Part shown: positions 1 to 64,000 of the stretch, one piece after another
How the letters are laid out: each line of letters begins with the position of its first letter
How positions within the stretch are numbered: position 1 is the first letter of the stretch
DNA from: an uncultured bacterium
Lineage (GTDB): Bacteria > Chloroflexota > Anaerolineae > J036 > Brachytrichaceae
DNA length: 64,000 nt
Direction: 5' to 3'
NCBI GenBank assembly: GCA_903921365.1
Contig: CAIXPS010000316.1
Coordinates: 1-64,000, forward strand
Program-made: the position numbers and the translations under genes
The notes under the pieces: model-generated
Databases searched by the model: none
Told to the model about the DNA's origin: nothing
What the model saw: the letters and a program-made list of their open reading frames with translations, nothing else

Positions 1-2
1 GC

Positions 3-836
3 CTAAGCGCGGTTGACGCCGCGCGCGGCGTGATCGAAGTGGTCAATACGCACATGGAGCGAGCGTTGCGCGTGATCTCTGTCGAGCGCGGTTTCGATCC
101 TGCGCAGTTCACACTGGTGTCCTTTGGCGGTGCGGGCGGTCTGCATGCCGTCGAGCTGGCGCGTCGCCTTGGAATTACGGCTGTTTTGATCTCTCCGTAT
201 GCCTCAACGCTTTCCGCCTTCGGCATGCTCATTGCTGACATTGTGAAAGATTACTCATTGACCGTGATGCTGCCCGGCGCCACGCCCGATAACGAGCTCG
301 AGTTGTATCTTGCGCCGCTCGTCGCGCGTGGTTTGCAGGAAGTGAGCGAGGAAGGCTTTGCCGGCGCCACAGCCAACATTACTGTCGAGCGAGCGCTCGA
401 CATGCGATATCTGGGGCAATCGTACGAGTTGAACGTGCCGTTCGGGCCAAACTTCCGCGCCGACTTCCACACGGCGCATCATCGCGCCTATGGCTATTCC
501 CGCTCTGAAGCTGCCACTGAAATCGTGACTGTTCGCGTGAAGGTCATTGGCCGCCAGACGCCGCCCGTCATGCTTATAACGCCAGCGGCGGGCGCCGATC
601 CAGCGGGGGCGCTGTTGGAATATCGTGCCGTGATGCTCGATACCGAAACCATAATTCCGTTCTACCGCGGTGAGAACCTTCGCCCGGGCAACAGCATTCC
701 GGGTCCCGCTATCGTCATCCGTTCCGATACCACCATTCTGCTCGATCGCGGCGATCGCGCAACCGTCGACGGCTATCTCAATCTTGTGATCGATGTGGCG
801 CCCGCACTTCGCAACCAAAAAGGAGAGCAAGCGTGA
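3..836 (+). CDS. hyuA: N-methylhydantoinase A / 5-oxoprolinase-type subunit, C-terminal part
   Basis: This is the C-terminal part of HyuA, the ATP-dependent hydantoinase/oxoprolinase subunit that acts with HyuB on cyclic amide substrates in the cytoplasm. The reading frame is open to the left window edge, and residues before the first GTG (position 30) continue the family sequence, so the gene starts outside the window. The motif FGGAGGLHAVELARRLGI is the typical glycine-rich segment of the hydantoinase A domain. The last third matches the family's beta-rich C-terminal region. The stop overlaps the hyuB start (GTGA), so the two are translationally coupled. The substrate (N-methylhydantoin, 5-oxoproline or acetophenone-like) cannot be told from sequence alone. 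Confidence 0.9.
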   Translation, partial: LSAVDAARGVIEVVNTHMERALRVISVERGFDPAQFTLVSFGGAGGLHAVELARRLGITAVLISPYASTLSAFGMLIADIVKDYSLTVMLPGATPDNELELYLAPLVARGLQEVSEEGFAGATANITVERALDMRYLGQSYELNVPFGPNFRADFHTAHHRAYGYSRSEAATEIVTVRVKVIGRQTPPVMLITPAAGADPAGALLEYRAVMLDTETIIPFYRGENLRPGNSIPGPAIVIRSDTTILLDRGDRATVDGYLNLVIDVAPALRNQKGEQA

Positions 837-2425
837 ACCAGGCGTCCTACGATCCAATTCGGCTGGAAGTGTTCAAATACCTGTTCGCCGGCATCGCGGA
901 AGAGATGGGCGCTGTCCTGCGCAAGGCGGCCTACAGCCCGAATATCAAGGAGCGACGCGACTTCTCCTGCGCGCTCTTCAACGCAACCGGCGAGATGATC
1001 TCGCAGGCCGCCCACATCCCGGTGCATCTTGGTTCGATGCCTCTCAGCGTCGCCACGGTGATCCAGCATGCCGCGCAGAATTCCACACCCATGGCCCCGG
1101 GCGACATGTTCATTTTGAACGACCCGTTTCGTGGCGGCACCCATCTGCCCGACATCACTCTGGTAGCCCCGGTGTTCATCGACCCTGCGCCAGACGCCCT
1201 CCCGTATGCCTTCGTCACCAACCGTGCCCATCATGCGGATGTCGGCGGCATGATGCCCGGATCGATGCCCGTAGCGCGTGAGATTTATCAGGAAGGGCTG
1301 ATCATTCCGCCGATCAAGTTGTTCTCTCGCGGCGAGGTCAACCAGGGCGTGCTTGATCTGATCCTGGCCAATGTGCGCACGCCCGAAGAACGGCGCGGCG
1401 ACCTTTACGCACAGCTTGCCGCGAACCACCGTGGCGCCCTGCGGCTGCGCGAGATGATTGATCGGTACGGGCGCGTGATGGTCAGCGAGTATATGCAGGC
1501 ACTGTTGGCCTACACCGAACGAATGGCGCGGCGTTCACTCCAGAGCCTGCCCGCAGGCATATACCGCTTCGCCGATGTCATCGATGACGACGGTCTTGGG
1601 CATCAAAACATTCCTCTCATGGTGGCGATAACAATCAAGGACGACACGGCCATCGTCGACTTCACCGGCTCTGCGCCGCAACAACAGGGCAGCATCAACG
1701 CCGTCTACGCAATCACGCTCTCAGCAGTGTACTACGTCTTCCGCTGCCTGGTCGGGCTGGACATCCCCAACAACCATGGCTGCATGGCGCCGATCACCGT
1801 CATCGCGCCTGAGCGCACAATTGTCAACGCGTTCACGCCCGCACCAGTTGCGGGCGGCAACGTGGAAACGTCACAACGCATCGTCGACGTGATGCTCGGC
1901 GCACTGGCGCAGGCTGCCCCGTCGAAAGTCCCTGCCGCCAGCCAGGGCACAATGAACAACGTCACTATCGGCGGGTGGGATGAGCGCCACAACAAGCCAT
2001 TTGCGTACTACGAAACGATCGGCGGCGGCATGGGCGCGCGCCCAGATCGCGACGGCGCGGATGCGATCCACACCCACATGACCAACACACAAAACACCCC
2101 GGCCGAGGCGCTCGAGTATGCGTATCCACTGCGCATCGAGTGCTACGAGATCCGCGCTGGTTCCGGTGGACATGGGCGGTTCCGTGGCGGCGCTGGCATC
2201 CGGCGCGATGTGCGCGTGCTCGTTGATTCGCAGGTCAGCCTGCTGACCGAACGACGCCATTCCCGTCCCTACGGGTTGGCAGGCGGTGAACCAGGACAGC
2301 GGGGAGAGAACGTTCTCATCCGCGCTGGTCACGAGGAAGTGCTCCCCGCCAAGGGCACAGTGTATTTGCAGGCAAACGATATACTGAGTATTCGGACGCC
2401 AGGCGGGGGCGGGTTCGGGAGTTAA
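833..2425 (+). CDS. hyuB: N-methylhydantoinase B / 5-oxoprolinase-type subunit
   Basis: This is the full-length HyuB partner (530 residues, normal for the family) of the ATP-dependent hydantoinase/oxoprolinase complex. The N-terminus has the family segment IRLEVFKYLFAGIAEEMGAV. The central motif LNDPFRGGTHLPDI (about residues 98-111) and the C-terminal RGGAGIRRDVRV and TPGGGGFG segments are hallmarks. The GTG start lies in the GTGA overlap with hyuA, and an AGGAG ribosome site sits 8 bases upstream, which fixes the start. HyuA and HyuB together should open a five-membered cyclic amide using ATP. The precise substrate is unknown. Confidence 0.93.
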   Translation: MNQASYDPIRLEVFKYLFAGIAEEMGAVLRKAAYSPNIKERRDFSCALFNATGEMISQAAHIPVHLGSMPLSVATVIQHAAQNSTPMAPGDMFILNDPFRGGTHLPDITLVAPVFIDPAPDALPYAFVTNRAHHADVGGMMPGSMPVAREIYQEGLIIPPIKLFSRGEVNQGVLDLILANVRTPEERRGDLYAQLAANHRGALRLREMIDRYGRVMVSEYMQALLAYTERMARRSLQSLPAGIYRFADVIDDDGLGHQNIPLMVAITIKDDTAIVDFTGSAPQQQGSINAVYAITLSAVYYVFRCLVGLDIPNNHGCMAPITVIAPERTIVNAFTPAPVAGGNVETSQRIVDVMLGALAQAAPSKVPAASQGTMNNVTIGGWDERHNKPFAYYETIGGGMGARPDRDGADAIHTHMTNTQNTPAEALEYAYPLRIECYEIRAGSGGHGRFRGGAGIRRDVRVLVDSQVSLLTERRHSRPYGLAGGEPGQRGENVLIRAGHEEVLPAKGTVYLQANDILSIRTPGGGGFGS

Positions 2426-2434
2426 CAGTTTTCG

Positions 2435-3661
2435 TTATTGCCCCATTTCCTTGATCTGTGTAAGTGTCTTTTCATAGACCTCAAAATGCTCGCCCTCTGG
2501 ATCGTCTGGCTCGATGTACTTCATCCACATGCCTTGTTCAGGGTGATCACCGGACATAATCCGCCGGCTAGCCTGCACAACGCCAGTCGCATCAGACCAG
2601 CGCACCTGACCCATTTGCAGCAGAATGTACTTGCCGGCATAGTGTTTTTCGAACTCGGCCCGATGGTCCCGGTAAAACAGGGCTTGCTCAGCGGTGGTTT
2701 TACGCCAGCTAACCACCATCTCCTGCGCGTCAGGTTCGAGAGAGAAAAACTCGCCCACCGGAGCAGTCACTTCTGATTCAAAATCAATCTGGTTCAGGCT
2801 GACTGTCCCAAACCCGCCCTCTGCCGCTGTCAATAGATGATTGCGATCGCGGTGATAGGGCGGCGTCAGCCAGTCTGCCTGGGGATCGTGACCCATCAAC
2901 GCGGCTCCACAGGCATCCGTTGCAACCACTTGATCGCCAGCAATCAATGTGTTACAGACGCGAGGGTGTTCTCCGCGCCCCCACTCCATGCCTGCCTGCC
3001 CCACCAGGCCATCAATGATATTCAGGGCTGGGTCCATAATCCGTCCCAGGTCAGCCAGCATATAGGGCATGCGCACAAGGTGGTGGTAGTAAATGCGCGG
3101 GCGTCCCTGTGGCTCTATCGACATCAGTGCAAACAGGTTTTTCAAGCAAAGCGTGATCCCCATGTACTGATGGTTTTTAAGCTTTTGAACCGACACGACT
3201 GCATCGGCTTCCACCACAGGCAGGGGTAGAGGATAACGATCGAACATCTGCCCACCGCCTGGCACAGAAGTCCACACCGTTGGCGATTGTGAACCTTCGA
3301 TGAAGGACACGTTGAACTCGCGGAAGATCGGTAGAAGCTGGGTGCTGGAGCCATCCGTCACATGGGAGCGGATACCGTCCAGACTTATATCCACTGCAAA
3401 CAACTCAGCATGCGTCCTTTCCCTCAACAGGCGCAGCGTCGCGCGCGCGACCGGATCGCTCACCAATTGCTGACGATGTCCCTTGTGCATCACCACCGTA
3501 TCACGCGGCCCATCCTGGTTGAACTTTATCGCGATCCGCCTGGCATGACGGAGCTTGTCCCATGTGCGATCCAGTGGGTCAGTAGCGCGCTTGAGCGCCT
3601 GATAGACTTCCTCATCGCTGGAACGATAATCGCAATGTGCCGCGCGAACCGTGAAATTCAT
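2435..3661 (-). CDS. DUF362 family protein
   Basis: This is a DUF362 protein of about 408 residues. The segment KLKNHQYMGITLCLKNLFAL is the conserved core of the family, which often occurs with ferredoxin domains. This copy has no ferredoxin-type cysteine motif, so it is the domain alone with a C-terminal extension. The function of the family is not established. I chose the ATG at 3661; a TTG six codons upstream is also open but has no better ribosome site. The gene diverges from the manD-like gene and converges on hyuB with only 9 bases between stops. It has no recognisable operon partner here. Confidence 0.8.
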   Translation of the reverse strand: MNFTVRAAHCDYRSSDEEVYQALKRATDPLDRTWDKLRHARRIAIKFNQDGPRDTVVMHKGHRQQLVSDPVARATLRLLRERTHAELFAVDISLDGIRSHVTDGSSTQLLPIFREFNVSFIEGSQSPTVWTSVPGGGQMFDRYPLPLPVVEADAVVSVQKLKNHQYMGITLCLKNLFALMSIEPQGRPRIYYHHLVRMPYMLADLGRIMDPALNIIDGLVGQAGMEWGRGEHPRVCNTLIAGDQVVATDACGAALMGHDPQADWLTPPYHRDRNHLLTAAEGGFGTVSLNQIDFESEVTAPVGEFFSLEPDAQEMVVSWRKTTAEQALFYRDHRAEFEKHYAGKYILLQMGQVRWSDATGVVQASRRIMSGDHPEQGMWMKYIEPDDPEGEHFEVYEKTLTQIKEMGQ

Positions 3662-3765
3662 GGCGGATTGAGTTTTCAAATGATGTTCTCGCTCTTAGAA
3701 AACAATTGCCCGGGCTATGGGCTGGATCGAACGCAATATACACCGGGCAGCAGGTTTTCGCAAGA

Positions 3766-3793
3766 TTACGAATCTGGTCTATCCCCGTATAAT
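3766..3793 (+). promoter_or_regulatory. Possible promoter of the manD-like gene
   Basis: A perfect TATAAT hexamer lies at 3788-3793, about 80 bases before the ManD-like start. The matching -35 region (TTACGA at 3766, 16 bases away) is poor. The box is in the right place in a divergent intergenic region, but the evidence is only the hexamer. Confidence 0.35.
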
Positions 3794-3876
3794 GCAAATG
3801 AGTTCAATCAGCCTGGCTGTGACGCGAACTGTCGGCAGGCGCCCCCTTTCGCAAGCGATCGCAGGAGGAAATACGA

Positions 3877-5088
3877 ATGGCAAAACCGATTACGATCCAG
3901 GATGTCAAAACTTTTCTGATCCAGACTTCAGGCGCTGGAACGCGCTTTATCATCGTCAAAGTCATCACATCCGAGCCCGGCTTGTATGGCATTGGCTGCG
4001 CCACATTTACCCAGCGTTTCCGGGCAGTGGCGTCTGCAATTGAGGATCATCTGAAGCCTTTTGCGTTGGGCTGGGATGTTTCGCGGATTGAAGAGTTTTT
4101 CCAGATGGCCATGGTCCAGGGTTCCTGGCGCAATGGCCCGGTGTTGAGCAACGCCATCTCTGGGTTCGACATGGCATTGTGGGACATCAAAGGCAAACTG
4201 GCTAACATGCCGGTGTATGACCTGCTCGGTGGAAAATGCCGTGAAGCGGCTGCGGTGTATGCCCATGCCGACGGGCGCGATCCACAAGAGGTCGTCGACA
4301 ACGTCCGCAAGTATCAGGAGCAGGGTTACCACTTCATCCGTGTGCAAATGGGCGGTTACGGCGGGAAAAGCATGCAAATGGCTAAGCCCGATGGCGCCCG
4401 CAACGGCAACTATTACGACCCGCGCGCCTACACCCGCGCCATGCTCAAGATGATGGATTACGTGCGCGCCCAGGTCGGCGACGATGTGGAGTTGTTGCAT
4501 GATGTGCACGAGCGCCTGTCGCCAATTGACACCGTCATGTTTGCTAAAGACGTGGAGCACATCAAACTGTTCTTTCTTGAGGACTCACTGGCCCCGGAAG
4601 ATATCGAGTGGTTCCGCATGATCCGCCAGTTGTGCGCCACGCCCATCGCGATGGGTGAGTTGCTCAACAACCCGCACGAATGGCGTCTGTTAATCGAAGA
4701 GCGCCTGGTCGACTTTATCCGCATGCACGTCAGCCAGTTGGGCGGAATCACCCCAGCGCGCAATGCGGCCATCCACGCCAATATCTACGGAATCCGCACC
4801 GCCTGGCACGGCCCAGGCGATACATCGCCGATCGGCCACGCGGCAAACCTGCACCTAGACGTGTGGGAGCCCAATTTTGGCATCCAGGAATGGTGCCGCT
4901 TTGATCCGCTGATCTACGACATGTTCCCTGGGCTGCCCGAGGTGCGTAAAGGATATATGTACCCGAACGACAAACCCGGCCTGGGGATTGACCTGGATGA
5001 GGCGCTGGCGGCGAAATTTCCCTGCCGGGATGAAGTCGATTTCTGGACGCAGACGCGCCTGCCCGATGGCAGCCCGGCGAGACCATAA
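3877..5088 (+). CDS. manD: ManD/RspA-type mannonate (sugar acid) dehydratase, enolase superfamily
   Basis: This is a 403-residue enolase-superfamily enzyme of the D-mannonate dehydratase (ManD/RspA) group, which dehydrates a sugar acid to its 2-keto-3-deoxy product. Metal ligands can be assigned at D209 (HDVHERL), E235 (FLEDSLAPED) and E261 (MGELLNNPHEW). The acid/base H211 and the C-terminal H311 (WHGPGD) are also present. These match the known ManD layout (D210, H212, E236, E262) within one residue. The Arg/Tyr-bearing loop region RVQMGGYGGK is recognisable at about 155-164. An AGGAGG ribosome site precedes the ATG. Related enzymes differ in substrate (mannonate, gluconate) and some have very low activity, so the exact acid is uncertain. 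Confidence 0.88.
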   Translation: MAKPITIQDVKTFLIQTSGAGTRFIIVKVITSEPGLYGIGCATFTQRFRAVASAIEDHLKPFALGWDVSRIEEFFQMAMVQGSWRNGPVLSNAISGFDMALWDIKGKLANMPVYDLLGGKCREAAAVYAHADGRDPQEVVDNVRKYQEQGYHFIRVQMGGYGGKSMQMAKPDGARNGNYYDPRAYTRAMLKMMDYVRAQVGDDVELLHDVHERLSPIDTVMFAKDVEHIKLFFLEDSLAPEDIEWFRMIRQLCATPIAMGELLNNPHEWRLLIEERLVDFIRMHVSQLGGITPARNAAIHANIYGIRTAWHGPGDTSPIGHAANLHLDVWEPNFGIQEWCRFDPLIYDMFPGLPEVRKGYMYPNDKPGLGIDLDEALAAKFPCRDEVDFWTQTRLPDGSPARP

Positions 5089-5099
5089 GCGACGCGCGT

Positions 5100-5127
5100 T
5101 TGACATGTCCAACTGCCGGACTATAAT
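5100..5127 (+). promoter_or_regulatory. Strong sigma-70-type promoter of the B12 locus
   Basis: A perfect TTGACA (5100-5105) and a perfect TATAAT (5122-5127) are separated by 16 bases. The predicted start near 5134 lies about 20-30 bases before the cobalamin riboswitch, which supports use as the locus promoter. Confidence 0.8.
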
Positions 5128-5149
5128 GTTTTTGTCTTTAACAACCGAA

Positions 5150-5332
5150 TATTGTTGAGGTGACCCGAAGAGCCTGCACACGGTGCAGGTGTCTTCTGCC
5201 CGGATGCATGAGCATTCATGGGCGTAAAGGTGGAAGCTGGTGGCGCGCGCACAAAAGTGCGCGCGGAGTCCAGCACTGTGCCGCAACTGTAACCGATTCA
5301 CTCGGAAGTCAGGATGCCTGCCTCAACCAATT
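5150..5332 (+). promoter_or_regulatory. Cobalamin riboswitch
   Basis: The segment has the hallmarks of an adenosylcobalamin-class riboswitch. There is a GGTGCAGGTG 5' element near 5180, and a variable GC-rich hairpin at about 5244-5262 (GCGCGCACAAAAGTGCGCGC). These are followed by AGTCCAGCACTGTGCCGCAACTGTAA, read here in two overlapping blocks (AGTCCAGCACTG, then the B12 box GCCGCAACTGTAA), and by GGAAGTCAGGATGCCTGCC elements at about 5305-5323. It sits between a strong promoter and an intrinsic terminator. The genes behind it encode a toroid protein, a DUF4430 protein and ECF S/T subunits, so B12 should switch off this uptake operon. Confidence 0.93.
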
Positions 5333-5365
5333 CGTTCACACCTTCTCGTTGCAAGGAGGGAGAAC

Positions 5366-5383
5366 ATGATTCGCGCACCCTGA
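5366..5383 (+). CDS. Five-codon leader ORF between riboswitch and terminator (candidate)
   Basis: An excellent ribosome site (AAGGAGG at 5353) is followed by ATG and a five-codon frame reading MIRAP, then TGA. It lies between the cobalamin aptamer and the intrinsic terminator. It may be a leader peptide or simply part of the expression platform. No homology can be judged at this length. Confidence 0.25.
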   Translation: MIRAP

Positions 5384-5418
5384 CTAAAAGACATTCATCA
5401 GGTTTTGCGAAGTGCTCT

Positions 5419-5455
5419 ACCCGACCCAAAGATGATGGTCGGGTTTTTTGTTTTT
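5419..5455 (+). terminator. Intrinsic terminator in the B12 leader
   Basis: The arms ACCCGACC (5419-5426) and GGTCGGGT (5437-5444) form a perfect 8-bp stem with a 10-base loop, followed by a T-rich tract. It lies 20 bases before the first gene's ribosome site, so it is the likely riboswitch-controlled attenuator. Confidence 0.85.
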
Positions 5456-5475
5456 CGATCAAGGAGTTCAGTTCA

Positions 5476-6432
5476 ATGAAGTTGCAGTCAAAACTTATAT
5501 CTCGTTCAATCCGTCCCGTCATTGCGGCGTTGGTCATTCTTTGTTCCATTGCCGCCAGCGGCGAGCCACTCGCCATTGCCCAGGCCAATATCGTGACCGA
5601 TTCCGGCGCCCGCGCCGCCAAATGGCTCGCCGCCCAGCAACAGGCTGACGGTGGTTTCACCAATGGCTATAGCAAGACCAGCGATCCCAGCACAACTGCG
5701 GACGTGGTCGTAACACTCGCCGTCGCAAAGTCGCCTATCCCCTCAGCCACAACCGCCTATCTCGCCGCGAAAGTCGCTGGTGGGAAGTTGACAACCGGCG
5801 AATATGCCAAGGTAGCCCTGGCCGTCAAAACAGCCGGACTCGACCCGGCTAAGTTCGGCGGCATGGACCTGATTGCACAGATTGAGGCTGGCTACGATAC
5901 CAAGACCGGCGTCATCGGCGACGGTATCTTCGTGCACAGCACGGCGCTTCTGGCGCTCGCCGCCGCTAAGTCCCCCATTCCAGCTAAAGCCATCACGGCG
6001 CTCACAGGGTTTCAATCAGCCGAGGGCGGCTGGGCGTTCATGGGTAAAGGCGCCCCTGACGTGGACACAACAGCACAGGCAGTGCTAGCGCTCATTGCCG
6101 TCGGACTCCCCGCAAATACTGGCCCCGCAGGGCGCGGCCTTGGTTATCTGCACAGCTTGCAGAACGTCGACGGCGGTTTCCCGTATCAGTCGCCATCGCA
6201 ATACGGCACAGACTCAAACACGAACTCCTCTGGCCTCGTTGCGCAAGCCATTATCGCGAGCGGCGATCAGCCCGAGTCGTGGGCCCAGACTAAGGGCAAC
6301 CCATTGAGCGTGATCATCCTCCAGCAGCAACCCAGCGGCGCCTTTGCCTACCAGGGTAGCTTCCCCGGCGACAACATCATGGCCACCATCGGCGCGGTCC
6401 AGGCTCTCTATCGCTATGTCCCCGGTAAATAA
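5476..6432 (+). CDS. Secreted alpha/alpha-toroid (prenyltransferase-repeat) protein, transcobalamin N-domain-like
   Basis: This 318-residue protein has a signal peptide (hydrophobic 14-27, cleavage likely near AIAQA at 32-37). The mature protein is a series of helical-pair repeats with QxxxGGF/W signatures: QQADGGF (55-61), QSAEGGW (180-186), QNVDGGF (229-235) and a weaker QQPSGAF (284-290). Conserved D-x-T/S-T helix starts are at 70-75 and 195-200. These repeats form the alpha/alpha toroid fold shared by terpene cyclases, prenyltransferases and the N-terminal domain of transcobalamin and intrinsic factor. There is no cyclase DXDD motif, so catalysis is unlikely. The AAGGAG site at 5461 fixes the start. 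Riboswitch control, a DUF4430 neighbour and an ECF transporter suggest extracellular cobalamin binding. Confidence 0.78.
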   Translation: MKLQSKLISRSIRPVIAALVILCSIAASGEPLAIAQANIVTDSGARAAKWLAAQQQADGGFTNGYSKTSDPSTTADVVVTLAVAKSPIPSATTAYLAAKVAGGKLTTGEYAKVALAVKTAGLDPAKFGGMDLIAQIEAGYDTKTGVIGDGIFVHSTALLALAAAKSPIPAKAITALTGFQSAEGGWAFMGKGAPDVDTTAQAVLALIAVGLPANTGPAGRGLGYLHSLQNVDGGFPYQSPSQYGTDSNTNSSGLVAQAIIASGDQPESWAQTKGNPLSVIILQQQPSGAFAYQGSFPGDNIMATIGAVQALYRYVPGK

Positions 6433-6449
6433 CAGGCCGGCTCGTTAAC

Positions 6450-7385
6450 ATGATCAAGGTTCGTTACGTGATCGCGGTCGCCGCCCTGACGAGCGCTCTA
6501 GGCTTAAACCTGGCAGCGCTCGCGGCGCGCGCACAGGCAACGCCAAATCACGCCGGGCTGATTATTCAAGGCCCCAATGGCCAGGTAACCACACGGTGCG
6601 TGGCATTCGACGAACCCGAGATCACCGGCTATGAATTGCTTCGTCGCTCCAACCTGCCGCTGGTGGTCGATATCGCCAGCGGCGGGAGCCTCTGTAAGAT
6701 CCAGAACACCGGTTGCAATTTCCCGGCCCAGAAGTGTTTCTGCGAATGCCAGGATTTGAATCAGAGTTGCATTTATTGGCAATACTTCTTCCTGAGCGGG
6801 GGGACGTGGAAGTATTCACCACTTGGGATGTTAGGCCAGAAAGTAACAAACGGGAGCGTCAATGGTTGGAGCTATGGCGTCGGCAGCGCATCGTCTGGCG
6901 GTGCTGCGCCGCCGCTTATGACAGTCGAGCAGATATGCGAGGCATCTGCCGCTCCAACCGCACCGCCGACTGCTGCGCCTGCCGCGACTAAACAGCAGGT
7001 CGCGCCGCCCGCCTCCACCGCCAACCTTATTCCTGCAAGCACACCGACGCCTACAGCAGCGACTGTCACGGCTGTATCGACGACGGCTCTCGCAGTGACT
7101 CCATCCCCTGTCGCATTTTCATCACCATCGCCGGCGTCGGCGACAAGCCCGACAGTGCCGTCAACAAAAACGCCAGTCTCTGTTGCTGCCGCAGAACCTG
7201 CCACAGCAACATCACAACCATCATTAACGCCGCGTGCGGCGTTAATACCGACAATCGAGCCAGCAACGACCACACAGCCCGACGCGTCCAGCACAACAAG
7301 CTACGTCGTCTTCGGCGTCATCGTGGTTGCGCTGGTTGGATTGCTGCTGGTAACGCGTTCAGGCATGGGAAAGTCAAAACAATGA
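6450..7385 (+). CDS. Membrane-anchored DUF4430 (transcobalamin C-domain-like) protein
   Basis: This 311-residue protein has a signal peptide (1-30, ending ARAQA), a DUF4430-like domain (about 34-145) and a Thr/Pro/Ala/Ser-rich stalk (about 165-283). A single transmembrane helix (about 286-305) and a basic tail GKSKQ follow. The family features are GYELL (60-64), an aromatic WKYS segment and the terminal G-x-V-x-GWSYG (135-143). DUF4430 is described as resembling the C-terminal beta domain of transcobalamin. Eight cysteines (50, 82, 89, 96, 98, 100, 107, 163) are unusual and suggest disulfides. The order toroid protein, DUF4430 protein, transporter suggests the two soluble domains clamp B12 at the cell surface and pass it to the ECF module. 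Confidence 0.78.
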   Translation: MIKVRYVIAVAALTSALGLNLAALAARAQATPNHAGLIIQGPNGQVTTRCVAFDEPEITGYELLRRSNLPLVVDIASGGSLCKIQNTGCNFPAQKCFCECQDLNQSCIYWQYFFLSGGTWKYSPLGMLGQKVTNGSVNGWSYGVGSASSGGAAPPLMTVEQICEASAAPTAPPTAAPAATKQQVAPPASTANLIPASTPTPTAATVTAVSTTALAVTPSPVAFSSPSPASATSPTVPSTKTPVSVAAAEPATATSQPSLTPRAALIPTIEPATTTQPDASSTTSYVVFGVIVVALVGLLLVTRSGMGKSKQ

Positions 7386-8368
7386 GCGTCAACGATATCG
7401 TCCACAATAGACTCGGCACACTGCCCGTGATCGGCGCGGCGGATCGGCTGCCCAGCGTAAACCAGCGGCGCGTGTTGAACAAGCTGCTCAGCATCAGCAT
7501 CTACGCCCTGGCATCGCTGATCGGGCTATCAGCTTTCCTCTATCCGTTCTTCACGCTGTCGATCCAGACTGGCGCGGCGGCCACTCAGCAAATGGCGCAT
7601 GGCACAGACTCACCGCTCATGCTGGCCCTCCTCATCGGGTTGTGCCTGGCAGCGCTTGCGGTGGAAGCCCAGGGGCAGGCCATGAGTGCGAAGGTGATTG
7701 CGCTTCTCGGCATCCTGGTCGCCATCAATAGCGCGCTCCGCTTTGCAGAGGCCGTCGTGCGCGGCCCCGGCGGGTTCAGCCCCGTCTTTATGCTCATCAT
7801 CGTCTGCGGCTATGTGTTCGGCTCGCGCTTCGGGTTCCTGATGGGGATTCTGTCGCTACTGGTCTCCGCCATCATCACCGGCGGAATCGGCCCCTGGCTC
7901 CCTTATCAGATGTTCACCGCCGGATGGATGGGCATGAGCGCCGGTTGGATCGCCTACCTCCGCGATGCACTGATCGCGTTGAAGGGAAACAAGCCGAAGT
8001 CCACCCCATCAGCGCCCGCGACTGCGCGGCGCGGACCGAGCTTGGAAATCATCGCCCTCTGCGCCTTTGGCGCCCTGTGGGGATTCATCTACGGCGCAGT
8101 CATGAACCTGTGGTTCTGGCCGTTCCAGGCTGGCGATCCGGGGCAAAGCTGGCAGGCCGGCCTCGGTGTGGCGCAGGGGTTGCAACGTTATCTGGCATTT
8201 TACCTCGCGACATCGTTCATCTGGGACGTGTTCGCGGCTATTGGGAATGTCCTGTTGCTGGGATTGTTCGGCAAGCCTACCCTGCGCGCATTACAACGCT
8301 TCCGTAACCGCTTTATGTTCACACTCGAGACAAGCCCTTCGCCATTGACGCATGGTCAGGCGCAATAG
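7382..8368 (+). CDS. ECF transporter substrate-binding (S) subunit, probable cobalamin
   Basis: This is a 328-residue polytopic membrane protein of the ECF S-component type. The segment around residues 135-195 (PVFMLIIVCGYVFGSRFGFL, then the G-rich GGIGPWLPYQMFTAGWMGM) is the typical S-component core. The length and the additional C-terminal helices resemble the larger S components such as CbrT more than the small BioY or ThiT types. It overlaps the DUF4430 gene by ATGA and is followed 2 bases later by the T subunit. Cobalamin as substrate is inferred from the upstream riboswitch and the transcobalamin-like neighbours, not from residues seen here. Confidence 0.8.
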   Translation: MSVNDIVHNRLGTLPVIGAADRLPSVNQRRVLNKLLSISIYALASLIGLSAFLYPFFTLSIQTGAAATQQMAHGTDSPLMLALLIGLCLAALAVEAQGQAMSAKVIALLGILVAINSALRFAEAVVRGPGGFSPVFMLIIVCGYVFGSRFGFLMGILSLLVSAIITGGIGPWLPYQMFTAGWMGMSAGWIAYLRDALIALKGNKPKSTPSAPATARRGPSLEIIALCAFGALWGFIYGAVMNLWFWPFQAGDPGQSWQAGLGVAQGLQRYLAFYLATSFIWDVFAAIGNVLLLGLFGKPTLRALQRFRNRFMFTLETSPSPLTHGQAQ

Positions 8369-8370
8369 CC

Positions 8371-9408
8371 ATGCACCTGCGAAGTTGGCTCATCTGGGTC
8401 GCGAGCATTGCGGCAGTGACACTCACTACCCGCAATCCCCTGTACCTCGCGCTAACGCTCATGATCGTGCAGATCGTCAGCACGCAGGTCGCCAAGGCCA
8501 ACGGGGGCGCCGCGCCGACCTGGTGGTTGCGCTTCGGTGTGTTTGTTGTGCCGATCTCCGCTCTGTTCAACGCGATCAGTGTGCATTTCGGCGATACGAT
8601 ATTGTTCACCATCCCCGGCGCTATCCCGCTGATCAGCGGCATCGTGACGCTTGAGGCGCTCGCGTATGGCGCACTCAACGGCGCTCTCATCACCGTCGTC
8701 ATCGCCGTGTTCGCGGTGTTCAACCTCGCCATTCCCGCCTATCAGCTCGTGCGCAGCACGCCACGCACCTTCCAGTCGATGGGAATTACCGTCGGGATTG
8801 CGTTGTCATTCATTCCGCAGACAGCGCGACGACTCAAGGAAGTGCGCGAGGCCCAGTCTGTGCGCGGCCACCGGGTGCGCGGCCTGCGCGACTGGTTGCC
8901 GTTGTGGTTGCCGCTGCTGATTGGCGGCCTGGAGCAATCCACGCAGCTCTCGGAAGCGATGGTCGCGCGTGGGTTCGGCGCCATCCAGGATCGCACTACG
9001 TCGTTGCGAACCCGCGCGCTATTCGCTGCGGGACTGTGTTTGGTGCTTATTGGCTGGTTGATCGGATTTGTCGTTCGCGACATCGGCGCCGCCAGCACCG
9101 TGTTGATGCTGCTTGGTGCTCTGCTCGTCTTCGCCGGCTTGTGGTTCAGTGGGCGCGCCGTTCCGCACAGCGTCTACAACCCGCAGCATTTTACGGTCAT
9201 CGATGGCCTGTGCGCCGTCAGCAGCATCGTGATCGCGGTATTGTTGCTTGTGCCCAACCCAATCATCTCGCAGCAGTCTCTACTCTACTACCCATACCCG
9301 CATTTGACTGCCCCGCTTTTCGACCCCATCGCCGGCCTCTTGATGCTGCTGTGGCTGCTCCCACTCATCGCATTACAACCAGCCGCACATAGCCAGAAAG
9401 ATCTTTAG
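8371..9408 (+). CDS. ecfT: ECF transporter transmembrane (T) subunit
   Basis: This 345-residue membrane protein is an EcfT (CbiQ-like) subunit, which couples ATP hydrolysis to the S component. The two coupling motifs are visible: SVRGHRVRG (163-171, the first motif, with V in place of the usual A) and AMVARGFG (196-203). The RDWLPLWLPLLIGGLEQSTQ segment between them is characteristic. It is the last gene of the riboswitch-controlled unit. No ECF ATPase gene lies in this window, so the energising subunits must be encoded elsewhere or shared with other ECF transporters. Confidence 0.88.
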   Translation: MHLRSWLIWVASIAAVTLTTRNPLYLALTLMIVQIVSTQVAKANGGAAPTWWLRFGVFVVPISALFNAISVHFGDTILFTIPGAIPLISGIVTLEALAYGALNGALITVVIAVFAVFNLAIPAYQLVRSTPRTFQSMGITVGIALSFIPQTARRLKEVREAQSVRGHRVRGLRDWLPLWLPLLIGGLEQSTQLSEAMVARGFGAIQDRTTSLRTRALFAAGLCLVLIGWLIGFVVRDIGAASTVLMLLGALLVFAGLWFSGRAVPHSVYNPQHFTVIDGLCAVSSIVIAVLLLVPNPIISQQSLLYYPYPHLTAPLFDPIAGLLMLLWLLPLIALQPAAHSQKDL

Positions 9409-9447
9409 CGCAATTCCCGGAACCATGCAAAATCGCATCGAAACCTT

Positions 9448-9463
9448 GTAGTCGAAGAATGCG
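9448..9463. repeat. Short repeat shared with 15538-15553
   Basis: The 16 bases GTAGTCGAAGAATGCG are identical to the start of a hairpin at 15538. A loosely matching reverse arm (ACTTCAACTGC) follows about 25 bases later, so both copies could form a similar stem. This lies in the otherwise featureless gap after ecfT. Confidence 0.5.
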
Positions 9464-9527
9464 GTCGCGTAACGCAAGTGCACACTTCAACTGCTTGCCG
9501 CACAACCCATATTAGAGACGCGGGACT

Positions 9528-10478
9528 TTAGCGCATCCACGGCAGGTGATCGAGATCCACATTGCCCCCGGAGAGAATCAAACCAATCCTGAGTCCCCTG
9601 ACCTCCAATCTCCCCGACAAAACTGCCGCCAGCGGCACTGCCCCTGAGGGTTCGACAACGAGCTTCATGCGTTCCCACAGCTTTCGCGTCGCATCAATTA
9701 TTTCATCCTCACTCACCGTCACGATCTGCGACACATGCTTCTGAATAATCGGGAACGTCTTATCGCCCAGTGAGGTGCGCAAGCCGTCCGCGATGGTCTC
9801 GGTGTGTCCGAGCGGGATAATCCGACCCGCCTGCAACGACCGCCATGCGTCGTCTGCGAGTTCGGGCTCCGCCGCGATCACACGCGTCGCGGGTGATACC
9901 GCCGCAACGGTCAGCGCCGTCCCACTCAACAACCCGCCTCCTCCGACTGGCGCGATAACCACATCCAGACTGGCAATGTCTTCACACAGTTCCAGCGCCG
10001 CCGTGCCCTGGCCTGCGATGACGCGATAATCGTTATAGGGATGAACCACTTCGGCGCCGCTGCGCGCGACAATCGCCCTCAACCCTTCTTCGCGCGCCAG
10101 CAATGTAGGCTCGCACAGCGTAATCTCACCACCATAACCCTCAACCGCCTTGCGCTTAATCTCCGGCGCGTTCTGGGGCATGACCACATAGGCCTTGATC
10201 CCGCGCAATCGCGCAGCCAGCGCGAGCGCCGCCGCGTGATTGCCCGATGAATGCGTGGCCACGCCGTTTGCGGCTTCAGCATCTGTCAGTGAGAATACCG
10301 CGTTAGTCGCCCCGCGAATCTTGAATGCGCCAACCTTTTGTAAATTCTCACACTTAAAGAACAACTCGGCGCCGCACATGTCATTCAGCGCAGTGCAGGT
10401 CAACACCGGCGTGCGGTGAATAAACGACCGAATACGCTCGGCAGCCTCCCGGATATCGCGAATAGTGGGTTCTTCCAT
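9528..10478 (-). CDS. Threonine dehydratase / serine racemase-like PLP enzyme
   Basis: This is a 316-residue fold-type II PLP enzyme of the threonine ammonia-lyase / serine racemase group. The PLP lysine lies in FKIRGA (about residues 53-58). The substrate loop SSGNHAAAL follows, and the phosphate-binding GGGGLLSG is at about 178-185. It lacks the C-terminal ACT-like regulatory domain of biosynthetic IlvA, so a catabolic TdcB-like or racemase-like role is more likely. Its start overlaps the stop of the upstream membrane protein gene (TGATG), so the pair should be translationally coupled. Which hydroxy-amino acid it prefers cannot be told. Confidence 0.88.
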   Translation of the reverse strand: MEEPTIRDIREAAERIRSFIHRTPVLTCTALNDMCGAELFFKCENLQKVGAFKIRGATNAVFSLTDAEAANGVATHSSGNHAAALALAARLRGIKAYVVMPQNAPEIKRKAVEGYGGEITLCEPTLLAREEGLRAIVARSGAEVVHPYNDYRVIAGQGTAALELCEDIASLDVVIAPVGGGGLLSGTALTVAAVSPATRVIAAEPELADDAWRSLQAGRIIPLGHTETIADGLRTSLGDKTFPIIQKHVSQIVTVSEDEIIDATRKLWERMKLVVEPSGAVPLAAVLSGRLEVRGLRIGLILSGGNVDLDHLPWMR

Positions 10479-11143
10479 CAGCGCAAACCGCCCGGTGGTG
10501 TCAATGGCGGCTTGGTCGGTGGCGGTTGTGGCGCCGGTTGTTGCGGCGTCGTCACCGGCGGAATTTCTGGGACTGGATCGGGCTGTGGCGGTGCCGCTGG
10601 GAACGGCCTTTCAAAGATCGGCTCCAGCAGGCTAAGCAGCGTCGAGATGATGATTGCGCCAAAGCTGGCGATGATCGGCGCTCCATTCCCGACAACGTAC
10701 GGATTCCCCGGCACCGCCAATGCCCACACCATAAACGCGACGGTCGCAGCAGACATTTTCCACCACGGCATCTCGCGCGCCTTCGGAAGGACGGGCAGCC
10801 CGTCCGACGCCCGTTTGCTCGCATACATCAGCACCAGCAACAGCGGCGTTAATGCTGTAAAGCCCCAGTACAACAGACGCGCGTCGATGAACGGCATCGC
10901 GGTTTGCAACGACTGGGTCGTGGACGATGCGGCCACATACAGCGTGACGATCTCGGTGGGGATGTACTTCACCAGCGCATTGAGCGTGATGGCAACTTGA
11001 TTGTCCTGAATGCCCGACGCGGCCGCGATCTGCCTCGCATGCGCCTCGCTCGGAATGGAAAGATCGAGCCCCTTTGAGATGGGTTGCGGTTGTGTGCTGT
11101 GCCACCGCCTCAGTTCGTCATTTGTGATTGAGTTAATACTCAT
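10478..11143 (-). CDS. Hypothetical membrane protein with proline-rich C-terminus
   Basis: I do not recognise this 221-residue protein. It has a polar N-terminal third, about four hydrophobic segments (near 60-75, 88-105, 125-145 and 152-172) and a Pro-rich tail (about 180-221) with many PP and PQP units. The ATG at 11143 has a good AGGAG ribosome site 10 bases upstream. An upstream extension of 23 codons is open but starts in a structured intergenic region. The stop overlaps the dehydratase start. A Pro-rich cytoplasmic tail could serve protein contacts, but this is only inference. Confidence 0.7.
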   Translation of the reverse strand: MSINSITNDELRRWHSTQPQPISKGLDLSIPSEAHARQIAAASGIQDNQVAITLNALVKYIPTEIVTLYVAASSTTQSLQTAMPFIDARLLYWGFTALTPLLLVLMYASKRASDGLPVLPKAREMPWWKMSAATVAFMVWALAVPGNPYVVGNGAPIIASFGAIIISTLLSLLEPIFERPFPAAPPQPDPVPEIPPVTTPQQPAPQPPPTKPPLTPPGGLR

Positions 11144-11230
11144 CGCTGCCGTCTCCTGTCTTGTGGGATACCGATTGCCGCCAATCCTACAGCCTGTTAT
11201 ACCGCGTTTCACGGGCGTATGCGTGCGCGG

Positions 11231-11289
11231 GAAATAGAAATCTCCCAGCTATCGACCCATACGGGGCAATGCCGGGAGATTTCTATTTC
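11231..11289. repeat. Perfect 16-bp inverted repeat
   Basis: GAAATAGAAATCTCCC (11231-11246) is repeated exactly in inverted form at 11274-11289 with a 27-base loop. The arms are AT-rich against a GC-rich background. It sits between the osmC-like stop and the next minus-strand gene and could act as a terminator or RNA-processing element for either strand. It has no clear T-run. Confidence 0.7.
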
Positions 11290-11330
11290 ATCAATCGTTA
11301 CTGCATTCCTGCCGGAAACGGAGAACCCGC

Positions 11331-11750
11331 CTACGCCACAAGCTTCGCCGTGAGTTTGATCTCCACCGCCGCGAGCGCCTTGGAAACCGGGCAGCCAGCT
11401 TTGGCCGCTTCGCTCTTCTCGATAAACAATGCCTCACTCACCCCGGGCACCTCTGCCTCGCAATTCAACTCGATCAAGCTGATCGTCGGGCCAGCCGTGA
11501 GATGCACCGTCGCCGTTGTGCGGACGCGCGCCGGCGGAAACCCGGCAGCCGTGAGCACCGCCGACAGGAACATCGAGTAGCAGCCGGCGTGCGCCGCCCC
11601 GATCAACTCCTCTGGGTTTGTGCCTTCGCCCGTCTCGAACCGCGATGCATACGTGAACGGGCCATCATAGGCGCCCTTCCCGATCCGCATCGTCCCCTTG
11701 CCTTCCTTCAAATTACCCAACCACGTCGCTTCAGATGTGCGTACAGCCAT
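11331..11750 (-). CDS. OsmC family peroxiredoxin-like protein
   Basis: This 139-residue protein belongs to the OsmC/Ohr family of thiol-dependent hydroperoxide reductases. The two redox cysteines are C57 (AAHAGCYSM) and C120 (AGCPVSKAL), in the usual spacing, and NPEELIGAAHAGC is a family signature. The ATG at 11750 is preferred because AGGTGG lies 8 bases before it. A GTG four codons upstream overlaps that ribosome site and is unlikely. It is an OsmC subtype rather than Ohr. It detoxifies organic peroxides in the cytoplasm. It appears to be monocistronic. Confidence 0.9.
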   Translation of the reverse strand: MAVRTSEATWLGNLKEGKGTMRIGKGAYDGPFTYASRFETGEGTNPEELIGAAHAGCYSMFLSAVLTAAGFPPARVRTTATVHLTAGPTISLIELNCEAEVPGVSEALFIEKSEAAKAGCPVSKALAAVEIKLTAKLVA

Positions 11751-11979
11751 TTGTTTTTCCACCTATTCACTTAGAATAACGTATCGTCACGAACACCACA
11801 AGTTTAACGCAGGACTTGCGTCTACTTCCGCAGCCAGTAAAAAAATCGCATCCAGCGCTGCGCCGCGCGCATGCAAATAAGTCTTTCCCCGCAAAATGCA
11901 AAACGGGACTAAAACAGTACTTCAGTGACTGCGTTAACGCAGGTCGAGATGCAGATCGAGATGCAGAAAGGAATTAGCA

Positions 11980-12552
11980 ATGAAGATCGTGATGATATCA
12001 GGCAGCCGCAATCTGAGTGGCCAGACGGCGCGCGCGGCCAATGCGCTTTTGGATGGTGTAAGTAATGCGGGATGCGATGTCGAGTCGATATTCCTCCCGA
12101 CGCTGGAACTGGATCGTTGCAGCCAGTGTGAGGATAACGGCTGGGGCATATGCCGCAAGGAAGGCATCTGCATCATCGAGGACGACTTTGCGTCAGTAGT
12201 GAAAAAAGTGCGCGAGGCCGACGCAGCCGTGTTTGCAACACCGTCGTACTATGGCGACCTGAGCGAAAGCATGCGGGCGTTCATGGATCGGCTGCGCCGC
12301 ATCTGCGTGGTGTCGGATGGTCGCATCGGCATCCAGGACAAGCCGGTCATGGGCGTGTGCGTCGCGGGCGGCGGCGGCGGTGGCGCGCTGGCCTGTTGCC
12401 TCAGCCTCGAGAAGGTGATGAACGCCTGTGGTTTCGATGTGCTGGACATGGTTCCTGTGAAACGGCAAAACCTGAAAGCGAAACTCAACAACCTGCGGTT
12501 AAACGGCGCCTGGCTCGCAACCGCAGCCAAGATGAAACCAACGGTGCAATAA
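11980..12552 (+). CDS. NAD(P)H-dependent FMN reductase / iron-sulfur flavoprotein family
   Basis: This 190-residue flavodoxin-fold protein begins with the phosphate-binding MISGSRNLSGQTARA (5-19). It has a cysteine-containing segment CSQCEDNGWGICRKEGIC (47-64) typical of iron-sulfur flavoproteins (Isf type) and NADPH-dependent FMN reductase relatives. The PSYYGDLSESM motif (about 88-98) contacts the flavin. The ATG follows AAAGGA. Just upstream are two copies of a 12-base unit ending GAGATGCAG. The next gene starts directly after its stop, so they form an operon. The electron partner and substrate are unknown. Confidence 0.82.
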   Translation: MKIVMISGSRNLSGQTARAANALLDGVSNAGCDVESIFLPTLELDRCSQCEDNGWGICRKEGICIIEDDFASVVKKVREADAAVFATPSYYGDLSESMRAFMDRLRRICVVSDGRIGIQDKPVMGVCVAGGGGGGALACCLSLEKVMNACGFDVLDMVPVKRQNLKAKLNNLRLNGAWLATAAKMKPTVQ

Positions 12553-13377
12553 ATGACGCTACACCCAATCCTTCTATCGTCCTTAGAGAGTCTGCGTAAA
12601 CGTTTCGAAGCCAATGAGCGCTGTGTCGGCATGTACATGTGGGGCTCGATCGCCAATGGAACCGCCGACGATTGGTCAGACATCGACGTCGCCGCCGTAA
12701 TGCGGGACGGCGATTATGAAGCCGTTAAAGCCGAGATGCCGGCCATCTGCGGCGCCGATTGCGGGCGAATCGTTGCCTGGCTGCCGGAAGGCGAAGCCAG
12801 CGAGTTCGTCAACGACGCCTTCCTGTTCCAAGTCGAAGACCGGCTGCACCTGTACGACTTCACGATTATGAGCGCCGGGTTTCTGGAACGCACAGGCTGG
12901 GTTCGACCGCTGCAAGTGTTGTTCGATAAAACCGGCGCGCTGGCGCGTGCGGCGCAACGCGGAGCGCCTGCGGTCGCGCCGCTCGACCCGGTTGAACTGC
13001 TCCACCAGATCCGCAACTACTGGGTGTACAGCTACTTGAATGGCAAGTACTACAAACGCCGCGACCAGTATAAGATGCTGTACGTTCAAGGTGTAATCTT
13101 CCAGATGCACATGAAGATCCTGCGGTTCTCCCACCCTGAAGCCGAATGGACGTGGTGGGCGCGCGACATTCACAGCCTGTCACACGACCTTCAGCACGAG
13201 CTTCTGGTGTACTTCGGCGCAGTTCAACCCGATGACCTCTGTGGCGCGCTCAAGACTGAACTCGCCCTGTTCTCGCGCGATGCGCAGGCGGCCTGTGCGC
13301 AGTGGAATGTGCCCTACCCGACCGACATCGAAACCAGCGTCCGCGCTCATCTGACTTTCATGGGCGTCCTGCGCTGA
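12553..13377 (+). CDS. Nucleotidyltransferase-fold protein
   Basis: This 274-residue protein has an N-terminal minimal nucleotidyltransferase domain. The motif GSIANGTADDWSDID (31-45) supplies the GS and D-x-D residues that bind metal and NTP. The rest is helical with a C-terminal region similar to aminoglycoside nucleotidyltransferase-type accessory domains. The start codon follows the stop of the flavoprotein gene without a gap. It may adenylylate a small molecule or protein, but the substrate is not evident. No antitoxin-like HEPN partner is adjacent, which argues against a MNT/HEPN toxin pair. Confidence 0.75.
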   Translation: MTLHPILLSSLESLRKRFEANERCVGMYMWGSIANGTADDWSDIDVAAVMRDGDYEAVKAEMPAICGADCGRIVAWLPEGEASEFVNDAFLFQVEDRLHLYDFTIMSAGFLERTGWVRPLQVLFDKTGALARAAQRGAPAVAPLDPVELLHQIRNYWVYSYLNGKYYKRRDQYKMLYVQGVIFQMHMKILRFSHPEAEWTWWARDIHSLSHDLQHELLVYFGAVQPDDLCGALKTELALFSRDAQAACAQWNVPYPTDIETSVRAHLTFMGVLR

Positions 13378-13389
13378 CATCACACTCAC

Positions 13390-14313
13390 ATGGCGCTCAC
13401 GATTTTCGTCACCATCATCCTGCCCATTTTCGCCCTGATTGGCGTGGGCGTCGCGATGGATCGGTTCTTTACACTGGATCAGGCGACGCTGTCCAAGTTG
13501 AATTTCTATGTCTTCGTCCCGGCGCTGATCTTCATCAAAACGCTGGACGCCAAACTCTCGCCCGCGCTGTTTGGCACAGTGGCGTTGTTCAGCGCCTTGC
13601 ACATGGTCGTGATGTTCGCCATTGGGTGGAGCACGTTTGGACTGTCGGCGTTCCGGCGTAATCGTCCGGTGTTGTCGCTCGCGTCGGTATTGTCCAACGC
13701 CGGCAATTACGGCATCCCGCTGGCGTCGCTCGCATTCGGAGCTCTCGGCGCCAGCGCAATGGCGATCGTGGTGCTGGTAACCAACTTTGTCACGTTCACG
13801 GCCGGGCTGATGGTCATGGACTCCGGGCGGTCGCACTGGAAAGATGTGGTCGTGGGTTTCCTGAAAGTGCCAGTGGTGTGGGCAACAGTCGCCGCACTGC
13901 TCCTCATCACATTAAAAATCGACCTGCCCAAACCCATCCGCGACCCGCTCACCTATCTGTCCGACGGCCTGATCCCGGTCGCGCTCATCACGCTCGGCAT
14001 CCAGCTTTCGCGCAGCCGCCTGAGCGCGCAACTCGGCGCGGTCTCCCTTGTGACGTTTATACGGCTGATCGTTTCACCCGTTGTGGCTCTGGTGATGGTC
14101 GCGGTCTGGTCGGCTGTGGCGCCGGGATCGATTGCCCAGGTGGCGCCTGTGCTGGTCATCGCTGCCGGGATGCCGGTGGCTGTCAACGTCGTTGTGCTGT
14201 CGATGGAGTACAAGCGCGACTTTGGGCTGGCCTCGCAGATCATTTTCGCCACGACTTTGTTGAGCGCGTTAACATTGACGGCGTGGTTGCTGATCGTGCA
14301 ATCGTATCGTTGA
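13390..14313 (+). CDS. AEC (auxin efflux carrier) family transporter
   Basis: This 307-residue membrane protein of the AEC family has about ten helices. The N-terminal ILPIFALIGVGVAMDRF and the NAGNYGIPLASLAFG motif (about residues 103-117) are typical. The second half repeats the pattern with the VIAAGMPVAVNVVVLS segment. Bacterial members move organic acids such as malate or other small anions, usually by facilitated transport. It follows the nucleotidyltransferase gene by 12 bases. A tetranucleotide-type tandem repeat begins directly after its stop. Confidence 0.85.
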   Translation: MALTIFVTIILPIFALIGVGVAMDRFFTLDQATLSKLNFYVFVPALIFIKTLDAKLSPALFGTVALFSALHMVVMFAIGWSTFGLSAFRRNRPVLSLASVLSNAGNYGIPLASLAFGALGASAMAIVVLVTNFVTFTAGLMVMDSGRSHWKDVVVGFLKVPVVWATVAALLLITLKIDLPKPIRDPLTYLSDGLIPVALITLGIQLSRSRLSAQLGAVSLVTFIRLIVSPVVALVMVAVWSAVAPGSIAQVAPVLVIAAGMPVAVNVVVLSMEYKRDFGLASQIIFATTLLSALTLTAWLLIVQSYR

Positions 14314-14314
14314 A

Positions 14315-14377
14315 ATGATTGATTGATTGATTGATTGGTAGATTGATAGATTGATAGATTGATAGATTGATAGATTG
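14315..14377. repeat. Simple tandem repeat upstream of the aldo/keto reductase
   Basis: About five GATT units (14317-14336) run into four or more GATAGATT units (14338-14377). The tract ends immediately before the GAGGTG ribosome site of the next gene. It spans nearly the whole intergenic region. Such tracts change copy number by slippage. Confidence 0.9.
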
Positions 14378-14386
14378 AGGTGTGAC

Positions 14387-15382
14387 ATGCAGTATCGATA
14401 TCTCGGTGACACAGGCGTGCAGGTCTCTGCGTTGTGCATGGGCACGATGACGTTCGGGCGCGAAGCCGACCGCCCCACTGCTGCTCAGCTCTATGCGCGT
14501 TGTCGCGACGCCGGCATCAACTTCTTCGACTGCGCCAATGTCTACGCGGGCGGCGACTCGGAGCGCATCCTGGGCGAATTGATCACGGGTCATCGCGACG
14601 AAGTGGTCATCACCAGCAAGGTATTCGGGCAGATGGGAACCGACCGTAACGCGCGCGGCAACTCGCGACGCAACATCACGAGCGCTGTCGAAACCAGCTT
14701 ACGCCGCCTGAAAACCGATCGATTGGATGTGTACTTCCTGCATGGTTTCGATGCTGCCACGCCGCTCGAAGAAACGCTCCACGCACTGGACGACCTGGTC
14801 ACGCAAGGCAAATGCCTGTACATCGGCGCGAGCAACTTCGCCGCATGGCAGGTGATGAAGGCGCTTGGTCTCTCAGCACAGCATGGCTGGAGCCGCTTCA
14901 AGATTATCCAGCCAATGTACAACCTCGTGAAGCGCCAGGCCGAAGTCGAACTGTTGCCGCTGGCGCAAGCGGAGAAGATCGGCGTGATCTCGTACAGCCC
15001 GCTGGGCGGCGGATTACTCACCGGTAAATACGGTGAAAGCGCAACTGCGAGTGGGCGCTTCGCCGAAAGCACAAACTATGCCAAGCGCTATGGCGAGGGC
15101 TGGATGCACCAGACGGCGCAGGACTTCGCCGCATTCGCAACGGCGCATGGGCACCGGCCGGCCGCGCTGGCAGTGGCGTGGGTCGCGGCGCATCCGGGGA
15201 TTACGGCGCCGATCATCGGCGCGCGCAACCTTGCCCAACTCGAGGACTCGCTGGGAGCGCTGAACGTGCCGATGACTCCCGATCTTTACGCAGAGGTGTC
15301 GGCATTGACCCCACAGCCTCCTCCCGCGACGGATCGGACAGAAGAAGCGCGCCCCGCGCCGCGATTGCAGCAATGGCCGTAA
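14387..15382 (+). CDS. Aldo/keto reductase
   Basis: This is a 331-residue NAD(P)H-dependent aldo/keto reductase of the bacterial YajO / potassium-channel-beta-like group. The catalytic tetrad is visible: D in FFDCANVYAGG, the Tyr of the same motif, K in VITSKV and H in YFLHGFD. The cofactor region GVISYSPLGGGLLTGKYG is also present. ATG at 14387 has GAGGTG 5 bases upstream. A TTG in the repeat tract four codons earlier is rejected. The tandem repeat just upstream might alter the spacing of promoter and gene. The substrate is unknown. Confidence 0.9.
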   Translation: MQYRYLGDTGVQVSALCMGTMTFGREADRPTAAQLYARCRDAGINFFDCANVYAGGDSERILGELITGHRDEVVITSKVFGQMGTDRNARGNSRRNITSAVETSLRRLKTDRLDVYFLHGFDAATPLEETLHALDDLVTQGKCLYIGASNFAAWQVMKALGLSAQHGWSRFKIIQPMYNLVKRQAEVELLPLAQAEKIGVISYSPLGGGLLTGKYGESATASGRFAESTNYAKRYGEGWMHQTAQDFAAFATAHGHRPAALAVAWVAAHPGITAPIIGARNLAQLEDSLGALNVPMTPDLYAEVSALTPQPPPATDRTEEARPAPRLQQWP

Positions 15383-15490
15383 ACCTGACACCACTAAAAC
15401 TCAGGCGTTTACCGAAAATATCGCTGGTACCCAAGGTCACGAACCACCACCCATCTCCAATCGAACCGAACTGAAAGCATTCTGAGCGGA

Positions 15491-15590
15491 GGGCGGCCAG
15501 GGGATCGCACGGTAACGATAAGACGTTGTGGCCGCCCGTAGTCGAAGAATGCGTGCGCAATTCACCGCCAGGTGCGTGCCCTTCGACTAC
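15491..15590. repeat. Paired inverted repeats in a 312-base gene-free stretch
   Basis: Two stems lie side by side. GGGCGGCCA (15491-15499) pairs with TGGCCGCCC (15529-15537). GTAGTCGAAG (15538-15547) pairs with CTTCGACTAC (15581-15590). The first 16 bases of the second stem recur at 9448. The rest of 15383-15694 holds nothing I can assign. Confidence 0.6.
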
Positions 15591-15694
15591 ACGGCACGCT
15601 AATGCGTATTGGATCGATTAAAGCTCGTAACGCGCGCCGTACCGCTCAGCGTGCTCTTCTTAAAAGTTAATATCACAAGAGACGCACGTCGGGT

Positions 15695-16999
15695 CTATGC
15701 CTTTATATACGCGACCGTCTGCGGACCTTCGGGAAGGACGCAGATGGTGGCGTTCGGGCCATAGCGCTCGCGCAACTCAGCCACCGTCGCCTCGATGGAG
15801 CGGCACGGCTTGAGCAACGCGGCGGTGATCTGCTCGTCGCTCAGCCCGTCGCTGCGCAGATACACATCCGCCTTGAGTTGCACGATCGCCTGGATCTGCG
15901 CCTCCCATTGATCCTGTTCGAGGAAACCGGGGGTGTTGATGCGATCGAGCAGTTCGCGCGGGCTCGACGACTCGTGCAGCAGCTTTCCATACAACCCGTG
16001 CTCTGGTAAGCCGTCCCAGCATTCGGCGGCCGCGATGATCGCGCCGCCCTGACGAACCACCTGCGCCGCGGCGCACATGCCTTTCACCGTCTGGTACAGG
16101 TTGAGATCGAGCGGGTACCCGCTGTTGGTCGTGATCACAATATCGAACGGGTGCGACACCGGAACCATCGCCGTTTGCCGCGCGAACTCGCACCCCTGTG
16201 CATGCGCAGCAGCGAGGTCGCCGGCAAACACGCCTGTGATCTGTTTCTCCTTATTCAACGCCACGTTGAGCAGGAAGATATCGCCGGCGCGCATTGCCAC
16301 CTCGCGCGCCTCCTCCCAGATCGGGTTGCCGCGCGTGACGCCCCATGTGGCGTTAGGGTGCCCGATCATGCCCGCATCGTGGTTGCCAAGCACCGTCTTC
16401 AGCCCCGCCATTCCGGGCATCACGGCCTTGCCGCCGCCGGAAAACCCGGCGAAGAAATGCGGTTCGATAAAGCCCGTCAGAATCTTTAAATCGCACTGCA
16501 CCAGTTCGCGGTTGAGCCAGACGTCGTGACCGCGGCTGCTCGTGCCTAGATGTGCTTGCGTGGCGGGGTCAAAGGCGTTGTTCTGGGTGATCCGATAGTC
16601 GTCGACGAGGGCATCGCCAAGCATGCCGCGCAACTCGGTATCGGTGTTGGGCCGATGCGTGCCGAGGGCATTGAACAGCGTGATGTTGTCGCGTCGCACG
16701 CCAGCGGTTTCGAGTTCCGCGAGAACGACAGGCAGGATGATGTGATTGGGTGTGGGTCGCGTGATGTCGCTGAAGATGATGCCGACCGTTAGTTGATCCA
16801 GTGAAACGCCGCACGGCACAGCGGCATGGACGCGCGCCGCGAGACCCGGTGAGCCGATGGGCTGGCGCAGCGCGCTTCGAATTGCCTCTGGCGCATCGGT
16901 CAGGCCGGGGACAAAGCGAGGCTCAACAACGGTCGCATTCCACTCAGCAGGCAGATCGATAATCAACCCGGTCTTTCCATACGCCAATCGAATCTTCAT
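15695..16999 (-). CDS. LarA-type nickel-dependent hydroxyacid racemase/epimerase
   Basis: This 434-residue protein belongs to the LarA superfamily, which racemises or epimerises 2-hydroxyacids using a nickel-pincer (NPN) cofactor. The key residues are in place: H115 (ALGTHRPNTD), H181 (IEPHFFAG), K191 (GGGKAVMPG) and H207 (GNHDAG). They are offset by exactly 7 from the H108, H174, K184 and H200 of lactate racemase. SDITRPTPNH (77-86) is the other signature. Members of the family act on lactate, malate, gluconate and other acids. The neighbours are sugar-type enzymes, so a sugar-acid epimerase is as likely as a lactate racemase. No larB, larC or larE for cofactor synthesis is in the window. 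Confidence 0.85.
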   Translation of the reverse strand: MKIRLAYGKTGLIIDLPAEWNATVVEPRFVPGLTDAPEAIRSALRQPIGSPGLAARVHAAVPCGVSLDQLTVGIIFSDITRPTPNHIILPVVLAELETAGVRRDNITLFNALGTHRPNTDTELRGMLGDALVDDYRITQNNAFDPATQAHLGTSSRGHDVWLNRELVQCDLKILTGFIEPHFFAGFSGGGKAVMPGMAGLKTVLGNHDAGMIGHPNATWGVTRGNPIWEEAREVAMRAGDIFLLNVALNKEKQITGVFAGDLAAAHAQGCEFARQTAMVPVSHPFDIVITTNSGYPLDLNLYQTVKGMCAAAQVVRQGGAIIAAAECWDGLPEHGLYGKLLHESSSPRELLDRINTPGFLEQDQWEAQIQAIVQLKADVYLRSDGLSDEQITAALLKPCRSIEATVAELRERYGPNATICVLPEGPQTVAYIKA

Positions 17000-17004
17000 A
17001 CGAA

Positions 17005-17697
17005 CTATCTGCCTCCGACCCGCGTCTGCTTGACGCGTTGCACGATCTCGCGCAGCTTCTCCTCGAAGCCTTCCTGCGCCTTGAACTCTGTCCCGCTGAT
17101 CACCAGCGGCGCGCCAAAGACGACGATCTGCGCGCCCATCTCAAGCGTCTGAATCGCCTGGTCGATACTCAGTCCACCCACCGCCTGCACGGGGATATCC
17201 ACCGCGGCGAGGACGCCGGGTAAGTCGTTCAACGGGCTCAACCCGTTGATCATGTTGCGCTCGTCGAAGCCGGTGTGCACGATGATATAGTCCACGCCGA
17301 GTTCCTGCGCCTCTCGCGCGCGCTTCGGTTTATCGGCGCACAGCATGACGTCGCACATGACCTTGCCGCCGTAACGGCGCGCCATCTTCACCTGTTCGAT
17401 GATGCTGGCATCGTGCGCCTGCCCCATGACGACGACCATGTTTGCGCCGGCTTTGAACATTACTTCGGCCTCAAGTCCGGCGCCGTCCATCGTCTTCAGA
17501 TCAGCGACGATAGGGACATCCGGAAACTCGCGACGGAACATCTGCACGCCGCGCATCCCCTCCGCCAGGATGAGCGGTGTGCCGGCTTCGAGCCAGTCCA
17601 CGCCCGCGTTGACGGCGCCGCGCGCGAGCGCAAGCGCTTCATCCAGCGTAATGATGTCGATTGAAATCTGTATGATCGGAGCGGTCGACTGTTCCAT
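17005..17697 (-). CDS. 3-hexulose-6-phosphate synthase / OMP decarboxylase-family protein
   Basis: This 230-residue TIM-barrel protein is of the OMPDC suprafamily, closest to 3-hexulose-6-phosphate synthase and 3-keto-L-gulonate-6-phosphate decarboxylase (UlaD). The signature D66-x-K68-x-x-D71 (VADLKTMDGAG) binds Mg and substrate. The VGGLSIDQA and VVFGAPLV segments bind phosphate. It lies 5 bases downstream of no other gene but directly upstream of the LarA-like gene in transcription order (spacing 5 bases), so they form an operon. A role in sugar-acid or pentose metabolism fits the cluster. It is not full-length Hps-Phi. Confidence 0.82.
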   Translation of the reverse strand: MEQSTAPIIQISIDIITLDEALALARGAVNAGVDWLEAGTPLILAEGMRGVQMFRREFPDVPIVADLKTMDGAGLEAEVMFKAGANMVVVMGQAHDASIIEQVKMARRYGGKVMCDVMLCADKPKRAREAQELGVDYIIVHTGFDERNMINGLSPLNDLPGVLAAVDIPVQAVGGLSIDQAIQTLEMGAQIVVFGAPLVISGTEFKAQEGFEEKLREIVQRVKQTRVGGR

Positions 17698-17713
17698 GTT
17701 TCTACCTCGGACT

Positions 17714-18751
17714 TCAGGCGGTCGTCAATACCGACTTTACGTTCAACCCCGCTTCCATCTTCTCGAAACCCTCATGCCAGTCTTCCAGCGGATACACACC
17801 GCCGATAACGGGCTTTAGGTTGATCTGTCCCGTGGAGAGCAGCCCCAACACGCGCTCCCACGTCGGGTAGGTGTGACTGAAGGAGCCCTGAAGGGTGACC
17901 GCTTTGGCAACCAGCGGATCAAGGCTGAAGTCGATCGGTTGAGGCCCCCACCCGATCTTGGTGATGCGTCCGTTCGGGCGGACCAGGTCGAGTGACTGCC
18001 TGAGCGCCTTACTCACGCCGGTGCAGTCCACCACCAGGTCGGCGCCGTATCCATCCCCCAGCGATTTGACGACCTTGCTCGCATCCTCGCGCTGAATATT
18101 AACGATGTGCGTGGCGCCAAGTTCCTGCGCGACTTCCATCCGGTGCGCATCGACATCAGTGCCAAGCACCACAAGCGCCCCTGCGCCGCGCAGCCGCGCG
18201 ATTTGCAATGCCATGATCCCAATCGGCCCGGGGCCCTGGATCACGACCAACTCACCCGGTTTGATCGTAGTTTTCTCGACAAGCGCGTTGTAGGCGACAC
18301 AGATCGGTTCGGTGAGTGACGCGTGTTCGAACGAGACATTCGCCGGGATGTGATGCAGGATGGCAGGGCGCGCCGCCACATAGCGGGTAAACGCGCCATC
18401 CGCAAGCGCCCCGTAGCCCTGCCGGTGCGGGCACAGGTTGTAGCTACCGCTCAGGCAATACACGCACTCGCCGCACACCGTCGCGGCCGTCTCACAGGCC
18501 ACGCGGTCGCCGACATGAAAGCCATGCACTCGCTCGCCTACCTGCGCCACCGTGCCGCAGAACTCGTGACCCAGCACCAGTGGCAGTTTGATCGCCCAGC
18601 TCTGGTGTTCACGCCACATGTGGATGTCGCTGCCGCACACGCTGGCCGCCTTGACATCGATCAGAACCTGATCCGGGCCGATGGCCGGTTCGGCCACGTC
18701 GCGAATCTCAACGTCGCCATCAGTTCGCCCATATTTCACAACCGCTTTCAT
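17714..18751 (-). CDS. Zinc-dependent medium-chain alcohol dehydrogenase
   Basis: This 345-residue zinc MDR enzyme is of the sorbitol/threonine dehydrogenase type. Catalytic zinc ligands are C39 (SVCGSDIH) and H62-E63 (LGHEFCG). The structural zinc cysteines 93, 96, 99 and 107 are all present. The Rossmann motif is GPGPIGIMALQ (about 168-178). An acidic residue follows the second strand (GTDVDAHR), which favours NAD. An SD-like CTGGAG precedes the ATG. It lies within the minus-strand block with the isomerase upstream (4 bases) and the hexulose-phosphate-synthase-like gene downstream, so it probably oxidises a polyol or sugar acid. Confidence 0.88.
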   Translation of the reverse strand: MKAVVKYGRTDGDVEIRDVAEPAIGPDQVLIDVKAASVCGSDIHMWREHQSWAIKLPLVLGHEFCGTVAQVGERVHGFHVGDRVACETAATVCGECVYCLSGSYNLCPHRQGYGALADGAFTRYVAARPAILHHIPANVSFEHASLTEPICVAYNALVEKTTIKPGELVVIQGPGPIGIMALQIARLRGAGALVVLGTDVDAHRMEVAQELGATHIVNIQREDASKVVKSLGDGYGADLVVDCTGVSKALRQSLDLVRPNGRITKIGWGPQPIDFSLDPLVAKAVTLQGSFSHTYPTWERVLGLLSTGQINLKPVIGGVYPLEDWHEGFEKMEAGLNVKSVLTTA

Positions 18752-18755
18752 TGCA

Positions 18756-19655
18756 TCACACTCCAGATTGGAAGTACTTCGCTCGCATTTTCTTGAGAAA
18801 GTTGACTGACTCTCGCATCTCGTCCATCCCGTTCATGCCATCCTCGATGCTCACCCAACCGGCATAACCGACCCCTGCCAGAATGCTGAAGATCGCATCG
18901 TAATCGTTCAGCCCCTTGCCTGTCACCCCGTGGAGCAGATTCGGCGAGTAACCAAGTGTGCCATCGGACTGCTTCAGGTCGTCGAGGGTCGCGCCTGCCG
19001 CCAGATAACGGTCGCTGGCATGCATGGTCACCACGCGATCTGCCACATGCCGCAACAAGTCGATGGGGTCGTCGCCTGCGACGATCGCGTTCGATGGGTC
19101 GTATTGCACGCCAAAGTGCGCGCGATCCGGGATCGCATTGACAATGGCAAGAAACACGTCCTGCTTCTGCGCAAACTCGGGATACTGCCAGAACCCATCT
19201 TTGTAATGGTTCTCCATCGCGAGCACAACGTCGTATTCGCGCGCGACCGGCAGCAACTGCGTTATGCACTCGACCACCCATTCAACACCCTGGGCGATGC
19301 TTACCTGGGGATAGCGTTGGCCGCTCAGCACGCGGCAGGCTGCGCGAGCCCCACCCAGCCGGCGCGTCACCCTGATAAGTTCGACCTCGCGCTCAATCGC
19401 CCGCTTGCGCCCATCAGGGCTGGGATTCGTAAAGTCAGGTGAGTTACACAGCATCGGCATGGCAAAGCCGGCCCGGCTGAGCGCCTCGCCGACAGAATCG
19501 ATGTAAGCGTCGTCCAGGCTGGTGAAGAAGCCGTCATACATCTCCAGCCCTTCTGCGCCCAGCGTCTTCGCCATCTCGATCCAATCGAAAATCGACATCG
19601 TGCGTCGCGCAGCGATGTCATCGATATAGCACTTCGGAAACGCGGATATCTTCAT
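18756..19655 (-). CDS. TIM-barrel sugar phosphate isomerase/epimerase
   Basis: This 299-residue protein of the xylose-isomerase-like TIM-barrel (AP_endonuc_2) family has its metal ligands assigned at E148 (LAMENHYK), D186 (QYDPSNA), H212 (TMHASDR) and E271 (SIEDGMNG). Relatives isomerise or epimerise keto-sugars or inosose derivatives. The ATG at 19655 has GGAG 10 bases upstream. A longer open frame to 19808 runs through an intergenic repeat and is rejected. The first codons are echoed by a near copy of the start region 80 bases upstream. It heads the operon with the Zn-ADH, the hexulose-phosphate-synthase-like and the LarA-like genes. Confidence 0.83.
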   Translation of the reverse strand: MKISAFPKCYIDDIAARRTMSIFDWIEMAKTLGAEGLEMYDGFFTSLDDAYIDSVGEALSRAGFAMPMLCNSPDFTNPSPDGRKRAIEREVELIRVTRRLGGARAACRVLSGQRYPQVSIAQGVEWVVECITQLLPVAREYDVVLAMENHYKDGFWQYPEFAQKQDVFLAIVNAIPDRAHFGVQYDPSNAIVAGDDPIDLLRHVADRVVTMHASDRYLAAGATLDDLKQSDGTLGYSPNLLHGVTGKGLNDYDAIFSILAGVGYAGWVSIEDGMNGMDEMRESVNFLKKMRAKYFQSGV

Positions 19656-19740
19656 TTTGCCAACTCCTTCACCCTCTCCGTGTAGGGGCAATCCCTTGCG
19701 GTTGCCCGCGGTTGCCCCTGGAAGGCGGATATCTTCATTT
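19641..19740. repeat. Duplicated start segment and GGGCAA...TTGCCC repeat
   Basis: GCGGATATCTTCATTT occurs at 19641 and again at 19724, so the isomerase start (ATGAAGATATCCGC on the minus strand) is present twice. Between the copies lies GGGCAATCCCTTGCGGTTGCCC (about 19686, 22 bases read as two arms GGGCAATCCC and TTGCGGTTGCCC). An inverted copy lies at 20955. Confidence 0.7.
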
Positions 19741-20892
19741 GGCCTGCTCCTGTTGCCTCGGATCGCCAAGATGTTTGACATAGACCCGATGCGTCTTATA
19801 AGGCACACCGCCGAGGTTGATCAAGTCGCGGCGCATTTGAACAGCGGTGTCGGCTACCTGCGTCAAGTCGGCGTCGGTAAAGTGGAAGTCGCGAACGGTC
19901 TTTACCATCTCGGAATACAGCAACGCATTCCCGCCACGCCCCTGGAACTCGCTTAAGATGCCTGCCCCATTTAACGCAACCCACTTGGTGCGACGCATAT
20001 CGAGCAGCAAATCCGGCAGGGCAAACGGGAACAGTCGCCCATGTGCGCGCTGAAGCGCAGCTGAGACATCCGGGAACGCCAGCAGGAACCCGACAACCTC
20101 GTCCTCATGGGTAATCAACTTGATCAGGCGCGGGTCGGCAAGGAGCATGACATTCTCCAGCAGGAAGTCAATCTCGCGCGGGGTGAGCGGGTAATACTCC
20201 CAGTTGTTCTTGAATGCCTCGTTATAGGCCTTGCCAAGTTTGGGCACCCACTTAATGACTTCGCGTTTGGTGCGAAACCGCTGCACGACCAGATTGCTGC
20301 GTTGCCTGGCGCGCTCCGCAATGCTCTCGATGCGCTCGGGCATTTTGAAGGCGTCAACCGTCAGGTGGCACGACAGGAAATCCACTTCCTTGACAAATCC
20401 GGCTGCTTCAACCAGCTTGACGTAGTACGGGTAGTTGTAGTTCATCATCGTCATCATCTGGCGATGCTCGTAGCCTTCAACCAGCAGGCCATAGCCGTCC
20501 AGTGCGCCAAAACCCTTCGGCCCGACGATGGTATCGAGATGCCGCGCGCGCGCCCACCCTTCCGCCTGCGTAAACAACACTGCCGCGGCCTCAGGGTCGT
20601 CCTCACACTCAAACAGATAGAACTGCGCCTGATGCGACCTGTGGTACTCGTTAAAGCGCCGATTCTCAAGGACGGCGATGCGCCCCACTTCGCGCCCATC
20701 GCGCACCGCGATAAAAAAGTCGGCATCGGAGTGCTCGTAGTACGGATGCTTCTTGCGGTTCAGCTGCATATTCGAGTCGATGAACAGCGGCGGCACCCAC
20801 ATGGGACATGCGGCGTACAGGCGATAAGGGATATTGACGAAACGGCGCACTTGGGATTTGTTCTCGGTGTCTACCTTTTCTATCTTAAGCAT
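19735..20892 (-). CDS. GNAT-like acyltransferase-fold protein
   Basis: This 385-residue protein belongs to a family of large, two-lobed GNAT-like proteins that are often annotated only as hypothetical or N-acetyltransferase domain proteins. The FIAVRDGREVGRIAVLENRR segment (about residues 58-77) is a GNAT-like beta strand pair. The C-terminal lobe has DEVVGFLLAFPD and FQGRGGNALLY, which resembles the acetyl-CoA loop. GGAGG just before the ATG at 20892 fixes the start. A longer frame upstream crosses a repeat and is Cys-rich noise. The substrate is unknown. It may belong to the operon that continues into the isomerase gene. Confidence 0.7.
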   Translation of the reverse strand: MLKIEKVDTENKSQVRRFVNIPYRLYAACPMWVPPLFIDSNMQLNRKKHPYYEHSDADFFIAVRDGREVGRIAVLENRRFNEYHRSHQAQFYLFECEDDPEAAAVLFTQAEGWARARHLDTIVGPKGFGALDGYGLLVEGYEHRQMMTMMNYNYPYYVKLVEAAGFVKEVDFLSCHLTVDAFKMPERIESIAERARQRSNLVVQRFRTKREVIKWVPKLGKAYNEAFKNNWEYYPLTPREIDFLLENVMLLADPRLIKLITHEDEVVGFLLAFPDVSAALQRAHGRLFPFALPDLLLDMRRTKWVALNGAGILSEFQGRGGNALLYSEMVKTVRDFHFTDADLTQVADTAVQMRRDLINLGGVPYKTHRVYVKHLGDPRQQEQAK

Positions 20893-20954
20893 GGGCCTCC
20901 GGTATGCCTGGATTGTAGCCACATTTGTGCGAACGACACACCCGTTTGAGCAAT

Positions 20955-20976
20955 CGCCTTCGGGGCAACCGCAAGG
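20955..20976. repeat. Inverted copy of the GGGCAA...TTGCCC repeat
   Basis: GGGGCAACCGCAAGGGATTGCCC at about 20955 (first 12 bases GGGGCAACCGCA, last 11 AGGGATTGCCC) is the reverse complement of the copy near 19686. Each copy is itself an imperfect palindrome. The pair flanks the GNAT-like gene. Confidence 0.75.
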
Positions 20977-20992
20977 GATTGCCCTCTCAAAT

Positions 20993-22372
20993 TCACCTGC
21001 CTGGCACGCGGGCGGCGTGACGCAGGCGCAACCAGGTGTGGTGCAACGGTCGAAGCATAATTCGCCCCACCATGCGTAAAGGCAACGCCTCGTCATCCTT
21101 CATGCGATTGGTCAGAACGATGCCGGCGATTAACGTGAAGATGTTGAACGCGAACAACGGCGTGTAGGCATCGATCGTGAAACCCAGTAAGTTGCTGTTC
21201 ATATTCGCCAGCACATGCAGCAACCCACCTGCGATGAGCGGGCCGCAACCGCCGATGATCGCGTTCCAGGCATACCAGACGGCCATGTAACCGGTCTTCT
21301 TATCGATTGGCACAGCGTTGACAAACAGATAGCGCCCTGAACCGGCGCCCCAGGCGGTTCCGGCCAGCGTTCCAAGAAAAGACAAGAGCATCGCGAAAAC
21401 CAGCCCGAGTGGACTGTGACGCGGCATAATCAACCAGCCGATCGGCCCAATCAAGCTGGCGGCGAGGCCAATCACCATCACCGGGCGGCTGCCGTAACGG
21501 TCGGTAGCCCAGCCGAGCGGGTAGGACGAAATCAGCGCGCCGATCGACGCGCCGATAGTGAGTAGCACCACGTTGCCCGACGACAGCCCGATCTGTTCGT
21601 TGGCATACAGCGCAATGAACGAAGATCCGATGGACCCGCCAAGCGTGATCAGTGCAAGCGTGAGCAGGAACTGGGTGAAGTTGCGGTTATGTAACGCATG
21701 GCGCATCTCATCGGCGCGACTGGTGTGATCACTATCGACTTGCACCGGCGCGCCACCCGGCAACATGGCATAACAGACTACCGCGATGATGCCAGCCGCC
21801 AGGCCGACGATAAAGAGAATGGTGAAACGCTCGACACCCTGGGCATGATCGACCACATAGCTCGCTACGGCTGTCGTCACCATCCCGACCAGCGTCGCTA
21901 CGATGCCATTCAGCGCATTAAACTTACCGCGGATTGAGTTCGGGATCAGTTCCTGTAGCCAGGGATAGAAGCCTGTTTCGGCGATAGCGCGACAGAGCGA
22001 GAACGTGATGATGACTCCGGCGACCAGTGCAAAAGCCGCGTCAGAACCGAACTGGTGCAGGATAAACGGGACGAACAGGATGAACGTGAACGCAACTTTG
22101 CGGAGTCCCCAGAAGGACACAAACGAGCGCTTTAATCCGAATCTGCCGACGGCGGAGGCGGCCAGAGGCGCTACGATGCCAGCGAACGGAATAAACGACA
22201 GCAACACGCCAATGCGCGCCTTGTCCAGCCCAAGATCAGTCAGGTAGAAGATGAATGCCGGGCCGAAAATGGTCAACGACGTGAACGAGCTGTTAAAGAA
22301 CGTTGCAACCACGTACCACGATAGATGGCCAAGTTTTTTTACTGGGGTCACATTATCACTCTGCCCGGTCAC
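20993..22372 (-). CDS. MFS transporter
   Basis: This is a 459-residue major facilitator superfamily transporter with about 12 hydrophobic helices and a central cytoplasmic loop (about residues 210-230). The motif A-like sequence GWATDRYGSRPVMV between helices 8 and 9 is in the second half. RAIAETGFYPWLQELIPNSIRGKF marks the loop after helix 4, read here as two short blocks. The neighbouring genes process sugars and amino sugars, so a sugar or sugar-acid substrate is likely, but nothing in the sequence shows this. It ends 100 bases upstream of the GNAT-like gene with a repeat between. Confidence 0.85.
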   Translation of the reverse strand: MTGQSDNVTPVKKLGHLSWYVVATFFNSSFTSLTIFGPAFIFYLTDLGLDKARIGVLLSFIPFAGIVAPLAASAVGRFGLKRSFVSFWGLRKVAFTFILFVPFILHQFGSDAAFALVAGVIITFSLCRAIAETGFYPWLQELIPNSIRGKFNALNGIVATLVGMVTTAVASYVVDHAQGVERFTILFIVGLAAGIIAVVCYAMLPGGAPVQVDSDHTSRADEMRHALHNRNFTQFLLTLALITLGGSIGSSFIALYANEQIGLSSGNVVLLTIGASIGALISSYPLGWATDRYGSRPVMVIGLAASLIGPIGWLIMPRHSPLGLVFAMLLSFLGTLAGTAWGAGSGRYLFVNAVPIDKKTGYMAVWYAWNAIIGGCGPLIAGGLLHVLANMNSNLLGFTIDAYTPLFAFNIFTLIAGIVLTNRMKDDEALPLRMVGRIMLRPLHHTWLRLRHAARVPGR

Positions 22373-22384
22373 CAGGACATAAAA

Positions 22385-23155
22385 TCACGAAAGCAATGAC
22401 GCGGAGTCCTGATCAAGATAAAGGCGCGCATGTGGGGCCGCGCGTAGAATCGAAGCCGGGCACGCGGTTGCGATCGGGCCGGTGAGCGCCGCCTTTACCG
22501 GGGCGGCCTTGCGCGCCTCTGGCACGATGCACAGCATCCGCCTCGCGGCCAGCAGTGCGGGAATCGTCAATGTGATCGCATGCGTGGGGACGGTATCAAT
22601 CGATGGAAAGTGCCCCTCGCCTACCTGTTGCCGGCGACTGGTCTCATCGAGCGCTACGATCTTTGCCAATGCAGGGTCGTTGAAGTCTGCGAAGGGCGGG
22701 TCGTTAAAGGCGATATGCCCATTTTCGCCAATGCCAAGACAGCACAGGTCGGCCGGGAAGCGCCGCAACAGGGCCGAATACCGGGCGCATTCCGCTTCAG
22801 TGTTTGGCGCATCGCCCTCCACGCCATAAAAGGCCGCCGGATGCACACTATCGACGATCTTTTCGCGCAGGAAGCGGCGGAAGCTGGCGCTGTGCAACGC
22901 CGACAGCCCGACATATTCATCCATGTGGAAAAGCGATACCTTCGACCAGTCCACATCGGCCTTTGCCAGCGTCGCCAGCATGGTCAGTTGCGAGTTGCCG
23001 GTGGCAAGGATGACATTCGCACTGCCATTTGCGGCAATCGCTGCCCGCACGATCACAGCAGCCTCAGTCGCAGCAGCGACGCCGAGCGAGGTATTGTCAG
23101 AATAGACTTCGACGTTAAGTTGATCGACAAGGAATGTTCTGAGAGGTGTTGTCAT
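22385..23155 (-). CDS. nagB: Glucosamine-6-phosphate deaminase-like protein (NagB family)
   Basis: This 256-residue protein of the NagB/6-phosphogluconolactonase fold has the deaminase motifs LATGNSQLTML (about 50-60), FHMDEYVG (about 76-83) and LGIGENGHIAFNDPP (about 140-154). The last contains the catalytic Asp/His set of NagB. It converts glucosamine-6-phosphate to fructose-6-phosphate and ammonia, or acts on a related amino sugar phosphate. It is followed by the MFS gene (13 bases) and preceded by a NagD-like phosphatase (16 bases), forming an amino-sugar unit. No nagA deacetylase is present, so the substrate may arrive already deacetylated. Confidence 0.87.
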   Translation of the reverse strand: MTTPLRTFLVDQLNVEVYSDNTSLGVAAATEAAVIVRAAIAANGSANVILATGNSQLTMLATLAKADVDWSKVSLFHMDEYVGLSALHSASFRRFLREKIVDSVHPAAFYGVEGDAPNTEAECARYSALLRRFPADLCCLGIGENGHIAFNDPPFADFNDPALAKIVALDETSRRQQVGEGHFPSIDTVPTHAITLTIPALLAARRMLCIVPEARKAAPVKAALTGPIATACPASILRAAPHARLYLDQDSASLLS

Positions 23156-23170
23156 AGTTTTGTCCGGAAA

Positions 23171-23932
23171 TTAGAGCGGAATACTTGCGACTGAATCGTA
23201 CACGTGTTGAGGTTGGAACGGAAAATCGCCGATCTGGTCTGCGCGGGTCAGCCCGCTCAGCACCAGTATTGTCTCCAATCCGCTCTCAATTCCGGCAACG
23301 ATATCCGTGTCCATACGATCACCGATCATAACGGTGTTCTCCGAATGCACCCCCAGGTGGTTCAGCGCAGCGCGCATCATAAATGGATTTGGCTTCCCAA
23401 CGAAAAATGGGCTCTTGCCGCACGCTTTCTCGATCAAGGCCGCCATGGCGCCGCAAGCCGGGGCAATGCCGCCCTCCGTCGGGCCGGTCGGATCAGGGTT
23501 GGTGGCGATGAAGTGAGAGCCAGCGGCAACCAACCGAATGGCCTTTGTGATCGCTTCGAGGTTGTATGAAAACGTCTCACCCAGCACGACATAATCAGGC
23601 TTTATGTCGGTAATGACGTAACCGGCCTTGTGAATCTCTTCGGTCAACCCGCTTTCACCAATAACGTACGCGGTTCCAGGGGTTCGTTGCGACTGCAGGA
23701 ACTTTCCCGTCGCCATCGCCGAGGTAAAAATGCCGTCCGCGGTGATCGGCAATCCGATGCTCTGTAAGCGATGCGCCAGGTCGCCAGGCGTGTACATGGC
23801 GTTGTTGGTCAACACCAGGAATTTGATTCCCTTGACTTTAAGGGTTTCGATAAAGGCGTCAGCCCCCGGGATGATGCGCGGGCCACGCACCAGCACACCG
23901 TCCATATCAATCAGATAACTCTTTGGTTCCAT
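23171..23932 (-). CDS. nagD: HAD-IIA family phosphatase (NagD-like)
   Basis: This 253-residue HAD-superfamily hydrolase of subclass IIA begins with the nucleophile motif [12 protein letters not shown]. The second motif is FLVLTNNAM and the third is near [18 protein letters not shown]. NagD-type proteins dephosphorylate nucleotides or sugar phosphates such as UMP. The start at 23932 has GAGGAA upstream; a GTG four codons earlier overlaps that site. It lies at the head of the nagB-like/MFS unit and diverges from the glycyl radical enzyme gene. Its physiological substrate is unsettled. Confidence 0.87.
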
Positions 23933-24038
23933 GTATTTCCTCACGGATTAGTTTGGTACATTATGCACTGTCATTTCCGTTGGTTGGTCGTATGATGTGA
24001 ACGATGACATGGATTATCACAAGGAGGCGAAGGTGACA

Positions 24039-26258
24039 ATGGAATTGGTTGTAGAAACAGGACAAATTAGTAACGTAACGGAAGTTGCGACGCCGCGGTA
24101 TCAAGAGCGGATTGACGCGATACGCAAGACAAAACTGGAGCACACTGACCTGAAGATAAAGCTGCGGGGGTATCACGACATCGACGATCATGGCTATATC
24201 CCATGGCCGGAACCCGTCGCGTTCACACCAAAGTCGAATCATCCCTCCGGGGGGTGCTACGGGGCAAAGTGCATCGGCGAAAACTTCCGGGCATGGCTTG
24301 AAGCGCATCCGGTCTATATTCACCCGATGAGCGCGCTGGCAGGCTGCTGGGTAGGATCCATGCGCGGCGTGGGCGGATGGCGTCCCGAAGACCGGGCTAC
24401 GCATCTGGCGCCGTTGCACAAGGAATACAACATCATCTTCACCGGCATTGGCGGGATGAACCATCTCGGCCCGGACATGAAGATCGGCCTCGACCTGGGT
24501 TGGGGCGGCTTGCTGCACAAGATTCGAGCGTATCGCGATCTCAATCGCCCGCCGGCCAGCTCTGATATGGCTGACCTCTATGACGGCGAGGAAAATCTGG
24601 TTATCGGCGTGCAGACCTGGATTCGCCGGCATGTCGCGCAGGCGCGCGAATGGGCAGCGGTGGAAACCGATTCGTTCGTGCGGGACAACTACCTGAAGAT
24701 CGCCGATATGAACGAGTGGCTGATCGACAACCCGCCGCGCACGTTGCGCGAGGCGTGCCAGTTCCTGGCGTGGTTCCAGTCGATCGACCGCATGTGGGCC
24801 GCGGGCGGCGCGCTGGGTCAACTGGACGAGTTATTGCGCCCGTACTACGAAGCTGACATCGCCAATGGCACGATTACCGACGACAATGAGGTCGTGTGGC
24901 ACATCGCCAGCCTGTTGTTCAACGACACGCACTACTCCCAGATCGGCGGCCCAAGCGCAGACGGCGCGCGCGACCTGAGCAGCCGCATGTCCTTCCTGAT
25001 CCTCGAAGCCGTGCATCGTCTGCGCATCCCGGCTAACCTGGCGCTGCGCGTGCATGACAAACTCGATCCTGCGCTGTTGCGCAAGGCGGTTGAGTATCTG
25101 TTCGCTGACGGCACCGGTGTAAGCTATTCTTGCGCCAAGGGACTGGATCAAGGCTATGCCCGCAACGGTATTCCGCTGCCGCTGGCGCGGATGCGCGCGA
25201 AAGTGGGCTGCAACTGGACTGCGCTCCCCGGCATCGAATACTGTTTGCAGGATGTGACGCGCATGTGTATCGTGTCACCCTTTGAGCATGCGTTTCATGA
25301 TGTCATGTCTGACGCGAACGCGCCAAAGACCATCGATGCGTTGTGGGATCGCTACGTTTACCACCTCGGCGTCGCTGTGGACGTCATCAAGCAAGGCTTC
25401 GCGTGGCATATGGATCACCACGCGCACAACAGCCCGGAGATCGTCCTCAATCTGTTCTGCCACGGGCCAATCGAGCGCGGGCTGGACGCAAGCGGCGGCG
25501 GGCTCGACATCTACCACCTCACCCTCGACGGCGTGGGCATGCCTACGGTGGCCGACTCGTTCGCCGCCATCGAGCAGCGCGTGATGAAGGAGAAACGTCT
25601 GACGTGGGAAGAACTGGCGCAACACATCGCCAATGACTACGCAGGCACGGCGGGTGAACGCGTCCGCCTGATGATGCAAAGCATCCCGCGCTTTGGCACA
25701 GGGAATATGCGCGCCGACTGGTGGGCGAAGCGCATCTCCGAAACGTTCAGCACTCTCGTGCGCAGCACCCCAACGTCGAATGGTTTCACCGTCATCCCAG
25801 GGCTGTTCTCGCATGGCATCGTGGCGATGCTGGGCAAGAACATCGGCGCGACCCCAAACGGCCGGCATGCCGGCGCGCCGATTGCCCACAGCGCTGACCC
25901 TGATCCTGGCTTTATGCCCGGCGGCGGCAGCGCGCCAACGGCAAAGTCGAACGCGGTGGCGCTGGTTCAACCCGGCTGGGGCAACAGCGCGCCGCTTCAA
26001 ATCGACTTCGACAGCCTCCTGGCGCGCGAGTACGGCGGCATCGAAGCCATCGAAGGGTTGATCAAGGCGCACAATGCCATGGGCGGCACACTGATCAACA
26101 TCAACGTCATCTCGAAGCAGCAAATCCTTGAAGCGCACGCCGACCCCGAGAAGTATCCCGACCTCGTCGTCCGTGTGACCGGCTACAGCGCCTTCTTCAA
26201 GACGCTCTCGCCGGAATATCGCCAGCAGATCGTGGACCGCATCCTGGCTGAGAACTAG
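24039..26258 (+). CDS. Glycyl radical enzyme of the pyruvate formate-lyase superfamily
   Basis: This 739-residue protein has the glycyl radical domain at its C-terminus (RVTGYSAFF, radical glycine G715, 25 residues from the end). The active-site cysteine can be assigned as C391 (KVGCNWTALPG). Known dehydratases and CutC have Cys-x-Glu there, and PFL has Cys-Cys. This Cys-Asn-Trp form therefore belongs to another clade, probably uncharacterised. Such enzymes cleave C-C, C-N or C-O bonds anaerobically after activation by a radical SAM enzyme. No activase gene is adjacent. AAGGAGG precedes the ATG at 24039; GTG two codons earlier is possible. An efficient terminator follows. Confidence 0.85.
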   Translation: MELVVETGQISNVTEVATPRYQERIDAIRKTKLEHTDLKIKLRGYHDIDDHGYIPWPEPVAFTPKSNHPSGGCYGAKCIGENFRAWLEAHPVYIHPMSALAGCWVGSMRGVGGWRPEDRATHLAPLHKEYNIIFTGIGGMNHLGPDMKIGLDLGWGGLLHKIRAYRDLNRPPASSDMADLYDGEENLVIGVQTWIRRHVAQAREWAAVETDSFVRDNYLKIADMNEWLIDNPPRTLREACQFLAWFQSIDRMWAAGGALGQLDELLRPYYEADIANGTITDDNEVVWHIASLLFNDTHYSQIGGPSADGARDLSSRMSFLILEAVHRLRIPANLALRVHDKLDPALLRKAVEYLFADGTGVSYSCAKGLDQGYARNGIPLPLARMRAKVGCNWTALPGIEYCLQDVTRMCIVSPFEHAFHDVMSDANAPKTIDALWDRYVYHLGVAVDVIKQGFAWHMDHHAHNSPEIVLNLFCHGPIERGLDASGGGLDIYHLTLDGVGMPTVADSFAAIEQRVMKEKRLTWEELAQHIANDYAGTAGERVRLMMQSIPRFGTGNMRADWWAKRISETFSTLVRSTPTSNGFTVIPGLFSHGIVAMLGKNIGATPNGRHAGAPIAHSADPDPGFMPGGGSAPTAKSNAVALVQPGWGNSAPLQIDFDSLLAREYGGIEAIEGLIKAHNAMGGTLININVISKQQILEAHADPEKYPDLVVRVTGYSAFFKTLSPEYRQQIVDRILAEN

Positions 26259-26280
26259 CGCGCGGCGATCTGCGCGCAAT

Positions 26281-26323
26281 CCAGTCCCCGTTCGAGTGTT
26301 TCGAGCGGGGACTGGCGCTTTTT
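26281..26323 (+). terminator. Intrinsic terminator after the glycyl radical enzyme gene
   Basis: A 15-bp stem with one G-T pair (arms CCAGTCCCCGTTCGA and TCGAGCGGGGACTGG) closes a 5-base loop and is followed by CGCTTTTTCC. Confidence 0.9.
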
Positions 26324-26356
26324 CCGGTACACTATAGCTAATCAGCGGAGGAAACC

Positions 26357-27430
26357 ATGCCACAGGAAACCGTCGGATATGTTGAGCTTGAGTGGACGTG
26401 CGTCCATTGCGGGACAAAGAATGAAGGAACGCGACAGGTATGCATAAGCTGTCACGCGCCAATGGCGGATAGCGCGAAGTTCAACCAGTCCGGCAAGGGA
26501 GAATTAATCACTGATAAGGACCTGATTGCCAAAGCCGAAAAAGGCCCGGATGTGAACTGCCCATACTGCGGGACGCGCAACATAGCCGAGGCAACCAAGT
26601 GCGTCCATTGTGGCGGCGACCTGACGGATGCAGCCAAACGATCGAGTGGCGAAGTGCTTGGCGCGTTTCAGAGCGGCCCGCAACCGGACGTCAAGTGCCC
26701 CGCTTGCGGGACGATGAACCCGGCAGGGGCATCCAAATGCAACAAGTGTGGCAGCCCGCTTGGCGTAACCGCGCCTGTAAAACCGCAACCCGCTCTGCCC
26801 GCGAAGTCAAAGGGCATTGGCATCATCCCGATTGTGATCATCGGGCTGATCATCGTCGCGTGTCTTGCCTTCGTGGTGCTCAGCGCGCGAAGTTCATCTG
26901 CCGCCGGCAACGTTCAGTCAGTCAGTTGGCAACGGTCGATTGACGTGATGAAACAACAACCCGTTAATCACACAGACTGGAAGGACAATATCCCTGCGGG
27001 CGCAAAAGTCGGGGCATGCACCCAGAAGGTGCGCAGCACACAGGACACGCCGGCGCAGAACGCCGTCAAAGTGTGCGGCACTGCCTACACGGTCAACCAG
27101 GGCAACGGTGCAGGCAAGGTGGTGAAAGACTGCGTATACCAGGTCATGGCGGACTCCTGCGCGTATTCCACCCTCGAATGGGTGCGCGTCGATGCCGTCG
27201 TTGCCAAGGGCAGCGACCTCAACCCTGTCTGGCCTGATGTCGCGTCAAACGCCACACAACGACCGGGCTCGAAGGTAGAGACGTACACAGTGACCTTCCT
27301 GTCCAATGACAAAACCTACACTTATTCACCGAGCACGCAGCAGGAGTTCAGCCGATTTACCAATGGCAGCAAGTGGAAATTAACGATCAACGGACTTAAT
27401 GTTGTAACAAAGGTTGAGTCAGCGCCTTAA
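26357..27430 (+). CDS. Membrane protein with three zinc ribbons and an extracellular domain
   Basis: This 357-residue protein has three CxxC...CxxC zinc ribbons in its cytoplasmic N-terminal part (C15/18/29/32, C68/71/82/85, C114/117/128/131). A Pro/Lys linker leads to a transmembrane helix (about 154-176) and an extracellular domain of about 180 residues with four cysteines (221, 241, 260, 267 approx.). The first ribbon resembles the RanBP2-type WTCVHCGTKN pattern. The ATG follows CGGAGG. I do not recognise the external domain. The layout suggests a sensor or scaffold that joins an intracellular zinc-ribbon platform to an extracytoplasmic domain. It is alone between terminators. Confidence 0.72.
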   Translation: MPQETVGYVELEWTCVHCGTKNEGTRQVCISCHAPMADSAKFNQSGKGELITDKDLIAKAEKGPDVNCPYCGTRNIAEATKCVHCGGDLTDAAKRSSGEVLGAFQSGPQPDVKCPACGTMNPAGASKCNKCGSPLGVTAPVKPQPALPAKSKGIGIIPIVIIGLIIVACLAFVVLSARSSSAAGNVQSVSWQRSIDVMKQQPVNHTDWKDNIPAGAKVGACTQKVRSTQDTPAQNAVKVCGTAYTVNQGNGAGKVVKDCVYQVMADSCAYSTLEWVRVDAVVAKGSDLNPVWPDVASNATQRPGSKVETYTVTFLSNDKTYTYSPSTQQEFSRFTNGSKWKLTINGLNVVTKVESAP

Positions 27431-27461
27431 GTTGCTCTGATGGGATTCAAGGCAACTTTCT
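27429..27461. terminator. Short hairpin between convergent genes
   Basis: AAGTTGC (27429-27435) pairs with GCAACTT (27452-27458), followed by TCTTC. It lies between convergent stops and may serve as a weak terminator. Confidence 0.45.
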
Positions 27462-27465
27462 TCAC

Positions 27466-28362
27466 CTATCGCATCACACGCGCGGCGATGGTGTTAAGAA
27501 TGCCGGTGCGTCCGAGCTGCGCGATGAACTTATTCAACGCGCCTGGAACATAGATGACGTCGCCGCTCTCAAGCGCATCCAGGGAGCCATTGACGACTTG
27601 ATCCGCGTTCATCCAGAGGACTTCCGGCAGGCCATTCTTCCGAAAGTTCTCAAGCTTGCTGTGAAATTCGGTGTGCGTGAACCCGGGGCATAACGCCTGG
27701 ACGCGCACACCACTTCCGATCAGTTCGCTATGCAGTGCTGTTGTGAACACGTTCAGGTAAGCCTTGGTTGCGGAATAGTTGACATTGCGCGGCAATGTGA
27801 AGAAAGCGGCCACGGAGGAAACGTTGATGATCGCGCCATGGTGACGCGCCAGCATCCCGGGCAGCGCCGCGTGGGTCAGCCACATCGATGCCGTCGCGTG
27901 CAGGGTCACCATATCGATCTGTTTATCCACGTCGCTATTCGCAAAGCGCTCAGTCACGCCAAAACCGGCGTTGTTGATCAGCACTTCCAGGTTGTCGAGC
28001 ACCTCTAGTCGCGCCGCAACCCGTTCAAGGTCAGCAGTTTTGGTCAGGTCGGCGGCAATCACCTCGACCGAAACGCCATGTTTGTCCTGAAGCTCCTGCG
28101 CCACCGACCTCAGGCGCTCCTCGCGCCGCGCCACGAGGATAAGATCGTGTTTGCGTGCCGCCAGCTTCTGCGCAAAACACAGTCCGATACCACTCGAAGC
28201 GCCAGTTACACACGCGACATTCGACTGGCCGGCATTTCCCGACCACTCCCACGCGCCACGCGCGCGCCGTTTCTGCGATTGGCCAATTGCCAGTGCAAGC
28301 GCGATACCCGCCAGCCCGACGCCCAGCCACAACCCATCTCTATTGCGTGTTGTCATACCCAT
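27466..28362 (-). CDS. Short-chain dehydrogenase/reductase, membrane-anchored
   Basis: This is a 298-residue classical SDR. The N-terminal 35 residues form a hydrophobic anchor followed by KRRARG, so the enzyme should face the cytoplasm. The cofactor motif TGASSGIG, the NNAGFG motif, the catalytic serine in NVSSVAAF and the YSATK pair are all present. A basic residue at the end of strand 2 (VARREERL) points to NADP. A TATACT box lies 6 bases before the ATG with no ribosome site, so the mRNA may be leaderless. The related family acts on lipids or steroid-like substrates (COG0300 type). The substrate here is unknown. Confidence 0.88.
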   Translation of the reverse strand: MGMTTRNRDGLWLGVGLAGIALALAIGQSQKRRARGAWEWSGNAGQSNVACVTGASSGIGLCFAQKLAARKHDLILVARREERLRSVAQELQDKHGVSVEVIAADLTKTADLERVAARLEVLDNLEVLINNAGFGVTERFANSDVDKQIDMVTLHATASMWLTHAALPGMLARHHGAIINVSSVAAFFTLPRNVNYSATKAYLNVFTTALHSELIGSGVRVQALCPGFTHTEFHSKLENFRKNGLPEVLWMNADQVVNGSLDALESGDVIYVPGALNKFIAQLGRTGILNTIAARVMR

Positions 28363-28368
28363 ATGTCA

Positions 28369-28374
28369 AGTATA
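28369..28374 (-). promoter_or_regulatory. Candidate -10 box giving a leaderless transcript
   Basis: TATACT on the minus strand ends 6 bases before the SDR start codon, and no Shine-Dalgarno sequence precedes the ATG. Transcription would begin at or next to the ATG. Confidence 0.45.
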
Positions 28375-28378
28375 GCTT

Positions 28379-29206
28379 TCAATGAAGTTCAAGCCAGCCC
28401 GCGATATCATCAAACGCCTTCTGCTGGTCGAGGTCGTTGTGAACCTCATGGAACGAACCATCATACGCGATGTATTGTTTATCGCCATCTGGAACGTTAC
28501 GGAAGAACTGCTGGCCTCCGGCAGGGTTAACCAGACGATCCATACTGCCTTGGAAAAGCAATAACGGGAGATGCAGACCGCCGGCATGCGCCTGCACCCA
28601 TTCCTGCGCCGCTGCCATCTCGGTGCCCAGACGCGCACTGGCCGTGTCGTGAACCGTTGGGTCAGCCGTGTAGGCGCTCACCACCGCCGGATCGCGTGAG
28701 ATCATCGTCGCGTCCAGTTGGGTTCTGATCGAAAACGTGGGACTCACTCGCGACATGATCCGGCTGAGCGCCAGCAGCACGGGCGAGATAGCCACTTGGC
28801 CCAATGCCGGCGCGGACGAGATCACGCCGCGAAGCGCCACGGGATCATGCAACGCATAATCCAGCACGATCAGCCCGCCAAGGCTATGACCGTATAAGAA
28901 CATCGGCGTGTGAGGATCAGAGCGCGCAATCATACGCAGGAACGCATCCACATCCAGACGGTATTCCGACCAGTTCATCACGTGCCCACGCCTGCCGGGC
29001 GAGCGCCCATGTCCACGCAGATCAAAGCTGTGCACCGCATAACCACGCGGGACAAAGCAATTCACAAGATTCATGTAGCGACCACTGTGCTCTCCAAACC
29101 CATGCACAATGGCCAGGATTGCTTTCGGCGGCGTATCCGGCGTCCACGACTGGCAATACAACTTTAAACCATGGTGACCTTCAAACCAGCTCTCATTATG
29201 TTGCAT
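28379..29206 (-). CDS. Alpha/beta hydrolase, monoacylglycerol lipase type
   Basis: This 275-residue serine hydrolase resembles lysophospholipase/monoacylglycerol lipase. The oxyanion motif is VHGFGEHSGRY. The nucleophile elbow is GHSLGG (about 104-109), the acid is D in GSMDRLVNP, and the histidine is in SFHEVHND. DLRGHGRSPGRRGHV is the family signature. It lies just upstream of the membrane SDR gene with 16 bases between, so they may act together in lipid turnover. AAGGA precedes the ATG. No signal peptide is seen, so it is cytoplasmic. Confidence 0.9.
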   Translation of the reverse strand: MQHNESWFEGHHGLKLYCQSWTPDTPPKAILAIVHGFGEHSGRYMNLVNCFVPRGYAVHSFDLRGHGRSPGRRGHVMNWSEYRLDVDAFLRMIARSDPHTPMFLYGHSLGGLIVLDYALHDPVALRGVISSAPALGQVAISPVLLALSRIMSRVSPTFSIRTQLDATMISRDPAVVSAYTADPTVHDTASARLGTEMAAAQEWVQAHAGGLHLPLLLFQGSMDRLVNPAGGQQFFRNVPDGDKQYIAYDGSFHEVHNDLDQQKAFDDIAGWLELH

Positions 29207-29238
29207 ATTGTGTCCTTGTTTCGCAAGCGGTTATGTGA

Positions 29239-30054
29239 TTATGCGCCTGCCGTTTCCTGTTCGGTCAACGCTTCCTCAATCAATCTGAGCAACCTGCCAT
29301 GTTCGGCGGGAATTTCTTCGTTCAGGCGCGCCGCCATAGTAGGCAGTTGCCACGCATCGACATCGCGCCGCATGATCGAACCCGCATACAGATAGCGGTT
29401 GATATAGGACGCGTAGAACGTATCGCGCAAAAACGAGATTAACCAGCGACCGCGCACCCCCGACGGCGCGTCGCCCAGGCGCAAAATCATAACCGTGCGC
29501 GCCACATCCGCAAGCGGATCGCCCTGAGCAGCCGTCATCCAATCGATAACGCGCGGCCCTCGCTCGGTCATGATGATATTGTCGGGGTGAAAATCGCCGT
29601 GGCACAGCGTCTGCCCCTCCGGCAAACCCGCTAATGCCTTCAGCGCCGCCTGTCTCAGCATGCCTGGCAATGGCGACGCCTGTTCGATGGATCGTTGCAA
29701 CCTGCTTTTGTGCGTGGACAACTGAGTGGTTGTGCACCGGTGTATCGCCGCGTGCAGATCAGCCATCAACCGGCCAAGCGCCGCGACCTTCCACGGTTTT
29801 GACTGTAGCAATCGGAGCATCGATATCCCGCAGAGGCGTTCGTATACGATGCCCGCGCGACCGTCGGCCTGAACCAGTTCAGGTTCCACATGCGGCGCAG
29901 GCAGCCCGGCCTTCTCGACGATCTGCGCAATCTCCATCTCGTGTTGTGCCCAGGAGAGTGGGCAGTCGGCGTTGAACAGTTTGATCACCCTGTCATCGCC
30001 CCACGCATAAATGTCAGCAGTCCGACCGCGCCCGATGAGAGGGCCTTTATTCAT
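29239..30054 (-). CDS. Aminoglycoside phosphotransferase (APH)-like kinase
   Basis: This 271-residue protein has the APH/choline kinase fold. The catalytic loop is CHGDFHPDNIIM with H152, D154 and N159, and the metal aspartate is D171 (VIDWMTA). The N-terminal lobe has LIGRGRTADIYAW with the invariant-type lysine in VIKLF. Members phosphorylate antibiotics, fructosamines, choline or homoserine. The environment gives no antibiotic link, so a metabolite kinase is more likely. GAGGG precedes the ATG. It is 10 bases downstream of the hydroxyacid dehydrogenase gene. Confidence 0.82.
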   Translation of the reverse strand: MNKGPLIGRGRTADIYAWGDDRVIKLFNADCPLSWAQHEMEIAQIVEKAGLPAPHVEPELVQADGRAGIVYERLCGISMLRLLQSKPWKVAALGRLMADLHAAIHRCTTTQLSTHKSRLQRSIEQASPLPGMLRQAALKALAGLPEGQTLCHGDFHPDNIIMTERGPRVIDWMTAAQGDPLADVARTVMILRLGDAPSGVRGRWLISFLRDTFYASYINRYLYAGSIMRRDVDAWQLPTMAARLNEEIPAEHGRLLRLIEEALTEQETAGA

Positions 30055-30064
30055 ATGACCCTCA

Positions 30065-31075
30065 TTAGCTCATGTGTGCCAGAATTTCTGGCGTCAGTGG
30101 ATACAAGGCTGACTCACGCGCAAAGAACCGACGCAGTTCCTCGACGGCCATATCGCCCAGATGGGTGCAATCCTCTATACATCCTGCAATGTGCGGGACG
30201 ACAACCACGTTTGGCAGACATCGCAACGGGCTATCGGACGCAGGCGGTTCCGGGTCGGTGACATCGAGGTAGGCGAAAAAGCGCCCCTTCGCCAGTTCAG
30301 CAATCAGCGCGGCCTCATCAAACAGATCGCCGCGCGCCGTGTTGATGATCAGCGCATCATCGCGCAACAACGCCAGCCTGGTCGCATCAAGCATGTGGCG
30401 CGTCTCATTAGTCGACGGCGCATGGAGGGTTAGGATGTCGGCGCGGCGCAAAAGATCGTCGATCTCCACCTTCTCAACCTCCAAAGCCGCCGCCTGCTCA
30501 GCAGTGATGTAAGGATCAAACAACAGAATATGAACGTGAAACGGTTGGAGGAAACGGATCAGATGCCGCCCTACCCGGCTGGCGCCGACGATGCCAACGG
30601 TCTTATTCCTCAACTCGCGCGATGGGAAGTAGGCGCTTTCGCGCCAACCGCCGTCGCGCACGTGCAGCCCAAGCGGCCAGATGTGTTTCATCCCAGTGAT
30701 GATCAGCCCCAGCGCGGTGATGGCGACATCCTCGGCCAGCGCAGGCGCCGCACTTGTCACGCGCATCCCGCGATCCCACACACCCTGACTGATGAAGCGC
30801 TTGACGCTCGATCCCATATGCGCCATCATGCGCAGCCTGGGCGCAGCCGCAAGCACTTCTGCATCCAGTTGCGCCACACCCCAGCTTGTCAGGCATGCAT
30901 CCGCGTCGGGCAGAAGTGCCAGTAAATCGGCATGCGTTGCAGGCTCGCCGCCCGTGTGTTCAACTACCCGGGCGAAACTGCTCAGCTTGTCTAATGTCTG
31001 CGCGCTCAACATGCGACGGTAATGATTGCGACCGATCAGGACTGCGACGGTTGGCATTGTGTCACGATGGTTCAC
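30065..31075 (-). CDS. D-isomer-specific 2-hydroxyacid dehydrogenase
   Basis: This 336-residue NAD-dependent enzyme is of the phosphoglycerate/glyoxylate reductase family. The Rossmann core is GIVGASRVGRHLI (about 158-170), with an acidic residue in FDPYIT that favours NAD. The catalytic Arg is in NTARGDLFDE, the Glu in DPEPPASDS and the His in VVPHIAGC. The GTG start at 31075 has GAGGT about 8 bases upstream; ATG six codons later is the alternative. It follows the FGGY kinase gene by 18 bases and may act in the same sugar-acid pathway, reducing or oxidising a 2-keto acid. Confidence 0.88.
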   Translation of the reverse strand: MNHRDTMPTVAVLIGRNHYRRMLSAQTLDKLSSFARVVEHTGGEPATHADLLALLPDADACLTSWGVAQLDAEVLAAAPRLRMMAHMGSSVKRFISQGVWDRGMRVTSAAPALAEDVAITALGLIITGMKHIWPLGLHVRDGGWRESAYFPSRELRNKTVGIVGASRVGRHLIRFLQPFHVHILLFDPYITAEQAAALEVEKVEIDDLLRRADILTLHAPSTNETRHMLDATRLALLRDDALIINTARGDLFDEAALIAELAKGRFFAYLDVTDPEPPASDSPLRCLPNVVVVPHIAGCIEDCTHLGDMAVEELRRFFARESALYPLTPEILAHMS

Positions 31076-31093
31076 TGTGTAGTACCTCTGTCT

Positions 31094-32575
31094 TCATGCG
31101 CCAACGACCTTACGGTAGGCGTTGAATCGCTCTGCATAGATGGCTTGACGGGCGGGGTCCGGATTATACGCAAGCGCAGGCTGGGTGAAACAGCGCTGTG
31201 CATCGACAGCATTGCTGAATGCCTTGACGCCAAGGCTTGCCAGGATAGCAGCGCCGACCGCCGGTAAATGAGCGCTGGGTGTGATGCGTAACGGCAGACC
31301 CACTACATCTGCGACGATTCTCGGCCAGATCGAACTGCGCGTCGCGCCGCCGAACATCCATAATGCGTCAGTGCGCAAACCGCCCTGCCCGATATTGTCG
31401 AGTGCAAGCCGCAGCTCAAATGCCGCGCTCTCGAGGACAGCGCGCGCCATATGGGCTCGCCCGTGACCCAGGTGCAGGTTGACAAAACCGCCGCGCTGCA
31501 TCCCTGCCGGCGCGACGTGCCCGCCCGACATCGGAATGAAGAGCAATCCATCGCTCCCTGCGCGCGTCTGACCCAATTCGGCATCCAGCGAGCGGTATCG
31601 TCCCATCCGATCTGGCAACTCGCCCCAGCACTGGTTGACCAGCCACTCCAGCGACGCTCCCAACCCGCCAAGCGATTGTGAGATCGTCCACCGGCCCGGC
31701 AGGGCGTGATAGTTCAGGTCGAGCGCATCGGGCACAGCAACGACATCCGGTTGTGTCACAACGCCTGTGATCACCCATGACGTGCCGCATGCCAGTAGTA
31801 TCTGGCCGGGTTGCGTCACCCCCAGCGCCAGCGCAGTGCAGCTTTGGTCGTGACCGCCGCTGATGACAGGCAACCCTGCCGGCAACCTGGTCGCCTCGCG
31901 GGTTTCCGGGGTGATTGGACCGATCACGGTTCCACCCTCGAATATGGGCGAAAACTGCTCCGGACGCGCGCCAACCATCGCACACAACTCCGGGCTCCAC
32001 GCGGGCGTCGCCGCCTGCATCAATTGCGTCACACCACCGTTGGAAGGATTGGCGGCAAACTGTCCCGTTAGCTTAAAGACGATGTAGTCATTCATGCACA
32101 GCCAACGTCGCGCGGCGCCGAATACCGTCGGGTTATGTTCGCGCAACCACGCGATTGTCGCGAGCGGCAAGCCGGGATGAATGTGCCATCCACTGATGGC
32201 TCGCACACGTTCCTGGGCGCCGGCGGCAACCCACGCGTTCACAAGCGCCTCTGTTCGCCCATCCATCCACGTGATGCACGAATATACGGGAGCGCCATCG
32301 GCGTCAGCGGGAACGAGCGACCCGCTTTGACTGGCGACCGCCATGCCCACGGGCCGGATGGTTGAACCTGCCTCACCCGCTATGGCGCAGAGGATATCGA
32401 GGACTGCGCGCCAGACTTGCTGCGGATCCTGCTCGCACCACCCTGGCTGAGGGGAGGTGATGCCGTAGGTGGACTCCGCGCTGGCGAGTTCCTGACCGGT
32501 CAGCGCAAATAGCGCTGCCTTTGCACTGGTTGTTCCGATGTCCAGACCGATGATTGCGTCTTGCACAAAGTCCAT
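31094..32575 (-). CDS. FGGY-family sugar kinase (xylulokinase-like)
   Basis: This is a 493-residue carbohydrate kinase of the FGGY family. The phosphate-binding start is GLDIGTTSAKAALF, and the sugar-binding site includes WMDGRTE and SGGHDQSCTAL with the catalytic aspartate. The second ATP motif is GGATRSSIWPRIVADV. The length and motifs are closest to xylulokinase or a related pentulose/gluconate kinase. It diverges from the glycosyltransferase gene with only 31 bases between start codons, so both messages must have very short leaders. It forms an operon with the hydroxyacid dehydrogenase. Confidence 0.88.
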   Translation of the reverse strand: MDFVQDAIIGLDIGTTSAKAALFALTGQELASAESTYGITSPQPGWCEQDPQQVWRAVLDILCAIAGEAGSTIRPVGMAVASQSGSLVPADADGAPVYSCITWMDGRTEALVNAWVAAGAQERVRAISGWHIHPGLPLATIAWLREHNPTVFGAARRWLCMNDYIVFKLTGQFAANPSNGGVTQLMQAATPAWSPELCAMVGARPEQFSPIFEGGTVIGPITPETREATRLPAGLPVISGGHDQSCTALALGVTQPGQILLACGTSWVITGVVTQPDVVAVPDALDLNYHALPGRWTISQSLGGLGASLEWLVNQCWGELPDRMGRYRSLDAELGQTRAGSDGLLFIPMSGGHVAPAGMQRGGFVNLHLGHGRAHMARAVLESAAFELRLALDNIGQGGLRTDALWMFGGATRSSIWPRIVADVVGLPLRITPSAHLPAVGAAILASLGVKAFSNAVDAQRCFTQPALAYNPDPARQAIYAERFNAYRKVVGA

Positions 32576-32593
32576 TTTACCGTCACATTACAT

Positions 32594-32599
32594 TAGAAT
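32594..32599 (+). promoter_or_regulatory. Candidate -10 box of a leaderless transcript
   Basis: TAGAAT is followed 7 bases later by the ATG of the glycosyltransferase gene, with no ribosome site. The whole divergent intergenic region is 31 bases, which leaves no room for ordinary leaders. Confidence 0.5.
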
Positions 32600-32606
32600 A
32601 TCGGCG

Positions 32607-34817
32607 ATGTCAGTCACGCGCCAACACCGCTCTCTTTGGGATAACATCCGGTCACCTGTGCAGATAGCGATATTATCTCCATACACCGCATGGGGCATTG
32701 TCGTCGTCTTCATCGTGCTCGGAATCATGGTCAGCCTGAAGACGCCGCTCTACCAGGGCTCAGATGAGGGCTGGCACTACGCGTACGTCGAACACTACGC
32801 CCTGGGCCGCCCGCTGCCCGATTATACAAAACACTTCACGACCGGCGACCCGGCCGCTCCCTACTGGCAGACTCACGAAGCATCACAGCCGCCTTTGTAT
32901 TACATCATGATGGGCAGAATTGCGGCGATTGTCCCGCGCGGCGACCTGATGCAGGAGCAGGTGCTCGGTCAGGATGCCGCAAACGGCATGTATGGCAACT
33001 TCCTGCCTGCCGATGACGGGTCGCTTGGCAGTGGGTTTGCATTGGCAGGTCACCTCGTGCGTTTTGCCACAGTGCTGTTTGGCGCGGGTCTGGTGATCTG
33101 CAGTTACTACATCGCGCGCATGATCACAGGCCGGCCTGAAGTAGCGCTGTTGACCACTGCGCTGGTTGCGTTCAACCCGCACAACCTGATGCTCAGCGGA
33201 GCCATCTCGAACGATATTCCTGTAGCGTGCATGGCCGCGCTGACTCTACTGGTCGCAACGCGCATCGTGACCACCGCGAAAGAACCAAGGCCGTTCCTCG
33301 GCGTCCTGCTCGGAGTTCTGGCCGGACTCACGTTGCTGACGAAATACAGCGGCGGCGCCGTCGCCATTGCCGCGCCTATCGCAATCCTGTGCCGGGCGTG
33401 GCGTTCTCGCTACTCATTCAAATGGATTGCACTACTGGGCGCGGCGTTCGCGGCAGGCGCGCTTCTCACAACCGGGGCGTACTTCGCGCACAACTGGTTG
33501 ATGTATGGCGACTTTCTGGCATGGAACGAAGTCAACAAGCTGATGCCGCCGATGGCGCAACCACGCGCGATCCAGGCGATGCTGGATGCAGTCCCCTTCA
33601 TCCTGTCCAACTTCTTCTCCCACCCCGGGTACATGCTTCCCATCCCAGACCGGTACAACCGCGTCATGCTTTATTTGTTCATCGCCGGGATGGCAGGCGC
33701 GATCTGGTTGCTGGCGCGGCGCAAACTGAGCCTGGCTATCCTCCCGTTACTGCTTGCGCTCGCGATAAATACAGGCACGTTCATCTTGTGGCTGCGCACG
33801 CACGCCGACACCGAAAATATGCGCTTCTTTACGCCGACGCTGATCCCGATCACGCTGCTCGTCGCCGCCGGCCTGCTCGTGTTCATCCCACAGAAGATAC
33901 AGCGCGGACTGATCGCGGTGGTCGTCATCGGTTATGGCGTATTCACAGCCCTGACGTTATACGACGCGCTCAACGTGATGTATGCCTATCCTCACTACCT
34001 GACCGACAGCGAGGCCCAGACCATCCTGCAACGACCAGCGAGCGGGCAGGTCGCGTTTGACAATGGCATCCAGATGCTGGACGTGCAACTGGCAAATCGC
34101 CGGGTGGACAGCGGAACGCCTGTCGAGATTACCATCGTATGGCGCACAACGGTTCCACTCACCCGCACGGCGCAACTGATGCTCGATCTCCGCCGGGAAG
34201 ATGGCACAACCGCCGCCTACCTGAACACGGCCAATGCGGTGCGATATGCTTATCTCACGCGCGCATGGCAGGTGGGGCGTCCGGTGCGCGAGACCTACCA
34301 GATCACGGTGGATACGGACAAAAGCCAGTTGCTGCAGATACTGGCGGGGTGGAACCTTGCCGGCGGCGGGGCGATTCACCTTGCGGGCAGCCCGGCGGTC
34401 AGCGTCGAGATCGGGCGCGTGAAGGTGCGCGCCCCACAATCAACCCTTCCACCCCCTGCCTTAACACCGCCTGTCGCGCAGTTCGTGAACTTCGCGGACC
34501 TCATGGCTGCTCGCATTGATGGCGACGGGATTATCCTGTCATGGCGCGCTACCAGCCAACCTGACAAAAACTACAAAGTCTTCGTCCATGGGCTCGATGC
34601 GAATGGCAAGACGATTACTCAGAACGACGTGCTATTTGACTATTCCGCCGCTTACTGGGATAAGGGTGACACCTTCGAACAGCGCATCCCACTGGCAGGG
34701 CAAGCAGATGCAACGTCGGTAGTTATCGGCGTGTACGACCCCGACACCGGCCAGCGTATCCACGCGCTCAAACCCGACGGAACCGCGTGGCCCGACGACA
34801 GCGCAACGGTGCGATAA
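32607..34817 (+). CDS. GT-C family membrane glycosyltransferase (GT39/ArnT-like)
   Basis: This 736-residue polytopic protein is of the GT-C fold (protein O-mannosyltransferase/ArnT-like). The first loop has the acidic sugar-transfer motif YQGSDEGWHYAYVEHY, then EASQPPLYYIMMGRI, both typical of the family. About ten hydrophobic helices lie in residues 25-470, followed by a soluble beta-rich C-terminal domain of about 260 residues. It should transfer a sugar from a polyprenyl-phosphate donor outside the membrane. The ATG at 32607 is chosen because an upstream extension would overlap the divergent kinase gene. Its acceptor is unknown. Confidence 0.82.
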   Translation: MSVTRQHRSLWDNIRSPVQIAILSPYTAWGIVVVFIVLGIMVSLKTPLYQGSDEGWHYAYVEHYALGRPLPDYTKHFTTGDPAAPYWQTHEASQPPLYYIMMGRIAAIVPRGDLMQEQVLGQDAANGMYGNFLPADDGSLGSGFALAGHLVRFATVLFGAGLVICSYYIARMITGRPEVALLTTALVAFNPHNLMLSGAISNDIPVACMAALTLLVATRIVTTAKEPRPFLGVLLGVLAGLTLLTKYSGGAVAIAAPIAILCRAWRSRYSFKWIALLGAAFAAGALLTTGAYFAHNWLMYGDFLAWNEVNKLMPPMAQPRAIQAMLDAVPFILSNFFSHPGYMLPIPDRYNRVMLYLFIAGMAGAIWLLARRKLSLAILPLLLALAINTGTFILWLRTHADTENMRFFTPTLIPITLLVAAGLLVFIPQKIQRGLIAVVVIGYGVFTALTLYDALNVMYAYPHYLTDSEAQTILQRPASGQVAFDNGIQMLDVQLANRRVDSGTPVEITIVWRTTVPLTRTAQLMLDLRREDGTTAAYLNTANAVRYAYLTRAWQVGRPVRETYQITVDTDKSQLLQILAGWNLAGGGAIHLAGSPAVSVEIGRVKVRAPQSTLPPPALTPPVAQFVNFADLMAARIDGDGIILSWRATSQPDKNYKVFVHGLDANGKTITQNDVLFDYSAAYWDKGDTFEQRIPLAGQADATSVVIGVYDPDTGQRIHALKPDGTAWPDDSATVR

Positions 34818-34824
34818 CCGCCGA

Positions 34825-34866
34825 CGTGATCGAGTGAGGCAACGGGTGTCACCTCACTCGGTCACG
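34825..34866. terminator. Bidirectional terminator between convergent genes
   Basis: CGTGATCGAGTGAGG pairs with CCTCACTCGGTCACG (one G-T pair) around a 12-base loop, followed by CTTTGTGTTT. It lies between the convergent glycosyltransferase and tryptophanase-like genes. Confidence 0.8.
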
Positions 34867-34882
34867 CTTTGTGTTTAACGCA

Positions 34883-36280
34883 TTACTCCGCCAGCAACGC
34901 CCCATGCGCCGGCGCCATGCGCGCGCTGAAGTGGCGCAACGTATCGGGCGACTCTGCAATCTTGACGCCCCGAATGCGATCCTTGATGCTATTGACATAT
35001 AACAGCACTTCAGCCAGATAGTCCACATGGCTTTGCGTGTATACGCGGCGCGGAAACGCCAGGCGCACCAGTTCCATCGCCGCTGGCTTCTCGCTGCCAT
35101 CGGGCTGACGTCCAAACATCACCGAGCCGATCTCGACGGAGCGCACCCCGCCTTCAAGGTACAACGCCAGCGAAAGCGCCCACGCGGGATATTCGCTCTG
35201 CGGGATATGCGGCAGCATCGCCTTCGCGTCGATGTAAACCGCATGTCCACCAGTGGGCAATACGATCGGGATGCCCGCGCGGGTCAGCTTATCGCCGAAA
35301 TATTCGACCGAGCGGATGCGATAGCGCAGATAATCCTCGTCCAGCACCTCGTGCAGACCGATTGCGATCGCCTCAAGATCATATCCAGCCAGTCCGCCAT
35401 AGGTCGGGAACCCCTCTGTCAGGATAAGCATGTCCTTGCACTTGCGCGCCAGTGCCGTGTCATTTAATGCCAGAAAGCCGCCAATGTTGGCCAGGCCATC
35501 CTTCTTCGCGCTCATCGTGCAGCCATCGACGTAACTGAACATCTCACGCGCAATGTCAAACGGCGTCTTGTCCGCGTAACCAGGTTCGCGCAGCTTGATG
35601 AACCACGCGTTCTCAGCAAACCGACAGGCATCAAGAAAGAACGGCACGCCATGACGACGGCAGATCGCACTCGCCGCGCGGATGTTTTCCATGCTGACAG
35701 GCTGACCGCCGCCTGAGTTATTGGTCACGGTGAGCATCGCCAGCGGCACGCGCCCCGGGTTGTCCGCCAGCGCCTGATCGAGCGCCGCAAGATCAATGCA
35801 CCCCTTGAACGGGTGAATGAACTGCGGTTGCCGTCCTTCTGCAACCGGGATATCAAGCGCAGTCGCGCCGCGCGATTCAATGTTCGCGCGCGTGGTGTCA
35901 AAGTGCGTGTTGTTTGGGACGATGTCACCCTGCTTGACCGCAGCGCCAAACAGAATGCGCTCGGCGGCGCGTCCCTGGTGGGTCGGGATGACATACTTCA
36001 GCCCGGTGATCTCCTGCACCGCTGCCTCGAAGCGAAAGAACGAGCGCGCGCCTGCGTACGACTCGTCGCCCTGCATCATGCCGCCCCACTGCGCCGACGA
36101 CATCGCGCCGGTGCCTGAGTCGGTGAGTAGATCGATCAGCACGTCTTCGGCCTTCAGTAAAAACAGGTTATTGCCGGCTGCGGTGAGCGCCGCGATGCGC
36201 TCCTCGCGCGTGATATGCCGGATGGGTTCGACGGTCTTGATGCGAAACGGTTCGATAACGGTGTGTGGTTGAAATGGCAT
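34883..36280 (-). CDS. tnaA: Tryptophanase / tyrosine phenol-lyase family beta-eliminating lyase
   Basis: This 465-residue PLP enzyme splits an aromatic amino acid to pyruvate, ammonia and indole or phenol. The PLP lysine is K260 (MSAKKDGL), with D217 and R220 (LDACR) and IPTHQGRAAE binding the cofactor. At the position of Arg381 of tyrosine phenol-lyase, which contacts the phenol ring hydroxyl, it has I384 (SVEIGS). That residue is the tryptophanase type. Other segments (MFSYVDGCTM) look more TPL-like, so an unusual aromatic substrate is possible. The ATG at 36280 has CAGGAG upstream. It lies downstream of a radical SAM gene (22 bases). Confidence 0.85.
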   Translation of the reverse strand: MPFQPHTVIEPFRIKTVEPIRHITREERIAALTAAGNNLFLLKAEDVLIDLLTDSGTGAMSSAQWGGMMQGDESYAGARSFFRFEAAVQEITGLKYVIPTHQGRAAERILFGAAVKQGDIVPNNTHFDTTRANIESRGATALDIPVAEGRQPQFIHPFKGCIDLAALDQALADNPGRVPLAMLTVTNNSGGGQPVSMENIRAASAICRRHGVPFFLDACRFAENAWFIKLREPGYADKTPFDIAREMFSYVDGCTMSAKKDGLANIGGFLALNDTALARKCKDMLILTEGFPTYGGLAGYDLEAIAIGLHEVLDEDYLRYRIRSVEYFGDKLTRAGIPIVLPTGGHAVYIDAKAMLPHIPQSEYPAWALSLALYLEGGVRSVEIGSVMFGRQPDGSEKPAAMELVRLAFPRRVYTQSHVDYLAEVLLYVNSIKDRIRGVKIAESPDTLRHFSARMAPAHGALLAE

Positions 36281-36302
36281 TTGTCTCTCTCCTGTGAGGT
36301 CA

Positions 36303-37520
36303 TCAGTAGATGAACTCGCGAATATCGTAACGACTGATGTGCGGCATGCCGCGCTGCTCGTCAAAGCACAAACTGGCTTGTATCTCCTCTCCCTGCGCGA
36401 TGCGCTCCGGCTGTGTGAGCGGGATCAACTGCGCTTGATAGGCGGCTTTGCTATAGTCCATGCCCTCTTCTGCGACTAGCTCCGAGAAATAGATAATGTC
36501 GTCCATATCCAGAGGCATCTGGTTCAGCGCCGCGATGGTGTCCTTGACATGCGCAGCCGCATAGGCATGTCCGCCCGCGCCGAGCAGGATGATGATGCCA
36601 ACCGCGACGCCGCCGGCCTTCATTGCGCGCACGGAACGCACCACTTCGTCAGCCTTGCTGGGTTTATGCAGAAAACGCAACAACTCGTCACTGCCGCTTT
36701 CCATCCCGATATACACGCGCTTCAGCCCGCGCCCTGCCAGCAGCGCGTAGTCGCTTACCGACTTGCGCTCGCCGCTAAAACCGTCGAGGAACGCGAACAT
36801 GCCACCGAGTTTGTCCACGTCATACACCTCGCGCACAACATCCATGAGCGGCACAAGCACGGGCATGGGGATCACCAGCGCATTGGCGTCGCCAAGAAAA
36901 ACGGTGCGCCGCAACGACAACCCGGCGCCCAGAAAATCGCGCACTGCCTGCGCATGCGTTCGAAATTCAACCGGGCGGCGGATGCGAAACGAACGATCGC
37001 GGTAAAACGTGCAGAAAGTGCAGGTGTTAAACGAACACCCCTCGGTCGCCTGCAGCACTACTGCCATGTACTGATCGGGTGGAAGGATGCCGACCGGCTT
37101 GTATACCTGGTGATATTGCTTCGCGTCGGCGCGCGACCGTAAAGCGTCAAACGCAATCGCGGACTGAAACACGCTATGGCCTTCTGGCGGGAGCGCTTCG
37201 CGTAACTCAGCGACGCCGTCGAGGATAGCGCGATACAGGTCTGCCGTTGTGCCGCGCGCGCGCTCCTCAATCTTCAGTGCGTCCTCCTGACCCAGCCAGC
37301 GACGGTCACGTTGCCGGCCGGCAATCGACCACTTCGCGATCATGCGTCCGTCCAGTCCGCGCCGATACGAAATGCCGTCAAGCAGCGCGGTCCACATCCG
37401 ACCCGCATAGTCGAAACTGAACACGCTGGATTCCGCCGGCCCGTCCACACTCACAGTGAGGCAATTGGGCTTAACGCTGAGTGTGACTGGGCGACTCTGC
37501 CAGCGACCAATAATCACCAT
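36303..37520 (-). CDS. Radical SAM protein with CX4CX2C cluster motif
   Basis: This 405-residue protein has a radical SAM domain from about residue 150. The cluster cysteines C162, C167 and C170 (GCSFNTCTFC) have CX4CX2C spacing rather than the standard CX3CX2C. The SAM-binding region includes GDANALV and the GMESGSDELL motif. The N-terminal 140 residues form a separate domain that I do not recognise. The ThiH/HydG or Elp3 motifs are absent. It lies between an MDR oxidoreductase and the tryptophanase-like gene in a compact minus-strand run, so a link with aromatic amino acid or cofactor chemistry is possible but not shown. Confidence 0.8.
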   Translation of the reverse strand: MVIIGRWQSRPVTLSVKPNCLTVSVDGPAESSVFSFDYAGRMWTALLDGISYRRGLDGRMIAKWSIAGRQRDRRWLGQEDALKIEERARGTTADLYRAILDGVAELREALPPEGHSVFQSAIAFDALRSRADAKQYHQVYKPVGILPPDQYMAVVLQATEGCSFNTCTFCTFYRDRSFRIRRPVEFRTHAQAVRDFLGAGLSLRRTVFLGDANALVIPMPVLVPLMDVVREVYDVDKLGGMFAFLDGFSGERKSVSDYALLAGRGLKRVYIGMESGSDELLRFLHKPSKADEVVRSVRAMKAGGVAVGIIILLGAGGHAYAAAHVKDTIAALNQMPLDMDDIIYFSELVAEEGMDYSKAAYQAQLIPLTQPERIAQGEEIQASLCFDEQRGMPHISRYDIREFIY

Positions 37521-37526
37521 GATCTG

Positions 37527-38516
37527 CTACACACTCGTCCAATCGAACAACACCGACAGGCTCTTTGCGGGGTCATGCAACAACTGCTGATAGGCCGCTT
37601 GCGCCTCGCGCGGTGAGCGGGTGAGCGCCAGTTGATCCGTCGTGATCCGCCCATCGGCCAACCACTGCATGGCGCCAACGATGTTTCCGTAAATGCTGTT
37701 CGCCCGGAAGTCCGTCGGGGTCAGGGGAAGTTCCCACTCCCAACCGCTCCGCACGGTAACGTAGCGATTAAAGATAGTGTTCAGCATCTCGAACGCAGAC
37801 AGCGTCGTGCGCTGCTGCCACATGGCTGCAACGATGACCACTTCGCCGCGCTTCTGCACTACCTTACATGCATCCAGCGCTGCCTGTTCATGCCCTGAAC
37901 ACTCGACTACTAGCGCCACTTTGCCAGCGTATTCCGGATCGTTCAGCGGGATCGCTGGCGCAGCGCGCTTCACGCCTCCACGCAATGCGGCATCGCGCCG
38001 CGCCTCACTTGGATCGACCGCCAGCACATCATAGCCGCACGATTGGAACATGCGCGCCGCCAGGTGCCCGACAATACCGAGACCGGTCACAATCACCTTG
38101 GCAGGTGGGCGCGCCACGGTCGTCGTCAGCGTGCTCATCGTCACACACATCAACCGCGCAAAAGGCGCAATTTCGGGTGACAATCCCGCGGGCAAAGCAG
38201 CCACGTGCTCGCGCGGCGCGCGCTGGTGCGACTGATGGTTGCCCATGCAAAAGGCCAGGTCGCCCGGCTTCAGGTCAGTCACCCCCGACCCTACGGCATC
38301 AACCTCAAACACCGCCGCATACCCGGTCGAGATCGGGAACTGCGCCCACGCATATTGCCCACGATAACCGGCCAACTCGGTGCCGGGACTGATCAACGAA
38401 CGAATCGTATGTCCCACGACTTCCTTCTCACCCGGCGGTTGCGTGTTGCGTTCGCGCTCGAAGAGTTCCGCCTGCTCAACGCCTGTAAATTGCACGACGT
38501 GCATCTTTTCGCTCAT
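37527..38516 (-). CDS. Zinc-free medium-chain dehydrogenase/reductase
   Basis: This 329-residue protein has the MDR fold without zinc sites. The region where catalytic Cys and His-Glu normally occur reads SPGTELAGYRGQY and lacks them, and there is no four-Cys lobe. The NAD(P) motif is VTGLGIVGHLAARMF with an acidic residue in AVDPSEA. The overall layout is similar to BchC-type or similar zinc-free reductases. Its start overlaps the XseA stop (ATGA), and the radical SAM gene follows 6 bases later. The substrate is unknown. Confidence 0.82.
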   Translation of the reverse strand: MSEKMHVVQFTGVEQAELFERERNTQPPGEKEVVGHTIRSLISPGTELAGYRGQYAWAQFPISTGYAAVFEVDAVGSGVTDLKPGDLAFCMGNHQSHQRAPREHVAALPAGLSPEIAPFARLMCVTMSTLTTTVARPPAKVIVTGLGIVGHLAARMFQSCGYDVLAVDPSEARRDAALRGGVKRAAPAIPLNDPEYAGKVALVVECSGHEQAALDACKVVQKRGEVVIVAAMWQQRTTLSAFEMLNTIFNRYVTVRSGWEWELPLTPTDFRANSIYGNIVGAMQWLADGRITTDQLALTRSPREAQAAYQQLLHDPAKSLSVLFDWTSV

Positions 38517-39730
38517 TTCAACGCTCCTTGTGCGCCAAATTCTCCATCAGATACGAGGATGCGCAATGCATCCCCCGTCATCACATCCGCCACCGAACGC
38601 ACGACAGCCCCATCGCGCTCGCGCCGGACGATGGCATAACCGCGCGCCAGCGTAGCCTGTGGGCTGACGGCCTCAAGCCTGCCAGCCAGTCCATGCAATT
38701 GCTCATGCTGCAACCCGATACGCGACAACAGCGCTGCATCGAGCCGCAATTGCAGATCGGTCACGCGCTCCCGCGCGCGCCCCGCCTGCGCGCGCGGACT
38801 TAGCATGCGCAACGCCCGCCGCAGGGTATCGACGCGGGTGCGTTCCTGCTCAATGCGATTCTGCAGCAGAGTGCTTAAGCTCTGTGCCAACGCATCAATA
38901 TCCTGCCGTATCTCGACGATATCCGGCGTGATAATCTCCGCCGCTGCAGACGGAGTCGGCGCGCGCGCGTCGGCTGCGAAATCCGTCAGTGTGAAGTCGA
39001 TCTCGTGACCCACGCCGCTGACTATGGGCGCCTCGGATGCCGCCACCGCGCGGACGACGCGCTCGTCATTAAACGCCCACAGCTCTTCGAGGCTGCCGCC
39101 GCCGCGCGCGACAAGTATGACATCACACACACCCAGATTATTAAGCGCCTTGATAGCCCGCGCGATCTGGGCTGGAGCTTCTGCCCCTTGCACCAGCGTC
39201 GGCGCCAGGATGACCTCGATTATCGGGAAGCGGCGCGTCAACACATTCAGGATGTCCTGTAAGGCGGCGCCAGTTGGCGATGTGACTACACCGAGAATGC
39301 GCGGGAAAGCGGGCAATGGCCGTTTACGCGCCTGGTCAAAAAGCCCTTCGGCCTCAAGCTCGCGCTTCAGGCGCTCGTACTCAGCATACAGATCGCCAGT
39401 GCCCGATGTCGTCATCGATTCGACATAGAGTTGATACGCCCCATCACGCTCGTACAAACTGATGCGGCCGCGCGCGGTCACCGCGTCGCCTGCGCGAAAT
39501 GGCTGGCGTATGCGCATCGCGGTCGATTTCCACATCACGCACTTCACCTGCGCACCCGCATCCTTCAGCGTGAAGTACACATGACCCGACGCCGGGCGCG
39601 ACAGGTTGCTGATTTCGCCGGAGACTCGCACATCGGCCAGTTCCTCATCGCTTTCCAACAGCGCCTTGATGCGCAGCGTCAAGTCTGTCACAGAGAGCGG
39701 TTCGGCAGAAAACAACATTGACTGAAACAT
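38513..39730 (-). CDS. xseA: Exodeoxyribonuclease VII large subunit
   Basis: This 405-residue protein is the large subunit of exonuclease VII, which degrades single-stranded DNA in the cytoplasm. The N-terminal OB-fold (about 15-100) includes SGEISNLSRPASGHVYFTLK. The catalytic core has GVVTSPTGAALQD, LVARGGGSLEELWAFND and SGVGHEIDFTLTDFAADARA. A coiled-coil region follows before the C-terminal LARGYAIV segment. The small subunit xseB, which normally lies next to xseA, is not in the window. The ATG at 39730 has AGGGGG close upstream. The gene overlaps the MDR gene and so is in an unusual operon. Confidence 0.95.
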   Translation of the reverse strand: MFQSMLFSAEPLSVTDLTLRIKALLESDEELADVRVSGEISNLSRPASGHVYFTLKDAGAQVKCVMWKSTAMRIRQPFRAGDAVTARGRISLYERDGAYQLYVESMTTSGTGDLYAEYERLKRELEAEGLFDQARKRPLPAFPRILGVVTSPTGAALQDILNVLTRRFPIIEVILAPTLVQGAEAPAQIARAIKALNNLGVCDVILVARGGGSLEELWAFNDERVVRAVAASEAPIVSGVGHEIDFTLTDFAADARAPTPSAAAEIITPDIVEIRQDIDALAQSLSTLLQNRIEQERTRVDTLRRALRMLSPRAQAGRARERVTDLQLRLDAALLSRIGLQHEQLHGLAGRLEAVSPQATLARGYAIVRRERDGAVVRSVADVMTGDALRILVSDGEFGAQGALK

Positions 39731-39749
39731 CACACCCCCTGGTAAATCT

Positions 39750-40436
39750 TCATGCGCGATTCAGTTGCGCGATCAGCCACCCGCACACATCGTCCAGGCT
39801 CTGGTCAGATATTTCATGGCGCATCGGGTACTCGTGATAATCAAGTTTTACCGGCAGCTGGCTGAAATACTCCTTAATGGCGCGTCCTTCGGCGATCGGG
39901 AGCACGTTGTCATAAAGACCATGCACAACGAGCACCGGGAAGTCCTTAAGCCGGTCTGGCGATGCAGCAATCGGCAATACCTCGACTGGGAGCGACCCAC
40001 TCTGGACAACCACGCCCGCCAGCAACTCGGGCTGAGTGAGCATGACGGCGAGGCTCATGATCGATCCCTGGCTGAAACCCATCAGATACACGCGCTTCGG
40101 ATCGGCGCCATATCTCGCGACGGCTTCGCTGATGAATTGCAACAGTTGCTTGCGGCTTTGTTCAAACTCGGCCTCATCGCGGTCGATGTGATCCGCATAG
40201 AAGGCGACGTGATACCAGCCAAACTGATTGCGCCCCATGAGGATCGGCGCGCGGGCGCTGACGACGATGAACCGTTCGTCGAGATACGGGATCAACGCAA
40301 ACAAATCCTGTTCATTGCTGCGCACGCCATGCAGCAGGATCAACAACGGAGGGAGTGTATCTGGCGCCCCATCCGTCTCGGGCGGACGCACAAGGTGTGC
40401 CAGTGATAGTTGCTCAGTACTCATTGACTGCATCAT
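39750..40436 (-). CDS. Phospholipase/carboxylesterase family hydrolase
   Basis: This is a 228-residue serine esterase of the carboxylesterase/thioesterase (YpfH/acyl-protein thioesterase-like) group. The oxyanion segment is LLHGVRSNEQDL. The nucleophile is in GFSQGSIMSL, the acid is D in HGLYDNVLP, and the histidine is in PMRHEISDQS. It lacks a signal peptide. Three Met codons at the N-terminus (40436, 40433 and 40424) leave the start uncertain, and no ribosome site decides it. It is the first gene of the minus-strand run with xseA. The substrate is not known. Confidence 0.87.
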   Translation of the reverse strand: MMQSMSTEQLSLAHLVRPPETDGAPDTLPPLLILLHGVRSNEQDLFALIPYLDERFIVVSARAPILMGRNQFGWYHVAFYADHIDRDEAEFEQSRKQLLQFISEAVARYGADPKRVYLMGFSQGSIMSLAVMLTQPELLAGVVVQSGSLPVEVLPIAASPDRLKDFPVLVVHGLYDNVLPIAEGRAIKEYFSQLPVKLDYHEYPMRHEISDQSLDDVCGWLIAQLNRA

Positions 40437-40574
40437 ACAGCGAACTCGACTTCACATCGTCATCACGCAACTACAACTGCAATCATTGCCGTTATGATAT
40501 GTATCCAGGCTTGTCGCTTAGAATTCGCTATGACAATCTCACAATATGCTGATAAACTAAGCGGTAGTAAATGA

Positions 40575-42632
40575 ATGCCCATGGCTGACGTAACATTTGC
40601 GACCATTCACGTTGTTAATGGCAAGGAACTGGGTGACACACCGCAGGTATTTGCGCAACCCACTGGTAAGCGCTCGCCTCGCAGCGGTGAAACCCTCATC
40701 CTCTTCCTTGAACTGCAAAATGCAGAACCGGCAACCTACGCGGAGATCACGCGCATCTTCAGCGAAGGATACTGGCGCGCGCCTGGCGGCTTGACGACTG
40801 CGATGCGATTAGGGATAAAACTCGCTAACGACCGCATCGTCGATCTCAACCGGGGTATGCCGCCTTCTAAACGGATACTGGGGTCATTAACCTGTGCCGT
40901 AGTCAACGAAGAGAACGTGGTCATTGCGCAAGCCGGTCCAGGCATTGCCTTTGCCTGTGCGCAGTCGGGCGCGTTTGAGCAACTTGCGCCCGGTCCCGGC
41001 ACACCAGCGATTGGCAGCAGCCGCACCGTCGACGCGATCTTCACCAACTTCGCGTGGAAAACGGGCGACAACTTCGTCCTGAGCGGAGAAGGGTCTTGCT
41101 CTGGCGTGAGCGATACACTCGTAAACACGTGCATGCGCAAGGGCGACGGTCGTCTCGTCGCCGGATATGTCAACGCCAATGTGAAACAAGGCAAGATGGT
41201 CGGTGTTGCATTCAGCGTCGCTGGCGCAGCCTCAGCACACGCAACGGCAACCCCGCCTCCGATCACAGTAAAGGAACCGCAGACTGAACCGGCAGTGAAT
41301 GAGGCTGTGGAACCACAGACCGCGTCCGACCGCGCCGCTGCGCCATCGCACGCCCTTGCAGACGCGGGCGCAGCGGCATCCACATTCATCGGCGGCGCAG
41401 CGAAGTCGCTCCAGCGCACAATGGGTTCGTTCGGCCAGCAATTACTGCCAGCGTCGGCAGCGCGGAGCCTGGCGGCGGAACGATCGCGAGCGGCCACATT
41501 TGGTCTGGCGGCTGTCGCGATTCTATTGCCAATCATCGTCGCGCTCGTGGTCACGATACTCTATTTCCAATTCAGCGGATTGGCTGAGAAACAACAGTTG
41601 CAAGGCCAGATCCGCCGCCAGATCGAACAGGCCAAATCCGCGCCAGCGCTCGATAAATGGACAAACGCCCTCAGCCTGATTGAGAATTACCAGGCGAGAT
41701 ATCCCGACGAAACAGCCGCGTTGCTCGATGATCAGCGACTCGCACAATCGCAGGTCGATACGATCAACAAGGTCACCCGCGTGGCGGCAACTGCGATTGT
41801 TGACCTCGCAGCGACTGCGTCCCCACGCCGGATCGCTGCGGCTTCACTTGGCGTGTACGTTCTCGATCCCGCGACCAACAACGCTGAATACCACGTGCTG
41901 AATATCCAACGCAACGGTGTGACCGGCAAGCCCGTGCCTCTCACACTCGCGGGCGGCGGCATTCCTGCCGGCGCGCCAATCGCGGATGTGACTTGGGCCA
42001 CTGCAAGCAACGGACGCTGGCACGCTGAAGGCGCAGTGCTGTACAGCAAGAGCGCTCTGTACGAGTACAGTTCGGCAACTGGCCAACTGATTCAGCTCAA
42101 TCTGCCCTCGGACCCGGCTGGCAATCCGGATACCATCGTGGCCGGTGAACTGTACAATAGCACCGCCTACTTACTTGACACCGGCGCCGGCCAGATCTGG
42201 CGCTACACATTGCAGGGCAATAAATTAGCCCGGGGCGACGCCTATTTCCGCATCCCTAACCCGCAGGTGAAAGACTGCGTGGATATAGCCATCGATGGCG
42301 CTGTGTATCTGGTGCAGAAGAATGGAACAGTTCTCAAGTTTTATGGCCGAGAGTCTAAGCCGTTCAATATCAACGTCGGCAGCCTGCCGCAGCCAATCGG
42401 CCAGGCCATCGCCATCGAATTGAGCGGCCCCGATCAAAACACTGGCAACGTGTATATTGGCGATGCCAGTATCGGAGCGATCTGGCAGTTCACAAAAACA
42501 GGGGACTATGTGCGACAATACCGCGCCTCGAATGACGAATTCGTGGGCATGCAGGACATGTCGCTCGACCCAACGAGCAACACGATGTACGTCAACACGC
42601 CGAATAAGTTATTCAGTTTCAAAATAGGTTGA
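40575..42632 (+). CDS. Degenerate PP2C-like domain, TM helix and beta-propeller membrane protein
   Basis: This 685-residue protein starts with a domain (about 1-215) that follows the PP2C phosphatase pattern. The metal motifs are altered: the usual GD of the core strand is GP in IAQAGPGIAFACAQ, and the SDG motif reads SGEG in GDNFVLSGEGS. It is therefore probably an inactive phosphatase fold. A Pro/Ala-rich linker leads to a transmembrane helix (about 310-333), a coiled-coil stretch and an extracellular beta-propeller-like region (about 400-685). It is followed by an SH3b lipoprotein gene after 26 bases. It may link internal signalling to the cell surface, which is inference. Confidence 0.65.
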   Translation: MPMADVTFATIHVVNGKELGDTPQVFAQPTGKRSPRSGETLILFLELQNAEPATYAEITRIFSEGYWRAPGGLTTAMRLGIKLANDRIVDLNRGMPPSKRILGSLTCAVVNEENVVIAQAGPGIAFACAQSGAFEQLAPGPGTPAIGSSRTVDAIFTNFAWKTGDNFVLSGEGSCSGVSDTLVNTCMRKGDGRLVAGYVNANVKQGKMVGVAFSVAGAASAHATATPPPITVKEPQTEPAVNEAVEPQTASDRAAAPSHALADAGAAASTFIGGAAKSLQRTMGSFGQQLLPASAARSLAAERSRAATFGLAAVAILLPIIVALVVTILYFQFSGLAEKQQLQGQIRRQIEQAKSAPALDKWTNALSLIENYQARYPDETAALLDDQRLAQSQVDTINKVTRVAATAIVDLAATASPRRIAAASLGVYVLDPATNNAEYHVLNIQRNGVTGKPVPLTLAGGGIPAGAPIADVTWATASNGRWHAEGAVLYSKSALYEYSSATGQLIQLNLPSDPAGNPDTIVAGELYNSTAYLLDTGAGQIWRYTLQGNKLARGDAYFRIPNPQVKDCVDIAIDGAVYLVQKNGTVLKFYGRESKPFNINVGSLPQPIGQAIAIELSGPDQNTGNVYIGDASIGAIWQFTKTGDYVRQYRASNDEFVGMQDMSLDPTSNTMYVNTPNKLFSFKIG

Positions 42633-42658
42633 GTCAAATAGGAGAAGGAGAAGAAGCA

Positions 42659-43243
42659 ATGAAAATCGTAAGAATCGCAAGTTTATTGGTCGTTGGCATG
42701 ATTGCGTTGAGCGCCTGCAGCACGAGCGGGCCCAAGCCGGTCAGCACCGTTTCCACCCAGGGCGCCGCGCCGGACGCAAAGCCTGGCGCGGGAACCCCTG
42801 TGGCAACCGTCGTCAGCAAGTCGGCATTGCCGGCGGGCGGCGACGTTAACCTGACGCCCACTCCCGTGGTGACAGATACAACGCCAGTGACAACAACCAC
42901 TCCGATTACACCCTCGACAGGAGTAACTGTAACGACTGGCCTGACCTCGACGGTCGAAGTAACGCCCACCGGCACGACGACGGTTACGACAACCACAAGT
43001 CAAAAGAGCACGATCCCCTCAGAGGCGACTGATGTCAAGACATTGACAACCAAAGGCACCCTAAACATCCGCAGCGGACCAGCTGCGACTTACAAGGTTG
43101 TTGGTTTCATTCGCCGAGGCGAGACGCTGGATGTTCTCGGCGTGAGCAAAGACGCTAAATGGTGGCACATTAAGTGTGTGACTGGCGCCAGCGATTCATG
43201 CTGGATCGTCGCAGACGCGCGATACCTCACTGCAAACAAGTAG
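42659..43243 (+). CDS. Lipoprotein with SH3b domain
   Basis: This 194-residue protein has a lipoprotein signal with lipobox LSAC (lipidated C20), a Thr/Pro/Val-rich stalk (about 30-120) and a C-terminal bacterial SH3 (SH3b) domain. The SH3b features are GTLNIRSGPAATYKVVGFI and the W-x-I strand. Such domains bind cell-wall peptides or glycans. GGAGAAGGAG upstream fixes the ATG at 42659. A frame ten codons longer is open but starts inside the preceding gene. It is co-directional with the pseudo-PP2C gene. A strong terminator follows. Confidence 0.85.
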   Translation: MKIVRIASLLVVGMIALSACSTSGPKPVSTVSTQGAAPDAKPGAGTPVATVVSKSALPAGGDVNLTPTPVVTDTTPVTTTTPITPSTGVTVTTGLTSTVEVTPTGTTTVTTTTSQKSTIPSEATDVKTLTTKGTLNIRSGPAATYKVVGFIRRGETLDVLGVSKDAKWWHIKCVTGASDSCWIVADARYLTANK

Positions 43244-43263
43244 TAGAAGTCGCACTGGAATAA

Positions 43264-43301
43264 AAAGGGCCGGATGCAAACATCCGGCCCTTTCTGTTTT
43301 T
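43264..43301. terminator. Bidirectional intrinsic terminator
   Basis: AAAGGGCCGGATG and CATCCGGCCCTTT form a 13-bp stem with a 4-base loop, followed by CTGTTTTTTC. It serves the SH3b lipoprotein gene and, on the other strand, the convergent methyltransferase gene. Confidence 0.93.
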
Positions 43302-44189
43302 TCAAACAGGCTCTTTGAAATCGAAGAAGTTGCCGCGCGCTTGCCAGCGCAGCCCGTCCTCGTTTACCATCAAATCGCCATCGCGACGCAGTTTCTGCCC
43401 GGTTCTCGGACATCGGAAAATGTCGTCGCCCGAGGCCGCCTGCCCATCGGCTGACTCATCTGAAACGGACGCGCGGCTGTTCAGCGTGAACACGCTGGGT
43501 GAAAGCAACCCAAGCGGTGCGGTCAACTGCAGCACCGCATCGGCATACACCATCAAGGCTACCGGCACGATGCGCTTGAGCAGCCCCGAACGCAGATAGG
43601 ATACGGCCAGTGTGCGTTCGGTTTTGAGGCCGGCCAAACGCAACTGTTCCAGCATCCAGGCCGGATGGAAGTCAAAGTTCAGCTTGACAAACTCAAATGG
43701 TTCGGGCTGGCTTGGATTCCACTTCTGGCGGCGCAGCGCATATCGGGTCATGGACTTGATGTTTCGCTTGTTAGCGAACTCCAGCACAAACTTTCCCTGT
43801 GGCGCGATTGCGCGGCTGATCTGCTGTAACGCCGCCGGGACATCCTCGATGTGATGGATCACGCGAATCATGGTTGCAGCACTCATCACCCCGGCAGCAA
43901 ACGGCAAATGGTAAATATCCGCGGCCACGAACTTGAAACGCGGGTCGCCACCCCAGCGTTCCTGCGCCTGCTCCAGCAGCGTGCGCGAGTAGTCCAGCAG
44001 GATGATCTCTTCATAACCAGTATATAGTTCAGCCAGCCGGCCAAACCCGGCGCCGAACTCGACGATCCGGCGGCCTTTCTCCGGCAGCATGCGCCGCAGC
44101 GCCACCCGTTCTACTGCGTCTTCGTAAGCGCGATCAGCGTTCTGCCAGAATCGCGTCTTGTAATCTGAACCTTCGTAGTCACATATCAT
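43302..44189 (-). CDS. SAM-dependent methyltransferase with Trm112-like tail
   Basis: This 295-residue class I methyltransferase has the SAM-binding motif IVEFGAGFGRLAELY (about 42-56), the acidic LLDYSRTLL and the ADIYHLPF loop. The C-terminal about 45 residues (FRCPRTGQKLRRDGD...) resemble a Trm112-like zinc-ribbon remnant with a single cysteine. The fold is of the UbiE/methyltransferase-11 type. The substrate is unknown. It ends 4 bases after the S41 protease gene's stop codon in a compact minus-strand run, and a hairpin terminator follows. Confidence 0.83.
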   Translation of the reverse strand: MICDYEGSDYKTRFWQNADRAYEDAVERVALRRMLPEKGRRIVEFGAGFGRLAELYTGYEEIILLDYSRTLLEQAQERWGGDPRFKFVAADIYHLPFAAGVMSAATMIRVIHHIEDVPAALQQISRAIAPQGKFVLEFANKRNIKSMTRYALRRQKWNPSQPEPFEFVKLNFDFHPAWMLEQLRLAGLKTERTLAVSYLRSGLLKRIVPVALMVYADAVLQLTAPLGLLSPSVFTLNSRASVSDESADGQAASGDDIFRCPRTGQKLRRDGDLMVNEDGLRWQARGNFFDFKEPV

Positions 44190-44193
44190 GATT

Positions 44194-45729
44194 TCAAAAT
44201 GCCTTTAGCGCGGCGGCTATAACCGGGTCGCTCTCGTCGGTAAAGTCGTCCCACGCCTTATCTATTGTGATATCCGGAGTAAGTCCTTTGCCTTCCCAGT
44301 TCGATCCATCGGGCAGTTGGAAGGTTTCTTCAGCGATCCATGCCAGCGAGCCATCCTCAAAGTCATGCGCGCGGAGCGTTTCGATATTCCCGCTGGTCTT
44401 CTGTCCCAGGAGTCTGGCGCGACCCGCGGCTCGCAGAATCCCCGCATACACCTCAGCATAGGATGCTGTGGCATGTCCAACCAGCACCATGATTGGCGTC
44501 GTCTGGGAATTCCCGACCCGTTCCGCGCGCGCGACGAGTGTCTTCTGCACACCAGCGCGACTGGTTAACGACCCGACCGAGCCAGACGTAAAGAAGCCCA
44601 CACAGCGCATCAGCACGGGATAAGCCCCTCCGCCGTTAAGTCGCATGTCAATAATCAACCCATCCAGCCTCCCCTTCTTCATCAGGTCGTCGAGCGCCGC
44701 GCGCACCTCGTCGCCGACGCTTTCCTCAAACAGCGTCGGGATCATCACGTATCCGATGCGCCGCGTGCCTGAGAGGATGGTGCGATGCTCCACCGGCGTC
44801 GATGTCGACAGCTTTGCGCGTTTGATCACCAGTGTGCGAGGTTGGCCGCCGGGCGCGCTCACTGTAACCGTCACTGTGGTTCCAACTGGTCCGCGCAGCA
44901 AGGGCATATTCATTTCGTTCTCATTCACCACTGCCTGCTGTCCATTGATGCTCAGAATATGCTCATGCGAACGAATGCCTGCTTTCTCAGCCGGGCTGCC
45001 TGGCAACACCTGCAACACATAAGCGTAGCCTTTATCGGTATTGATATCGCTGATCACGCCGATGCCCGTGTAATTGCCGGCGCCTTCGTAGTCCTGCTGT
45101 TCGTCGCGCGCCTCCTGCGGCGACAGGAAACTGGAATGATGGTCATTCAGGCTATCAATTGCAATGCGCATCAGGCCATAAAACTGTTCATCATCAATCC
45201 CGGCATTGATCTGGTCGAGCGTCTTCACACGCAACGCCTCCCAGTCCAGACCATTGAAGTCGGGGTAGATGTAGTTGGTGTTTACGATATCCCACAGCTT
45301 CTTAAAGACACGAATCTGTCGCGCAGTGCTCTCTTCCGTTACAGACACGCTAATGGTGCGTGTGACGACGGGCGTCACATGGAACAATTGCGTTGCATAC
45401 TGTGTTGGAGTTGCGGGCGCCGGTGATGGTGTTGGCGTGAGTTCAAAGATCACCGCGGGCCGTGACGTCGGCGCCGGCGTCGACGATGCCGTTGGCAGCG
45501 ACGTTGGCGTTACCGCCGTAATGCGCTCCAGAGGCGTCACGCGCACTACGGACGTCGATCTTGCCAGGAATCCATTGAGTAGACCTAATGCCGCGAATGC
45601 GGTCAGACAGAGCGCGCCCAGACAGGCGAACACCACACCAACCGCGACGATAAGTGGCAACTTGCGGTTGGGCGCAGGCGGTGTTTCCGCTTGACCTGGG
45701 ACCGATGAGGGCGGACGATCTTGCTCCAT
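44194..45729 (-). CDS. S41 family C-terminal processing protease with PDZ domain
   Basis: This 511-residue protein has a short cytoplasmic N-terminus, a transmembrane helix (about 24-52), a Thr/Pro-rich stalk (60-125), a PDZ domain (about 218-305) and the S41 catalytic core. The catalytic serine is S423 (HATASYAEV) and the lysine is K444 (LLGQKTSG). These match the Ser-Lys dyad of CtpA/Tsp enzymes. It acts outside the membrane on the C-termini of substrate proteins. It lies in a row with a methyltransferase and a HAD hydrolase, transcribed together on the minus strand with 3-4-base gaps. Confidence 0.9.
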   Translation of the reverse strand: MEQDRPPSSVPGQAETPPAPNRKLPLIVAVGVVFACLGALCLTAFAALGLLNGFLARSTSVVRVTPLERITAVTPTSLPTASSTPAPTSRPAVIFELTPTPSPAPATPTQYATQLFHVTPVVTRTISVSVTEESTARQIRVFKKLWDIVNTNYIYPDFNGLDWEALRVKTLDQINAGIDDEQFYGLMRIAIDSLNDHHSSFLSPQEARDEQQDYEGAGNYTGIGVISDINTDKGYAYVLQVLPGSPAEKAGIRSHEHILSINGQQAVVNENEMNMPLLRGPVGTTVTVTVSAPGGQPRTLVIKRAKLSTSTPVEHRTILSGTRRIGYVMIPTLFEESVGDEVRAALDDLMKKGRLDGLIIDMRLNGGGAYPVLMRCVGFFTSGSVGSLTSRAGVQKTLVARAERVGNSQTTPIMVLVGHATASYAEVYAGILRAAGRARLLGQKTSGNIETLRAHDFEDGSLAWIAEETFQLPDGSNWEGKGLTPDITIDKAWDDFTDESDPVIAAALKAF

Positions 45730-45732
45730 AGA

Positions 45733-46440
45733 TTAATATGCTGACTCGATGAGCGGGAGCACATCCCGCAATGTCTTGACGCGCTTGTCGTAGTAGCCAT
45801 GAAACACATCGCGCGGGTCGATCAAAATCGCATCCATCCCCACGTTTCGCGCGCCAACGATATCGGCGTAATAGTTATCACCGACATAGAGTGCCTGTTC
45901 CGCCGGGACATTGCCGGCGATTTCGAGCGCCTGTCGAAAAATGCCTGGGGCAGGCTTCCAACTGCGCGCCTGACCGCCCGTGAGAGTAAAGTCGAGTAGA
46001 TGCCTGAAACCATAGCGCGTTACTTCGGTATCCACTTCTCCGTCGCGGTTCGACACGAGGCCAACGATGTAGCCAGACTTGCGCAGCGTCTCCAGCACGT
46101 ATGGGACATCGGCGAACACGACGTTCTGTGGCTCATAATGCTTGAACTGGTCCTGAATCTTCTCCGCGTCGGTCGCCGTATGCGGAACCTCCATGGCATC
46201 CAGCAGCACCTGGTTGTAGTTCACCCAGAAACCGCGTTCATCGTAACGCGACAGATGGTCAAACACCTGCGCGCCATCGGCCCAGTACTGATGCACCGCG
46301 CGCTCGCAGGTCTCAATGTGGTGCTCGCTCAATGCGATGCCCACCCGCGCTGCATATTCGATGAAAACCTGAAATCCTTCAGGCTGGTTTGCGCGTAATG
46401 TGCCATCAAGATCAAAAAGAATCGCTTTGTATTTACTCAT
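45733..46440 (-). CDS. HAD-IA family hydrolase
   Basis: This 235-residue HAD hydrolase begins with LFDLDGTLRAN (nucleophile D11-x-D13). The second motif is GLVSNRDGE, and the third is ARSWKPAPGIF followed by YVGDNYYADIVGARNVGM. It has an alpha-helical cap between motifs 1 and 2 (subclass I). Relatives hydrolyse 2-phosphoglycolate or other small phosphate esters, or dehalogenate. Nothing in the sequence narrows the substrate. A TAGAAT box 11 bases before the start codon, with no ribosome site, suggests a very short leader. It begins the run with the S41 protease. Confidence 0.87.
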   Translation of the reverse strand: MSKYKAILFDLDGTLRANQPEGFQVFIEYAARVGIALSEHHIETCERAVHQYWADGAQVFDHLSRYDERGFWVNYNQVLLDAMEVPHTATDAEKIQDQFKHYEPQNVVFADVPYVLETLRKSGYIVGLVSNRDGEVDTEVTRYGFRHLLDFTLTGGQARSWKPAPGIFRQALEIAGNVPAEQALYVGDNYYADIVGARNVGMDAILIDPRDVFHGYYDKRVKTLRDVLPLIESAY

Positions 46441-46451
46441 GTAAGAATGCT

Positions 46452-46457
46452 ATTCTA
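46452..46457 (-). promoter_or_regulatory. Candidate -10 box of the HAD/protease/methyltransferase run
   Basis: TAGAAT on the minus strand lies 11 bases before the HAD start codon with no Shine-Dalgarno sequence. The leader would be about 4 bases. Confidence 0.4.
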
Positions 46458-46615
46458 CGCATATCGCCGGGATCAGCAGATCTGGCGGGTCGCGCCTGGT
46501 GATGGACATCATCATACAGCTATGGAGGTGATTCAGTCGACTGGAGTATTCGTGTTGTGACTGTAGATCGGAATTTAGAAATAGAGCGCGTGTAGTGTTC
46601 CCGGAGAGGTAAACC

Positions 46616-47137
46616 TTGACTAATGTAACTCGTAAGACAATTGCTGTGTTATTGACTGTGACCATGTTTCTGACGATGGCGTGCGGGATCGTCAATTCAC
46701 TCGTGGGTGGAAGCGCAGGCACCACGAACAGTCTGTGGGCGGACGTTCCTGCATTTCCTGGCGCGGGCAAAGCCAACCTGGACCTGCCACTTGCCATGAA
46801 GCTGGTAGTGCAGGCTGCATTCCAGGGGAAGCTTGAGTTTATCGCCTACACCACTGCAAAAACGCCAGCGGATATCCAGGCTTTCTACACCCCTGTGCTT
46901 ATGAAGGCGAATGGGTGGTCCACGGATTCAGGCGGATGCACGACTGGTTCTGGTTCAGGTTCAAGCTCAGGATCGTCAAGCAGCGGCGGAGACGGCACAC
47001 TCTGCTTCTTTGGGAAGAAGGACGGTTCAAAGGAATACGGGCTTGCGATCATTGCAGCCCAGGAAGACAAGACCAAACCAACTCAGATATTCTACGTTCG
47101 CATCGATATCACCTCTACCCCGACGCCCAAGCCGTAA
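46616..47137 (+). CDS. Small lipoprotein of unknown function
   Basis: This 173-residue protein starts at a TTG that has GGAGAGG 8 bases upstream. It has a lipoprotein signal ending LTMAC (lipidated C23). The mature part has an alpha/beta region (about 40-100) and then a Gly/Ser-rich loop (about 108-124) inserted before the segment GTLCFFGKKDG. It ends in a strand and TPTPKP. Two cysteines (108 and about 129) flank the Ser/Gly loop and might form a disulfide. I do not recognise the family. It stands alone, convergent with the histidine kinase gene. Confidence 0.7.
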   Translation: MTNVTRKTIAVLLTVTMFLTMACGIVNSLVGGSAGTTNSLWADVPAFPGAGKANLDLPLAMKLVVQAAFQGKLEFIAYTTAKTPADIQAFYTPVLMKANGWSTDSGGCTTGSGSGSSSGSSSSGGDGTLCFFGKKDGSKEYGLAIIAAQEDKTKPTQIFYVRIDITSTPTPKP

Positions 47138-47164
47138 TAAGCAGGACGTGGGAGTCGATGGCGC

Positions 47165-47222
47165 CCCTGCGAAGGGTCCTCGGTCAGGTCTTGTCGCTTG
47201 CAAGCCCACAACCTTCGCAGGG
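47165..47222. repeat. Inverted repeat with internal palindrome between convergent genes
   Basis: CCCTGCGAAGG (47165-47175) is matched by CCTTCGCAGGG (47212-47222). The perfect palindrome GCTTGCAAGC lies in the loop. It may be a terminator or a dispersed repeat. Confidence 0.6.
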
Positions 47223-47247
47223 TTCTCGACATTAGCGCGACGGGGGC

Positions 47248-48462
47248 TTAGCCCTCGCGAGGCGTCGTGAAGAAAAACGTCGCGCCTCTGCCTTCGATGC
47301 TTTCGACCCAGATTCGCCCGCCATGCGCCTCGACGATGTGTTTCGCGATCGCAAGGCCAAGACCGGTGCCTCCCTTTCCGCGCGCCCGGCTGACCTTATA
47401 GAAGCGCTCGAAAATGCGCGGCAGGTCGGAATGAGCAATCCCTGCCCCGGTATCCCGCACGGCAACAGTGAAAAAGTCATCGGGGGACTGCGCGTATTGC
47501 CGTCCCGGCGCGTCGGTCTGGGGCGCTGGCGGCGGTTGATCCGGGACAATCAGAGCGATTACTGTGCCATTTGGCGTGAACTTGATCGCATTGTGCAGCA
47601 GGTTGGTCAACACGCGGCTGATCTGCTCAATGTCCACCAATGCAAACACATCCTCCTTCACCTCGTTCACCAACACCGTCCCGGCGCGTTCAGCCTGCGG
47701 CGCCAACCTGGTCATCACTCGGTCCGTCAGGTCGTGTAGCGACGCGCGCACCATACGCATCGGCGCCTGACCAGACTCGATCAACGACAGATCATACATC
47801 TCCTGCGCAAGCTGCGTCAACGCATCCACCTGTGCGCTGACCTGATCGAGATGGCGGGTGCGCAGGGTGAAGTCGTCTCCATCGGTCATCCGCATCGTAT
47901 CGACCAGCAGGCGAATCGCAGTGAGTGGTGTGCGCAGCTCATGCGAGATATTCGCAACAAAGTCGCGCCGCGCGCGCCCGAGGCGTTGCAGTTCACTAAT
48001 GTCGCGCATAATCAACAGAGCGCCCTGATTGTTATGCTGTTCCATCAGCGGCGCGAGCCTGACGCGATATAACCGTTCATTGATGGTGATCTCACCAGGA
48101 AGCTCATGCAAGTCATTCATCGTCTCGTTCACCAGACTATCCAGCTCATGGGAACGAATAGTTTCCATCAAGCTGCGACCGGGAGACGCCGTGCCTTTTG
48201 TCAGCTGGCGCGCGGCGCTATTACATTCGATAATCATGTGGTTGGCGTCAACATAGATCACTGGATCGATCATGGTCTCCATCAAGAGCGCATGTTGTTT
48301 GTCCTCAGCAGTCAGCCGGTCGTCTATTTCCTGTTTGGCATCGCGCAACTGACGCGCGAGTCTTTCGCCCGCCAGAATGCCGGCCTGCGCCGCGCGACTA
48401 CGCGCGAATAAGGTGATGCTGATAACAAGTAATGCTGCCACAAAGACCCACGCAATATCCAT
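47248..48462 (-). CDS. Sensor histidine kinase with PAS domain (orphan)
   Basis: This 404-residue PhoR-like kinase has an N-terminal transmembrane helix (about 3-20), a coiled-coil linker and a PAS domain (about 55-155). A dimerisation/phosphoacceptor helix carries H174 (ANISHELRTPL). The ATPase domain has the N box NLLHNAIKF, the G1 box DTGAGI and the G2 box GKGGTGLGLAI. It has almost no extracellular sensor region, so the PAS domain probably detects an internal or membrane signal. No response regulator gene is adjacent or anywhere in the window, so its partner is encoded elsewhere. Confidence 0.9.
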   Translation of the reverse strand: MDIAWVFVAALLVISITLFARSRAAQAGILAGERLARQLRDAKQEIDDRLTAEDKQHALLMETMIDPVIYVDANHMIIECNSAARQLTKGTASPGRSLMETIRSHELDSLVNETMNDLHELPGEITINERLYRVRLAPLMEQHNNQGALLIMRDISELQRLGRARRDFVANISHELRTPLTAIRLLVDTMRMTDGDDFTLRTRHLDQVSAQVDALTQLAQEMYDLSLIESGQAPMRMVRASLHDLTDRVMTRLAPQAERAGTVLVNEVKEDVFALVDIEQISRVLTNLLHNAIKFTPNGTVIALIVPDQPPPAPQTDAPGRQYAQSPDDFFTVAVRDTGAGIAHSDLPRIFERFYKVSRARGKGGTGLGLAIAKHIVEAHGGRIWVESIEGRGATFFFTTPREG

Positions 48463-48553
48463 TTTGTTATTCTAACGAGACAAGAGGAGTTTGAGGTTAA
48501 AAACACTTGACAATCCACCAATCTGGTTTCTGTGGAAACTGCCGTATCTCGGC

Positions 48554-48559
48554 TATAAT
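48554..48559 (+). promoter_or_regulatory. Candidate -10 box of the valS leader
   Basis: TATAAT lies about 35 bases before the T-box stem I. The -35 region is poor. A TTGACA at 48507 is too far away (41 bases) to pair with it. Confidence 0.5.
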
Positions 48560-48587
48560 TGCCACACAATCTCATATTAAAAACTGT

Positions 48588-48870
48588 GAGCAAGAGGAGT
48601 AAGTCGCCAGGTTATCTTTCAGCCTGGCGTGGCGCCGAAAGGGAGCGTGGGTCAAAGACTGAAAGCCCATGCAGGCAGGCCAAGGCCGAACGTCGCTTGT
48701 GAGTTGATCCGGTGAAGTGGACATTATTGTCCCCAGCCTGGTCCGGGATTGCCCGTTATCGCATTGAGCGTGCTTCTCTTTTTAAGAGAGCGAAGTTCGG
48801 TGGTACCGCGCAAGGAGCCTTAAACGCTCCTCTCGTCCGATTTATGGATGAGAGGAGCGTTTTTATTTTT
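48588..48870 (+). promoter_or_regulatory. T-box leader of valS (specifier GUC, valine)
   Basis: This leader contains the T-box sequence TGGTACCGCG (48801-48810), which pairs with the CCA end of uncharged tRNA. It starts with the stem I element AAGAGGAGTAAG. In the specifier loop, GAAC is followed by GTC (48692-48694), the valine codon. The downstream gene is valyl-tRNA synthetase, so uncharged tRNA-Val should prevent termination at the hairpin before valS. Confidence 0.95.
48823..48870 (+). terminator. T-box-controlled intrinsic terminator
   Basis: AACGCTCCTCTC pairs with GAGAGGAGCGTT in a 12-bp stem and is followed by a T-rich run. The 5' arm overlaps the region that would form the antiterminator with the T-box sequence. 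Confidence 0.93.
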
Positions 48871-48891
48871 GTTCAGATCAGGATACACACT

Positions 48892-51684
48892 ATGACACAG
48901 CTATCCAAAGCATATGATCCAAAAACGGTTGAAGATCGTCTTTACCAGTGGTGGGAGTCGCAGGGATTTTTCCGCCCCGAGGCGCAAGAGTACCTGTCGG
49001 GCGAACCGCCGTTCGTCATCACCATACCCCCACCCAACGTCACCGGCACACTGCATATGGGTCATGCGCTCACCTCTGCGGTTGAGGACTTGATGGTGCG
49101 TTACTCTCGCATGAAAGGCGCGCGCACGTTGTACGTGCCCGGCACCGACCATGCCGGCATTGCCACGCAGAGTGTCGTTGAGAAGAAGCTGGCCAAAGAG
49201 GGCAAGCGCCGCCAGGACATGAGCCGCAGCGATTTCATCGAGGAAGTGTGGGCATGGAAGGAATACTCGCACGAAATCATCACCCGCCAGCAAAAGAAGC
49301 TCGGTATTACGGCGGACTGGACGCGCGAACGCTTCACGCTTGATGAAGGGCTGAGCCGCGCCGTGGTCACCGCATTCAAGCGCCTGTATGATCGCGGCCT
49401 GATATATAAGGATACGCGCATGGTGAACTGGGACCCAGTGCAACTGACTGGCGTCTCAGATCTGGAAGTGGAATTCGCCGACGATGGCGAACCCGGCTTC
49501 CTGTGGACAATCCGCTATCCGGTGCAGACCAACCGCTGGGAAGAACCTGTCGCCGAATGGGGCAGCGGACGCTGGGCAGAAGGCGCCACAGAATGGATCA
49601 CCGTTGCGACCACCCGCCCGGAAACGTTGCTCGGAGATACTGCGGTCGCAGTGAATCCTGATGACGACCGCTACACCCGACTGGCGGCATGCAACGCCGT
49701 TGTGCCCGTTGTGGGTCGCATCATCCCGATCATCACAGATGCAACGGTCGAAAAAGACTTTGGCACTGGCGCAGTGAAGATCACCCCGGCGCACGACTTC
49801 AATGACTACGAGGTGGGCAAACGCCATCACCTCCCATTCATCGAGGTGTTGACTCAAACCGCGCATATGAACCAGAACGCCGGCCCGTATGCCGGCCTGG
49901 ATCGCTTTGAGTGCCGCAAACAACTCGTTGCGGATTTGAAGAAAGAAGGGCTGCTCGTGAAGGTCGATGACTACCGCGTGCGACTGGGGCGCGGCCAGCG
50001 CAGCGGCGCAGTCATCGAGCCGCGCATCAGCCCGCAATGGTTCTGCAACATGCAGGACATGGCGGATGAAGCCATGAAGGCAGTGCGCGACGGCCGCATC
50101 CGCATCGTGCCCGATCGCTTCGAGAAGACCTACTTCCACTGGCTTGAAAACATCCACGACTGGTGCATCAGCCGTCAATTGTGGTGGGGGCATCAAATTC
50201 CGGTGTGGTACCCCGACGCGCCTGAGCCAGGTAAGCCGGAACATTTCTGCGCGTTGAACGAGTTCGAAGCGTATAAAGAGGCGCGCAAGCACTATGGCGA
50301 CGATGTGCGCCTGGCACAGGACGCGGATGTTCTGGACACGTGGTTCTCGTCCGGCCTATGGCCATTCAGCACGCTGGGCTGGCCAGAAGACACCGCCGAC
50401 TTCCGCGATTTCTACCCGACGACGATGCTGGAGACCGGCTACGACATCCTGTTTTTCTGGGTCGCGCGCATGATCATGCTTGGCATCGAGATGACCGGCC
50501 AACCCCCATACAACACGGTTTACCTGCACGGTCTGATCCGCACCGCTGACGGCGAGAAAATGTCAAAGTCCAAGCCAGACAAGCTCGTGGATCCGCTCGA
50601 ATTGATCGAGTACTACGGCGCCGATGCGTTGCGGTTTTATCTGATCACCGCCGGCGCGGCGGGTGGCGACATCAAGGTCGACGTCAAGGTCGTCGACGGG
50701 CAGAAGCGCGTCGAACGCATCGATGGCGCGCGCAACTTCGCCAACAAGCTGTGGAACGCGGTGCGCTATGTGATCGGCAAGATCGAAGTCTATCAAGCAT
50801 CGTCTGAACCCTCGACCGGTTTCAGCCTGTCCGATCGCTGGATTCGCGCCCGTGGCAACCAGGTCACAGCCGAAGCGCGCAAACTGATGGATGATTACCA
50901 GTACGGTGAAGCCGCGCGCATCATCTACGAGTACGCCTGGGGCGATGTATGCGACTGGTATCTGGAACTCTCAAAGCTGCAATCCTCCCCGGAGACCATC
51001 GAGACGCTCATCTGGGCCACCGATCTGATTCTGCGATTGCTTCATCCGTTGATGCCCTATGTCACCGAAGAGCTGTGGCAGCATTTGAAAACCGCCGTGC
51101 GCAGCGTGACCGATCTGCGGCTGGATCGTCTGCCCAACTTCGACTGGTCTGCGCTGATGCTGGCGCCGTACCCGATATTCGACCCCGCACTATCACAAGG
51201 CGAATACGCCGGCGCCTTAACCGAGATGCCCGTCGTTCAGGAAGTGATTCGCGCTATTCGCAACGCGCGCGCCGAATACAAGGTGGCGCTCGACAAGCGC
51301 ATTGCGGCACTTATCAGCGCCGGGCGGCTGGAACCCGTCATGAACGCGCAGCACAAGGCGATTGCAATCCTCGCGCGCGTTGACACCGAACATCTGACCA
51401 TTGCCGCATCGGCGCCACCGCCAGCGGACAAGTGCGTGACGTTGGTGCTTGGCGAGGTCACAGTCTTTCTGCCAATGTCGGGGCTGGTGGATGTGGAACA
51501 GGAACGCCAGCGTCTGCAGGCGGAACTTGCCGAACTGACAAAAGTCATCCAGCGCAGCGAGGGTCTGCTGAATGGTGATTTCGCAAAACGCGCCCCCGCG
51601 GCGCTCATTGCCAAAGAACGCGCCAAGTTGGCCGACGCACTCAGCAAGCAAGACCAGATCAACGAACACCTGACGCAACTCTAA
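48892..51684 (+). CDS. valS: Valyl-tRNA synthetase
   Basis: This is a 930-residue class Ia synthetase. The HIGH motif reads HMGH (residues 55-58, PPPNVTGTLHMGHAL) and KMSKS is at 556-560 (GEKMSKSK). The editing domain is the normal CP1 insert (about 220-430, with the TRPETLLGDTAVAVNPDD signature). The C-terminal coiled coil (about 865-930) contacts tRNA-Val. The ATG at 48892 is the first in-frame start after the terminator. The open frame extends back into the T-box leader, but that part is regulatory RNA. Control by uncharged tRNA-Val through the T-box is expected. Confidence 0.96.
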   Translation: MTQLSKAYDPKTVEDRLYQWWESQGFFRPEAQEYLSGEPPFVITIPPPNVTGTLHMGHALTSAVEDLMVRYSRMKGARTLYVPGTDHAGIATQSVVEKKLAKEGKRRQDMSRSDFIEEVWAWKEYSHEIITRQQKKLGITADWTRERFTLDEGLSRAVVTAFKRLYDRGLIYKDTRMVNWDPVQLTGVSDLEVEFADDGEPGFLWTIRYPVQTNRWEEPVAEWGSGRWAEGATEWITVATTRPETLLGDTAVAVNPDDDRYTRLAACNAVVPVVGRIIPIITDATVEKDFGTGAVKITPAHDFNDYEVGKRHHLPFIEVLTQTAHMNQNAGPYAGLDRFECRKQLVADLKKEGLLVKVDDYRVRLGRGQRSGAVIEPRISPQWFCNMQDMADEAMKAVRDGRIRIVPDRFEKTYFHWLENIHDWCISRQLWWGHQIPVWYPDAPEPGKPEHFCALNEFEAYKEARKHYGDDVRLAQDADVLDTWFSSGLWPFSTLGWPEDTADFRDFYPTTMLETGYDILFFWVARMIMLGIEMTGQPPYNTVYLHGLIRTADGEKMSKSKPDKLVDPLELIEYYGADALRFYLITAGAAGGDIKVDVKVVDGQKRVERIDGARNFANKLWNAVRYVIGKIEVYQASSEPSTGFSLSDRWIRARGNQVTAEARKLMDDYQYGEAARIIYEYAWGDVCDWYLELSKLQSSPETIETLIWATDLILRLLHPLMPYVTEELWQHLKTAVRSVTDLRLDRLPNFDWSALMLAPYPIFDPALSQGEYAGALTEMPVVQEVIRAIRNARAEYKVALDKRIAALISAGRLEPVMNAQHKAIAILARVDTEHLTIAASAPPPADKCVTLVLGEVTVFLPMSGLVDVEQERQRLQAELAELTKVIQRSEGLLNGDFAKRAPAALIAKERAKLADALSKQDQINEHLTQL

Positions 51685-51720
51685 GTCACTCGGGACGGGC
51701 GCAGCGACTGCATCCGTCCG

Positions 51721-52503
51721 ATGTGCATTACCATGCAACAACTCTTTCCCATCCTTGAGTTCGACCACACGCCTGTGGCATTGATCGAACCTTCTCGCGT
51801 CATCAAACCAATCGACATCCCGGAGCATTGCGTCGTGTGCTTCTTCCAGGACGTGATCAACGGGCTGCTGAAAGCCGACCAGTTGAAAGTGACTGCAACG
51901 CTGCAGAGCGAGATCGGCTGGCATCCCGTCTATGAGATGGACTTCGCGGGACGTCGCGTTGCGGTCTTTCATCCCGGCGTCGGCGCTCCGCTGGCCGCCG
52001 GGATGCTGGAGGAGGTCATCGCGCTCGGATGCCGCAAGTTTGTCGCGTGCGGCGGCTCTGGCGTGCTCGATCGCGAGATTGCCGTGGGCCATATCCTCGT
52101 GCCAGGCAGCGCAGTGCGCGATGAAGGCACCTCCTACCACTACCTCCCGCCTTCGCGCGAGGTTGAGGCAACACCGCATGCGGTTGCGGCGATTGAACGC
52201 GTGCTGACAAAGAACCAGTGCAACTACATCGTCTCCAAGACATGGACAACCGACGCCATCTACCGTGAGACGCCTGCAAAGATTCAATTACGCAAGAGCG
52301 AAGGATGTCTCACCGTCGAGATGGAGGCCGCAGCCTTCTTTGCCATCGCACAATTCCGCAAGGTGGCTTTCGGTCAGATCCTGTACGGCGGCGACGACAT
52401 CAGCGGAGACGAGTGGGACTCGCGCCACTGGAATAAGCATGTGTCCGTGCGCGAGAAGCTCTTCTGGCTGGCCGCAGAAGCGTGCCTGGAGATCAGCGAC
52501 TAA
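51721..52503 (+). CDS. Nucleoside phosphorylase-fold protein (uridine phosphorylase-like)
   Basis: This 260-residue protein has the PNP/UDP phosphorylase fold. The phosphate and ribose motifs are FHPGVGAPLAAGMLEE and VACGGSGVL. The nucleoside-binding VEMEAAAFFAIA (with the ribose-contacting E-M-E) is near 198-209. It is closest to uridine phosphorylase-like proteins, cleaving a nucleoside to base and pentose-1-phosphate. Starts at 51721 and 51733 (ATG) are both open and neither has a good ribosome site. It sits after valS and shares direction with the DUF3054 gene, which begins 5 bases after its stop. Confidence 0.82.
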   Translation: MCITMQQLFPILEFDHTPVALIEPSRVIKPIDIPEHCVVCFFQDVINGLLKADQLKVTATLQSEIGWHPVYEMDFAGRRVAVFHPGVGAPLAAGMLEEVIALGCRKFVACGGSGVLDREIAVGHILVPGSAVRDEGTSYHYLPPSREVEATPHAVAAIERVLTKNQCNYIVSKTWTTDAIYRETPAKIQLRKSEGCLTVEMEAAAFFAIAQFRKVAFGQILYGGDDISGDEWDSRHWNKHVSVREKLFWLAAEACLEISD

Positions 52504-52508
52504 AGCAT

Positions 52509-52931
52509 ATGGAGAAACAACCCGCACAGGTCGGGGCGACGCGCAACCGGCTTTCCCCCACGATTCTCTTCGCCGGCGACCTCGTCGTCCTGCTGCTGTT
52601 TGTCTTCATCGGCCAGCGCGACCATAGCGTGGACGATCCGCAACCCGTTCTGCGATTAATTGTGACCACGGCCTATTTCGCACTGCCATGGACTATTGCC
52701 GCGCTGCTTCTGGGCGGCTACCGATCCGAACCTGCCCCACTGCGCCGGCACATCGGGCTGGCGCTGAATGGCTGGTTAATCGCGGCCCCACTCGGTGCGT
52801 TGCTGCGATCCTTTGCCAATGGGAGCGGGGTGATCCTGTCGCCCTTTCTCGTCGTCACGCTGCTTGTCGGCGCGACATTACTGCTTGTGTGGCGACTGGC
52901 CTACGCGCTACTTTTGAAGCGCCGCGCGTAA
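52509..52931 (+). CDS. DUF3054 family membrane protein
   Basis: This 140-residue protein with four hydrophobic segments matches DUF3054 in its pattern. The features are GDLVVLLLFVFIGQRDHS near the start, the LPWTIAALLLGGY segment, and the later PLGALLRS and LLVWRLAYA segments. The function of the family is unknown. It may form an operon with the nucleoside phosphorylase gene. Its 3' end overlaps the convergent molybdopterin-subunit gene by 24 bases, and both frames use the same DNA on opposite strands for their last eight codons. Confidence 0.85.
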   Translation: MEKQPAQVGATRNRLSPTILFAGDLVVLLLFVFIGQRDHSVDDPQPVLRLIVTTAYFALPWTIAALLLGGYRSEPAPLRRHIGLALNGWLIAAPLGALLRSFANGSGVILSPFLVVTLLVGATLLLVWRLAYALLLKRRA

Positions 52932-55094
52932 CCGTTCGGGCGTGATTGGAAGTTCGTTGATCCACACGCCCGTCGCGTCATGAATTGCGGCAACGACGGC
53001 TGGCGCAACCACCAAAAAGGGCATCTCGGCCATCCCTCGTATGCCCATCGCACCATGCGGGTCCGGGTTCTCCACCAGCACGGAATCGACAACATCGGGC
53101 ACATCGAACACCGATGGGATCAGGTAGGTGCTGAAATGCTGGGACAGCACCTTGCCATTACGTTGCGCGAAGTTTTCGAGCCCAGTCCAACCCAGCGCCT
53201 GAACCACGCCTCCCTCAATTTGCCCGACCACCTGCTGCGGGTTGACCGCGCGTCCCACATCATCGGCGCACACCAGGCGGCGCACATGAAACTGGCCAGT
53301 CTCGCGGTCGATGACGATGTCGGCGCTTTGCGCCACGTACCCGTAAGTGATGTTCGGATCGGCCTCACCCGTGATCGGATCCATAGGTGTGGTTGCGCGC
53401 GGGCGATACACGAAATGCGCCACCGCCGGGCGTTCTCCTTCACGCCACTTGTCCAGCGCCGCGCGCGCTGCGCCCACAATAGAATGGCTGGCCATGAAGG
53501 TCAAACGCGACGCCGACGCCGAACCGCTGCTGCCGCTCGTGGCCGTATCGCTGGCCACCAATGTGATCTTTTCTATCGGCAGCCCAAGCGTCTCCGCTGC
53601 GACTTGCAGAAACACCGTATGCGCCCCCTGCCCGCAGTCTGCGCCGGCGTGATAGACCACGGCGCGCTCGACAGTCGTCTTGCCATGCAACTCGACCGTG
53701 GCTGCACAGTTCTCCGGCGCGCCAAAACTGAACCCGATATTCTTGTGCCCGCAAGCGAACCCGCGCCCCGTCACGAAACGCGACCCGGCCTGCCCACTGA
53801 TAGCGGGCGCTGATACGGCGACGGCCGCTGCAGCGACGCACTTTTGCACAACATCTGTGATGGTGCATCCCGGCGGGATCGGCGTGTTGTTCACGGTGAT
53901 GCTGCCATCACGCAACAAATTCTTCAGGCGCAACGCCACTGCATCCACTCCGAGGGCGGCGGCCAGCTTGTTCATCTGTGTCTCGGCGACAAACAGCGCC
54001 TGCGGCGCGCCAAAACCACGGAACGCACCCGACGGGATATTATTCGTGACCACTGCGCGCGAGTTGATGGCGACGTTTGGAACTACGTACGGGCCGACGC
54101 ACATGACCGTTGCATTGCCGAGCACCTTTGTGGTTGTATAGGCGTACGGGCCAGCATCAGCAATTAGTGTCACTTCGGCAGCCACAAGCGTCCCATCACG
54201 CCGGGCGCCAAGACGCGCATGCGCCCACATCGGATGGCGTTTGTGATGACCAATGATGCTTTCTTCACGCGTCCAGATGATTTTGACCGGGCGATTGAGT
54301 TTCCACGCGGCCAGCGCCAGGACGATCTGGACGCTCATATCCTCTCGACCGCCAAACGCGCCGCCGATGGACGGATAGATCACGCGCACCTGATCCTTCG
54401 GCAATCCCAGCGCATGGGCGATCTGTTCCTGGTCTTCGTGCACCCACTGCCCCGCGACCTGAACCGTGATGCGCCCGGCTTCATCGACATAGGCCAGCCC
54501 TGCTTCGGGTTGCAGATAGGCATGCTCCTGCGCGCCCGTGAAGTAGGTATCCTCGATGATGACATCCGCACCCGCGAAACCGGCGTCAATATCGCCTCTT
54601 CGTATCCGATACTCATGCATCAGATTGCCTGCATAGTGCGGATGTATCTGCATCGCATCAGGCTTGACCGCATCGTGGATTGAGGCGATCACCGGCATGT
54701 CCTCATATATGACGGTGATCAGGTCGCGCGCGCGCGCGGCGATCTTCTCAGTCTCCGCGACGATCAAAGCGATCTTCTCGCCCTCATGGCGAACGACGCC
54801 ATCGAAGGACGTTTCGGTGGCGGCGGAGGCTGCAGGGGCGACCATAACCGGCGCATCAAACAGCACCAGCCCATACTCGTTCACAGGAAGATCGGCGCCG
54901 GTAAAAACCGCGAGCACTCCCGGCATTGCCCGGGCTGCGGAAGCATCAATCGAGATCACCCGCGCGTGCGGGCGTCGCGCGAATAACACTTTGGCATGCG
55001 CCATCCCTGGCATCACGAGGTCGCCCGGATAATGCGCTTCACCAGTCACTTTTGACAATGCGTCAATGCGCGGCAGAGAGGTTCCAACTGTCAT
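52908..55094 (-). CDS. Xanthine dehydrogenase-type molybdopterin-binding subunit
   Basis: This 728-residue protein is of the xanthine oxidase large-subunit family. LPRIDALSKVTGEAHYPGD near the start and SIGGAFGGREDMSVQ mark the family. The Moco-binding regions are FRGFGAPQALF and GSSGSASASRLTF, and the catalytic glutamate is in GIRGMAEMPFLV. Neither a FAD-binding (CoxM-like) nor a 2Fe-2S (CoxS-like) subunit gene is adjacent. The start is between two candidates: 55094 (TATAAT 10 bases upstream, no ribosome site) and 55121 (ATG overlapping the upstream stop as TGATG). The 55094 site gives the usual family N-terminus. The substrate is unknown. Confidence 0.82.
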   Translation of the reverse strand: MTVGTSLPRIDALSKVTGEAHYPGDLVMPGMAHAKVLFARRPHARVISIDASAARAMPGVLAVFTGADLPVNEYGLVLFDAPVMVAPAASAATETSFDGVVRHEGEKIALIVAETEKIAARARDLITVIYEDMPVIASIHDAVKPDAMQIHPHYAGNLMHEYRIRRGDIDAGFAGADVIIEDTYFTGAQEHAYLQPEAGLAYVDEAGRITVQVAGQWVHEDQEQIAHALGLPKDQVRVIYPSIGGAFGGREDMSVQIVLALAAWKLNRPVKIIWTREESIIGHHKRHPMWAHARLGARRDGTLVAAEVTLIADAGPYAYTTTKVLGNATVMCVGPYVVPNVAINSRAVVTNNIPSGAFRGFGAPQALFVAETQMNKLAAALGVDAVALRLKNLLRDGSITVNNTPIPPGCTITDVVQKCVAAAAVAVSAPAISGQAGSRFVTGRGFACGHKNIGFSFGAPENCAATVELHGKTTVERAVVYHAGADCGQGAHTVFLQVAAETLGLPIEKITLVASDTATSGSSGSASASRLTFMASHSIVGAARAALDKWREGERPAVAHFVYRPRATTPMDPITGEADPNITYGYVAQSADIVIDRETGQFHVRRLVCADDVGRAVNPQQVVGQIEGGVVQALGWTGLENFAQRNGKVLSQHFSTYLIPSVFDVPDVVDSVLVENPDPHGAMGIRGMAEMPFLVVAPAVVAAIHDATGVWINELPITPERLRAALQK

Positions 55095-55104
55095 AATTGC
55101 TTGA

Positions 55105-55110
55105 ATTATA
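55105..55110 (-). promoter_or_regulatory. Candidate -10 box before the molybdopterin subunit gene
   Basis: A perfect TATAAT on the minus strand lies 10 bases before the ATG at 55094. It would give a leader of a few bases. It lies in the coding end of a possible longer start at 55121. Confidence 0.4.
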
Positions 55111-55120
55111 GGCGGGGTCA

Positions 55121-56833
55121 TCAGTGCAGATCGAGCGAGAACACCCCTCGGGCATCGGTCATTCCCAATCGCCGGACAATGGCGGTAACCTGCCACTGGC
55201 CTACCATCGACAGGGCGCCGGTTTGGGCAATGTAATGCCCATTGCCATAGGGCTGCAGCACGACCTCACTCTCACCAGCATTTGTGGAGCGATTATCGAA
55301 CCGCAAAACGATGCGCTCACTCGACAGCAGCGGTTCGTTGTCGCCGCCGCGCACATACAGGTCAAATTGGTTTTGCCCAGCCATCGCAGGTGCGACGCCC
55401 AGCGTCAGAACCAGGCCGCTTTCTGCGTCGGCCTGCGTCTGCGCGAGCACGTGGGATTGCGGGTCAACCATGACATCGCGCGCGGGAGGCAGGGCGACAA
55501 GAACCGCAACGACTACGAGCAACACCACGCTGATTGCGGCTTCGGCCAGCACGCTGATGCGGAACCGCCGCGCTGCCGTCCTGGCGCCGGTGATATCGCG
55601 CAGACGCCACTCTTGCAACCGTGGAGAGATGACCTGTTGATGAAACGCTCCAAAGGCGATCAATGCCAGCAGAAGCGCGATTTTGCCTATGATCGCGCGA
55701 CCATAGGCGGTAGCAAACAACGCGTCTGTGCTGCCAACAAAACTGGCGCTCTGCGCAAGCCCCGTTATTCCAATCGCAAACACGCAGAACACGGCTGGCG
55801 GTGAAAACCCGGATATCGCAAGGCCAAGGTCTTTGAGCCGAGATCGATCCTTTAACCCGACAGGCGCGACGACCAGCGCCAGAACAGCGACGCCTCCCAG
55901 CCACACGGCTGTGCAAATAAAGTGCGCCCAATCAGCCAGGAGCGGCATCAGCCATGCGTCCTCTGCCGCGCTATGGCTGAGCAAGCTTTGCGTCAATAGC
56001 AGACCCACGGCAGGAAGGAGCGTCCAGATTGCGCCCGCCTTGCGCCACCGAATGATTACCGCCAGCATGGCGAGAAACACAATGCGCCCGGCCAGCACAA
56101 GGCCATAGCGGCCCGCCAGGGCGCCCGACCCGGCGCGCAGAACATAGACCGCTGTTGCCATTGCGACGGCGCCGACCGAGGCGGCAAGGCCGACCCACAG
56201 TAGTTTCTGATAGGCCGGAGCAATCACCTGTCGAAACTCCGCCAATGATGACCGCCTCATGACGAGCGCCTGGAAAGCCAAGGCGCCTGTCAGCAGCGTA
56301 AACGAGCCGATGAGGAACAGATTGACGAGTGCATTACCCGCGGCAGGCAGTTCGAGCGCGCGCGCGCTGCGTTCATCCTGCAATAGCAACTGAGCATACG
56401 AAACAGGCGCGCTGGCAGGCCCTACGGTAAAAGGAAACGAGCCGCCTGTATCGTGCCCATCCACCAATGACACCGTTTTCCAGATCACGGTATATATCCC
56501 CGGCGTGAGCGACCGAAGGTTGATGAGAAGCGATTTTGTTTCACCCTGAGGAATCTGCGTTCCGCCGAAATCAACCTGCAACCCATGGACATCGCGCACG
56601 GTAAGTGTGCTGTTAGCTGGCGCAACATCCTCACTGAACCACACCTGTACGACCGATGGCGCCGTTGGACTGGCGGAATCGGCTTCCGGGATCGAACGCA
56701 CGTAGTTGGCATGTGCCATCACGACGCGCGACGGCAATAACCAGGCTGCCAGGAACAGCACCGCCAGCACGGCTGCTACCCGCTTATACCTTGCGGTATG
56801 GGGCTCTATTGAGGCGCGTATGCTCACAATCAC
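55121..56833 (-). CDS. CopC-CopD fusion copper protein
   Basis: This 570-residue protein has a signal peptide (about 1-40), a CopC-like beta-sandwich domain (about 41-140) beginning with mature HANYVRSIPE, whose His may bind copper, and containing DGHDTGGSFPFTV. It then has a CopD-like membrane region with about eight helices and a final beta domain (about 470-570). It resembles YcnJ-type copper uptake or homeostasis proteins. The fused C-terminal domain may be an FixH- or YtkA-like fold, which I cannot prove. The GTG start lacks a clear ribosome site; GTG two codons later is possible. Confidence 0.85.
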   Translation of the reverse strand: MIVSIRASIEPHTARYKRVAAVLAVLFLAAWLLPSRVVMAHANYVRSIPEADSASPTAPSVVQVWFSEDVAPANSTLTVRDVHGLQVDFGGTQIPQGETKSLLINLRSLTPGIYTVIWKTVSLVDGHDTGGSFPFTVGPASAPVSYAQLLLQDERSARALELPAAGNALVNLFLIGSFTLLTGALAFQALVMRRSSLAEFRQVIAPAYQKLLWVGLAASVGAVAMATAVYVLRAGSGALAGRYGLVLAGRIVFLAMLAVIIRWRKAGAIWTLLPAVGLLLTQSLLSHSAAEDAWLMPLLADWAHFICTAVWLGGVAVLALVVAPVGLKDRSRLKDLGLAISGFSPPAVFCVFAIGITGLAQSASFVGSTDALFATAYGRAIIGKIALLLALIAFGAFHQQVISPRLQEWRLRDITGARTAARRFRISVLAEAAISVVLLVVVAVLVALPPARDVMVDPQSHVLAQTQADAESGLVLTLGVAPAMAGQNQFDLYVRGGDNEPLLSSERIVLRFDNRSTNAGESEVVLQPYGNGHYIAQTGALSMVGQWQVTAIVRRLGMTDARGVFSLDLH

Positions 56834-56887
56834 AGAACAACATTCTAACTGACATCATGCCCGTTTCGCGCTTAGCGCCACAGAAAT

Positions 56888-56917
56888 GGCAAAGGCGACG
56901 TTGGCGTCACCTTTGCC
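56888..56917. terminator. Hairpin downstream of hsp20
   Basis: GGCAAAGGCGAC pairs with GTCACCTTTGCC (one G-T pair) around a 6-base loop. It lies 58 bases after the hsp20 stop on the minus strand, but the T-run after it is poor. Confidence 0.5.
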
Positions 56918-56974
56918 TGATTCTATATTCAATTGTGTTGTGCCTGCCGGCTTATCCGTCCAGGTTCAATAGGC

Positions 56975-57451
56975 TTACTTGACTGTAATCTTAATCTGCT
57001 TCGGCTTGACCACTTCGGCCTTGGGCAACTTGAGCGTCAGAACGCCGTTCTCAAACTCAGCCCTGGCCTTGTCGGCCTCAACCTCGGTCGGTAGCGTGAT
57101 ACTCCGCGCAAACGAGGTTTGGCGAATCTCACGGCGATGCCAGCGCGTTTTCTCGTCGCCTTCGTTGTTCTCAGTGGCGACTTCTCCCTTCAGCGTGACT
57201 GTTCCGCTCTCGAACGTGATGTCCACGTTCGCAGGCTTCCAACCCGGCAGCGCAGCCTTGACAGTGTACTCGTCGTTCGTCTCGGTAACATCGATCGCGG
57301 GGGCATTGGCGCCACCACCCTGCGGCCAGTCGCTAACCCACTGCTCCGGGCTGACGAACGCGTTCTCCATCAAACGGTTCATCATATCGCGCAGAGAAAG
57401 CACATTGTTTTCAACCGGTGCATACGTCCGTCGGATTATTCGAGTTGTCAT
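56975..57451 (-). CDS. Small heat shock protein Hsp20
   Basis: This is a 158-residue alpha-crystallin-type chaperone. The alpha-crystallin domain spans about residues 50-145 with AIDVTETNDEYTVKAALPGW at its start and the FENGVLTLKLPKAE signature at its end. The C-terminal tail has the KQIKITVK motif. The N-terminal arm (NVLSLRDMMNRLMENAF) has the helical segment of bacterial Hsp20s. An SD-type GGAGG precedes the ATG. No CIRCE or HAIR operator is seen. A small transcription unit with its own terminator ends 140 bases upstream, so the gene must have its own promoter, or be reached by readthrough. Confidence 0.94.
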   Translation of the reverse strand: MTTRIIRRTYAPVENNVLSLRDMMNRLMENAFVSPEQWVSDWPQGGGANAPAIDVTETNDEYTVKAALPGWKPANVDITFESGTVTLKGEVATENNEGDEKTRWHRREIRQTSFARSITLPTEVEADKARAEFENGVLTLKLPKAEVVKPKQIKITVK

Positions 57452-57589
57452 TTCATTTACCTCCAGTTATTTCGCTTTACTTATATGGTTTACTGCTTGA
57501 TTGAATGATGTCCACATACTACGAAGGCTGTATTAGAAATGATTAGACGAAAAGTTAGAGATGTGTTTGAGAGGTAGAGTCATGCAACG

Positions 57590-57630
57590 CGAAAAAAAAC
57601 AAACGGCCAACCCTTTCGAGTTGGCCGTTC
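57590..57630 (-). terminator. Strong intrinsic terminator of the small transcript
   Basis: On the minus strand AACGGCCAAC pairs with GTTGGCCGTT around an 8-base loop and is followed by TTGTTTTTTTT. It ends the small unit upstream of hsp20. Confidence 0.92.
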
Positions 57631-57647
57631 GCCGCGCCACAGCATAC

Positions 57648-57701
57648 TTACAGGTTATTACCCTGAGGTGATGCTGTGGCGCTGAGTTTATGACTACTCA
57701 T
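57648..57701 (-). CDS. 17-codon small ORF with a near-consensus ribosome site
   Basis: The minus strand carries GGAGGTGAT, a near-perfect Shine-Dalgarno sequence, about 7 bases before ATG at 57701. The frame reads MSSHKLSATASPQGNNL and ends with TAA. The 3' half of the ORF forms a 12-bp stem (GCGCCACAGCAT with ATGCTGTGGCGC) with sequence after the stop, and a terminator follows at once. It is preceded by a good promoter 90 bases upstream. It may be a leader peptide, a small regulatory peptide or part of a small RNA. No homology can be judged. Confidence 0.5.
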   Translation of the reverse strand: MSSHKLSATASPQGNNL

Positions 57702-57787
57702 ACAGACATCACCTCCAATTAAAAGGATAGCGATTTAAAACTGCCCACCTGCCTGCAATTACTTGCGTTCAGTTGAACAATATGGAA

Positions 57788-57815
57788 ATTATACGGCGAT
57801 CTGCTCGAATTGCAA
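57788..57815 (-). promoter_or_regulatory. Promoter of the small transcript upstream of hsp20
   Basis: TTGCAA (57815-57810) and a perfect TATAAT (57793-57788) are 16 bases apart on the minus strand. Transcription would begin near 57781 and end at the terminator near 57590, giving a transcript of about 190 bases. Confidence 0.7.
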
Positions 57816-57836
57816 TACCCAGGTTGATGATTCTGC

Positions 57837-60800
57837 TTAGAGTTTGGTAAGAGTTTTCGGTTGCCCAGCCACTTGGCCGACTATTCCCACGACCAACATA
57901 AAAGCGAAGGACAGATCCACGAGGAATATCGAATGATCCACCATGCCGTGCGCGAGCAACGCGGCGAACACCCCGGCACACCCGATCACGAGCGGCCTGA
58001 AGGCGCCTTGCGCGTCGTTCAACCACGCCCGGCGGAGTGCGCGCGCGATCCCAATCGCTATACCGGCGCCGGCGATCAACCCAAGCGCGCCGAGCCGAGT
58101 GGCGAAATCGAGCACGATATTGTGCGGATGCGACAGATTGGGCTCCTGCCACGCCGCCGGCTGGATGTAATAGCCCCGGTAGGCATACAGGAAATTATCC
58201 GGCCCTACCCCCAGGAGAGGGTGATCGCGCCACATGCCAATCGCGCTCTGCCACAGGTTGAAGCGGAAGAACCCCGTCCCGCTCGTCAGAGCAAGCGCAC
58301 TTGCAAAACGGGTATTCGCGAGCAACGGCGCGGCCACGCCGGATAGGAGGATGCCCATCGCGACTATGAGCAGGACGAGTAGAGCAACGCCTGCATAACG
58401 CCAGCGCCCACCGCCCATCACGCAAATCGCGATGACAGCAGCAGGCAGGCCAAACAATAACGACCCGCGCGATTGGCTCAACACAATGGCAACCGAGACC
58501 GCGAACAGCCCGCCTGCGTAAAGCAACCGGCGACTGGTGACAAGCTGCACAGCTCGCATGTTGCGAAGCCGCCCAAAGAATCCTTGCGCGGTCGTGGTCA
58601 TCTCTCGCGCAGACTGCCGCCCGAAAAGCGTTATCGCGAGGAGCAGTGGGAACGCGCGACTGAGGAACAATGCGTCATTGTTGGGCGATCCATATATGCT
58701 GCGAATGCGGGGCAAACCGCCCTCGGCCGGGAACACGTTGCCGCGCGCATAGTTCGCCAACCCGATCAGCGCGATGATAACGGCGCCAGACACGAAGCCG
58801 TCCACGAGCCGCCAGATCGCGTCACGATTCAGTTTCTGCGACCGCAGCATCAGGAACAGAATGGCGGGCTCAACGATGACCATACGTAGTTCGCGTAACG
58901 CCTCTACCTTGAAATCCGCCTGTGCGGTCGACAGACCGGCGACGATCACAAGCGCCAGGATGCCCCAGTCAAGAACGGTGAAGTGCGCAACAAAAGCAGC
59001 GACCATCGCAAGCGCCGGGATGCCCTTGTCCCGTTTGAGACGCTGTGCCCGCCACTCGTTTATGCGCCGGATCCCCCATGAGACCGCACACATCGCGGTG
59101 AGTAATTCGACCATCGGAAATGACTTGGCGAACAACCGCTGCGGCACGAGATAAAACGGAATAAAGAACGCGATCAAGGCCATACCAAGGTCAAGCCGCA
59201 TCAACACCAGCACAAACAGCACCAGGAGCGCAATGAGGCTCACGATAAACACTGGCGACCAGAAGGCGATACCTGAGACGACGCCGGACAAGACGAGGTT
59301 TACTGGCGCGCCCAGGTTCTGGTAGGCCGTTGCGGCGTCCTGTGCCCAGGTGAGTGATGTAGTGACCCACAGCACCAGCGCAGCAAGAAATGCTTGCCAG
59401 GTCAGGTCGCCTGCGCTCGGCCAGAGCCGCCGCAATGCATCGCCCCAGCGGGCGCGCGGAAGGGTAATCACCAGGGCAAGAGCAGACAGCAACGCGAGGA
59501 TCACTGAAATGGGTTGGATGGCATTCGCCAGCAGAACTGTGCTCGCAACTGCCGGGCGGCTGCTCCACCCCACCAGTGCCCACTGGTTCCAGCCACGGTC
59601 GATTGTGATATCGGCAACATGGTCGCCCGGCCCTAACCCATTCGCCACTTCAAGCGTGTCGATGCGCGGCACACTATCGGGCGATGTCAGGATGAGATAT
59701 GAACCGCCTGCCTCGCGCGGGAGCAGATTGGCGGGTTTGCCGTCAATCGTGATATACAGGTAAGCTCGGTAATCCCCGCGCCGCGCGATCAGCGCCAGCG
59801 CCTCACCGCCAAAATGGAAGGTCATGTGTGCGCCTTCGGTTTGCGGGATATCCGCGCCAAGTTCCCCAAAGCGCCACCCTTCGGTGTACGTCGCAAGCGG
59901 ATTCGGCCCATAGTCCGGGGTTTTGCCCAACCCCAGGTACTTGGATTGACCATAGCCGGCTGCCGCCCACTCTCCGCGTGGCGAGGTCGCCGCAACAGTT
60001 ACCGCGTGTGTCAAGGCCTCGTAGACCGGTCGCGAGTTCCCTTTCTGGTCAAGCAGCGCAAACCCCCAGTGCGGGTCCGTCACTTCGGCCTTCGGCTGGA
60101 GCGTATAAGCAAACATCGCGCCGACCCACGGCCATTCCTGTGCCGCGCGTTGCACGAACTGGGCGGTATAGTCCGCCTGCGCCGCCTCACTCACGCCGCC
60201 CCAGATCGACGGCGCGCCCTTCCAATCGGGCAATTGGGCATTCCAGCCCCACTGGGTAAACCAGATAGCCTTGTTGCCCTCACCATGCGCCGCCATGACC
60301 TCTCGCACCAGGAGTGCGCGAGACACCGTGAGTAACGCGGGATCGACGCGCCGGTCATATGGCGAGTAATCAAATCCGTAAGGTTTGAGCGCGACGATAT
60401 CGAAGGCGTCGTGTCCGCCGAGTTGGTACAGCCTGGTGAGGAAGACCTCAGGCGCCAGGTTGACATCGGACTGTTCGACCGTAGGCGCCAGACCCGCCAG
60501 GACGATGCGCGCGGCCGGATTCACCATCTGGATGGCGCCGCGCGCCGCCCATAGAATGCGCAGATACCCGACCGGGCTGATCAGCCCATTGCCCCATTTC
60601 GCCGAAAGATTTGGCTCATCCCAAATCTGGTACGCCAGGATAGACGGCTGGCCGTTCTGCAGGCGAACATCGTATCGAAGGGCGAACTGGTGCGCAAACC
60701 ATGCAAAATCACCGGCAGCCTGAGGGGGGGATGTATCAATAGCGGTGTTCTGCTCTACCGCGCTAGGCGCGCGCGCCCATTCGGGCGTCGTCACCAGGAC

Positions 60801-61154
60801 GGGCAGCAGTTGCAGTTGGTATCGGCGCGTGGCGCTGATGATGCGGTCGCTGGTTGACCAATCCATCTGTCCACGAGTCGCCTCAATCTCCGACCAGCGA
60901 AACTCCTGGCGGACATAGCGCACACCGCGCTTCGCCAGGTCAGCCAGACGCGCGTCCAGCGTCGCGCCATCATATTGTTCAAGTTCGACGTTGACGCCAA
61001 TCAGCAACGACTCGGCGTTATTAATCGGTTGGGGAAAGCCGGACGATGTCCCGCGCGTTTCAAACTGACTACCGCTGCGAGCAACGTAGTAGCCGGCAGC
61101 TGAAACTGCCAGCGTGATCAGAGCGATCAGTGAAATGATGCGATAACGGCGCAT
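57837..61154 (-). CDS. Glycoside hydrolase-like domain fused to O-antigen ligase/polymerase
   Basis: This 1105-residue protein has an N-terminal signal anchor, then a TIM-barrel of glycoside hydrolase type (about 50-400). The acid/base E180 is in IWDEPNLSAKWG. The second catalytic position, usually Glu in a W-x-T-E-x-G motif, is Gln301 in IWFTQWGW, so hydrolysis is doubtful. A beta domain (about 410-545) follows, then about 12 membrane helices. The Wzy_C/O-antigen ligase segment SHPHNIVLDFATRLG and the upstream RDHPLLGVGPDNF are at about 960-1010. The fusion suggests a cell-surface polysaccharide ligase or polymerase with an external glycan-binding domain. It is the terminal gene of the HEAT/rseP run. 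Confidence 0.8.
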   Translation of the reverse strand: MRRYRIISLIALITLAVSAAGYYVARSGSQFETRGTSSGFPQPINNAESLLIGVNVELEQYDGATLDARLADLAKRGVRYVRQEFRWSEIEATRGQMDWSTSDRIISATRRYQLQLLPVLVTTPEWARAPSAVEQNTAIDTSPPQAAGDFAWFAHQFALRYDVRLQNGQPSILAYQIWDEPNLSAKWGNGLISPVGYLRILWAARGAIQMVNPAARIVLAGLAPTVEQSDVNLAPEVFLTRLYQLGGHDAFDIVALKPYGFDYSPYDRRVDPALLTVSRALLVREVMAAHGEGNKAIWFTQWGWNAQLPDWKGAPSIWGGVSEAAQADYTAQFVQRAAQEWPWVGAMFAYTLQPKAEVTDPHWGFALLDQKGNSRPVYEALTHAVTVAATSPRGEWAAAGYGQSKYLGLGKTPDYGPNPLATYTEGWRFGELGADIPQTEGAHMTFHFGGEALALIARRGDYRAYLYITIDGKPANLLPREAGGSYLILTSPDSVPRIDTLEVANGLGPGDHVADITIDRGWNQWALVGWSSRPAVASTVLLANAIQPISVILALLSALALVITLPRARWGDALRRLWPSAGDLTWQAFLAALVLWVTTSLTWAQDAATAYQNLGAPVNLVLSGVVSGIAFWSPVFIVSLIALLVLFVLVLMRLDLGMALIAFFIPFYLVPQRLFAKSFPMVELLTAMCAVSWGIRRINEWRAQRLKRDKGIPALAMVAAFVAHFTVLDWGILALVIVAGLSTAQADFKVEALRELRMVIVEPAILFLMLRSQKLNRDAIWRLVDGFVSGAVIIALIGLANYARGNVFPAEGGLPRIRSIYGSPNNDALFLSRAFPLLLAITLFGRQSAREMTTTAQGFFGRLRNMRAVQLVTSRRLLYAGGLFAVSVAIVLSQSRGSLLFGLPAAVIAICVMGGGRWRYAGVALLVLLIVAMGILLSGVAAPLLANTRFASALALTSGTGFFRFNLWQSAIGMWRDHPLLGVGPDNFLYAYRGYYIQPAAWQEPNLSHPHNIVLDFATRLGALGLIAGAGIAIGIARALRRAWLNDAQGAFRPLVIGCAGVFAALLAHGMVDHSIFLVDLSFAFMLVVGIVGQVAGQPKTLTKL

Positions 61155-61162
61155 GATGGGAT

Positions 61163-62182
61163 TCAGCGAGTAGTTTTAGCATCCACATCGTGATCATGAC
61201 CCTCGTCCTCATCTTCATCGTCTGACCCATTCGCGCTGATACCTTCAAACCATTCAGTGGAGAATTTGATATCGCCGTGCATGAATTCGAATTCTTCAAG
61301 CGCTTCAGTGGCTGCTGCAGCGATCTCCTCGTCCTCGGCTTTGGCCGTATCTTCGAGCAGTTTCTTCGCTTCGTCGCCGCCAATCTCAGCCAACGCGCCA
61401 ATCGCCGCCAGAATCACATCTGCCTCGGAATCATCGATCAACTTGCCCAGTTGCGCGACAGCTTCAGTAACCTCAAGCTCACCACAGGCGCGCGCAGCTT
61501 CCTCGCGCATATTCGGGAGGACATTGTGCAGTTGTTTCAAAACCAGTGGCGCGTACCGGCGATCATTACTGCGACCCATTGCTACCACTGAGGCGACCCG
61601 CAGCCCTGCATCCTCCGACTGATACGCATCTTTAATCAACAGATCAACCTGTTCGTTGGACGTATACGCCAGCGACTCCAACGCGCGGTTGTAAATCAGC
61701 GCGGCCGGCGGATTGGACAAGATCACTCCCATCAGGGCTGAATAAGCCTGATCGCGCCGATGGCGACTGAGATTGCCAATCTCGCCCAGGTATACATAGC
61801 GACCAAGTGAAGTCGCTGCGGCCGCCCGGACGACCGCGGATGGGTCGCTTCGCAGCAGAATCACTAACAGATCCAACAACGCCGGCGACTCGTCCTCCCA
61901 CAACCCCTCAATGGACGCGAGGCGAACAGCCTCCTCAACATCAGTCAGGGTGAAGTGGAAAATCGGATTGAAATCGAGCTCGACATCCTTCTCGGCCAGC
62001 TCAGCCAGCTTCTCGGCAATCAGGGCGCGCCGGTTTGACGCGATTGTTTGCCACACCGTCTGAAACTCCACCAGTTGGCCCTCGTCGGGCGACGTCAGAC
62101 CGCGCAAAATACGCGGTGTCGGCGCCGTCGCGGATCGGAGCACTCGGATTGCGTCTTCAAATGTGATGTTTTTCTTGATCAT
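61163..62182 (-). CDS. HEAT-repeat protein translationally coupled to rseP
   Basis: This 339-residue soluble protein has helical HEAT/PBS-type repeats. Examples are DPSAVVRAAAATSLGRY, EDAGLRVASVVAMGRSND and EADVILAAIGALAEIGGD. It ends in an acidic tail (SDDEDEDEGHDHD). The repeats are known to bind other proteins. The ATG at 62182 overlaps the rseP stop as ATGA, so it is translated by coupling with no ribosome site of its own. A longer frame upstream lies inside rseP and is rejected. It probably works with RseP or its substrates, which is inference from the coupling. Confidence 0.8.
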   Translation of the reverse strand: MIKKNITFEDAIRVLRSATAPTPRILRGLTSPDEGQLVEFQTVWQTIASNRRALIAEKLAELAEKDVELDFNPIFHFTLTDVEEAVRLASIEGLWEDESPALLDLLVILLRSDPSAVVRAAAATSLGRYVYLGEIGNLSRHRRDQAYSALMGVILSNPPAALIYNRALESLAYTSNEQVDLLIKDAYQSEDAGLRVASVVAMGRSNDRRYAPLVLKQLHNVLPNMREEAARACGELEVTEAVAQLGKLIDDSEADVILAAIGALAEIGGDEAKKLLEDTAKAEDEEIAAAATEALEEFEFMHGDIKFSTEWFEGISANGSDDEDEDEGHDHDVDAKTTR

Positions 62183-63309
62183 GGGAGGCTGATCGGGCGG
62201 ACGATGTCGAGCACAACGATGACCGCAGAGAGAGCCAGCAGGATAATCATGCCGATGCCATGCACCCACTGTTCGCGGATCGGGTCGATACGACGCCCCC
62301 GGATCCATTCAATGAGCACAAAGACAATGCGACCGCCATCGAGAGCTGGTATGGGTAACAGGTTGGTCAGACCGAGGATCAGGCTAAGCAGACCCGCAAA
62401 GCGGATAAACGGGAATAGTCCTTGAATATCGTTTTGTTTGATCAGCGCCACGCCGATGCCGGTGATGCCAACGATCCCGGTAGGTCTGGCCTGCTCGATG
62501 GACAGTGTTCCACGAATAAGATCCAGTGGGACACGCACCATCGACACCATCACGTTTCCAGTATCGTTGACGGCTTCAACAAACGCCTGGTCAACGGTGT
62601 ACACCGTCCGTTCTGCCTTGACAGCCATCATGGACAGACTCACACCTAATGGCGCATCGGGGTTTGCAGTTGCTGGAATCGTGCCTTGCAACACGACTTT
62701 GCGCTGCGCGCCGTCTGCGTCGCGACGCATCACCTCAACGGTAAAGGGTTTACCAATGGATTGTTGCGATTGCTGCTTGAGCGGCAGGACGGTGGGCGGG
62801 CGGGTATTGTTCGCATCAAGATGCTGCGTCATATCAACGCCGTTCGCAGTCATTACAACATCGCCAAGCTTCATTCCCAATTGCTCCGCCGGGCTGCCGG
62901 CGCGCACGTCGTCAACGCGATATTGTCCATCTGTGACACGCGTGGCAAACAAAAGATATGCGAAAAACAGGATGACGATGGCTGCGACAAAATTCATCCC
63001 GGGGCCGGCCATCAAAGTGATGATGCGCCAGCGTTTGGGCGCGGCCGCGAAGCTGCGCTTATCTGTGGGATCTTCTTCGCCGGTCATGCGCACAAAGGCG
63101 CCAATCGGGAGCCAATTAAGCGAGTAGACGGTATCGCCGCGCTTGAACAAAGTTAATGCGCGTGGAGGAAAGCCCATGCCAAACTCTTCAACACGAATAC
63201 CGGCGCGCTTCGCTGCGAGGAAATGACCCAGTTCATGCACAAACATAAGTGGGCCTAGAAGGATAATGAATACCGGAATACCGGTCAGTATTGAGCCAAT
63301 AATATCCAT
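62179..63309 (-). CDS. rseP: RseP-type site-2 intramembrane metalloprotease
   Basis: This 376-residue protein has the zinc motif HELGH (H25, E26, H29) in the first transmembrane helix. A PDZ domain (about 130-235) lies between the second and third helices, and the second zinc ligand is in NLLPIPALDGGR. This is the RseP/SpoIVFB-like site-2 protease, which cleaves membrane anti-sigma factors or other single-span substrates. TATAAT lies 8 bases before the ATG with no ribosome site, and it overlaps the end of the upstream gene. The next gene overlaps its stop. No dxr or other usual isoprenoid neighbour is seen. Confidence 0.93.
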   Translation of the reverse strand: MDIIGSILTGIPVFIILLGPLMFVHELGHFLAAKRAGIRVEEFGMGFPPRALTLFKRGDTVYSLNWLPIGAFVRMTGEEDPTDKRSFAAAPKRWRIITLMAGPGMNFVAAIVILFFAYLLFATRVTDGQYRVDDVRAGSPAEQLGMKLGDVVMTANGVDMTQHLDANNTRPPTVLPLKQQSQQSIGKPFTVEVMRRDADGAQRKVVLQGTIPATANPDAPLGVSLSMMAVKAERTVYTVDQAFVEAVNDTGNVMVSMVRVPLDLIRGTLSIEQARPTGIVGITGIGVALIKQNDIQGLFPFIRFAGLLSLILGLTNLLPIPALDGGRIVFVLIEWIRGRRIDPIREQWVHGIGMIILLALSAVIVVLDIVRPISLP

Positions 63310-63313
63310 TTAG

Positions 63314-64000
63314 TTAGATTATAGCCAGATTCGCTGAGAGTCTGGTGAGTGTGTACCACGCGCGATCGCTCCGGTTGGTAAACGCCCTCACGGCAAAACC
63401 ATCCGCAAAGGCTTGTTCAAACTGCGCCCGAGTATGCGCGCGCCACGCCAACGCCTGACGCAAATCGCTGCGTTTGACTGACTGGAAATCAGTGGGAATT
63501 TCGATCTCGCGAGTCGCCCCACCCGGTTCAAACTGCGGACAGCGTTTGTCCAGCCAACACTCAACCTCAAACCGATCTGTTGGCAGTCCGGCATTGAGGT
63601 TATCAGCCATATCCCCGTAAAGGTTGCGTTCATATGTCCGGCAGATACACCCCAGCTTGCGGATGTTGAGCGTCGCATTGCGCGCCTCAAGCGGGTCGTA
63701 TGTCCAGGTGATCAGGTTGAACCCGCGCGCCAGAACGGCTTCCCGTTGCGCCAGCTTCAGTTGAGCGCCCAACCCTCGCCCGCGCAAGCCTTCTATAACA
63801 GCAGCCATGTGTGAATGATGACTCAACCCGCCGCGCGCCTGGGGAAATCGAGTAGGCGCGACAAAGCTCAGGGTAAAACCGAGTAGTTGCCCCGTTTCGC
63901 TGTCAAAGGCCCCGATGGCGACGCCGCCGTGATGCTCCACGGCTACCGTCATATTCACCGGGACGGCAAAGGTCGGCCCCCAGACCTCAGATTGCAGCGT
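63314..64000 (-). CDS. GNAT family acetyltransferase (COG3375-like), cut by the window edge
   Basis: The reading frame is open to the right window edge. The residues before the first in-frame GTG (LQSEVWG then VPVNMT) match the start of the family, so the gene begins outside the window. The GNAT acetyl-CoA loop is in RGRGLGAQLKLAQRE. Then come ITWTYDPLEARNATLNIRKLGC and NLYGDMADNLNAGLPTDRFEVE, which are typical of the COG3375-like predicted acetyltransferases. The substrate is unknown. The gene ends 4 bases before the rseP start codon, so a readthrough message is likely. Confidence 0.87.
   Translation of the reverse strand, partial: TLQSEVWGPTFAVPVNMTVAVEHHGGVAIGAFDSETGQLLGFTLSFVAPTRFPQARGGLSHHSHMAAVIEGLRGRGLGAQLKLAQREAVLARGFNLITWTYDPLEARNATLNIRKLGCICRTYERNLYGDMADNLNAGLPTDRFEVECWLDKRCPQFEPGGATREIEIPTDFQSVKRSDLRQALAWRAHTRAQFEQAFADGFAVRAFTNRSDRAWYTLTRLSANLAII
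63318..63323 (-). promoter_or_regulatory. Candidate -10 box of rseP, leaderless
   Basis: A perfect TATAAT on the minus strand ends 8 bases before the rseP ATG and lies within the last codons of the upstream GNAT gene. No Shine-Dalgarno sequence is visible. Confidence 0.45.

Follow-up and report, generated by a model that had tools for sequence, protein, structure and literature searches.

Extracellular capture of vitamin B12 is poorly known in bacteria without BtuB. A gene cluster of an uncultured Chloroflexota bacterium (Brachytrichaceae) raises the question of what a cobalamin riboswitch governs when the genes behind it encode a toroid protein, a stalked surface protein and two transporter subunits. 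The window analysed comprises positions 1 to 64,000 of contig CAIXPS010000316.1 (assembly GCA_903921365.1), and the cluster occupies 5100-9408 of its forward strand, in the order promoter, cobalamin riboswitch, terminator hairpin and genes A, B, C and D. With a probability of about three in four, we consider it to be a corrinoid (vitamin B12) capture-and-import operon, in which A and B most likely sandwich a corrinoid and deliver it to C.

A riboswitch-headed cluster of four genes

An earlier note on this DNA had proposed a strong promoter, a cobalamin riboswitch and a terminator ahead of a toroid protein, a stalked protein and ECF S and T subunits, with gaps or overlaps of 43 bases at most, and all of these parts were recovered (Table 1). 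The four reading frames are open and are spaced by 17, -4 and 2 bases. Two promoter-like sites were observed against 0.2 expected in shuffles. The terminator, with a folding energy of -13.4 kcal/mol (z=-3.0), was missed by a consensus scan because its loop is 10 nt long. Only two RF00174-type riboswitches occur in the 6.9 Mb of the host genome, yet such a switch heads 44 of 47 loci elsewhere, which excludes a chance origin of the cluster. We infer that the leader responds to B12.

Table 1. Features of the cluster (window positions)
Feature	Position	Strand	Basis
Sigma-70-type promoter, TTGACA-16-TATAAT	5100..5127	+	12/12 consensus matches; prediction from consensus only
Cobalamin riboswitch aptamer (RF00174)	5170..5339	+	37.1 bits vs Rfam gathering score 31.5; full-length model, model positions 1-189
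Intrinsic terminator, presumed riboswitch expression platform	5419..5455	+	8-bp stem (about 5419-5444) followed by T run
Protein A, secreted alpha/alpha-toroid, 318 aa	5476..6432	+	Pfam toroid families; signal peptide by inspection
Protein B, 311 aa: signal peptide, transcobalamin-like beta-grasp (SLBB) domain, Thr/Pro/Ala stalk, C-terminal membrane anchor	6450..7385	+	
SLBB domain of B	6528..6956	+	AlphaFold2 pLDDT 93.8, pTM 0.87; Foldseek PDB
Pro/Thr/Ser/Ala-rich stalk of B	6957..7298	+	Sequence; most relatives alike
Predicted transmembrane anchor of B, SYVVFGVIVVALVGLLLVTR	7299..7358	+	Hydrophobic segment by inspection
Protein C, ECF transporter S subunit, CbrT-like	7382..8368	+	Pfam ECF_trnsprt (PF12822) 37.8 bits vs 30.7 cut-off
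Protein D, ECF T subunit, CbiQ family	8371..9408	+	Pfam CbiQ 28.5 bits vs 25 cut-off

A and B resemble the two domains of transcobalamin

Protein B had been assigned to DUF4430, a family likened to the transcobalamin C-domain. Neither B nor any of 33 relatives matched Pfam DUF4430 (PF14478), with E values up to 1 allowed, and a sequence profile of B returned chance-like matches only from the PDB. As this profile was uninformative, a fold search was needed, and an alignment (A1) and a structure model were built from the SLBB domain. The top Foldseek matches of the model in the PDB were transcobalamin, haptocorrin and intrinsic factor (prob 1.00, E about 3e-3, TMq about 0.5); animal B12 carriers make up 12 of the 14 top matches, the remaining two being chains of 3u7z. 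As modelled, the fold of B is that of the transcobalamin beta-domain, and it is this likeness that stands while the DUF4430 assignment falls. The membrane-anchored Thr/Pro stalk described earlier was found again behind the SLBB domain, with an anchor that is predicted, and the tails of 42 of 53 relatives have a hydropathy above 1.6.

Protein A contains an alpha/alpha-toroid of the kind that forms the transcobalamin N-domain. In Pfam, SQHop_cyclase_C/N score over the cut-off, Prenyltrans at it and Cobalamin_bind below it (E=7e-4); the homologous toroid of a relative (L118) aligns with transcobalamin, in keeping with the fold type first claimed. The protein terminates immediately after the toroid, and examination of its tail and those of its near relatives revealed no C-terminal anchor.

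C and D belong to a probable CbrT-like importer whose ATPase is encoded elsewhere

The S and T subunits named in the earlier note both exceed their Pfam cut-offs. A single C sequence found no CbrT match in the PDB and a family profile was required; this placed CbrT (6fnp_A) first, with E=2.4e-7, the runner-up having 0.12. Searches in Pfam, in NCBIfam and with the profile against the PDB detected no CbiM family match in C. A tandem ECF ATPase, over the TIGR04520 cut-off, lies on another contig of the host genome (G000:C337) and is related to operon-linked ECF ATPases (53% to that of locus L028). Its orthologues in close relatives are likewise on other contigs, and a close orthologue was not found in the relatives G008 and G014. 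The host has the CbrT-type composition, EcfT with two ATPase domains, the latter off-contig. Because of this location the transporter is incomplete at the locus, a correction to the earlier proposal of a "private transporter". C, D and the ATPase would together perform ATP-driven cobalamin uptake.

A and B are paired across relatives

In the 47 loci of relatives B is always present and A is present in 45; the exceptions are L042, whose 7-kb contig carries only B, and L109, for which no toroid score was recorded. Several lineages encode A and B as one fused chain, with either domain in front. At two riboswitch-bearing loci (L115 and L118) a single toroid-SLBB-stalk-anchor chain is encoded directly upstream of the S and T genes. 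The natural fusions and the near-complete co-occurrence support a functional pairing of A and B. The same gene set with a riboswitch was found on a Streptomyces plasmid, adjoining metE. A search of plasmids with toroid A gave no match, and a contig scan with a single-protein query gave two loci, one of them in Thermoflexus. CbiC occurs in 3/28 genomes with B and 3/32 without, showing no correlation of B with loss of corrin synthesis.

A working model would run as follows. When cobalamin is scarce, the riboswitch would permit transcription through the terminator, and A and B would be exported. B would stand on its stalk at the outer face of the membrane, presenting its transcobalamin-type beta-grasp domain, and A would act as the unanchored transcobalamin-type toroid. 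Like the paired domains of transcobalamin, the two would enclose one corrinoid between them, and they would hand it to the CbrT-like S subunit C, energised by D and the unlinked ECF ATPase.

Which corrinoid may be imported

The host genome uses B12, since it encodes NrdJ and nine B12-binding domains; CobS is present and CbiC was not found in it. It also holds a second riboswitch-controlled system, BtuFCD-like and accompanied by BtuR and cobyrinate a,c-diamide synthase, so the A-D cluster is not the only B12 importer of the host. The specificity of the cluster for B12 or a related corrinoid is deduced from the riboswitch, the CbrT-like S subunit and the presence of CbiR (equivalog E=6e-72), CobS and CobU in the sister operon L028. 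These three enzymes also point to remodelling of imported cobamides, and the cluster might therefore serve a corrinoid precursor or foreign cobamide (cobinamide, pseudo-B12), with B12 itself entering by the BtuFCD-like system. The demonstrated transport of cobinamide besides B12 by CbrT (PMC5997447) fits this proposal. It would be a compatible refinement of the capture-and-import reading, and we hold it possible if rather improbable, as the substrates are not separable by sequence and CbrT, like the human carriers, has a broad specificity.

Do A and B form a clamp?

The clamp with hand-over proposed in the earlier note was compared with a model of the L118 fusion, built on an alignment of five natural fusions (A3) whose row placement was checked. 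Both domains of the model took part in its matches to transcobalamin, haptocorrin and intrinsic factor (best E=2e-11; top 15 matches). However, domain placement in this apo model differs from that in transcobalamin (rmsd about 24 A, TM about 0.45). Separately made domains of human transcobalamin need cobalamin in order to associate (PMC5599065), so a model without ligand is not decisive for or against the clamp. The corrinoid specificity, both folds and the A-B pairing speak for the earlier proposal; the closed form is what the model lacks. We infer that A and B bind B12, that B12 brings them together and that it is then handed over to C. A search of the literature returned no B12-binding measurements for bacterial proteins of this group.

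B alone might instead be the binding protein that feeds C, leaving A another job, such as a structural or scaffolding toroid or the binding of corrinoid precursors. The beta domain of human transcobalamin binds cobalamin in isolation (PMC5599065), the L118 model has no transcobalamin-like closed form and many relatives encode two SLBB proteins per operon. We nevertheless think this unlikely, given the near-constant presence of A beside B and their fusion in both orders.

A more tentative extension of the two-protein clamp concerns the missing anchor of A, which could make A a diffusible B12 scavenger (a "cobalophore") that would meet the tethered B only once it carries a corrinoid. The vitamin would then glue A to B atop the importer, and only the loaded scavenger would be recaptured. 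If so, domains that animals have in a single chain would work in bacteria as a receptor of two components.

Two other readings were rejected. That the cluster imports cobalt or nickel through an ECF transporter of the CbiMNQO type, with incidental B12 regulation, is very improbable: D is in the CbiQ family and cobalamin riboswitches often control cobalt transporters, but C belongs to PF12822 and its profile matches CbrT and not CbiM, a free metal ion would give no reason for transcobalamin-like proteins outside the cell, and a host without CbiC has no cobalt need for corrin synthesis. Just as little can be said for A being an exported terpene-cyclase-like enzyme placed in the operon by accident: the toroid profile is nearest in sequence to terpene-cyclase repeats (1e-41, vs 2e-3 for transcobalamin), with squalene-hopene cyclases as its best matches, but the DxDD acid motif of class II cyclases is not kept in the 84 toroid domains compared, which mostly read Dx(D/N)(T/S)T (T or S in the fourth column in 68/84, Asn for the middle Asp in 36/84; DVDTT in A), and the signal peptide, the SLBB fusions and the almost constant upstream B12 switch also count against an enzyme.

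Relation to known systems

The BtuG surface lipoproteins of Bacteroides differ from the present system in acting at an outer membrane. They resemble it in catching B12 at the surface ahead of a transporter (PMC6143338). The animal carriers transcobalamin, haptocorrin and intrinsic factor share the toroid and beta-grasp and are the best PDB fold matches of B and of the A-B fusion. The cluster differs from them in being bacterial and membrane-tethered, with separate domains in the window and an importer as neighbour instead of a receptor; sequence identity is about 10-16%, and the clamp placement is not reproduced in the fusion model. ECF-CbrT of Lactobacillus delbrueckii (6FNP, PMC5997447) has a related S subunit, EcfT and two ATPase domains, and is described without surface capture proteins, whereas the importer here comes with a capture pair of its own and has an ATPase that is unlinked and fused in tandem. 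The Streptomyces families SCO2321/SCO2322 of NCBIfam match A and B weakly and far under their curated cut-offs (SCO2321_fam to A, E=4e-25), the operon on the Streptomyces plasmid is made up of the same genes, and NCBI gives these families no function.

The sections of Burroughs et al. 2007 on bacterial toroid/SLBB proteins (PMC1796856) predicted such scavengers, secreted, often anchored and sharing operons with genes like CbiO and CbiQ, and inferred B12 scavenging. The cluster is on this account a variant of proteins already forecast, and the earlier view of it as poorly described is only partly right. The hosts named in those sections are low-GC Gram-positives, planctomycetes and archaea; here they are Chloroflexota and Streptomyces. 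Beyond what those sections contain, we find the cobalamin riboswitch, an S subunit of the CbrT type, one operon that includes corrinoid-remodelling genes, and a toroid that is a separate protein.

The papers found contained no tests of bacterial counterparts of transcobalamin. Through gene order, the riboswitch and the CbrT-type subunit, the operon ties a transcobalamin-like pair to one ligand and one importer, and with it a handful of small proteins would suffice for a direct test of what was predicted in 2007. Its recurrence across Chloroflexota and in Streptomyces makes it likely that the cluster is a common route of B12 scavenging, and the operon is a bacterial model in which to study how the animal B12 carriers evolved.

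Architecture and conservation of the operon

The promoter, cobalamin riboswitch, terminator and four-gene row described in the earlier note were all recovered in the window by consensus, Rfam, hairpin and Pfam analyses. Downstream of the terminator lie four coding regions, spaced 17, -4 and 2 bases apart, encoding a toroid protein (A), a stalked anchored protein (B), an ECF S subunit (C) and an ECF T subunit (D). The host genome (G000), of which the window is contig C316, positions 1-64000, comprises 6.9 Mb in 603 contigs, with a completeness of 96.9%.

Features of the window, of other host contigs and of related loci (L-numbers)
Feature	Sequence	Position	Observation
Sigma-70 promoter consensus	window	5100-5127	12/12 matches
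Cobalamin riboswitch, full-length	window	5170-5339	score above Rfam cut-off
Terminator hairpin and T run	window	5419-5455	z=-3.0
A	window	5476-6432	toroid
B	window	6450-7385	stalked, anchored
SLBB domain of B	window	6528-6956	
Invariant cysteines of B	window	6693-6743	C56, C63, C70, C72
C	window	7382-8368	ECF S subunit
D	window	8371-9408	ECF T subunit
Tandem ECF ATPase	G000:C337 (L058)	13696-15243 (7490-9301)	above NCBIfam ECF cut-off
CbiR, CobS, CobU	L028	3594-5751	between ATPase and S gene
BtuFCD-like system	L142 (G000:C432)	531-6824	riboswitch-controlled
Tandem cobalamin riboswitches	L144 (Thermoflexus)	1018-1478	two, upstream of operon
Group II intron match	L030	28-176	a short way upstream of riboswitch
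Short second SLBB protein	L031	2052-2630	
Short second SLBB protein	L047	409-1026	

We counted genes in 47 loci drawn from related genomes and from the wider phylum. The riboswitch was present in 44, A in 45, B in all 47, C in 32, D in 38 and the ATPase in 27; some of these gaps reflect contig ends. B occurred in 98 of 400 genomes sampled across the phylum. Relatives in a named collection were an uncultured bin and a Thermoflexus MAG; as Thermoflexus belongs to the Chloroflexota, the host probably does too. In L115 and L118, a signal, toroid, SLBB (transcobalamin-type beta-grasp) domain, stalk and anchor form one chain, encoded under riboswitch control immediately 5' of the S and T genes. L091, L092 and L112 show a toroid-toroid-SLBB architecture, whereas L035, L038, L094, L114, L116 and L144 each encode an SLBB-toroid fusion alongside an additional SLBB protein. 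Co-occurrence and natural fusions indicate that A and B belong together. Their separation into two proteins, as first proposed, is real and not an assembly fault, since L021-L026 show the same split.

Short second SLBB proteins (second B genes of L029, L030, L034 and L037; also in L031 and L047) end, depending on the genome, in a PEP-CTERM-like or an LPxTG-like tail; therefore, different systems seem to sort the paralogues of a single operon.

Both proteins resemble parts of transcobalamin

Pfam DUF4430, which the earlier note had assigned to B, matched neither B nor any of 33 relatives. B was modelled from an alignment of 34 relatives (domain pLDDT 93.8, pTM 0.87). In a PDB fold search, transcobalamin, haptocorrin or intrinsic factor occupied ranks 1-10, 12 and 13, and the Ruminococcus protein 3u7z ranks 11 and 14; E-values (3e-3) and TM (~0.5) were modest, yet the hit order was unambiguous. 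Judged by this model, B is a transcobalamin-type beta-grasp domain, a kinship that sequence profiles alone did not recover. Four cysteines (numbered as in SLBB alignment A1) are invariant in 34/34 SLBB domains of the clade, which suggests disulphides or else a metal site. A Pro/Thr/Ser/Ala stalk and hydrophobic anchor occur nearly throughout relatives' B proteins.

A and its relatives matched toroid families, and inspection indicated a signal peptide on A. The nearest solved structures by sequence are squalene-hopene cyclases; we rejected a terpene cyclase and consider A a non-cyclase toroid because the DxDD acid motif is not preserved. The match of the A profile to transcobalamin-1 is weak (2e-3) but covers the full length. 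A stops directly past the toroid in near relatives, and an LPxTG-like tail is common elsewhere. Several toroid proteins (L029, L034, L035, L037, L093 and L097) terminate in short motifs, for example YLPLV, YFPVL or YLPIV, which may represent a surface-sorting tail of an undescribed type.

The toroid-SLBB segment of L118 was modelled without ligand (pLDDT 92.8, pTM 0.82), after checking that SLBB and toroid alignment rows each lay on their own part. All top 15 PDB matches were transcobalamin, haptocorrin or intrinsic factor, spanning both domains (best E=2e-11). The rmsd to these carriers was ~24 A; thus, mutual domain placement in the apo model differs from theirs. In human transcobalamin, the two domains touch over a very small area and come together only in the presence of cobalamin (PMC5599065). 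The apo model is therefore compatible with the proposed B12 clamp as well as with its absence.

The importer and its substrate

A profile of the C family (25 sequences) had 6fnp_A as its best PDB match (E=2.4e-7; second best 0.12). From chain size (182 aa) and the match to an S subunit, we infer that this chain is CbrT; 6FNP is ECF-CbrT, which takes up cobalamin and cobinamide ATP-dependently (PMC5997447). The proposed dedicated transporter holds for the S and T genes, which adjoin A and B; no ATPase gene was found in the window operon, and the tandem ECF ATPase lies on another host contig, with 53% identity to the operon-linked ATPase of the sister operon L028. It has no riboswitch nearby and, in this genus, stands alone, apart from the corresponding S and T genes. 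Orthologues lie on other contigs in close relatives, were not seen in the relatives' genomes G008 and G014, and are inside the operon in other lineages' loci. The system also extends outside the phylum. On a plasmid of Streptomyces sp. SAT1, a riboswitch is followed in order by genes for an SLBB-toroid-toroid protein, a stalked SLBB protein, T, ATPase and S, adjoined by metE; a second Streptomyces plasmid has the identical gene order.

In L028, CbiR (equivalog match, 5.6e-72), CobS and CobU point to cobamide import and remodelling, apparently in a single transcript. The host encodes NrdJ, nine B12-binding domains and CobS, and CbiC was absent from its genome. Its only other cobalamin riboswitch precedes a BtuF-BtuC-BtuD-like set with BtuR, cobyrinate a,c-diamide synthase and a second BtuF-like protein, despite the lack of CbiC; therefore, the ECF system may be meant for a different corrinoid or for different conditions.

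The arrangement had been called poorly described. This stands for the split form with a free toroid; Burroughs et al. 2007 (PMC1796856) had already reported toroid-bearing SLBB proteins of bacteria, often anchored and encoded in operons alongside CbiO- and CbiQ-like genes, from which they inferred B12 scavenging. Toroid, SLBB and a CbiQ-like T gene are common to those proteins and ours. A full-text search of mainly open-access papers returned no later test of that prediction. The present analysis adds the split form with a free toroid and its riboswitch conservation, the kinship of the S subunit to CbrT, an operon that includes corrinoid-remodelling genes, and a range covering Chloroflexota and Streptomyces.
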